Below, piece after piece: positions 1-33,595 of a DNA stretch of 33,595 nucleotides (the stretch's first letter is position 1; each line of letters opens with the position of its first letter). Origin of the DNA: Methanobrevibacter thaueri (GTDB lineage Archaea; Methanobacteriota; Methanobacteria; Methanobacteriales; Methanobacteriaceae); assembly GCA_015062925.1 (NCBI GenBank), contig SUTL01000015.1:1-33595 (forward strand). The letters are read 5' to 3'. A program made the position numbers and the translations under genes. The notes beneath the pieces were generated by a model. It worked only from the letters and a program-made list of their open reading frames with translations, searched no databases and had not been told where the DNA came from.

Positions 1-110
1 TTCTAAACCGCTGGTTCAACGGAGATAGCCTGATAAAATACTTAAATTAACCATTATTAAGTGAAAATAATTCAGGAATCCCCATCCTCTATAGGATGGG
101 GTGGTTCAAC
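1..110 (+). mobile_element. Probable right end of an IS200/IS605-type (TnpB) element, partial
   Basis: A perfect 8-bp hairpin (CCCCATCC at 80-87, GGATGGGG at 94-101, 6-nt loop) is followed at once by TGGTTCAAC (102-110). The same 9-mer occurs at 12-20. A G/C-rich terminal hairpin followed by GGTTCAAC or TTCAC is how right ends of IS605/IS1341-type elements usually look, and in TnpB elements this segment is the 3' scaffold of the omega (re)RNA. The hairpin stands out sharply from the AT-rich surroundings. No tnpB coding sequence can be confirmed in the first bases; any such gene would lie to the left of the window. Alternatives are an ordinary terminator or a solo end left after excision. Confidence 0.45.
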
Positions 111-555
111 TTAAGATTATAGAAAAAAAGAAATTTTGGGAGGATGGTTGGTTTAAAATATGATTATCTTGAATTGAAGATTTTATTTTAAGAGATTGTT
201 ATTTGGTTTAAATATATTTAATTTTCATATTATGACAACTAAATGTTATTATTAATTATAAGGAGGGTTTTGTTTATCCTTTTATTACCTCTTATAATAT
301 TTCAATTGGAACTTGATTTTTTTGACAAAAATGGGAAAAATTGTCATTATTTTTTTAAGTGAATTATAAAAACATGGCTATCCAGTATTTATCATCATTA
401 TGTTGGACTCATAAATTATTGATAGATTTTCAAGCATTTTTTTATCTTCAAGTCAAGATTTTTTTAAAGAAAGTTTATTGCATAAAAAAAATGATTATTT
501 TTAAATATTATCATTTCCCCGCTTATTTTATGCGTTTATTTTCTTTTTCCTCCCT

Positions 556-587
556 TATTCAGCAATAACCTGTTTTTTTGCTGAATA
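556..587. repeat. 10-bp perfect hairpin
   Basis: TATTCAGCAA at 556-565 pairs with TTGCTGAATA at 578-587 across a 12-nt loop that contains a T-run. It could be an intrinsic terminator or part of a non-coding RNA. There is no adjacent gene to assign it to. Confidence 0.6.
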
Positions 588-636
588 TATTTTTATTTTA
601 ATGTAATGACGAAATTTTTTTAATATTCGTCTGAGT

Positions 637-716
637 TAACAATCTTGATATGTTATTATTGTTGGAAAAAAATATTTATAATATTTGTAAAAATCCTACA
701 ATTCTCAAGATTGTTA
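637..716. repeat. 80-bp segment bounded by perfect 12-bp inverted repeats
   Basis: TAACAATCTTGA at 637-648 is the exact reverse complement of TCAAGATTGTTA at 705-716, with 56 bp between the arms. Chance 12-bp matches at this spacing are unlikely even in AT-rich DNA. It could be a very small inverted-repeat element, a pair of regulator sites or an RNA stem. No coding sequence lies inside. Confidence 0.6.
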
Positions 717-1643
717 GTTATTATATTAAAATAAATAGTATATAAATGTTTTTATTTGAAAATAGGGAAAAATATGATATTAATTAGTAAAATAAGCATT
801 TTTAGGTGAAAAATTAAATGCTTAAAAATAGCTTAAATCACATATAAATAGTTTAGATGAAATAAAATATATGATTAAAACATGACATATAATGAAAATA
901 AATCTTAATTATTAAACCCAAATTATAGTAAATATGATTAATTAAGCCCCATTTATATAAAATATGATATAATTTATGTTAATTATAATAAATATAAGTA
1001 TTTATGACTTATTTAAATGAATAAAGAATGGAAATATTAAAAGCTTTTAAAAATTCCTAAACTCTAAAATAAGCATAATTAAAAGGAATTATCTAATTTA
1101 AGTCAAAAATATATTAGTTAGAATATAAGTTGTTAATGTAGAATTTAGGTGAAATCCAAAAACAATAATTCAAATCACATAATTAAAGCTTATTTAATCA
1201 AAAAAGATAATAATTAAAGGATTTATGGAAAAATTAAAGCTTAAAATCGAATTTAAATTTTAATGGCAATTTTTGAAAAAACAAAGTATAATGGGAGTTA
1301 TTTTCCCAATACTTGACAAATTATACTTATAATAATTAAATTAGTGTGAAAATCAATGAAATAATATGATTTGGGAATTATGGATATGAAACAATATGCT
1401 GTTATTCAACATTATGAATAATCCTCGATAAATGGATTTCAGATGAATATGTTAATATTAGATTTGATTGGAGAAATATTTATTGAAATTAGAATTATAT
1501 ATACTAGTATTATGAAAATAAAGTTTTAATAGTTTTATGTTATTGGAATTACGGGTTTTAATGGGAGATGTTGATAATTTTTAATAATTATGTTTTTGAT
1601 AATTTATATTAAGTTTCAGCGACTAACATATCATTTGATAAAT

Positions 1644-2855
1644 ATGAGTTATGAAAGTAATGCTAGAATAATTAATGATGATATTTTTGAAATTGTTAAT
1701 GAAACATTTGCCCTTGAAAAAAGTAGTCGAAATATTGAAAGTAGAGTTAATTTTTTTAATACTTATAAAAATTATTTTGTTTTAACAGATGATGGATCCT
1801 ATTCTATTAATTCAAAAGAAATAAATAACAAAATTGAAACACTACATACATCTACCGGAGCTATAAGTGAGTCATTTGAAAAATTTATTAAACCAATGAA
1901 ATTCAACTACGAAAAAGACATTGCTATACTAGACATATGTGCAGGATTAGGTTACAATACATCAGCAGCAATAAATGATTTTTTAAAAAACTCAACACAA
2001 AATTTAACAATAGATATGGTGGAAATATCAAAAGAAACACTAGCATGCGGACTATTAGTACCCTCACCAATACCCGAACATGACATAACCAAAAAAGCAA
2101 TTGAAAACGAATTAATAAAACAAGAATATGCAACACTATCACTGGAAAAAACAGAAATACCTGAAAACATCACCATTAACGTATTCATTGAAGATGCAAG
2201 GCAAACCGTCCAGAAACTGAAAGACAACAGTTATGATGCAATATTCCTAGACCCATTCAGTCAGAACATGGCTCCAGAATTATTCTCCCTTGATTTTTTC
2301 AAAGAATTCAGACGCATCATTAAAGATGATGGAATAATTGCAACTTACACATCATCAGCACCCGTGAGATCAGCTTTTATAGATGCAGATTTTTACATTG
2401 GCCTGGGACCAATATTTGGAAGAATGCAAGGAGGAACACTTGCAAGTCCAAATCCATTAATGCTTGATTATTCCCTTCCAAAAAACGATGAAATAAGAAT
2501 AGCCTTATCTGATGTGGGAATACCATTTAAAGATCCTGGATTAAATAATTCAAGCGAATATATTCTTGAAAAAAGAACAGAAGAAAGACATATTGCACGT
2601 CATAATACCAGAATCTCCTCCGCTGTTAAAACACCTATTTTTTTAGGTGAAAAAATGGATGATGAAAAATTAAAAAGACGTGTTGAACGTAATTTGAATA
2701 AAATGAATATTCCATCAACAACCTCTCCTGAAGCACAATATCTTGTTGAAGTTGAAAAAGAATATAATGAAAAACAAGACAGTGAAAATAACTCACGAAA
2801 TAGAATTATAGAAATGAAAAAAAGATTAAAAGAAGTTAAAGAACAAAAAATTTAG
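1644..2855 (+). CDS. MnmC-family (DUF752) SAM-dependent methyltransferase
   Basis: About 403 aa from the ATG at 1644; an in-frame ATG at 1590 would add 18 residues (FLIIYIKFQRLTYHL) that do not look like part of the family. The methyltransferase core includes motif I DICAGLGYN (97-105), a following acidic strand end VEIS, EDAR, and the LDPFS segment that matches the LDxFxP region of the MnmC methyltransferase domain (DUF752, COG4121). In bacteria this domain methylates 5-aminomethyl-2-thiouridine at the tRNA wobble position. Archaeal stand-alone homologues lack the FAD oxidase half, as here, so a wobble-uridine methyltransferase role is inferred. A charged, probably coiled-coil tail (about 330-403) is extra to the core. 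Neither start has a clear ribosome binding site. The 3' end overlaps the stop of the convergent gene by 4 bp. Confidence 0.8.
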   Translation: MSYESNARIINDDIFEIVNETFALEKSSRNIESRVNFFNTYKNYFVLTDDGSYSINSKEINNKIETLHTSTGAISESFEKFIKPMKFNYEKDIAILDICAGLGYNTSAAINDFLKNSTQNLTIDMVEISKETLACGLLVPSPIPEHDITKKAIENELIKQEYATLSLEKTEIPENITINVFIEDARQTVQKLKDNSYDAIFLDPFSQNMAPELFSLDFFKEFRRIIKDDGIIATYTSSAPVRSAFIDADFYIGLGPIFGRMQGGTLASPNPLMLDYSLPKNDEIRIALSDVGIPFKDPGLNNSSEYILEKRTEERHIARHNTRISSAVKTPIFLGEKMDDEKLKRRVERNLNKMNIPSTTSPEAQYLVEVEKEYNEKQDSENNSRNRIIEMKKRLKEVKEQKI

Positions 2856-4720
2856 ATTTTAATATAATATCCGCTTAAAAGCAGATATGCAAGTTCTTTT
2901 GTTACTTTAACTGGTTTTGTAATAGCTTTTAGATTTCCACCTGTGCTTCCTCGGTTTTTACCGAAAATTGAGAAATCACAATCACAATGAGCACAGAAAA
3001 TACCACCTTCAGCAGAAGACGGTTCCTTATGACCTGTTGCAGGGAAAGTTCCAACATCACCAGATTCTGAACCTGCCCAGAATATACTCCAGTAAAGTTC
3101 ATGACTTCCACAATACGGACAAGTTCTATCAAATTCAACCATGTAGAATTTATAACCATATTTGGATTGTTCACCATTTGCAGATGGTCTTCCAACTGCA
3201 AGTAAAGTTTTACCATCTTCTGAAACACCATTTTTATCATAAGATGTTCCTTTATCAACATCCACAACATATATTTTTGATGTTACAGAATATCCTGTGC
3301 TTAAATCTTTACTTATAACCTCATATGTTCCTTTTTCAAATTTAAAATCAACACTTGCATAACCTTTAGAGTTAGTTTTAACTTTATGAGAAACACCATT
3401 AATGATTATTTCCATTGTAGTTGATTTTGCAACCTTACCGTTTTGCTGGTAAAGTCTTGCCTGGAAAACAGATGAGTGATTTTCCAATGCTGCCATACTT
3501 ATAGCTTTTACACTGGCCAGTTTAACAGTTACTTTTTTATTTAAAACAAAACCTGTGTATGGATCAACTGATTTAAAATTATATTTTCCTCTGTCTAATT
3601 TAAATTTAACAGATGCAACACCTTCATTATCAGTTTTAACTTTCTTTTTAGCTCCATCTACATAAATTTTTAATTTTTTATGTTTGGCTAATTTTCCGTT
3701 TTTATATAATGTTACTTTAAATTTAGATTTTGTACCTGTGAAAACACTCATGTCTTTAGCATAAAGTGTTGGGAGAACTGTTATTTTATTTTCAATTTGT
3801 TCTCCAGTTACTGGATTTATACTGATAACTTTATATGTTCCAGGACGGGTTGTGAGTTTTAAAGTTGCTTTTCCTTTTTTGTTTGTTTTTTTAACTATTG
3901 TGCTTCCACGATATTTGAATTTAATATATTTTTTTGATAATACTTTACCTTCTTTATCATAAAAAGTTGCTTTGAAATTTTTGGAACTTTTATAATATTT
4001 TTGTAAATCCTTTGTTTGGATGGAAGGTTTTATTGTGATTTGATTTGAAAGTACATATCCATTTGGATGAATAGATTTTACAGTATATTTACCTACTTTT
4101 AAGTTTAGTTTAATTGTTGCTATTCCCTGTGAATTTGTTTTAGCAACATATGTTTTTCCTTTGATTGTGAATTTAACATTTGTATTTGTTAATAAATTAC
4201 CATTGCTGTTTAAAAATGTTGCAGAGTAGCTTTTAGGACATTTATATGTTTTAACAATGTTGTTTGCTTTTATAACTGGTAAGACTTTAATATTATTTGT
4301 AACAGTAACATTACCATATGAAGCAGATACAACACAGTTATTTTTTGTTGAATTAAGTTCTATTGAAACTTTACCATTTGCATCAGTGGTTTCATTATAA
4401 TTAACTCCATTAACATTAATTATTATTGAAACATTATTGATTGGTTGCTGATTTAATGATAAAACTGCTTCATAATTAGCTGTTCCTTCATAATAAACAT
4501 TGATGTCTTTACTTGTTATTGTGTAATTATCAGAATTATCTTTTTGTAATGAAAAACTTTTATCCATTGATAAATCATTAGAAATACTCGATGGAGGTTC
4601 TTCATCTACATCAATAGTATCATTATCCTGTGCAGTAGTATTATCTTCTGCTGCAACTGCACATAAAGATAACATGAATACTAAGATTAATAAAACTAAT
4701 CCGATTTTTTTATTAAACAT
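2852..4720 (-). CDS. Secreted Ig-like repeat (adhesin-like) protein with C-terminal Cys-rich module
   Basis: 622 aa from the ATG at 4720, chosen because a signal peptide begins there (MFNKKIG, hydrophobic 8-23, likely cleavage near AVA-A-ED) and a GGAG lies 13 nt upstream. The mature protein has five beta-rich repeats of about 84 residues (about 66-148, 149-232, 233-317, 318-401, 402-486), each with a KTN/TDxxGxAxxxx and a (G)KYxVxSxxPxTG motif typical of Ig-like/Big domains in Methanobrevibacter adhesin-like proteins. Residues 500-622 form a different module with CPYC (534-537) and CAHC (576-579) pairs, which look like a zinc ribbon. There is no obvious transmembrane or LPxTG-like anchor at the C-terminus (ends SGYYIKI), so attachment to the pseudomurein wall, if any, must use another mechanism. 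Its role in surface adhesion is inferred. Confidence 0.8.
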   Translation of the reverse strand: MFNKKIGLVLLILVFMLSLCAVAAEDNTTAQDNDTIDVDEEPPSSISNDLSMDKSFSLQKDNSDNYTITSKDINVYYEGTANYEAVLSLNQQPINNVSIIINVNGVNYNETTDANGKVSIELNSTKNNCVVSASYGNVTVTNNIKVLPVIKANNIVKTYKCPKSYSATFLNSNGNLLTNTNVKFTIKGKTYVAKTNSQGIATIKLNLKVGKYTVKSIHPNGYVLSNQITIKPSIQTKDLQKYYKSSKNFKATFYDKEGKVLSKKYIKFKYRGSTIVKKTNKKGKATLKLTTRPGTYKVISINPVTGEQIENKITVLPTLYAKDMSVFTGTKSKFKVTLYKNGKLAKHKKLKIYVDGAKKKVKTDNEGVASVKFKLDRGKYNFKSVDPYTGFVLNKKVTVKLASVKAISMAALENHSSVFQARLYQQNGKVAKSTTMEIIINGVSHKVKTNSKGYASVDFKFEKGTYEVISKDLSTGYSVTSKIYVVDVDKGTSYDKNGVSEDGKTLLAVGRPSANGEQSKYGYKFYMVEFDRTCPYCGSHELYWSIFWAGSESGDVGTFPATGHKEPSSAEGGIFCAHCDCDFSIFGKNRGSTGGNLKAITKPVKVTKELAYLLLSGYYIKI

Positions 4721-5054
4721 AATTTGTTTAACTCCATAGTATTTTTTCTCGTAGTAAATAGTATTCAACTTTTTGTATAAAAATCTTTGTATTTTTAAAA
4801 AAAGTTCATATAATCTTAATTTGGAAAAAAGAAGCCATAAAAATCTTATAAATATAAATAAAATTTATTATTAATCAAAATCATTTATGAGAAATGAATT
4901 TCAGTTGAAAATCATATTTTCAAAATTTTAAATAAACACATATAATATACAATTATTAAAAATGATAATACTATCATACTAGTCATTTTAAAGATTTATA
5001 TGAAAATTAAGTGAATATTATATTAGAATATGTTAAAAATACAGATTATTCTTT
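4721..5054. other. AT-rich intergenic region between glmS and the Ig-repeat gene
   Basis: No gene was recognised. Both flanking genes are leftward. The part near 4845-4859 carries a TATA-like sequence for the Ig-repeat gene, and the glmS terminator lies at the right edge. The remainder is featureless A/T sequence. Confidence 0.6.
4845..4859 (-). promoter_or_regulatory. Candidate TATA box of the Ig-repeat gene
   Basis: Read on the minus strand this is ATTTATATTTATAAG, close to the archaeal TATA consensus. Transcription would start about 25 nt downstream, giving a 5' leader of roughly 100 nt before the ATG at 4720. It was assigned by eye and has no experimental support. Confidence 0.4.
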
Positions 5055-5095
5055 GTTAAAAATAGAAATAGAAAGTAGAATAAGCTTATTCTACT
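5055..5095 (-). terminator. Terminator of the pur-cobA-glmS operon: 22-bp palindrome over the glmS stop
   Basis: 5074-5095 is a perfect 22-bp palindrome (arm AGTAGAATAAG and its complement) that includes the glmS stop codon at 5086-5088. On the minus strand it is followed by a T-rich tract (5055-5072). A hairpin followed by U-rich RNA fits an intrinsic terminator. Confidence 0.6.
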
Positions 5096-6873
5096 GTCAC
5101 ACATTTTGCTAAGTTTTTAGGCTTATCCGGATCATAACCTTTTTCAAGAGTAATGTAATATGAAATTAACTGTAAAGGTACAACATAAACCAACGGCGCA
5201 ATAATTTCACCCACATTGGAATTAATTGCAATCACATCATTTGCTTTTGCTTTAAGTGATTCATCATCAGATGATCCAACAGCCAATACAATAGCTCCAC
5301 GTGATTTAACTTCCTCCAAATTACTCATTGTTTTCCTATAATTATCTCCTGGAGGAATAACAACTACAACCGGAATGTTTTTATCAATTAAAGCTAATGG
5401 TCCGTGTTTCAATTCACCTGCAGCATATCCTTCAGCATGAATATATGTAATTTCTTTGAGTTTCAAAGCACCTTCAAGTGCTGTTGGATAAGTATAACCT
5501 CTTCCAAGATAGAAAAAGTCCCTTGCAAAATTATATCTTTTGGAAATGGATTTAATATACTCAACATCATTTAATGACTCAGCAATATAATCCGGAACCT
5601 TATTCAATTCATCTAAAAGTTCCTGATTATTAGATAATAATGCTACAAATAAATAAATTGAAGTTAACTGAGCGACATAAGTTTTAGTTGCCGCAACACC
5701 AATTTCAGGACCAGCCTGTGTTTGAATAACATATTTTGCACGTCTGGTAATTGAAGAACCAGCAACATTAACAATACCTAAAGTCTTTGAAGTTTCATTA
5801 GCAACATCCAATGCTTTAAGAGAATCTGCTGTTTCACCAGATTGTGATATGAATATTACCAGAGTATCTTCATCTAATGTATTAGCAGAATATTTAAATT
5901 CAGAAGCTAAAATAACATCAGTTGGAATACCTGCAAGAGATTCCAGTAAATATTTACCAGTTAAAGAAGCATGATAAGATGTTCCGCAGGCAACAAAACA
6001 GATTCTTTTAATATCACCAATTTCATCAATAATCTGTTGAATATTATCCTTTTGAGTTAAAGTATTTTTAACAGCAATTGCCTGCTCGTTAATTTCTTTA
6101 ATCATGAAATGATCATAACCTTCTTTTTCAGCCATTTCCGGTGTCCAGTTAATAGTTTCTATTTCCTTGTTAACCACATTATCAAATTCATCATGAACAA
6201 CAACACCGGTTTTATCTAAAATTACAATTTCACCTTTTTCAGGATAAATAATATCTCTGGCATATTTTAAAATAGCTGGAGAATCTGATGCAAGATAATA
6301 ACCTTCATTGCCAAGTCCAATGATTAATGGAGAGTCTTTACGTGTTGCAACTATTTTATCAGGTTCATTTACACTGACAGCTGCAATTGCATAAGCTCCA
6401 TGGATTACTTCAATTGTTTTTCTAATTGAATGTTCTAAATCAAAACCTTCATCCATATATTTTTGAATTAAATGAGGTATTACTTCTGTATCTGTATCTG
6501 ATTTGAAAACATGCCCTTCTTTAATTAATTGTTTTTTAATTTCCAAGTAATTTTCAATAATACCATTATGTACAACTGCAACAGTATTATTTTCATCAAC
6601 ATGAGGATGTGAATTTAATTTAGAAGGATCTCCATGTGTTGCCCATCTAACATGTGCAATACCGAAGTTTCCAGGCATATCTGCCAGGTTTAATTTTTTA
6701 TCTACTTCAAGGATTTTGCCTTTGTCTTTTTTAATATGAATTTTATCATTAAAATAAGTGGCAAGTCCAATTGAATCATATCCACGGTATTCTAATTTTG
6801 ATATGCAGTCAAAAAGAATAGGTGCTACTTCTTCATTGTTATCTTTTAATATACAACCGACAATTCCACACAT
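5086..6873 (-). CDS. glmS: Glutamine--fructose-6-phosphate aminotransferase (isomerizing)
   Basis: 595 aa, full length. It makes glucosamine-6-phosphate from fructose-6-phosphate and glutamine, the first committed step to UDP-GlcNAc, which is needed for pseudomurein and glycoconjugates. The N-terminus MCGIVG exposes the catalytic Cys2 once Met is removed. The class II glutaminase domain (about 1-215) shows VRWATHG and [10 protein letters not shown]. Two SIS sugar-isomerase domains follow ([21 protein letters not shown], then [15 protein letters not shown]), and the protein ends in the conserved LAKCVTVE. The ATG at 6873 has a GGGAG ribosome binding site inside the end of cobA, 4 bp upstream, so it is the last gene of the leftward purC-purS-purQ-cobA-glmS operon. 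Confidence 0.96.
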
Positions 6874-6877
6874 TTTT

Positions 6878-7597
6878 TTATTCTCCCTGATAATTGTAGA
6901 TATCTTTATACATTTTCACAACATCTCCTATTATTAAGATTGCAGGAGTGTTTATTTTTTTATCTGATATATTTTCTAAAGTTCCGAATACAAGATTTTC
7001 ATTAGGTAGTGTTCCGCTTTCAATAGCACATACTGGTGTTTGTGGGGAACGGTATTTCATGATTTGTGAAGTGTTTTCTTTGATATTTCCAATTCCCATC
7101 AGTATTATTAAAGTATCTGCTGTGTAATCCCAATGTACTTGGGTTTCTGTTTTTGTTGGGTCTTCATGACCAGTTACTATTGTAACTGATGTTGCAAGAG
7201 CTCTGTGAGTTACTGGTAGTCCTAGTGAGGTTGGTGCTCCAATAGCTGATGTTACACCTGGAATAACAACAAATTTGATATCATGTTCCATTAAAGCTAA
7301 TATTTCTTCTCCACCACGACCGAATACAAAAGGATCTCCTCCTTTAAGTCGAATGACATTTTCATGTTTTTGAGCTTGTTTTATTATTAATTCATTGATT
7401 TCATCTTGGGTTTTATAATGTTCTCCTGCTTTTTTACCGACATATATTTTTTCTGCAGTTTCAGGAGCATGAGCTAATATTTCTTCATTAGCCAAATAAT
7501 CATATAAAACAACATCTGCTTTATTAAGAGCTTTCACAGCTTTAAGAGTTATTAAATCAGCATCTCCAGGTCCTGCACCAATTAAATAAACTACCAT
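6878..7597 (-). CDS. cobA: Uroporphyrinogen-III C-methyltransferase (SUMT)
   Basis: 239 aa, the size of a single-domain SUMT. It transfers two methyl groups from SAM to uroporphyrinogen III to give precorrin-2, the branch point toward cobamides, coenzyme F430 and siroheme. Family motifs are [11 protein letters not shown] at the N-terminus, [18 protein letters not shown] near residue 85-100, and [22 protein letters not shown]. It lacks the CysG-type dehydrogenase/ferrochelatase half. It lies between purQ (9-bp gap) and glmS (4-bp gap), so it is co-transcribed with purine genes. The likely partner hemD lies a few kilobases to the right on the other strand. Confidence 0.95.
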
Positions 7598-7606
7598 TTA
7601 TATCAC

Positions 7607-8251
7607 TTATAAGAATCCTTTGAAAAAGTTTAAACCATCATCTGAACCAAATATTTCTTCACAGGCACGTTCCGGGTGTGGCATCATTGCACAAACTAAA
7701 CCTGATTCATCACAGACGCTGGTAATGGCTTCCATAGAACCATTAGGGTTTTTTCCTTCAAATTGTAATACAATTTGATCCTGGTCTTTTAATAAATCTA
7801 TGTCCTGTGTGTAGAATCTTCCTTCTGCATGTGCAATTGGAAGAGCTATTTTTTGGTGTTTTTTAAATGATTTTGTAAATGGAGTTCTGTTGGTTGTGAC
7901 TTTTAAATCAACCCATTCACAGTTGAATTTAGGAGTTTCATTTGTAATGAAAATTCCTGGAACAAGTCCTATTTCACCTAATATTTGTGCTCCATTACAT
8001 ATTCCTAGAACAGGTTTTTCTTCAGCAACTAAAGCCTTAATTCCATCTATTACCGGAGTTATTGATGCCATTGCTCCTGCTCTTAAGTAATCACCATATG
8101 AAAAACCTCCAGGAATAACAATACCATCGAAATCTGTTAGTTTTTCTTCACTCCACCAAACATATTCCGGATTAAGACCTGCTAACTGACAGGCTTGTGC
8201 TACATCACGGTCACAATTAGTCCCTGGAAATCTAATTACTCCAATTTTCAT
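7607..8251 (-). CDS. purQ: Phosphoribosylformylglycinamidine synthase, glutaminase subunit
   Basis: 214 aa from the ATG at 8251. An upstream in-frame start would add [10 protein letters not shown], but the homologue-like N-terminus is [16 protein letters not shown], and GGGATGG precedes it. It is a class I glutamine amidotransferase with nucleophile Cys85 in GICNGAQIL and the His192/Glu194 pair in MPHPERA. It supplies ammonia to PurL for FGAR to FGAM conversion in purine synthesis; purL is not in this window. The gap to purS is 17 bp and the order purS-purQ is usual for the three-subunit (PurLQS) enzyme. Confidence 0.96.
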
Positions 8252-8268
8252 CTTTTTACCATCCCTTT

Positions 8269-8535
8269 TTATTTGCCGCATGCAGTATTTTGTGGAATAA
8301 CATTTATTTTATAATCATGAATTACAGGATTACAAAGTAATCTTTCACACATGTCAGTAGCATTATCCCTTATAATTTCCCTGTCTTCACCCTCCATTTG
8401 GAATGTGAGGATTTCTTTAGTTTTAACATTTTTAACATCATATCCTAGTAAATCAAGAGATCTTTCGATTTGACTAGCTTCAGGGTTTAACATACCACTT
8501 TTAAGAGAAATTTTAACTTCAATATCAAATAACAT
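8269..8535 (-). CDS. purS: Phosphoribosylformylglycinamidine synthase subunit PurS
   Basis: 88 aa, the usual size of this small subunit, which links PurQ with PurL and helps channel ammonia. The pattern [20 protein letters not shown], then [19 protein letters not shown] and [15 protein letters not shown], is typical of PurS. It is separated from purC by a single base, which implies translational coupling. The C-terminus runs a few residues (NTACGK) past the normal end. Confidence 0.94.
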
Positions 8536-8536
8536 T

Positions 8537-9265
8537 TTAAATCACCTTTTCATCATCTGTAAGGATTCTATTATATACTTCAATATATGCATCCATTACC
8601 TCATCATCTTTTCCTTTTCTGAATAATTCTTTATCAAGCATTTCTAATGTTTCACTATCCCATAATCTGCATCCATCAGGGGAAATTTCATCACCTAAAA
8701 CAATATTACCCTCAGTATCTTTTCCAAATTCAACTTTATAATCAACAAGTATAATTCCTGCATCTGCAAAGAATTTAGTTAATATTTCATTGATTTTTAA
8801 AGCTTTCTGAGTTAAAGTATCAATTTCTTCCTGAGTTGCTATTCCTAATGCTTTTATAATTGAATCATTTAACATTGGATCATGATATTCATCTGCTTTA
8901 AAATCCATTTGTACAATTGGAGGTTCAAGCCTTGTTCCATTTGCAATTGGATATTTACGAACTAAACTACCTGTAGCAATATTTCTCACAATAACTTCTA
9001 TTGGAATCATTTCAAGTTTTTTTGCAATCATAACATTTGGTTGTGGAAGATCAATGAACTGTGTTGCAATACCATTTTCCTCTAAAACTTTAAATATTTT
9101 AGCTGAAATAACAGCATTATAAGCTCCTTTATTGTTCATCACTTCTTTTCTCTCACCATCACCAGCAGTCATATCATCTCTAAACTCAATAATAACTTCA
9201 CTATCATTATCTGTGGTAAATACACTTTTTACTTTACCTTGATTAATTAACTCTTTTTTGTTCAT
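8537..9265 (-). CDS. purC: Phosphoribosylaminoimidazole-succinocarboxamide synthase (SAICAR synthetase)
   Basis: 242 aa, full length. It joins CAIR and aspartate with ATP in purine synthesis. Recognisable blocks are GKVKSVF, DDMTAGDGERKEVMNNKGAYN, MIPIEVIVRNIATGSLVRKYPI, LVDYKVEFG and LGDEISPDGCRLWD. It is first in the leftward operon. The region just upstream (9266-9330) holds a TATA box, and further upstream lies the IS remnant, so the remnant does not interrupt the coding sequence. Confidence 0.96.
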   Translation of the reverse strand: MNKKELINQGKVKSVFTTDNDSEVIIEFRDDMTAGDGERKEVMNNKGAYNAVISAKIFKVLEENGIATQFIDLPQPNVMIAKKLEMIPIEVIVRNIATGSLVRKYPIANGTRLEPPIVQMDFKADEYHDPMLNDSIIKALGIATQEEIDTLTQKALKINEILTKFFADAGIILVDYKVEFGKDTEGNIVLGDEISPDGCRLWDSETLEMLDKELFRKGKDDEVMDAYIEVYNRILTDDEKVI

Positions 9266-9317
9266 GATATCAACAATAATTATTAAATTATTATATTATA
9301 AGTTTTGAATTTAATAT

Positions 9318-9325
9318 TATATAAA
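9318..9325 (-). promoter_or_regulatory. TATA box of the purC operon
   Basis: The minus strand reads TTTATATA. The predicted start site about 25 nt downstream leaves a leader of about 30 nt before the purC ATG at 9265. The left target duplication of the IS remnant begins only 6 bp beyond it, so the insertion sits immediately upstream of this promoter, where the BRE and any operator would be. Confidence 0.5.
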
Positions 9326-9338
9326 AATAGTTAAAAAT

Positions 9339-9713
9339 GGGGACTGTCAAAAAGTTAGCTCTTAATATCTTTTTTCAATCAAACCATTTTTTTGAAGCAT
9401 TGTTTGAATGAATATTCTCCATATTGTTCTAAATTTCTTTTTGTTAGCCATTGGCATGGTATTACTTATTTAATTCTTTATTTGATTATTAATATTGTTT
9501 AGTTTTACTTTATGTTTTTTTCCAATAAACTATTAAAAAAGAAATATAAAAATCTTACGTGGAGTATTAAATGAAATTCCATTGAAAACTATACACTAGA
9601 TAAAAAGAGTGGTTTTAACTTAAAAATTAAGCTGACTTTTCCGATGAGTATGCAACACTGCCAAATGAAGAGATTAAAAAAAAGAAGCTAATAACTAACA
9701 TTTTAACAGTCTC
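9339..9713. mobile_element. Internally deleted insertion sequence, ISM1-like, 375 bp
   Basis: The ends are imperfect inverted repeats: 9340-9358 (GGGACTGTCAAAAAGTTAG) and the complement of 9713-9695 (GAGACTGTTAAAATGTTAG) match at 16 of 19 positions. They are flanked by an 8-bp direct repeat TTAAAAAT at 9331-9338 and 9714-9721, a clear target-site duplication. The interior is far too short for a transposase and carries only a tail-end coding remnant. From memory, ISM1 of Methanobrevibacter smithii is about 1.2 kb, has about 29-bp inverted ends and makes 8-bp duplications, which fits. The exact element cannot be named without a search. Confidence 0.7.
9362..9457 (-). pseudogene. Residual 3' end of an IS transposase gene
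   Basis: On the minus strand 31 codons are open from an ATG at 9457 to TAA at 9362, just inside the left inverted repeat. The peptide is basic and ends KNGLIEKRY. An in-frame stop lies five codons upstream of the ATG, so nothing longer survives. The position, abutting the terminal repeat, is where an IS transposase normally ends. The family cannot be decided from this fragment. Confidence 0.4.
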
Positions 9714-9768
9714 TTAAAAATAAACATTTAATGATAAAAATTATTTCAGAAAAAATAAAAGATGATAG

Positions 9769-10053
9769 TTACAACTTATTTACTGGTATTTCCTCACCTT
9801 CGTTTAAACCGAATTTCATTCCATTTAACTTACCATTTGGAAGAATGGACATTATAGTAACTGGGAAATTTGTGTTTGGTTTAATATGCATTTGATGAGT
9901 GACATTTTGACGGGTTGTAACTATAATTTTGTAATTATTATTATTTTCAGATAATTTTCCATCTAAAAATATTTCATTGAAGGTGTGATTTAAAAGATGA
10001 ACTGGTAAATCTTCTTCAATGTTAAAATGATTCATTAAATCTTTTAAAATCAC
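9769..10053 (-). CDS. Hypothetical protein, 94 aa
   Basis: A small protein of unknown function from a GTG at 10053 (alternative ATG six codons in, at 10035). It has no signal peptide or membrane segment. Its predicted character is a mixed alpha/beta fold with an Asn-rich loop (SENNNNYK) and a C-terminal stretch LPNGKLNGMKFGLNEGEEIPV. Only 6 bp separate it from the upstream gene at 10060, so the two are probably co-transcribed. The window offers no functional clue. Codon use is like the neighbours, so it is probably a real gene. Confidence 0.6.
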   Translation of the reverse strand: MILKDLMNHFNIEEDLPVHLLNHTFNEIFLDGKLSENNNNYKIIVTTRQNVTHQMHIKPNTNFPVTIMSILPNGKLNGMKFGLNEGEEIPVNKL

Positions 10054-10059
10054 TTTTAA

Positions 10060-10449
10060 TCATTCCATGCTTGGAAGTTTCTTTTGATCTGAGTCATATG
10101 AAGAACCTATTAATTTACCTGAGTCAACATCGTATTGTCTGAATCCTCCGTCTTTGTAGGTTACTTCACGATAATATCCTTCTCCGTTTTGATGATTGAA
10201 TTTAACTTCTTCACTTACAACATCACTATCTCCATTATCATCTGAATTGCTTTTGTCAGATTGATCTGAGGAGCCGGTGTTGTGAGAGTTTATTCCATCA
10301 TTCACTTTATCAAGCACATCGTTAATTGCATCTGAATCAATATCATTAACATCTAATCCGGAGTTATTTATGAAATTGAATGCTGCTGCACCAACACCAA
10401 CAATAAGGACTGCAATAACGATTATTATTAACAAAATAAATCCTTTCAT
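10060..10449 (-). CDS. Small membrane-anchored or secreted protein of unknown function
   Basis: 129 aa from the ATG at 10449. A GTG three codons upstream lies inside the AGGTGAT ribosome binding site and is not the start. The N-terminus MKGFILLIIIVIAVLIVGVGAAAF is a single hydrophobic segment (signal or anchor). A Ser/Asp/Asn-rich linker follows (about 60-85), then a small domain rich in Tyr and Gly (GEGYYREVTYKDGGFRQYD). The latter resembles short repeats that read out as YRExxYxDGxxRxYD, but no named family was recognised. It probably faces outside the cell. It forms a two-gene unit with the downstream 94-aa protein. Confidence 0.65.
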   Translation of the reverse strand: MKGFILLIIIVIAVLIVGVGAAAFNFINNSGLDVNDIDSDAINDVLDKVNDGINSHNTGSSDQSDKSNSDDNGDSDVVSEEVKFNHQNGEGYYREVTYKDGGFRQYDVDSGKLIGSSYDSDQKKLPSME

Positions 10450-10558
10450 TAATATCACCTCATAAGTTTTTCAATAGATATTTGAATACATACCTTAAAA
10501 TAGTTTTCTATTGGATGGGAAAATATTATTATATTTGAAAAAAAAATATTATAATACT

Positions 10559-10789
10559 ATGAACATGAAAGATACTGTAATTCTCCTAATAATTTTACTA
10601 TCTATTTTAGGATTGATTTTAGGAGTTAACTATACACAGGATGCTACTAGTATAATTAATTTAAATAATGGTTCGAATAATAATATAATTAGTAGTAATG
10701 TAACCGTCAACCATACACAATCAAATAATCTTACCTCATCAATTGGAGTTATAATCTTGCAAAATACTATAAATCATTTGATTATATAA
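10559..10789 (+). CDS. Small secreted or membrane-anchored protein, 76 aa
   Basis: The start is taken at the ATG at 10559 (a second ATG lies two codons later). An upstream TTG at 10511 would add a Lys/Tyr-rich stretch that has no ribosome binding site. MNMKDTVILLIILLSILGLILG is a hydrophobic signal or anchor. The rest is Asn/Ser/Thr-rich (SIINLNNGSNNN and NVTVNHTQSNN) with several N-x-S/T sequons, as in archaeal surface proteins. A TATA-like tract lies about 25 nt upstream, so the mRNA may be nearly leaderless. The gene is divergent from the 10060-10449 gene. Function is unknown and it could be a fragment of a larger surface protein. Confidence 0.45.
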   Translation: MNMKDTVILLIILLSILGLILGVNYTQDATSIINLNNGSNNNIISSNVTVNHTQSNNLTSSIGVIILQNTINHLII

Positions 10790-10834
10790 ATAATATAATA
10801 TAATACTAAAATAAAAATTGGGTGATAGATTAAT

Positions 10835-11596
10835 ATGTCTACTATTGTTGCAATAACCAGACCAAAAGACAGAGCTCAAAAAGCCTGTGAAATTGTTGAA
10901 AAATTAGGTGGAAAAGCAATTTTAGCACCAACACTTGATTTACAACCAGTGAACAGTGAATCATTGAAGAATTTAGTTTTAAGAAAAGATGAATTGGATT
11001 GGATTATTTTCACTTCACCAACAACAATTGTTTCACTGAATAAATTTCACCCTGACTTTTTAAAAAATTTAAATTGTAAATTAGCCGTTATTGGAAATAA
11101 AACAGGTAAATTAGCTGAAAAACATGGTTTAACTGTTGATTTAATGCCTGATGAATTTACTGCTGAAGGATTAATTGAAGAATTTAAAAAACAAAATATC
11201 ACCGGCAAAACTATTGGAATTCCAAGAACCACTTCTGCAAGACCTGTTTTACCTGAAGAACTTGAAAAACTTGGAAATAAAGTTATTTTAGCTGAAGCAT
11301 ATAAATCCTTATTCCCAATGGATGAAAAGGCAGTGACTGAGTTAATTGGAAAAATTGAAAATAAAGAAATTGATGCTATTACATTTACCAGTCCATTAAC
11401 TGTGGAGAATTTCTTTAAAATAGCTGATGATAATGAAAAAATTGTAAAATTATTAAATGATAATTTATTAACTGTTTGTATTGGTCCTATAACTGCAGGT
11501 GTTTTAGAAAAATATAATGTTAAACATATTTACCCCGATACTTACACAGTACCAGATATGATGGAATTACTGTTTAAAAAAATAGATGAAAAGTGA
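10835..11596 (+). CDS. hemD: Uroporphyrinogen-III synthase
   Basis: 253 aa, typical length. It closes and inverts ring D of hydroxymethylbilane to give uroporphyrinogen III, the substrate of CobA. The poorly conserved family is recognisable by AITRPKDRAQKACEIVEKLGGKAILAPTLDLQPV at the start, DWIIFTSPTTIVSL, GKTIGIPRTTSARPVLPEELEKLG, and the late DAITFTSPLTVENFF and TVCIGPITAGVLEKY, matching its two-lobed fold. GGGTGAT lies just upstream of the ATG. It is first in a rightward set with srp19 and the DHH nuclease. Confidence 0.9.
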   Translation: MSTIVAITRPKDRAQKACEIVEKLGGKAILAPTLDLQPVNSESLKNLVLRKDELDWIIFTSPTTIVSLNKFHPDFLKNLNCKLAVIGNKTGKLAEKHGLTVDLMPDEFTAEGLIEEFKKQNITGKTIGIPRTTSARPVLPEELEKLGNKVILAEAYKSLFPMDEKAVTELIGKIENKEIDAITFTSPLTVENFFKIADDNEKIVKLLNDNLLTVCIGPITAGVLEKYNVKHIYPDTYTVPDMMELLFKKIDEK

Positions 11597-11602
11597 TTGA
11601 AA

Positions 11603-11872
11603 ATGATTACAATATGGCCCGAATATATTAATAAAAATTTAACCCATTCTGAAGGTAGGAAAATTTCAAAAGATGATTCTGTTAAAGACCCAACTCTCTC
11701 AGAGATTGAAAGAGCTGTTAAAAGACTTGGATTATCATATAATATTCAAAAAGAAGTTTCATATCCTGGAAGATGGTATGAGAAATCTGGAAGAATACTA
11801 GTTGAATGGGATAAAACAAAATTAGAACTCTTACGTGAAGTTAGTTCAATGATTAAAGAAATAAGAAACTGA
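11603..11872 (+). CDS. srp19: Signal recognition particle subunit SRP19
   Basis: 89 aa from the ATG at 11603. A TTG two codons upstream is rejected because GTGATT in the hemD 3' end fits as ribosome binding site for the ATG. SRP19 binds helices 6 and 8 of 7S RNA and promotes SRP54 loading for membrane protein targeting. Family signatures are ITIWPEYINKNLTHSEGRKISKD near the N-terminus, DPTLSEIERAVKRLGL, and YPGRWYEKSGRILVEW, all of which contact RNA or pack the fold. It starts 6 bp after the hemD stop. Confidence 0.94.
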   Translation: MITIWPEYINKNLTHSEGRKISKDDSVKDPTLSEIERAVKRLGLSYNIQKEVSYPGRWYEKSGRILVEWDKTKLELLREVSSMIKEIRN

Positions 11873-11877
11873 TTATT

Positions 11878-13281
11878 ATGGAAATACCACAATTAATGTC
11901 TGAACAATATCAAAAAGCAGTTGAAATCATCGCCTCTTGTGAGGATATTAAAGTGTATTCACATATTGACTGTGATGGTATTTGTTCAGGTGCAATACTA
12001 TCAACCATACTGGACAGACAAGATAAAGACCATGAAATTGAATTTGTTAATTTAGATGTTTTAGATGATTTGGAACTGGATCATGAACTTACAATATTTT
12101 CAGATTTAGGTTCAGGTCAGCGAATCGACACTCATGCTAAAAATGGTCAGAAGATTATTATATTGGATCATCACCCGCCTTTAAGAAGTCTTGATTATGG
12201 TGAGGATAAAAATTATACTTATTTGGAAATTAATCCTCTTCATCATGGTATTGACGGGTCTTATTATGTTTGTGGTGGAGGTTTATGTTATTTTCTTGCA
12301 AAGGAATATGGATATACTGATTTAAGTTGGATTGGTGTTTTATCTGCTATTGGAGATATGCAAAATACTCATAGCGGTCATTTTGAAGGATTGAATACTA
12401 TTATCCAGCAGGATGCAATTGATAATGGATATCTGGAAGTTATGGAAAATGATATTAATATTTATGGTAGGAATACCAGGCCTTTGTTTATTGCATTATC
12501 TTATTTTAATGATGTTAAACTTCCAATTACTGATAATGCCACTGAATGTATGGCTATTCTTGAAGAATTAGGGATTGATGAGAAGAATAATCGTAAAACT
12601 TTAAATCAGTTAACTATGCAGGAAAAAGCTAAATTATATCAGCGTCTTTCAGGGATGATTTCTAAAGTGGTCCCCGGCAGGTATGTGAAGTATATTTCAA
12701 AATTAATTATTGGTGATTCATATACTTTTTTAAAAGAGGATAGAGATAGTTTTTTAAGGGATGCTTCTGAATTTTCAACTGCAATGAATGCTTGTGGAAG
12801 GAATCATGAGGAGAAAATTGCTATGGAAGTTTTGAAAGGTGATCGTTTATTTGCTCTTGATGAATTGGAGAGTGTTAGTAGAGATCACAGACGTAATCTT
12901 GCACAATCTATTGAACAGGTAACTAATGAAGATTCAAATATAATTGAACTTGAAAACTTACAATATTTTGATGGAACTGGGATTAAACCTGAGATTGTGG
13001 GTACTATAACTGGAATGATTCTTGGACATTGTAATTGGAAAAAACCAATTATAGGATTTACACAAACTGATGATAAAGGTTTGAAAATTTCTCTTAGATG
13101 TTCTAGATTATTATCCTATGATGGAATTCATTTTGGTAATCTTATGCGTCGTGTTGCAGGTGAAGTTGGAGGTAGTGGTGGTGGACATTCAATGGCTTGT
13201 GGTGCATATATACCAATTGATAAAAAAGATGTTTTCATTGAACGATTTAATAGTGAACTTGATGGCAAGTTAACAAATTAG
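11878..13281 (+). CDS. DHH-family phosphoesterase, archaeal RecJ/GAN-like nuclease
   Basis: 467 aa. DHH motifs are complete: SHIDCDG (Asp31, Asp33), FSDLGSG (Asp76), LDHHPP (Asp97-His98-His99) and SAIGDMQ (Asp160) would hold the catalytic metal ions. The C-terminal DHHA1 domain carries GGSGGGHSMACGAYIP, the glycine-rich substrate-binding loop. Archaeal members are RecJ-like exonucleases; one group (GAN) binds the GINS/CMG replication complex. Which subgroup this belongs to cannot be told from motifs alone. The gene follows srp19 by 5 bp, so it shares the hemD-srp19 transcript. The ATG at 11878 has only a weak GATT upstream, and an ATG six codons later is possible. Confidence 0.88.
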   Translation: MEIPQLMSEQYQKAVEIIASCEDIKVYSHIDCDGICSGAILSTILDRQDKDHEIEFVNLDVLDDLELDHELTIFSDLGSGQRIDTHAKNGQKIIILDHHPPLRSLDYGEDKNYTYLEINPLHHGIDGSYYVCGGGLCYFLAKEYGYTDLSWIGVLSAIGDMQNTHSGHFEGLNTIIQQDAIDNGYLEVMENDINIYGRNTRPLFIALSYFNDVKLPITDNATECMAILEELGIDEKNNRKTLNQLTMQEKAKLYQRLSGMISKVVPGRYVKYISKLIIGDSYTFLKEDRDSFLRDASEFSTAMNACGRNHEEKIAMEVLKGDRLFALDELESVSRDHRRNLAQSIEQVTNEDSNIIELENLQYFDGTGIKPEIVGTITGMILGHCNWKKPIIGFTQTDDKGLKISLRCSRLLSYDGIHFGNLMRRVAGEVGGSGGGHSMACGAYIPIDKKDVFIERFNSELDGKLTN

Positions 13282-13329
13282 TATATATACTATTAAAGAT
13301 AAAAATACTATTAATTCAATTTAAATTGA
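13279..13329 (+). promoter_or_regulatory. Promoter and palindromic operator candidates in front of the regulator gene
   Basis: The 51-bp gap before the regulator contains two perfect 14-bp palindromes: TAGTATATATACTA (13279-13292, overlapping the preceding stop codon) and TCAATTTAAATTGA (13316-13329, overlapping the ribosome binding site). It also has a direct repeat TACTATTA at 13288-13295 and 13306-13313, 18 bp apart. The first palindrome contains the only good TATA-like sequence. Dyads at the TATA box and at the ribosome binding site suit repressor binding, probably autoregulation by the downstream protein (inferred). Confidence 0.5.
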
Positions 13330-13338
13330 GGAATGAAA

Positions 13339-14145
13339 ATGATGAAAGCATTCAAAAAACGAGGTGCGCTAACACATTTCCAAATACTAAGTGAAATATC
13401 AAAACAAGACCCACACCTCAAACAAAAAGATTTGGCTGAGAAATTAGGAATCACAATACAAGCTGTTTCCGAAAATATAAAAACTTTAATCGAACTGGGA
13501 TATATTACCTCCAAAGACGGCAGATCACCATATAAAATAACACAAACCGGAATAGACAAAGTAAAAAAAGATGCTATAAGCTTAAGAAAATACACTGATT
13601 CTGTTCTGGAAACCATGAACCATTATAAAACCATATGGCCAGCAATCGCCACTGAAAAACTTGAAAAAGACGATATTGTTGGATTATACATGGATAATGG
13701 AGTGTTATATGCACATAAAAAAGAAGAAAATGCAACAGGAGTTGTTTTAGAAGGTGCAAATGCAAATATGGATGTAGCTCTAACCAATCTAACCGGAATC
13801 ATCGACATGACAGTTGGAGAAGTTACAGTTATAAATGTTCCAACAATAAAAGAAGGAGGAACTAAATCCTGCGATTTAGAATTAATCAGAAGAATCTATG
13901 AAAACGGAACAAACACCGGCAATAAATACGATAAAGTTGCAATTGCAGGTACTGTTTCACGTGCTGTTGCAATGAGCCTTGATATTCCAATCAACATTGA
14001 ATACGCTGCTCCTCAAGCAACTGCAAATGCTGCTCGTAAAGGATTGAATGTTCTTGCAATTTGTGTGGGAGATATGAGTAAAGCATTCACACGCGAACTT
14101 GAACATGAAAAAATTAAATTTAATATTATTGATGGTGGGAAATAA
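13339..14145 (+). CDS. Winged-helix transcriptional regulator of a conserved archaeal family
   Basis: 269 aa from the ATG at 13339, placed 7 nt after GAGG; an ATG two codons upstream is too close to that site and one codon further down is possible. Residues about 12-70 form a MarR/Lrp-like winged helix-turn-helix: THFQILSEISKQDPHLKQKDLAEKLGITIQAVSENIKTLIELGYI, then a wing SKDGRSPYKIT. The remaining two thirds has no named fold that I recognise, but contains Gly- and Ala-rich segments (GTVSRAVAMSLDIPINIEYAAPQAT) suggesting a Rossmann-like ligand-sensing domain. It resembles the N-HTH regulators of COG1542-like type, though that link is uncertain. The palindromes before it suggest autoregulation. 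Confidence 0.75.
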   Translation: MMKAFKKRGALTHFQILSEISKQDPHLKQKDLAEKLGITIQAVSENIKTLIELGYITSKDGRSPYKITQTGIDKVKKDAISLRKYTDSVLETMNHYKTIWPAIATEKLEKDDIVGLYMDNGVLYAHKKEENATGVVLEGANANMDVALTNLTGIIDMTVGEVTVINVPTIKEGGTKSCDLELIRRIYENGTNTGNKYDKVAIAGTVSRAVAMSLDIPINIEYAAPQATANAARKGLNVLAICVGDMSKAFTRELEHEKIKFNIIDGGK

Positions 14146-14159
14146 TATTCTAATTTCCC
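14137..14159. terminator. Hairpin spanning both stop codons of a convergent pair
   Basis: GGGAAAT (14137-14143) pairs with ATTTCCC (14153-14159) over a 9-nt loop that contains parts of the regulator stop TAA (14143-14145) and the helicase stop TAG (14150-14152 read on the minus strand). It could act as a two-way terminator, but no long T-run follows on either side. Confidence 0.4.
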
Positions 14160-15427
14160 CTAATAATCTTTAATAACCCCGCTGCGATTTCCAAACTACT
14201 ATACTCTTTTTCTTTTTCAATTATTTCAATATATTCTCCTAAATCATCCTCTTGGATAATTGTTTTAACATTATTTAAAATTTTTTTGTTTTTAATATAA
14301 TTTATTTCCTGATTCGTGGGTAACTCCTTTTCAGTTATTTTTGTCTTATTTGATTTTTTAATATTGTTGAATCTTGAAATTTCATCTTTTGATACTAATG
14401 TACATGCATATCCTGTTTTACCTGCTCTTGCAGTTCTTCCACTTCTGTGAATGTAATCATCTATGTTTTGAGGAACATCATAATTAATAATAACTTCTAC
14501 ATTTGCAATATCCAATCCCCTTGCAGCCACATCACTTGCAACAAGAATGTTAATGTTTCCATTTTTAAATTTATTCATGACTTTATCTCTACTTTTTTGA
14601 TTCATATCTCCATGAAGACTATCAACTGGAAAATCTAGTTTTTTTAAGTGTTTAGCAACATAATTAACACTTTTTTTAGTATTGCAGAATATTAAAGCCA
14701 TGTTAACATCATATGCACTTATTAATCTGGTTAAATTATCGAATTTATTTTTAATATTGCATTTAAAAGCATATTGTGTTATTTTTGGAATGTTAATTTT
14801 TTTATCGGATACTTTAATAAATTCCGGGTTTTTCTGATAGTTATTGGCAATTTGTTTAATTTCTGAGGGTATTGTTGCTGAGAATAATAATGTTTGTCTT
14901 TGTTTTGGGGTTTTTGAAAGTATGGTTTCAATATCTTCTCTAAAACCCATTTCCAACATTTCATCTGCTTCATCAATCACAACACTTTCCACTCCAATTA
15001 AATCAAGATTGCCTCTGTTAATATGGTCAATTACACGACCTGGTGTTCCAACAATTATATGAACTCCTTTTTTAAGAACACGGGATTGTTTTCCAATAGG
15101 CTGACCCCCATATACTGGTAGAATTTTCAGTTTTTTAATATAATTTCCTAATTTGGATATTTCTGATGCAACCTGAATTGATAATTCTCTTGTTGGACAT
15201 AATATGATTGCCTGTGGTGATTTGTCCGGGATGAATATTTTTTCAAGAATCGGTATTAAAAAAGCAAGTGTTTTACCTGATCCTGTTTGTGCTTGGCCAA
15301 TAATATCAATATTGGTTAAAGCTTTAGGTATTGTCTTTTTCTGAATTGGTGTTAGTTGTGTGAATCCCATGTCATTTATGGCTTTTTTAACTTCATTTGA
15401 AATGTTTAATTCATTGAATTTCATCAT
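14150..15427 (-). CDS. DEAD-box ATP-dependent RNA helicase
   Basis: 425 aa. All core motifs are present in order: Q motif GFTQLTPIQ (21-29), Walker A AQTGSGKT (46-53), PTREL (78-82), GTPGR, DEAD (152-155), SAT (183-185), then the second RecA domain with IFCNTKKSV, DVAARGLDI and HRSGRTARAG. The tail is short and Lys/Glu-rich. Such single-core archaeal helicases act in RNA folding, decay or ribosome assembly, often as cold-shock proteins; the substrate cannot be told here. The start may be the ATG at 15427 or the next codon. It lies 33 bp downstream of the radical SAM gene and could share its transcript. Confidence 0.93.
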   Translation of the reverse strand: MMKFNELNISNEVKKAINDMGFTQLTPIQKKTIPKALTNIDIIGQAQTGSGKTLAFLIPILEKIFIPDKSPQAIILCPTRELSIQVASEISKLGNYIKKLKILPVYGGQPIGKQSRVLKKGVHIIVGTPGRVIDHINRGNLDLIGVESVVIDEADEMLEMGFREDIETILSKTPKQRQTLLFSATIPSEIKQIANNYQKNPEFIKVSDKKINIPKITQYAFKCNIKNKFDNLTRLISAYDVNMALIFCNTKKSVNYVAKHLKKLDFPVDSLHGDMNQKSRDKVMNKFKNGNINILVASDVAARGLDIANVEVIINYDVPQNIDDYIHRSGRTARAGKTGYACTLVSKDEISRFNNIKKSNKTKITEKELPTNQEINYIKNKKILNNVKTIIQEDDLGEYIEIIEKEKEYSSLEIAAGLLKIIRGN

Positions 15428-15460
15428 GTTTTATATTATTTGAAAATAGTATTTAATTTT

Positions 15461-16321
15461 TTATATTAGGCTTGTTTGAACTGATTTTTGTGGAAATTCA
15501 TTTAGATATTTGAAAATTTCATTATGATTGTTTAAAATATTATGTTGCGTGGTTGTTTTTTTGAAAATTTCCATTAATTGATTGTTTTTGGGGCTTGTGA
15601 GAATATAGTTGTTTTTATATTTTTCCATGTATTTTTCTTTTAATCCTGGGAAATGCTGGTCTAATTTTTCATAAAAGTATTCTCTATTACCTTTTCTTAG
15701 GGTAACTCCCATTCCAAAGCATAGTATTCCATGAACATTTGTTTTAATGCATGTTTCGAGGATGTTTTTGATGTTGTTTTCTGTGTCGTTGATGTATGGT
15801 AGTATTGGGGATAACCATACTATTGTTGGGATGTTGGCTTTGTTTAGTTTGTTTAATACTTCGATTCGTTTTGAAGTTGGTGATACATTGGGTTCGATGA
15901 TTTTTGATAGTTCATCATCAAATGTTGTTATTGTGATTTGAATGACGGTTTTTGTTTTATTGTTTATTTTTTTAAGTAAATCAAGGTCTCTTAGTATCAG
16001 GTCTGATTTTGTGATGCATGTGAATCCGAATCCGTACCTGTTGATTAATTTTAATGCTGATCTTGTGTATTTTAATTTTTTTTCAAGGGGGATGTATGGG
16101 TCGCTCATTGATCCGCATCCTATCATTGCAGGAGGTCTTTTTATTAGTTCTTTTTTTAATAGTTCAAGGGAGTTTTGTTTGATTTCTATGTCTTCAAATG
16201 GATGGTTCATGTTATATATTGTGCTTCGTGAGTCGCAGTATATGCAGCCGTGAGTGCATCCTCGGTATATGTTCATTCCGTTTTTTGGTGATAGTATAGT
16301 TTTTGGATTTGTGTAATGCAT
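15461..16321 (-). CDS. SPL-like radical SAM protein (COG1533 family)
   Basis: 286 aa from the ATG at 16321. A GTG eight codons upstream (16345) is possible, but MHYTNPKTIL matches the usual MxYxPAKTIL start, and a TATATAT near 16350 would give a leaderless mRNA. The [4Fe-4S] motif CTHGCIYC (Cys22, Cys26, Cys29) follows the family hallmark GMNIYRG, and CDSRS comes next. Later GCGSMSDPYIPLEKKLKYTR and ITKSDLILRDLDLL are typical of the spore-photoproduct-lyase-like COG1533 group found in many archaea. Their substrate is unknown, and DNA repair is only presumed from the SplB relationship. The protein lacks a C-terminal Cys cluster. Confidence 0.88.
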   Translation of the reverse strand: MHYTNPKTILSPKNGMNIYRGCTHGCIYCDSRSTIYNMNHPFEDIEIKQNSLELLKKELIKRPPAMIGCGSMSDPYIPLEKKLKYTRSALKLINRYGFGFTCITKSDLILRDLDLLKKINNKTKTVIQITITTFDDELSKIIEPNVSPTSKRIEVLNKLNKANIPTIVWLSPILPYINDTENNIKNILETCIKTNVHGILCFGMGVTLRKGNREYFYEKLDQHFPGLKEKYMEKYKNNYILTSPKNNQLMEIFKKTTTQHNILNNHNEIFKYLNEFPQKSVQTSLI

Positions 16322-16544
16322 ATAATTATTATTTATATTTTTCACTGATATATACTTATTCGGAGCATGAATTATAATTAAAGAATATGGGATGTAGGTA
16401 AAAGTAAAAGATATTATTTAATAAATACTATGCAAATAAATGAATGTAGAATTAATTTCCTTAACATATACTTTGAATAATTGAAAAATTATAAATAGAA
16501 TACACATCATATATCAAATATAATACTATATCAAAAACAATGAA

Positions 16545-17018
16545 ATGATTAAAATGAATAAAAAAACAATATCAACAATATTATTAATAATATTCCTAAT
16601 AACCACAATACTAACAATAACAAACACCCTCCTACAAGACACCAACACCTCCGAAAACCAAACCGGCACATTAACAATAAACAATAAAAACATCACATAT
16701 GAAAAAACCGGAAAATGCATCAAAGTAATAGATGCAAACACAATACACGTCTACGGAATCGGACGAGTACAATTAACACAAATCAAAACACCAACACAAG
16801 AACCACAATTAACACAATCAAAAAACTATGTTCAGGACAAATGCCTTGGAAAAACAGTTTACCTAAATATTGATGATAAAAACCCAAAAGACCAATATAA
16901 TCGTACACTAGCCATAGTATACACAGATACACTGGACATTAACAAAGAACTGTTAAAAAATAATCTGGCCAATATATCCTATTTCACACCAAGTGAATTT
17001 AAAAAAGGAGAAGTGTAA
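16545..17018 (+). CDS. Secreted staphylococcal-nuclease-like (SNase) protein, active site degraded
   Basis: 157 aa; an ATG three codons in (16554, TGAT just upstream) may be the true start. A signal or anchor peptide (about 5-30) precedes an SNase/thermonuclease fold (about 55-148): GKCIKVIDANTIHV, then CLGKTVYLNIDD, KDQYNRTLAIVY and NKELLKNNLANI. Compared with the usual DGDT...RLxGxDTPE signature, the calcium ligand Asp21 is Asn65, Arg35 is Gln76, Asp40 is Lys81 and the general base Glu43 is Thr84; only the Arg87 equivalent (Arg120) remains (alignment by eye). It is therefore probably not a nuclease and may have kept a binding role. Codons are strongly A/C-ending. Its stop abuts the stop of the convergent gene with no gap. 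Confidence 0.8.
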   Translation: MIKMNKKTISTILLIIFLITTILTITNTLLQDTNTSENQTGTLTINNKNITYEKTGKCIKVIDANTIHVYGIGRVQLTQIKTPTQEPQLTQSKNYVQDKCLGKTVYLNIDDKNPKDQYNRTLAIVYTDTLDINKELLKNNLANISYFTPSEFKKGEV

Positions 17019-17657
17019 TTAAACAACCCTATTTAAACCTAAATAGATTTTGTTCTTCTTATACACCTTATCTAAAATCTCATTCCACTCTTCAACACTA
17101 ATATGTCCTTTATTCGGAATCAAATTATCAAGTGAAACCTCATTAACATTTAAAATATCAGCAAGAACATAAGACAAAGTCCTACCAGTTAATGCTAATT
17201 CATAAGGATCATAACCAGTAACAGTTAAAACCCAGATATTGCCCTTAGAAGAACTATTATACTCCTTTCTAAGAGAATCAAACCAACTTGCAACAATATT
17301 GCCTTCACATCCAATACCATTACCAATAGAAATATAATAATCCTCACCAGTAAACTCAACAGAATCAATAGCAGATTGGATTTTACTATTAAGCTCAGGA
17401 GAACCAATTTCAAGATTCAATTCATTATTAGTAATAGTATCAGATAAATAATTCTCAATTTCCTTCTGGTTTTTAAAATAACCTAAAGGCTCTAATCTAT
17501 CCGGATCCCTATCACATAAATCATAAATCAAATCCTCATCAACATCAACAATCTCATAACCTTCCAGTTTATGTGATTTATACTCCTTAAAATCAATACA
17601 ATAATTCTCCAAATCATCCTTGTTTAAATACCAGAGAACTTGAACCTTTTTAATCAT
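17019..17657 (-). CDS. Hypothetical protein, 212 aa
   Basis: No family was recognised. The protein is soluble-looking, acidic in its N-terminal half (EGYEIVDVDEDLIYDLCDRDPDRLEP) and has a Gly-rich turn (ISIGNGIGCEGNIVASWFD) around residue 108-126. A more hydrophobic stretch WVLTVTGYDPYELALTGRTLSYVLADIL follows, and the C-terminal part reads HISVEEWNEILDKVYKKNKIYLGLNRV. It is encoded 13 bp after the RDD membrane protein and so is probably the last gene of a hypE-RDD-unknown transcript. A function in hydrogenase maturation is not implied by sequence. Confidence 0.7.
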   Translation of the reverse strand: MIKKVQVLWYLNKDDLENYCIDFKEYKSHKLEGYEIVDVDEDLIYDLCDRDPDRLEPLGYFKNQKEIENYLSDTITNNELNLEIGSPELNSKIQSAIDSVEFTGEDYYISIGNGIGCEGNIVASWFDSLRKEYNSSSKGNIWVLTVTGYDPYELALTGRTLSYVLADILNVNEVSLDNLIPNKGHISVEEWNEILDKVYKKNKIYLGLNRVV

Positions 17658-17670
17658 AATAATCTAAATT

Positions 17671-18069
17671 TTATTTATCTCTAACAACAATAGTTCTTGT
17701 AATATAACTGAATAACCTATCAGTACCAATAAATTTTCCAATAAGCCAATCAAAAATAATAGGGAACCATAATATTTTAGTTACATTACGCACAATAGAC
17801 TGTAACCATGAAATATTCGCTCCATTAAAAGATTGAACTTTAAGATACATTAAAGATTTACCTACAGTAGCACCAATTAATTTTTCACATAAAATGAAAT
17901 AAAGATAAATAAAAACAGGCACAATATAAGGTAAAAACTGATAAGCACTATATGAATCAACAGGTTTAATAATTAAAGATAAACCGTAAGATACCAACCA
18001 CATAAACATTGATAAAACGAAAAAATCAAGAAGATATGCTATAATTCTTTTTGAAAATATACTTGCCAT
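17671..18069 (-). CDS. RDD-family integral membrane protein
   Basis: 132 aa. The opening SKRIIAYLLDFFVLSMFMW carries the Arg and Asp that name the RDD family, and ATVGKSLMYLKVQSFNG is the second conserved block. Three hydrophobic segments are visible (about 12-34, 46-65 and 95-115). RDD proteins are small membrane proteins with poorly known roles; some bacterial ones have been linked to ion exchange. AGGTGAT lies 3 nt before the ATG. It follows hypE by 19 bp, probably in the same transcript. Confidence 0.85.
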   Translation of the reverse strand: MASIFSKRIIAYLLDFFVLSMFMWLVSYGLSLIIKPVDSYSAYQFLPYIVPVFIYLYFILCEKLIGATVGKSLMYLKVQSFNGANISWLQSIVRNVTKILWFPIIFDWLIGKFIGTDRLFSYITRTIVVRDK

Positions 18070-18088
18070 AATATCACCTTTACTTTTT

Positions 18089-19108
18089 TTAACAAACTCT
18101 AGGAACAGGATCAGCTATTGGTGCTTCAAGAATTCTTTCTCCACCAATTGGAGTGTTAACAACAACATAATCCCCTTCAACAACTTCACCAATTATCGCT
18201 GCATTTTCACCATATTTTTCATTTTTAATAGCTTCAAGAATCTCATCAGCCTTATCTGCTTTAACACCCATTACAACTTTACCCTCATTAGCAACTTCAA
18301 ACGGATCAATACCTAACATTTCAGAAACAGCATGAACTTCTTCTTTAATAGGGATAGACTCCTGTTCAAGAACAATACCCACACCTGCTTTAGATGCCAT
18401 TTCATTAATCGCATTAGCAAATCCCCCACGAGTAGGGTCTTTCATAGCTGTAACACCACCAATATCCAAAGCTTTACTGATAATATTCCACATAGGAGCA
18501 ACATCAGATTTTAAATCAGTTTCAAAACCAAAACCTTCCCTAAAGGACATTAAACTCATTCCATGATCACCTAAGCTTCCTGTGACAATGATTTTATCAC
18601 CAACTTCAAGACCGGAATCACGAACAACACTGCCCTTTTTAGCTATTCCAATACCAGTTGTCACCATAACAATACCATCAATTTTATCCTGAGGCATTAC
18701 TTTAGTATCTCCTGTAATAACAGCAACATCAACTTCTTCACAAGTTTCATTTAAAGATTTGATGATTTTATCCAAATCTTCAATCGGAAAACCTTCCTGC
18801 ATAATAATTGCATTAGAAATAGCTAATGGTTTAGCACCCATAACAGAAACATCATTAATTGTTCCTGCAGCTGAAATCCGCCCAATATCTCCACCAGGGA
18901 AAAATAACGGGTCAATAGTGTGACCATCAGTAGTTAAAATAATTTCATAATCTCCTAAAGGAATAGATGCTCCATCATCCAAGTCATCTAAACTAATACC
19001 ACCATTAACACTTTTTTTAGTGATATTATCTAAAATAGTGCTGGAAATTAAATTAGCCATTACTTCTCCACCAGCACCATGATTCATACTAATTTTATCT
19101 TCAGACAT
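18089..19108 (-). CDS. hypE: Hydrogenase expression/formation protein HypE
   Basis: 339 aa, full length. HypE takes a carbamoyl group on its C-terminal cysteine and dehydrates it to a thiocyanate that becomes the CN ligands of the NiFe centre. The PurM/AIR-synthase-like fold is shown by MNHGAGGEVM, DDGASIPLGDYEIILTTDGHTIDP, GRISAAGTINDVSVMGAKP, TGDTKVMP and DPTRGGFANAINEMA. The protein ends PVPRVC, with the required terminal Cys339. No other hyp gene is in the window. GGAGAT lies just upstream of the ATG. It heads a leftward transcript with the RDD and 212-aa genes. Confidence 0.96.
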   Translation of the reverse strand: MSEDKISMNHGAGGEVMANLISSTILDNITKKSVNGGISLDDLDDGASIPLGDYEIILTTDGHTIDPLFFPGGDIGRISAAGTINDVSVMGAKPLAISNAIIMQEGFPIEDLDKIIKSLNETCEEVDVAVITGDTKVMPQDKIDGIVMVTTGIGIAKKGSVVRDSGLEVGDKIIVTGSLGDHGMSLMSFREGFGFETDLKSDVAPMWNIISKALDIGGVTAMKDPTRGGFANAINEMASKAGVGIVLEQESIPIKEEVHAVSEMLGIDPFEVANEGKVVMGVKADKADEILEAIKNEKYGENAAIIGEVVEGDYVVVNTPIGGERILEAPIADPVPRVC

Positions 19109-19162
19109 TTTATCTCCTAATATATTATAAATATAACTAATGATAATGTTTGTTAAAACAAG

Positions 19163-19170
19163 TATATAAA
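19163..19170 (-). promoter_or_regulatory. TATA box of hypE
   Basis: TTTATATA on the minus strand, about 55 bp before the hypE ATG, gives a leader of about 30 nt. Just upstream (19186-19230) several copies of ACTGTT/ACAGT half-sites lie in both orientations (for example 19190-19196 with 19209-19215), which could be regulator binding sites. Confidence 0.45.
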
Positions 19171-19311
19171 TTGACCTTATTAAACTTAAACTGTTTAAAT
19201 ATAGAATAAAACAGTATAATACAGTTAATTTTATATTAACCAGTTAAAATAAACTATTGAAAAAAATTAGATTGAATAGTATTGGATTGATGGATAATTA
19301 TATTTTAATTG

Positions 19312-19330
19312 AAAAAATGGATAAAAAAAA
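19312..19330 (-). terminator. T-rich terminator of rps8e
   Basis: The minus strand runs through two T-tracts (8 and 6 residues) about 20-40 bp after the rps8e stop. A U-run without strong hairpin is the usual archaeal terminator signal. Confidence 0.5.
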
Positions 19331-19350
19331 GTGAAATTTTGGAATTTTTT

Positions 19351-19725
19351 TTAAATTAAAATTCCGTTTATAACACCGTCTTGACCTGGTCTTGAGGTTA
19401 CTTTTGCATTACCTTCAGGGGTTTCTACAATAGCACCTTTTGTGATGATGTTTCTTCTAACATAGTTTGGGTTTGCGGTGTTTTCTACTACTCCAAGAAT
19501 ATCGACTACTTGGGTTTTACCGTTGGAGTCTGTGACGTTTATTGTGTTACCGGTAGCTAATCTGAGTTTTTCGTTTCCGCCACGAGTTCTGATTTTTCTT
19601 AATTTTTTTTCATCTAATCTGGTTTCTGCTGGATCTCTTCCTAATTCGGATTTTCTTTTTCCACGGTTTGAAACATTCCTTGCACCAGATGGACTTCTTG
19701 TTGATTTTCCTTGAGAAATTGCCAT
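19351..19725 (-). CDS. rps8e: 30S ribosomal protein S8e
   Basis: 124 aa from the ATG at 19725. The GTG three codons upstream is inside the AGGTGA ribosome binding site. S8e is an archaeal/eukaryal small-subunit protein that binds 16S rRNA. Conserved blocks are MAISQGKSTRSPSGA, KRKSELGRDPAETRL, KLRKIRTRGGNEKLRL, and VENTANPNYVRRNIITKGAIVETPEGNAKVTSRPGQDGVINGIL. It stands alone with its own strong TATA box and a leader of about 160 nt that can fold into an extended hairpin, which is unusual for a gene with such a good ribosome binding site. Confidence 0.97.
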   Translation of the reverse strand: MAISQGKSTRSPSGARNVSNRGKRKSELGRDPAETRLDEKKLRKIRTRGGNEKLRLATGNTINVTDSNGKTQVVDILGVVENTANPNYVRRNIITKGAIVETPEGNAKVTSRPGQDGVINGILI

Positions 19726-19787
19726 TATCTTCACCTGAATTTTTTTCTTTTAATGAATTTTGTATAATTAAAATTAATAATCGCTGT

Positions 19788-19910
19788 CTTAAAGCCTCTT
19801 TTTCAATTAAACTGTATTTTTTGCAAGATTATGATTTGTTACAGTTTAATTTTTGAGAGCAAAAAAAGAGCCTTAAAGAGTAATGATAATTAAATATTTC
19901 ATTATCATTA
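19788..19910 (-). ncRNA. Structured 5' leader of rps8e or separate small RNA
   Basis: Between promoter and coding sequence the minus-strand RNA can form nested stems: a perfect 12-bp stem (19805-19816 with 19840-19851, 23-nt loop), a perfect 8-bp stem (19796-19803 with 19863-19870), and an outer 6-of-7-bp stem (19788-19794 with 19872-19878). The right side has an 11-nt internal bulge. A further 10-bp hairpin (19881-19890 with 19901-19910) overlaps the predicted start site. It could be a cis-regulatory leader controlling S8e synthesis or a small RNA processed from it. No known riboswitch or leader class was recognised. Confidence 0.45.
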
Positions 19911-19918
19911 TATATAAA
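19911..19918 (-). promoter_or_regulatory. TATA box of the rps8e leader transcript
   Basis: The minus strand reads TTTATATA, preceded by AACTAACC as a possible BRE. The predicted start near 19888 leaves about 160 nt of leader before the rps8e ATG. Confidence 0.55.
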
Positions 19919-19950
19919 GGTTAGTTTTTTATGGGGAAAAATAGAGGATT

Positions 19951-20190
19951 TTATTTTTTATTTTTTAAAATGAAATTGTCAACTAATTTGTCGAATTCTT
20001 CTTCACTTAAATCTTTATTTGATGCTGCATCAAGTATTTCTTGTATTTCTTCGTTTGAAACATCATCTCCTAATAGTTGAAGTAATAATTCTTTTAAATC
20101 TTCATCATCAATGTATGCTTCTTTGTTTGAGGATGTTGTTTGTGTGTTTCCGTTTTCATCTAGTGTGTAATATGGGATTTCTTTTGTCAT
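19951..20190 (-). CDS. Small acidic hypothetical protein, 79 aa
   Basis: The start is taken at the ATG at 20190. Longer in-frame starts would run deep into the preceding gene. The C-terminal two thirds is helical and acidic: YIDDEDLKELLLQLLGDD, SNEEIQEILDAAS, and DLSEEEFDKLVDNFILKNKK, a pattern like a small helical adaptor or interaction domain. No family was recognised. It begins 1 bp after the stop of the acidic 97-aa gene, so the two are almost certainly translated together. Confidence 0.65.
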   Translation of the reverse strand: MTKEIPYYTLDENGNTQTTSSNKEAYIDDEDLKELLLQLLGDDVSNEEIQEILDAASNKDLSEEEFDKLVDNFILKNKK

Positions 20191-20191
20191 T

Positions 20192-20482
20192 TTAATCTTC
20201 TTCGGGGAATTCATAATAAACGACACCGTATGGGTCATCATCAAAATACCATTCGTTTGGTTCGTCAAAAGATTCAATATCTTCATCATCATCGATTATC
20301 ATATCTTCGATTTCATCAGCACCCTCTACTTGGATGACAATATTAACATCATCGTCAAGAGATTCAATATCTATACCCAGCTCATCCAAATCTATTTCCA
20401 GTTCTCCATCTTTAAATGCTTCTGGTGGGACAACTATAACTATTTCATCAGCAGAGTTAATGTTTATTTCAGGGTTTTTCAT
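20192..20482 (-). CDS. Highly acidic hypothetical protein, about 97 aa
   Basis: The start is placed at the ATG at 20482, 9 nt after a GGAG; an ATG five codons further upstream (20497) is the alternative, but then GGAG lies inside the gene. The protein is extremely acidic, with runs such as IDLDELGIDIESLDDDVN and DDDEDIESFDEPNEWYFDDD. The N-terminal part (EIVIVVPPEAFKDG) looks like a beta strand and loop. It has no membrane segment or Cys. Such charge suggests a nucleic-acid mimic, a chaperone-like or a partner-binding protein, but this is speculation. It pairs with the downstream 79-aa gene. Confidence 0.65.
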   Translation of the reverse strand: MKNPEININSADEIVIVVPPEAFKDGELEIDLDELGIDIESLDDDVNIVIQVEGADEIEDMIIDDDEDIESFDEPNEWYFDDDPYGVVYYEFPEED

Positions 20483-20542
20483 GTAATTATTCTCCATAAA
20501 TTGTTTTTATTTATTATTTAATAATTTAGTGGATAGTAACAA

Positions 20543-20887
20543 TTAAATGTTACTATCTATTAAACATTCCATTTTTGGAATTCCAAAGTTGTTTTTACAT
20601 TTGATTGAGCAGATTTTAGTGTTTTCAATGCACATGTCAAAGTATATGTAAATATCATCACAGTTAATGTTGATTTTAACATTTGGATTTTCAAGGGTTT
20701 CTTTTGATGTGTTTAAAACTTCTGAAGCTTGTGGAACAATAACTGCTGTTGGGTAGTTTGAGTTGTTTATTCCAAGGTATATTCCTTGTGAAATTCCATA
20801 ATCTGCACAGTATCCTTTTTCACCATCTATTATACCTATGAAGGTATCGTTTATTTCATTATAACTTGATATTAATGTTTTTTTCAT
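20543..20887 (-). CDS. Hypothetical protein, 114 aa
   Basis: The start is the ATG at 20887, 10 nt after GAGG; an upstream TTG at 20896 is rejected. No family was recognised. It has no signal peptide. Features are MKKTLISSYNEINDTFIGIIDGEKGY at the N-terminus, a possible beta-rich middle (YLGINNSNYPTAVIVPQASE), and five Cys residues, four of them in the C-terminal third: INCDDIYIYFDMCIENTKICSIKCKNN. The Cys arrangement could bind a metal but does not match a standard CxxC pair. It lies about 60 bp upstream of the acidic gene pair and may belong to the same unit. Confidence 0.6.
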   Translation of the reverse strand: MKKTLISSYNEINDTFIGIIDGEKGYCADYGISQGIYLGINNSNYPTAVIVPQASEVLNTSKETLENPNVKININCDDIYIYFDMCIENTKICSIKCKNNFGIPKMECLIDSNI

Positions 20888-21069
20888 TTTTATCAAACCT
20901 CATATTAACTATATGTATTAATACTATATTAATAAAGTCCAAGAGCATTTGAAAAGTAACTGTTAGTTTTTTTAACCTAAATTAAATTGTTTTAAGACAA
21001 TACTATTGAAATTAATCTGGAAAATTGATTTGAGTTAACTATTAAAAGTAAAAAAGATATAAATTTAAA

Positions 21070-21765
21070 ATGGTGTTTGAATTGGTTAGTGAAACTAAAG
21101 AACAATTAGAACTTGAAGCTGAAATTAAAGCACAAGCTCATGAATTCTTAAAATATCTTAATTCAACTTTACCCGAAAGTATGGAATTGGAATATGAAGG
21201 ATTTTACAGAAGAGGATTTTTTGTAAGTAAAAAAAGATATGCTGTAATTGAAGATGGAGAAATTATAGCAAAAGGACTTGAATTAGTTAGAAGAGATTGG
21301 GCGCCAATAGTGAAACAAACACAAGAATCTGTTTTAATGGCTATTTTAAAAGAAGGAGATTCAGATAAAGCTATTAGTGAAGTTAAAAAAGTCCTTAAAA
21401 AAATAAAAAAAGGAGAAGTTGATAAAAAAGACCTTATTATTCACACACAAATAACCAAACCGCTAAACCAATACAAACAGATAGGACCTCATGTTGTTGC
21501 TGCACAAAAAATAGAAGAGCATGGTATTAAAGTTACAAGAGGAACAATTATACAATACATTATAGTTAAAGGAAAAGGATCAATTAGTCAAAGAGCTATT
21601 CCCTATGAGTATAGTGAAAAATATGACTATGATAAAGATTATTATATTAATAATCAGTTAATACCTGCTGTTGAAAGAATAATGTATTCATTTGGATATA
21701 CAAAAAAAGACTTAAAAGACATGGCAGCCGGTGAAGTTCAACAAAGTCTTGATGCATTTTTCTAA
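21070..21765 (+). CDS. polB2: DNA polymerase family B, C-terminal subunit (PolB2) of the split enzyme
   Basis: 231 aa. The protein is the C-terminal palm/thumb part of an archaeal family-B polymerase: [25 protein letters not shown] is the KKxYA primer-template binding motif with the following strand, and [30 protein letters not shown] is a thumb motif. The polymerase motifs A and C and the exonuclease domain are absent. In Methanobacteriales the gene is naturally split into PolB1 and PolB2 (MTH1208 and MTH208 in M. thermautotrophicus), so this is a true subunit and not a pseudogene; polB1 must lie elsewhere. No Shine-Dalgarno is seen and the start may be leaderless. Confidence 0.92.
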
Positions 21766-21803
21766 ATATTTAAATAATTTTAAAATATATATTATATAAT
21801 TAT

Positions 21804-22499
21804 ATGATTCAAAATGATGATGATCGTGTTGTCTTTTTTGATATAGATGGCACTTTACTTGATACTTCAGATTTTGCTGAAACAGCAAGAAAAGCAGCAA
21901 TAGGATTAATGGTGGATAATGGATTACCACTTGATAAAGATGAAGCATATGGTGTTCTTAAAACCATCATACGTGAAAAAGGATCAAATTACGGTAAACA
22001 TTTCAATGTACTGACACAAGTAGTACTCGGCCATGAAGACCCTATGCTTGTAGCACTAGGAATGATAACCTACCACAATGTTAAAATGGCATTATTAAGA
22101 CCATTCCCAGAAACACTAGACACACTAATCTATCTTAAAAGTCAAGGATACAGATTAGCAGTAATATCAAATGGAATTACAATAAAACAATGGGAAAAAC
22201 TTGTAAGACTTAATATCCATTCATTTTTCGATGCAGTAATAACCTCAGAAGAAGTGGGTAAAGAAAAACCAAACAGATTAATATATGATGTTGCACTAAG
22301 AAAAATGAAAGGAAACCCAGAAAAATCAGTGATGATAGGTAATAAATTCAAAGCAGATGCCCTAGGTGCAGTTAATGCAGGAATGAGTGCCATACTTGTA
22401 AACTCAGATATAACTGAAGAAGACAGAGATTATATAAAACAGGAAAAATTAGATATTACCATTATGGATAATATTGGTGATGTAAACACCATCCTCTAA
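21804..22499 (+). CDS. HAD-superfamily phosphatase (glyceraldehyde 3-phosphate phosphatase family)
   Basis: 231 aa, full length. HAD motif I is FFDIDGT (nucleophile Asp13, general acid Asp15), motif II VISNG (Ser122), motif III GKEKP (Lys153 or Lys155), and motif IV MIGNKFKAD. In motif IV the usual first Asp (GDxxxxD) is Asn180, while Asp185 is kept. The overall pattern fits the archaeal TIGR02253 group, annotated as glyceraldehyde 3-phosphate phosphatase in other Methanobacteriales; the substrate is not proven here. A TATA-like ATATATATTATATA lies directly before the ATG, suggesting a leaderless mRNA. It starts 38 bp after polB2, as I recall for the thermophilic relative (MTH208-MTH209). Confidence 0.85.
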   Translation: MIQNDDDRVVFFDIDGTLLDTSDFAETARKAAIGLMVDNGLPLDKDEAYGVLKTIIREKGSNYGKHFNVLTQVVLGHEDPMLVALGMITYHNVKMALLRPFPETLDTLIYLKSQGYRLAVISNGITIKQWEKLVRLNIHSFFDAVITSEEVGKEKPNRLIYDVALRKMKGNPEKSVMIGNKFKADALGAVNAGMSAILVNSDITEEDRDYIKQEKLDITIMDNIGDVNTIL

Positions 22500-22504
22500 T
22501 AATA

Positions 22505-23278
22505 TTAAAAATCAAGTTCCAAAGTAACAGGACAGTGATCTGAACCATAAATATCAGATAAAATCTCTGCAGATTTCACCTTATTTTTTATTTCCTCATT
22601 AACATAGAAATAATCAAGTCTCCAACCAGCATTTCTTTCACGTGCACGAGTCCTATAACTCCACCAGGTAAAATTATCCTCACCATCATCAAATAATCTG
22701 AAAGTATCAATGAAACCTTCTTTTTCCAATTCATCCAACCATGCACGTTCCTCTGGAAGATAACCTGATTTACCCTCACAGTTTTTTGGATTATAAACAT
22801 CAATAGGATGATGAGCAATATTATAATCCCCAGTGATAACTAAATTCTCCCCCTGATTTTTAAGTTCCACTAACTGATCAAGCAGAGCATTGCAGAAATC
22901 AACTTTAAAATCAAGTCTTTTAGCATTCATACCACTATTAGGAAAATAAATATTATATAAATAAAAATCAGGATACTTGATTCTTAAAACCCTACCTTCA
23001 AAATCAAGCTCCTCAACACCTAAACCTTTAACAATTTCAACAGGTTCTATTTTAGAGTAGGTTCCAACACCACTATAACCTTTCTTTTCAGCTTCATTAA
23101 AATACTGATGAAAACCATTAACATCAACTAATTTCTTTGGAATTTTATCATGTGATGCTCTTACTTCTTGAAAATTTATAATATCCGCATCAGTATTATC
23201 AAACCAGTTCCAGAATTCCTCTTTTTTTGAAACTGCTCTAATTCCATTAACATTCCATGAAACTAGTTTTATTGACAT
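22505..23278 (-). CDS. xth: Exodeoxyribonuclease III / AP endonuclease
   Basis: 257 aa, full length. Catalytic residues of the Xth/APE1 fold are all visible: SWNVNGIR (Asn9), QEVR (Glu38), YFPNSG (Asn114), TGDYNIAH (Asp151, Asn153), LDYF (Asp222) and GSDHCP (Asp247-His248). It cleaves at abasic sites in base excision repair. The homologue Mth212 of M. thermautotrophicus also cuts 5' of deoxyuridine, and TWWSYRTRARERNAGWRLDYF strongly resembles it; Lys125 sits at the same alignment position. Whether this mesophilic protein acts on uracil is not known. Its ATG overlaps the pheS stop (TAATG), so the two are translationally coupled. Confidence 0.95.
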   Translation of the reverse strand: MSIKLVSWNVNGIRAVSKKEEFWNWFDNTDADIINFQEVRASHDKIPKKLVDVNGFHQYFNEAEKKGYSGVGTYSKIEPVEIVKGLGVEELDFEGRVLRIKYPDFYLYNIYFPNSGMNAKRLDFKVDFCNALLDQLVELKNQGENLVITGDYNIAHHPIDVYNPKNCEGKSGYLPEERAWLDELEKEGFIDTFRLFDDGEDNFTWWSYRTRARERNAGWRLDYFYVNEEIKNKVKSAEILSDIYGSDHCPVTLELDF

Positions 23279-24819
23279 TATAATTTAACTCCATTAACTG
23301 TAGGTAATTCCCGTAACCATTTAATGTCACTTTTATAAAGCATACGAATGTCTTCAACATCATACCTTATCATTGCAAGTCTTTCAATTCCCAAACCAAA
23401 AGCAAGTGCCGGTTGATTTATACCTAATGGTTTTAGAACTTCAGGTCTGAACATTCCTGCTCCTCCAAGTTCTATCCAGCTTTCTTTTTCTTCCAAATAA
23501 ATTTCTGTTTCAGTGGATAAGTATGTGTATGGGAAGTAAGCTGGTCTGAATCTTACTTCAAAACCTAATTTTTTATAGAATTCTTTTAATGTTCCAAGGA
23601 GGTTTTGATAGCTGATTCCTTCATCACAAACTAATCCTTCTACTTGGTGGAATTCAGGTAAATGTTTATAATCAAATGTTTCTCTTCTAAATACTCTTCC
23701 AACGGAAAACATTTTAATTGGAGGTTCATGTTCATATAAGTGTTTTGTTGATATTCCAGTAGTGTGGGTTCTTAAAACACTTTGACGTGCTATATCTTCA
23801 CTCCAGTCATATTGCCATCCAATTGAACCTGTGTCTGCACCGGTTTCATGTGTTTCAGCAGTTAATTTTACAAGTGCATCATCTGGTAAGTCACAGGTTA
23901 ATGGGTTTTTAAGATAGAATGTATCTTGCATTTCACGTGCTGCATGGTCTTGTGGTTGGAATAGTGAATCAAAGTTCCAGAATGCTGATTCTACAAATTC
24001 CCCATTGTCTTCTGAAAATCCCATGTTTAAAAAGATTTCTCTTATTTCATCAATGATTATTCTTAGCGGATGTTTTTTACCTGCGAATTTTATTGGGGAT
24101 TCTGCTTGAATATCATATGGACGGTATTCTAGATGTTTCCATTCTCCATCTTTTAAGTGTTCGTGTGTTAGTTGTGTTGCTTGTTGTTTTATTGTGAAAC
24201 CGTGTTCAAGTATAGCTTTACCTTTTGGTAGGAGTTTAAAAGAGTGTGAGGTTTCTTTTTCAACATTTAATATGTTTTTTCTACCAGTTAATTTTTTAAA
24301 TCCATCTACTAAATCATCAGTGAATAATTTAACTCCATCTGCATTGGATTTAAGATAATCTAAAACTTTTTCATCAACATCTATTTTTGATGCGAAATCT
24401 TTACCGAAATCTGTGATGTTAACTACACCTTTATCGATTTGTGCCCAGTTTTTACGACGTAACCATCCAATAGCAATACCGGTTTCTTGTTTGTCGATTC
24501 CTGCTTCATCAGCAAGGTCTTTCATGTTGATTTGATTTTTATCAATTAAAACATCAAGTATTTTACGTTCTGGAAGACCTTCTTCTGCATATTTAAGTCC
24601 GCTTTCAGTTAGGGAGTATGTTTCTTCAACTTTTTTATCAACTTCAATAATTGATTTAGCTGCAAGTGAACCTGCTGCACTCATTACGGATTTAATATCC
24701 ATTCCGGTATTATTAGCTATATCTTCCGGAGTTGCTTTTGGATTTGATTCCAGTTCTTTTAAAAGTTTTTTTTCATATATATGTAATTCACTAATGGTTT
24801 TTTTAATATCCTCACTCAT
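23278..24819 (-). CDS. pheS: Phenylalanine--tRNA ligase, alpha subunit
   Basis: 513 aa, the size of the archaeal/eukaryal-type alpha subunit. The N-terminal part (1-about 180) holds winged-helix tRNA/DNA-binding-like domains; the class II catalytic domain begins with [16 protein letters not shown]. Motif 2 is [18 protein letters not shown] lies next to the active site, and motif 3 is [15 protein letters not shown]. It charges tRNA-Phe with the beta subunit, whose gene pheT is not in the window. Leftward transcription continues into xth with a one-base overlap, an unusual pairing of a tRNA synthetase with a repair nuclease. Confidence 0.97.
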
Positions 24820-24886
24820 TTAAACACCATACTATAAGATTAATAATATAGTTATATTTGTTTTAAGTAAGTTATAAAGATTTTTG

Positions 24887-25258
24887 TTATTCATCAATTA
24901 CCAGAACATCATCAAAAACAGTTATTGTATTTGAATCTAATTTAATTGCTGTTTTAAAGCATTTATCAGATTCTATGTCATGGCCAATATCGCTTAATGC
25001 TATTGATTTATACATCCAAACAAATGCCAATTGAGGGTTGATTTCTAAACATTTATCAAAGTATTTGATTGATTGTTCAGAATCAAATTTATCCAGTAAA
25101 TGTTTTCCTTTTTCAAATAAGAAATTAATATTCTCCAGGTAGTTATTTGTATTATTCTGATTATGGATATCTGTTTTATTTGTTTGTGGAGAGGTATTTT
25201 GTAGAGTGGTTTTGGTTTGGTTGGTTGTTTTTCTATATTGTGATGGTTTATTATTCAT
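24887..25258 (-). CDS. Small TPR-repeat protein
   Basis: 123 aa. The first 38 residues are polar and low-complexity (Asn/Thr/Gln-rich, QTKTTLQNTSPQTNKTD) and probably unstructured. Residues about 40-110 fit two tetratricopeptide repeats: FLFEKGKHLLDKFDSEQSIKYFDKCLEINPQLAFVWMYKSIALSDIGHDIESDKCFKTAIKLDSN. TPR proteins mediate protein-protein contacts, and the partner is not indicated. GGATGTGA precedes the ATG. It ends with an acidic VLVIDE. It is upstream of neither a clear operon nor a system; pheS follows 67 bp downstream in the same direction. Confidence 0.8.
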   Translation of the reverse strand: MNNKPSQYRKTTNQTKTTLQNTSPQTNKTDIHNQNNTNNYLENINFLFEKGKHLLDKFDSEQSIKYFDKCLEINPQLAFVWMYKSIALSDIGHDIESDKCFKTAIKLDSNTITVFDDVLVIDE

Positions 25259-25374
25259 TTTTTCACATCCTTTATTTTTATTATTGGTGTGAATTTAATA
25301 TTTGGTGATATATTTTGATATAATTTGTTTAAGTGCGACTGTGCACAATATCATATTGATGATTTTTAATTTAA

Positions 25375-25402
25375 AGCACTGGATTTGTTATAATCCAGTG
25401 CT
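25375..25402 (-). terminator. 11-bp perfect hairpin downstream of mtrH
   Basis: AGCACTGGATT (25375-25385) pairs with AATCCAGTGCT (25392-25402) over a 6-nt loop, a far more stable structure than other non-coding DNA nearby. On the minus strand it ends 122 bp after the mtrH stop and is followed by TTAAATTAAAAA rather than a clean T-run, so it may be a terminator, an mRNA 3'-end protecting structure or a small RNA. Confidence 0.5.
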
Positions 25403-25442
25403 GATTCGGTATTTTTGGATTAATGTTTAGATTTGTTATATT

Positions 25443-25463
25443 AATATCATCTTTAATGATATT
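25443..25463 (-). repeat. 8-bp hairpin after mtrH
   Basis: AATATCAT (25443-25450) and ATGATATT (25456-25463) with a 5-nt loop, about 60 bp after the mtrH stop. Probably part of the mtrH 3' UTR or terminator region. Confidence 0.45.
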
Positions 25464-25524
25464 TTATAGAACAAATGTCATTGAGGTCTTTGATAAATGA
25501 ATAAATTTTTTTGATAAAATTTTT

Positions 25525-26463
25525 TTATAACAAATTATTCATTGGGTGATAATCAACAGGTTCGGTTCCTAAAGGTTTTGCAGCTTCAGAGATGAACATG
25601 TCTGTTTGAGCGACTGCTGGGAATGCTATGTCTGCGTTTTCAATAGGTCCGAAGAGTACGAAGTCTCCTGCACACATAACTTGCACAATGTTTGCTCCAA
25701 TATCACAAACTGTGAATGCAGTTTTGTTTCCTGCTTTTTTGTATTCTCTTAACCAGTCCCATGCTGATGGAACGTTGTGAATACCTGATCCTACTGGGTA
25801 TCCCCATTTTGCTTTTTCTGCAAATGAGGTTCTTGCTGCAATACCTGCACCTTGACCGAGCGGAGTTACTGCTGTATCCATCATGAATTTGTCCACACCA
25901 CATTCGGCTGCTACTTCAAGTAATCCTTTTTCGTATGCGCCGTCATCTCCGTTTTCCCACATGTTCATTTTTCCTTCTACTGTAGCATTCATTGGATTGA
26001 ATCCTAGGATGATTGAGGCGGAAATGTCTGTTTCTGCGAGTGCATCTAATTCTGATTTATCTGCAGCCATGTTAATTGAATTGTAGATTGCTCTTTCTGT
26101 CAAACCAGTTTCATCAGCGTACTGTGCACCAGCGACTCTTGCATCACCTGATGTTGAATCTATAAGAAATGGAGCATCACATATTTCTCCTACATATTCT
26201 ATGTATTTTGGTAGTGCTTCTTCGGTTTGTCCAAATACTTGTACAATATATGGATTACCAGTTATGTCGGAGATTGATGCCATGTCGTTGATGAGTTGTT
26301 CAGCTCTTGCTTTATCGAAATCTCCTGTTAATTCATCATTAAGAATATTGTGTCCACCATAGAAAATAGTTCCTGCTAGTACTGTAGGATATTCTCCTGG
26401 CTGTCCACCCATTTTGACTCCTGCGAAGTCAAAAACTTCTTGTTCTTTATCAAATTTAAACAT
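25525..26463 (-). CDS. mtrH: Tetrahydromethanopterin S-methyltransferase, subunit H (MtrH)
   Basis: 312 aa, the usual length. MtrH carries the methyl transfer from methyl-H4MPT to the cobamide on MtrA in the membrane-bound, sodium-pumping Mtr complex of methanogenesis. Family blocks are MFKFDKEQEVFDFAGVKMGGQPGEYPTVLAGTIFY at the start, LIDSTSGDARVAGAQYA, ASIILGFNPMNATVEGKMNMW, VAVTPLG-like TAVTPLGQGAG, and GYPVGSGIHNVPSAWDWLREYKK. The rest of the mtrEDCBAFGH set is not adjacent: upstream is a 271-bp gap with its own promoter and downstream is a TPR gene. It is therefore either a detached mtrH or a second copy. GAGGT lies about 9 nt before the ATG. Confidence 0.93.
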   Translation of the reverse strand: MFKFDKEQEVFDFAGVKMGGQPGEYPTVLAGTIFYGGHNILNDELTGDFDKARAEQLINDMASISDITGNPYIVQVFGQTEEALPKYIEYVGEICDAPFLIDSTSGDARVAGAQYADETGLTERAIYNSINMAADKSELDALAETDISASIILGFNPMNATVEGKMNMWENGDDGAYEKGLLEVAAECGVDKFMMDTAVTPLGQGAGIAARTSFAEKAKWGYPVGSGIHNVPSAWDWLREYKKAGNKTAFTVCDIGANIVQVMCAGDFVLFGPIENADIAFPAVAQTDMFISEAAKPLGTEPVDYHPMNNLL

Positions 26464-26556
26464 TTTATAGTTACCTCGTTAATTTTCGACTTAACCAAAA
26501 TCAATTATATTTTATAAAAATTAAAGTTAAGCCAAAAATATATTCATAACTAATAA

Positions 26557-26564
26557 TATATAAA
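26557..26564 (-). promoter_or_regulatory. TATA box of mtrH
   Basis: TTTATATA on the minus strand preceded by AAGG. The predicted leader is about 70 nt and contains a weak inverted repeat (CTTAAC at 26490-26495 with GTTAAG at 26526-26531). The presence of a separate, consensus-like promoter shows that mtrH is transcribed on its own. Confidence 0.5.
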
Positions 26565-26696
26565 CCTTACTATACAGTCATACAAAATGAACCATTGAAA
26601 AATAAACTGTATTCAAATCCAATAACTGAAAATTATACAGTTAATTACTACAAAAAACTTTAAAATAAAACAAGTATAATTGAAAAAAATGAATTA

Positions 26697-26730
26697 TAAC
26701 CAAAAAACAAAAAAAGAAATAAAAAAAAGA
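26697..26730 (-). terminator. T-rich terminator of the hemB-citG-like operon
   Basis: The minus strand is a nearly uninterrupted T-rich tract directly after the CitG-like stop codon, with two runs of seven or eight T. It is a typical archaeal U-rich terminator without hairpin. Confidence 0.55.
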
Positions 26731-26734
26731 ATTA

Positions 26735-27610
26735 TTAAAAATTATCCTTCAACAAACTAACAAAAATAGATGCCGCAGTCAAATCAGCAGTAGTGCCCGG
26801 ATTCAACTTATTCTTAAATAAAAAATCATCAAAATCACCAAGAGCATCAACAAAATCAGCACTATCCCTAAGCTTAAGCAAATCCCTAGCCATCAAAGAC
26901 ACCTTCAAAGCCTCATCAGAATCATATTTCCTTGAAATCAAAGTATCAGGAACATGAGACAAAATAGTTAAAAAAGTTAAAACACAAGCCTCATTAAAAG
27001 ACTTCTCCCCAACCAACTCATTATAAGTAGGAAAGCCAATCTCAAAAACAGCAGGCATATCAGAAGTCATTTCACGAGCCAACATATCCCAAGGAGCAGA
27101 AATCTTTAAAACGTCAAACATAGTCTGATTATTACTCCTCAACTCCTCCTTAGCACTGTCACTGGACACATCATACTCATCCTGATTACCCATACCACCA
27201 GCATCAGCAATATTAATAGCATCATACAAATCACATGCATCATCAACACATGTATTAGCCATCACCAACTTAATATTCTCACGAACATCATCAAAAGAAT
27301 CACTAATAGAAGCAGCAACAGCAATAGGAGTAATCATCATAACAATACCCAAATTAGTATTGTTCTTAATCCACCGGTCAGTTTCCCTAACAGCCTCAAG
27401 AATAAACTTACCCAACCTAGGATTATCACAATCCACATCCATACAAGCCTCACGAATAGTATCTCCAATCACAATACCACTAATGATAAAATCCTCAAAA
27501 ACCATATCATCATAATCACGAGTCCTATGAACATTACCAGGTTTTGGATATCCACTAACCTCAAGAGCAGAAGCAATTTGAGCTAATTTAGCAATTTCAA
27601 AAGCATCCAT
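26735..27610 (-). CDS. Triphosphoribosyl-dephospho-CoA synthase (CitG/COG1767) family protein
   Basis: 291 aa. Family features are IAKLAQIASALEVSGYPKPGNVHRTRDY at the N-terminus (the SGxPKPGNVH motif), NTNLGIVMMITPIAVAA in the middle, GGMGNQDEYDV, SHVPDTLISRKYD, and the C-terminal LNPGTTADLTAASIFVSLL. Bacterial CitG makes the prosthetic group precursor of citrate lyase from ATP and dephospho-CoA. Methanogens have no such lyase, so the archaeal member probably has another nucleotide- or cofactor-related job, still unknown. It is separated from hemB by one base and so is coupled to it. Confidence 0.88.
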   Translation of the reverse strand: MDAFEIAKLAQIASALEVSGYPKPGNVHRTRDYDDMVFEDFIISGIVIGDTIREACMDVDCDNPRLGKFILEAVRETDRWIKNNTNLGIVMMITPIAVAASISDSFDDVRENIKLVMANTCVDDACDLYDAINIADAGGMGNQDEYDVSSDSAKEELRSNNQTMFDVLKISAPWDMLAREMTSDMPAVFEIGFPTYNELVGEKSFNEACVLTFLTILSHVPDTLISRKYDSDEALKVSLMARDLLKLRDSADFVDALGDFDDFLFKNKLNPGTTADLTAASIFVSLLKDNF

Positions 27611-27611
27611 T

Positions 27612-28613
27612 TTAAATCATCTCATTTAAAAGTAAATACGGAGCAAAATTAGTAATAATTAAATCAGCACCAGCACGCTTAATAGAAAGTAAAGACTCTA
27701 AAATAGCCCGTTCAGTTAAAAAACCCTTATCAATAGCAGCCATAATCATAGCATACTCGCCACTAACATTATAAGCAACCAAAGGCAAAGAAAACTCATC
27801 CCTAACCAAACGAACAACATCCAAATAAGGAAGTGCAGGTTTAACCATTAAAAAATCACAACCCTCAATAACATCCAATTCACACTCACGAATCGCCTCA
27901 ACCACATTACCAGGATCCATCTGATAAGATTTCCTATCACCCAAATGAGGAGACGAACAAGCCGCAACCCTAAACGGCTCATAAAATGCAGAAGCATATT
28001 TAGCAGAATATGACATAATCATCACATTAAAAAATCCGTTTTCATCCAAACCCTCACGAATAGCTTTAACCCTACCATCCATCATATCAGAAGGTGCAAC
28101 AATATCAGCACCAGCTTCAGCATGAGACAAAGCAACTTTAACAATATAAGGTAAAGATTCATCATTCAATATTTCAATACCATCATCAGTATCCGGATTT
28201 TCACTAATCATACCACAATGACCATGTGAAGTATACTGACACAAACAAACATCACTAATAACAACAAGATCAGTTTCTTTTTTAAGTCTTCTAATTGCTT
28301 TTTGAACAATACCAGTTGAAGAATAATCCGGAGTTGCAATTTCATCCTTACTCTCTTCTTCAGGTATTCCAAAAACAATAATTGATTTTAAACCATGCTG
28401 TTCCAATTCCTTTGCAAATTCAACACCACTATCTAAAGAATATCTGTATTCTCCGGGAAGTGAAGAAATTTCCTCTTTTTCCATTCCAGTAAGTTCTTCT
28501 TTGAAATAAATTGGATATATTAAATCTTCTTTTTGAAGTTTAGTTTCACGAACAATATCTCTAATTTTAGCATTTTTTCTAAGTCTTCTCATTCTTGTAG
28601 TTGGAAATTGCAT
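27612..28613 (-). CDS. hemB: Porphobilinogen synthase (delta-aminolevulinate dehydratase)
   Basis: 333 aa, full length. It condenses two 5-aminolevulinate molecules to porphobilinogen, the common precursor of cobamide, F430 and siroheme. The active-site zinc cysteines are in [14 protein letters not shown], and the two Schiff-base lysines are in [15 protein letters not shown] and [14 protein letters not shown]. Other blocks are [17 protein letters not shown], and YQMDPGN. GTGAT lies 6 nt before the ATG with a TATA-like sequence near 28644-28660. It is the first gene of the hemB-CitG-like transcript. Confidence 0.97.
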
Positions 28614-28706
28614 AACAAATCACTTAATTAATAAGTTTATATTCCATTATATAATATAATTATTCATCCAAAAATTATTACCCGAAAAAATATTTTTTCA
28701 AATCCA

Positions 28707-28715
28707 ATATATAAA
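28707..28715 (+). promoter_or_regulatory. TATA box of aroC
   Basis: ATATATAAA lies about 60 bp before the aroC ATG at 28774, giving a leader of about 35-40 nt that ends in GAGGAT. Confidence 0.45.
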
Positions 28716-28773
28716 AAATATAAAAATATTAAACAATATATATTAAATTTAGATTTTTAAAGAGGATTATAAA

Positions 28774-29868
28774 ATGTCAAATTCAATAGGAGAAAAATTT
28801 CAAATAACCACATTTGGATCAAGTCATGGAAAAGCATTAGGTGCTGTTGTTGATGGGTGTCCTGCAAATCTTAAATTAACAGCAGAAGACATTCAAAAAG
28901 AACTTGATAAAAGAAAACCAGGAACCAGTAAAGTTACTACTCCTAGAAAAGAAGCTGATGAAGTTCAAATTCTTTCTGGAATTTTTAATGGTAAAACTGA
29001 TGGAACACCAATTACAGGGATTGTTTTTAATAAAAATCAGAAATCAAAAGATTATTCCATGTTTAAAAATACTCCACGCCCATCCCATGGAGATTATGCT
29101 TGGATGATGAAGTATAATAATTATGATTATAATGGTGGGGGTAGAGGCAGTGGTAGAGTAACTATTGGCCATGTTATTGGTGGAGCAATAGCAAAAAAAC
29201 TCCTTAAAACACAGAATATTGAAATTATTTCCCATGTTGTTCAAATTGGTGATGTTAAAGCTGAAAAACAGGATTTTAATACTATTAAAGAAAATGTTGA
29301 GAAAAATCCTATTCGCTGCGGAGATATTGATGCTGCTAGAGAAATGGAAGATTTAATTTTATCTGTAAAAGAAGAAGGAGATTCTGTTGGTGGTGTTGTT
29401 GAAACTATTGCAGTTAATGTTCCAACTGGTCTTGGCGAACCTGTTTTCAGCAGACTTGATGGTGATCTTGCAAGGATTTTAATGAATATTGGTGCTGTTA
29501 AAGGTGTTGAAATAGGTCTTGGATTTGATGTTGTTAATAACAAAGCATCCCAAATAAATGATGAATATATAATTGAAGACGATAAAGTTATGAGTAAAAC
29601 TAATAATTCTGGAGGAATTATTGGCGGTATGAGTAATGGTATGCCTATTGTATCTAGAATTGCCGTTAAACCTACTCCTTCTATTTCAAAATGTCAGGAT
29701 TCAATTGATTTGGAGAAAATGGAAAATAAAAAAATAGAAATTAAAGGACGTCATGATCCTTGTATTTGTCCTAGAGTTACTGTTGTAGCTGAATCAAGTA
29801 CTGCTATTGTTCTTGCAGATCATATGATTCGTTCAGGTTTTATTCATCCATCTGATTTAGAAAAATGA
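28774..29868 (+). CDS. aroC: Chorismate synthase
   Basis: 364 aa, full length. It converts 5-enolpyruvylshikimate-3-phosphate to chorismate with reduced FMN, the last shikimate step to aromatic amino acids. Signatures are [17 protein letters not shown] (first), [37 protein letters not shown] (FMN site), [14 protein letters not shown], and [23 protein letters not shown] precedes the ATG by 4-5 nt. It is transcribed rightward, divergent from hemB, and meets the MBL gene tail to tail with 3 bp between stop codons. Confidence 0.97.
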
Positions 29869-29887
29869 TTTTTATTTTTCTTTTTTT
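29869..29887 (+). terminator. T-rich terminator of aroC inside the neighbour's coding end
   Basis: Directly after the aroC TGA the plus strand reads three T-runs (5, 5 and 7 residues). This sequence also encodes the Lys-rich C-terminus of the convergent MBL protein, whose stop is only 3 bp away. Confidence 0.55.
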
Positions 29888-30798
29888 ACCATGGATAATT
29901 CATCAAATTCTTTATGTTTGAATGCTAAATTGTATGAATTTTTCCTTTCATTTTTATGTAGTTTCTGATCAACACTGTGAATTATTGATTGTGTGTCTTT
30001 AAGTGAGATTAATCTGAATCGTTTAGGGTTATTGTAGTTTACATTAAATGATAATCCGTCAAATGCTGCAATTGTTTTAACTCCTGTTTTTTTGTAGATT
30101 TTTTTAGCTTCTGATACCGGGTTGCTTGAAATCATTTTTAAACCTAAATGAGTCATTACTGCAACTTGAGGTTTTACTTCATTTATCAGTTTAATGAAAT
30201 CTTTAGAACACATGTGCCCGTTAATTGATCTGTTTCCAGGTCTCAGTACACTGGCAATTAATATATCTGCTCCTTCATGATAATCTGCTAATCCATCGAA
30301 ATATGTTGTATCTGATGTGTAAGATAGTTTAAATCCCCTGTAGTCTATTTGAAATCCAACTCCTGTTGGATCACCATGTTCTGTTCCAGTTCCTTTGATT
30401 TTAAGATTATTTAGTTGACTGTATTTATTAGGTTTTAATATTATTTTTTGAGGTTTTGATTGATGATATTGTGAAATGCATGGACCCCATTTTTCATATC
30501 CTTCAAGAACACTTTCACTACCTACAATAGTCCCTATTCCTTTGGTCATTCCTCTTGTCATTGCTTCTATTAGGATTTCTGCATCATTATAATGATCTGT
30601 ATGTGAATGGGAAACTATAACTCCACTTAGATTACGTGGGTCAAATCCGAATTGGTATGTTCTAACAAGGGCTCCCGGACCTGGGTCTACATGATAATTT
30701 TTACCGCCCAGATTGTCTATTCTGAAACCTCCTGTCATTCTTCGTTGGCTTATGGCGGAAAATCTTCCTCCACCACTACCTAAAAATGTTATTTTCAT
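29872..30798 (-). CDS. MBL-fold metallo-hydrolase
   Basis: 308 aa. The metal-binding HSHTDHYND (His64, His66, Asp68, His69) follows a conserved VDPGPGALVR and ITFLGSGGG start. A later His (MTHLGLK, about 216) and TSDTTYFDGLADYHEGADILI complete the beta-lactamase-fold site, close in style to PhnP/RNase Z-like enzymes without the exosite. The substrate cannot be told. The protein has a Lys-rich tail. GAGGG precedes the ATG at 30798, and the gene starts 13 bp after the connectase-like gene, so the two form an operon. Confidence 0.88.
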   Translation of the reverse strand: MKITFLGSGGGRFSAISQRRMTGGFRIDNLGGKNYHVDPGPGALVRTYQFGFDPRNLSGVIVSHSHTDHYNDAEILIEAMTRGMTKGIGTIVGSESVLEGYEKWGPCISQYHQSKPQKIILKPNKYSQLNNLKIKGTGTEHGDPTGVGFQIDYRGFKLSYTSDTTYFDGLADYHEGADILIASVLRPGNRSINGHMCSKDFIKLINEVKPQVAVMTHLGLKMISSNPVSEAKKIYKKTGVKTIAAFDGLSFNVNYNNPKRFRLISLKDTQSIIHSVDQKLHKNERKNSYNLAFKHKEFDELSMVKKEK

Positions 30799-30811
30799 TA
30801 GAAATTCCCTC

Positions 30812-31732
30812 TTATAATGAACATAATATTATATCGCATTTAAGTGAAGATTTATCTTTTTTAAGGCATAAAACTTCGTTTTCAATTACTACTTTATCTC
30901 CTATTTCTACATTATCGCTTTCGGTGAACATTAAAACATTTTGTCCTGGTGCTGCTAGTTGTTTCCAGTTATCGTCAAGTGCTTGTGTTTTATCGTTTAG
31001 TTGGACGAATAGCATGTTCCCATCTATGGATACGACTTGTCCTATTTCTCCTTTGTCAAGGATTTTATTTGCCATGTCTATTGATAGGTTTTGTTGAACT
31101 AGTTGTTCTGTTAAATCCTGTCTGAATTTAATCAGTACTTTTATGTCATTGTCGATTGTTATGTTTAAATGTTTTTGTGCTTCTGATTCGTTGAATTTTG
31201 GTTGTTGCATTAGCACATCTATTTTATTTCCCACTGTTGGTGTTTTAGAAGCGACTTCTGCTACTATTTCTTCAAATATATCTCCCATGTATCTTAAACT
31301 TAATGATGCTTTCCATTTGCGTTTTATTAATGTTTGTGCCATTTCTTTTGCATATTCATTTCCGAATATTATAAGTCCGCTTTTGCCGGCATTACGGGAT
31401 TTGGTTTCTGATCCTTTTAGAGTTATTATTTGATATCCGTTTGTGGTTCCGTAGATACGCCTTCTTCTTGTTTCGAATGTGCCTTTTGTACTTACTTCTC
31501 CTCTTATTGTATTTCCTACTACTTTTATTTTATTTGCATCGTCTGTTATTTTAATTGAAATACCTAGTTGTGAGGCTTTTGCAAAGAAATCTTCATCAGT
31601 GTTGATATCTCCGTGATATAATTCTTTTTCTAATTCTTCTAAATTTGCTTTATCACCGAAATATCCTATTTTTCTTTTATCACTTGCCATTACACATCCT
31701 TTTTTTCCAACATAAGCAATAATTAAGCTCAT
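30812..31732 (-). CDS. DUF2121 / connectase-like protein (proteasome-related protein ligase)
   Basis: 306 aa. MSLIIAYVGKKGCVMASDKR is the hallmark start of DUF2121, a methanogen family related to proteasome beta subunits. With the initiator Met removed, Ser becomes residue 1 (the N-terminal nucleophile position) and the Asp of ASDKR is residue 17, as in proteasomes. A Lys33 equivalent is not obvious by counting. The C-terminal part (about 200-300) looks like a separate beta-rich domain (VVSIDGNMLFVQLNDKTQALDDNW). The known Methanocaldococcus member, connectase, ligates peptides at a KDPGA motif found in MtrA; this is my recollection of published work, and activity here is inferred. It is the first gene of an operon with the MBL hydrolase. 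Confidence 0.8.
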   Translation of the reverse strand: MSLIIAYVGKKGCVMASDKRKIGYFGDKANLEELEKELYHGDINTDEDFFAKASQLGISIKITDDANKIKVVGNTIRGEVSTKGTFETRRRRIYGTTNGYQIITLKGSETKSRNAGKSGLIIFGNEYAKEMAQTLIKRKWKASLSLRYMGDIFEEIVAEVASKTPTVGNKIDVLMQQPKFNESEAQKHLNITIDNDIKVLIKFRQDLTEQLVQQNLSIDMANKILDKGEIGQVVSIDGNMLFVQLNDKTQALDDNWKQLAAPGQNVLMFTESDNVEIGDKVVIENEVLCLKKDKSSLKCDIILCSL

Positions 31733-31996
31733 AGTATCTCCTAATTAGATATTTTTTTGATTTTTTAAAATATCAATTTTTTATTATTTATATATAATTA
31801 TACTTATCATACATTATAAACTTTAATATTGCATGATTTTTTTGATTGAATAGTTATTAAATCTGATTAATTTGATTTTAAATAGAATTTTTAAACATAT
31901 ACATTTAAATAATAATATAACTATAAATATAAATTATACTAATTGTTAATTATTTATCATTATAGAATGATTAGAAACAAAACAGGAGAAAAAAAT

Positions 31997-33595
31997 ATGA
32001 TAAACCTCAATAACATGTTTAAACCTAAATCCGTAGCAGTTATTGGAGCATCCAATACACCAGGAAAAGTAGGATACATTATTGTTAACAATCTCATCAA
32101 CGATGGATTTGAAGGCGAAATATATCCTGTAAACCCAAAAGGCGGAGAAATACTTGGAAAACAAGCTTATGCAAATATAAAAGACGTACCTGGAAAAGTA
32201 GATTTAGTAATCATAACTATTCCATCCCCATTTGTAAATACTGCAGTTAAAGAATGTGGAGAAATGGGAATTGAAAATATGGTAGTAATTACCGCCGGAT
32301 TCAAAGAAGTAGGTGAAGAAGGAGCAAAACTCGAAGCAGAATTAACCTCCCTTGGAAAAGAATACGGAATCAATATTATAGGACCAAACAGTCTAGGAAT
32401 AACAGATTCACACACACCACTAAACGGATCATTCTCACAAATGATGCCACCAACAGGAAACATGGCATTCATCTCCCAAAGTGGAGCAATGATGGTAGCA
32501 ATCATAGACTGGAGTGTAATATCCGGAATCGGATTTAGTAAAGTAATCAGTTTAGGAAATAAAGCCGGAGTAAATGAAATTGAATTACTGCAATATTTAG
32601 CTGACGATGATGAAACAAATGTAATTATATGTTACCTTGAATCAATATCCGACGATGATGACTTTGTAAGAACCATGCGAGAAACAGCACATAAAAAACC
32701 AATCATCGTACTTAAATCAGGTTCAAGTTCCGCAGGAGCAGAAGCTGCATCCTCACATACCGGAGCATTAGCAGGAAGTGATCTTGCATTTGACACAGCA
32801 TTCCACCAATCCGGAATAATGCGTGTTGAAACAATGGCAGAACTATTTGATTTAGGATTAGCATTCTCAAAAGCACCACTTCCAAAAGGAGATAAAGTAG
32901 CAATCATTACAAATGCTGGTGGAGGAGGAGTACTTACCGTTGATGCAATGGAAAAAGCAGGACTCCAACTCGTACAATTTGATGAAGAGACAACTGCAAA
33001 ACTCAAAGAATGTGTAACTGATGAAGGAAGTGCAAAAAACCCTATTGATGTATTAGGAGATGCACCGGTAAGCAGATACAAAGAATCATTAGAAATTGTT
33101 TTAGGATATGAAGATGTAGACAGCTTAATTGTAATGGTTTGTCCAACCGCATCAGCAGATCCAGATGGAATTGCAAATGCTATTTTAGAAGAGAAAAAGA
33201 AATTCAACAAACCAATCCTTGTTGTTAATATGGGAGGACCATCCTTTGAAGCTGCAAATGAAGTTTTAAGAGAAAACGGTGTTCCAACTTACGTATTCCC
33301 AGAAACTGCAGTAACCGCACTAGAAGCAATGGTTAAATTCGCAAGATTAAAAGATAAAACCTATGATGATGTAATTGACAAAATCACAGATATTGATAAA
33401 GATGCTGTAAAAGCAATATTTGATAAAGTTAAAGCAGACGGCAGAGATACTTTACTTGGTAGTGAAGCTTATGCAGTAGCTGAAGCTTATGGAATTTCAG
33501 CAGCACCTATTAAATTATCAACTAGTGCTGATGAAGCAGCAAGTCTTGCAGAAGAAATGGAATTCCCGGTTGTACTTAAAATTGCATCAGATAAA
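31997..33595 (+). CDS. ADP-forming acetate/acyl-CoA ligase (alpha-beta fusion), partial
   Basis: 533 codons are open from the ATG at 31997 to the window edge; the stop is outside. AGGAG lies 8 nt upstream. The CoA-binding domain begins FKPKSVAVIGASNTPGKVGY and continues with VNPKGGEILG and VVITAGFKEVGEEG. The succinyl-CoA-ligase-like domain contains the phosphohistidine loop SSHTGALAGSDLAF (His254). A hinge and the start of the ATP-grasp domain (about 475 onward: LLGSEAYAVAEAYGISAAPIKL, VVLKIASDK) follow. These enzymes interconvert acyl-CoA and acid with ADP/ATP; in a methanogen that assimilates acetate the direction is probably acetate activation (inferred). The complete protein would be about 690-700 aa. 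Confidence 0.9.
   Translation, partial: MINLNNMFKPKSVAVIGASNTPGKVGYIIVNNLINDGFEGEIYPVNPKGGEILGKQAYANIKDVPGKVDLVIITIPSPFVNTAVKECGEMGIENMVVITAGFKEVGEEGAKLEAELTSLGKEYGINIIGPNSLGITDSHTPLNGSFSQMMPPTGNMAFISQSGAMMVAIIDWSVISGIGFSKVISLGNKAGVNEIELLQYLADDDETNVIICYLESISDDDDFVRTMRETAHKKPIIVLKSGSSSAGAEAASSHTGALAGSDLAFDTAFHQSGIMRVETMAELFDLGLAFSKAPLPKGDKVAIITNAGGGGVLTVDAMEKAGLQLVQFDEETTAKLKECVTDEGSAKNPIDVLGDAPVSRYKESLEIVLGYEDVDSLIVMVCPTASADPDGIANAILEEKKKFNKPILVVNMGGPSFEAANEVLRENGVPTYVFPETAVTALEAMVKFARLKDKTYDDVIDKITDIDKDAVKAIFDKVKADGRDTLLGSEAYAVAEAYGISAAPIKLSTSADEAASLAEEMEFPVVLKIASDK

Follow-up and report, generated by a model that had tools for sequence, protein, structure and literature searches.

A connectase orthologue of a Methanobrevibacter-like archaeon, its conserved MBL-fold neighbour and its probable target MtrA

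The window analysed here, a contiguous stretch of 33,595 nucleotides, encodes the connectase orthologue of a Methanobrevibacter-like archaeon, an ordinary member of its family. Connectases, enzymes of methanogens, cleave a single specific protein and join it again. We consider it likely that the window enzyme targets MtrA, that its Ser1 cuts and rejoins this protein at KD|PGA, and that the MBL-fold hydrolase encoded beside it acts independently. This reading builds on the demonstrated family membership, fold and active-site residues of the protein, on its conserved association with the MBL gene, and on the KDPGA motif found in MtrA.

The connectase gene (MJ0548-like; 30812..31732, minus strand) starts with ATG and encodes 306 aa, its translation beginning MSLIIAYVGKKGCVMASDKRK. 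Pfam profile searches with this ORF identified an N-terminal proteasome-beta-like catalytic domain (PF09894, MJ0548_N; 31139..31732, minus strand; 218.7 bits versus a cut-off of 26.8) and a C-terminal beta-barrel domain (PF25274, MJ0548_C; 30821..31129, minus strand, residues 202-304; 105.5 bits versus a cut-off of 27). Both scores are so far above their cut-offs that the connectase assignment, already proposed in a sequence-only reading of this DNA, is not a matter of chance. The AlphaFold2 model built from a 40-sequence alignment (pLDDT 92.3, pTM 0.72) runs through three strands, two helices (E-E-E-H-H-E), the remaining sandwich, a long helix and the C-terminal barrel, that is, the proteasome-beta-like fold that this reading had led one to expect, with two helices (model residues 28-40 and 46-55) inserted behind the third strand. 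The top PDB matches of the model are 6ZVZ and 6ZW0 (TM 0.78-0.84), followed by 8WKD and 8JTU; 20S proteasome beta subunits rank after the connectases, with an E value of about 1e-4. The same four connectase entries were returned by a sequence search.

The best structural match is thus MJ0548 of Methanocaldococcus jannaschii, solved without (6ZVZ) and with (6ZW0) an MtrA-derived peptide. The window protein, known from sequence alone, shares with it the two-domain architecture, Ser1, Asp17 and the two-helix insertion, at 28% identity over the full length and a TM of about 0.84. The connectases of Methanosarcina mazei and Methanococcus maripaludis (8WKD, 8JTU) have the catalytic domain in common with the window protein and target KDPGA in MtrA, but they carry Thr1 instead of Ser1 and were solved as a short form lacking the C-terminal barrel domain. 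A scan of viral contigs with the family alignment found no viral connectase, and no PADLOC model for defence systems matched the connectase or the MBL protein. Second connectase copies were observed at G097:C40:2414-4051 and G098:C1:160688-162357 and in G038, G071 and G079; the copy in G097 is a tandem duplication, and the second connectase-MBL pair of G098 is fragmented, a decaying duplicate of the whole pair.

Once Met1 is removed, Ser becomes residue 1 and Asp residue 17, and the spacing emphasised by the sequence-only reading is borne out. The codons of the predicted nucleophile Ser1 (31727..31729) and of Asp17 (31679..31681; mature numbering throughout), both on the minus strand, specify residues invariant in 40 of 40 sequences, and Ser1, Asp17, Lys18, Arg19 and Lys67 are all unchanged in 40 orthologues with identities down to 42%. 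Lys67 (codon 31529..31531, minus strand) aligns with a Lys of the PDB connectases and, judged by sequence order and invariance, is a candidate equivalent of proteasome Lys33.

Downstream of the connectase lies a conserved gene for an MBL-fold hydrolase of 308 aa (YhfI/ElaC/PhnP-like; 29872..30798, minus strand). The 13-nt spacer between the two genes (30799..30811, minus strand) holds the GAGGG ribosome-binding site of the MBL gene and no terminator-like site, and this gene arrangement indicates that the pair is probably co-transcribed. The AT-rich region upstream of the connectase (31733..31942, minus strand) is the presumed site of an archaeal promoter for both genes; a sigma-70 promoter scan was uninformative, the host being an archaeon. 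The hydrolase contains an HSHTDH metal-binding motif (residues 64-69; 30592..30609, minus strand), and H64-H69 (HxHxDH), His141, Asp163 and His217 are invariant in 42 sequences, which gives the ligand set of RNase Z and YhfI-like enzymes (HxHxDH followed by a further His, Asp and His). The protein falls below the NCBIfam ribonuclease Z equivalog (50 bits versus a cut-off of 252). Its model best matches Bacillus YhfI and ElaC homologues (6KNS, 1ZKP), with a complete metal site but only about 22% identity, and more remotely RNase Z and PhnP, not peptidases.

The pairing is as conserved as the sequence-only reading had anticipated. In the window's family, the MBL gene lies on the same strand and downstream in all 109 connectase-MBL pairs that share a contig, one MBL gene being 10 kb off and another offset by a tandem duplication, and the same arrangement recurs in all 13 genomes sampled from three sister families. 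Such constancy would suit a hydrolase dedicated to the connectase, for example one that processes connectase, MtrA or a cofactor, and the operon partner had been considered a possible pointer to the substrate or to a processing step. This proposal was not supported by the comparison with genus g12, which we take to be probably Methanosphaera: the MBL gene is present in 20/20 of its genomes and the connectase in 0/20, so the hydrolase is not a dedicated connectase partner. In the g12 genomes inspected, the MBL gene is flanked by uvrA-like and aroC-like genes. The fold, that of YhfI/RNase Z/PhnP-type phosphodiesterases, also speaks against a dedicated partner, which we regard as very improbable. 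We read the MBL protein as a phosphodiesterase-type hydrolase with a job of its own that works independently of connectase. The evidence on the substrate comes from MtrA and not from the operon.

The window also contains a solitary mtrH (25525-26463, minus strand), as the earlier reading had stated; it scores 486 bits against TIGR01114 (cut-off 271) and lies 4.3 kb from the connectase, with aroC, hemB and a citG-like gene in between. It stands outside an mtrEDCBAFGH cluster. The mtrH gene was rejected as a connectase partner: only some of the close relatives have it near the connectase, and others carry it on different contigs. Most relatives lack it at this position, between the citG-like gene and the conserved genes beyond; it seems to be a variable extra copy, and its suggested link to the connectase is not supported. 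The window mtrH is the single MtrH found in the assembly (87% complete), which contains no mtrE anywhere; therefore the mtr operon, present in relatives, is missing from this assembly. The sole MtrA found in the window genome is encoded on contig C46 (L002:1462-2028, minus strand); it has 188 aa, no membrane helix and a KDPGA motif within IEKDPGAVEEDPIVMEV, so the motif predicted for MtrA of this organism was found in a soluble MtrA, while the membrane MtrA is missing from the assembly.

The membrane mtr operon was not found in this assembly (G000) and apparently not in some others (G085, G059 and G051) either, and only soluble MtrA was present; these are otherwise near-complete Methanobrevibacter assemblies, and the highly conserved operon perhaps breaks metagenome assembly. 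Directly upstream of the soluble mtrA of the window genome and behind a nitroreductase-like gene, a small protein of about 96 aa (MHVKDLLD...; L002:2078-2368, minus strand) is encoded, and its conservation extends over nine loci within the window's genus. The conserved neighbours of soluble mtrA are only genus-specific, namely the nitroreductase and the small protein in g1 and queE-like and universal-stress-like genes in g9, and no corrinoid-activation gene was recognised among them.

The presence of the motif was compared with that of the connectase over distinct MtrA sequences. In connectase-bearing genera, KDPGA occurs in 48/48 membrane MtrAs. In the connectase-free genus g12 (n = 16; NDPGAYDEDAMIVEF), the membrane MtrAs carry NDPGA (10), KDPGA (1) or other variants (5). 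For control, we used 77 other columns that are at least 97% conserved outside g12: the mean retention in g12 is 84% at these columns versus 6% (1/16) at the motif lysine. The lysine belongs to the five most-lost of 81 columns, and the loss at the other four is just as severe. Wholesale loss of the motif was ruled out, since A, D and G are kept in 75-94% of g12 MtrAs and mainly the lysine is lost. The co-loss is one lineage event and is confounded by the fast evolution of MtrA. Nine further genomes without a connectase match (e.g., G010, G106, G072) are fragmented assemblies; MtrA still has KDPGA in G010 and G106, sampled among them, and all nine are treated as assembly gaps. The only connectase-free g12 genome with KDPGA in MtrA is G122 (L092), whose assembly is 72% complete; a remnant connectase could have been lost from this assembly. 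Among the other genomes compared, we take G123 to be Methanosphaera stadtmanae, G149 M. thermautotrophicus Delta H and G019 M. ruminantium M1.

Soluble MtrA copies are present in several lineages. That of the window genome, about 188 aa without a membrane helix, belongs to the class of cytoplasmic MtrA homologues described in 2016, before connectase was known (Wagner 2016, PMC4915002); the connectase motif and the retention of class-specific tails are added here. The motif of soluble MtrAs is KDPGA in 22/28 and KDSGA in 4/28 cases, and Ser at P1' is tolerated by the M. mazei connectase (PMC11961121). In a nucleotide tree of the domain that precedes the motif, the starred branches force at least nine changes between the membrane and soluble labels, and the scatter of the soluble copies means several origins or exchanges between copies. 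We compared 18 soluble/membrane pairs within genomes, 16 of them outside Methanothermobacter. Upstream of KDPGA, the twins share 91-100% aa identity in 14/16 of the latter pairs, 80-83% in two extra copies and 63-65% in the two Methanothermobacter pairs. The nucleotide identity of the same domain is mostly 81-91%; this combination of 91-100% aa and 81-91% nt identity points to long-standing purifying selection and not to recent copying, and recent gene conversion as the sole cause of the near-identical domains is unlikely where the aa identity reaches 97-100% at 81-91% nt identity.

Past the cleavage site, the twins diverge, with 7-11 of 15 residues identical over the motif and the following 10 residues. 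At P4'-P13' in the window's genus, identity is 98.5% between membrane copies, 80% between soluble copies and 38% between the two kinds; membrane MtrAs read FEEEAMVISV and soluble ones read like LEEDPIVMEV (tails: KDPGAFEEEAMVISV for membrane MtrA, KDPGAVEEDPIVMEV and KDSGALEADPIVMEV for soluble MtrA). Over the 12 residues after P13', only 4.6% identity is left between the kinds. The conserved stretch of membrane MtrA stops at P13', the same limit as that of the published recognition sequence (KDPGA and 10 residues; PMC10154401). The soluble tails of the window's genus have Pro at P8' and Glu at P12', as does the M. mazei tag FDADPLVVEI, and the soluble MtrA of the window genome has Val at P4', one of two changes that jointly improve ligation (PMC11745163). 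The soluble MtrA L169 is 96% identical to the membrane copy before the motif and ends exactly at P13'. Its genome (G139) is, we presume, that of Methanothermus fervidus.

In the mechanism that we favour, Ser1, exposed by Met removal, would attack MtrA between Asp and Pro of KD|PGA. The N-terminal cobamide part would then be held as a covalent intermediate and handed back to a PGA-tail, so that MtrA would undergo reversible cleavage and religation at the junction of its B12 domain with its C-terminal portion. Two kinds of natural tail may take part: the stalk of membrane MtrA and the short C-terminal end of the soluble copy. Three points weigh against this mechanism: the class of the enzyme, the origin of the motif loss in a single lineage with fast-evolving MtrA, and the absence of membrane MtrA from the assembly of the window genome. 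As to the first, the cited ligases of proven activity have Thr1 (M. mazei, PMC10154401; MmCET, PMC11745163) and lack the C-terminal domain, and MJ0548, their Ser1, two-domain relative, was termed an inactive analog (PMC11745163). Ser1 and Asp17 alone are therefore no proof of ligase activity, which for the Ser1, two-domain class, including the window protein, is unproven. Members of this class may instead serve as MtrA-binding scaffolds, chaperones or regulators that do not ligate efficiently, and 6ZW0, in which MJ0548 is bound to an MtrA peptide, is consistent with such a function. We nevertheless judge it unlikely, as the invariance of Ser1, Asp17 and Lys67 over the 40 sequences is what is expected for catalysis. 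It is rather doubtful, if less so, that KDPGA is kept for the structure or function of Mtr itself and that its decay in g12 reflects relaxed selection on Mtr. The alteration of g12 MtrA at many otherwise conserved columns and a passage on M. stadtmanae (PMC7374477), cited in connection with the motif decay of g12, argue for this explanation. However, the linker that bears the motif is disordered in the Mtr cryo-EM structures of M. marburgensis and M. mazei (PMC10998594, PMC12774963), so Mtr structure by itself hardly accounts for the conservation of KDPGA, and most soluble MtrAs keep the motif even though they have no membrane anchor.

A further proposal extends the favoured cutting and rejoining of MtrA and does not contradict it: the B12 domain might be moved between the membrane stalk and a pool of soluble MtrA for loading, repair or release. 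It is a tentative possibility, prompted by the two MtrA kinds sharing one N-terminal part and differing in the C-terminal part with the junction at the scissile bond, by the spread of soluble copies over the MtrA gene tree and by the connectase-compatible motifs of most of them. On the other side, gene conversion may blur the MtrA tree, soluble MtrA could act independently with the extra MtrH, and recognition of such tails is known at the peptide level only. Moreover, some complete connectase-bearing genomes, e.g., G037 and G042 (the latter presumably M. smithii PS), have no soluble MtrA, and exchange with it is therefore not the sole role of connectase. In its more specific form, which we hold to be a little more speculative, connectase would ligate the cobamide domain of soluble MtrA onto the Mtr membrane stalk and back, which would allow loading, repair or tuning of the energy-conserving methyltransferase without new membrane insertion; the repeatedly arising soluble MtrAs, whose match to the membrane form ends at the scissile bond, would then be the genomic trace of this exchange.

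Connectase is already a laboratory protein ligase, and comparative genomics now gives two handles on its role in the cell. One is a genus that has lost both the connectase and the lysine of the target motif, and in which Mtr does not serve energy conservation. The other is a set of natural MtrA pairs that differ only past the connectase cut site. Together, these handles make the in vivo role of connectase testable. If the exchange between soluble and membrane MtrA is true, it would amount to a form of trans-splicing of proteins in the service of the methanogens' main sodium pump.
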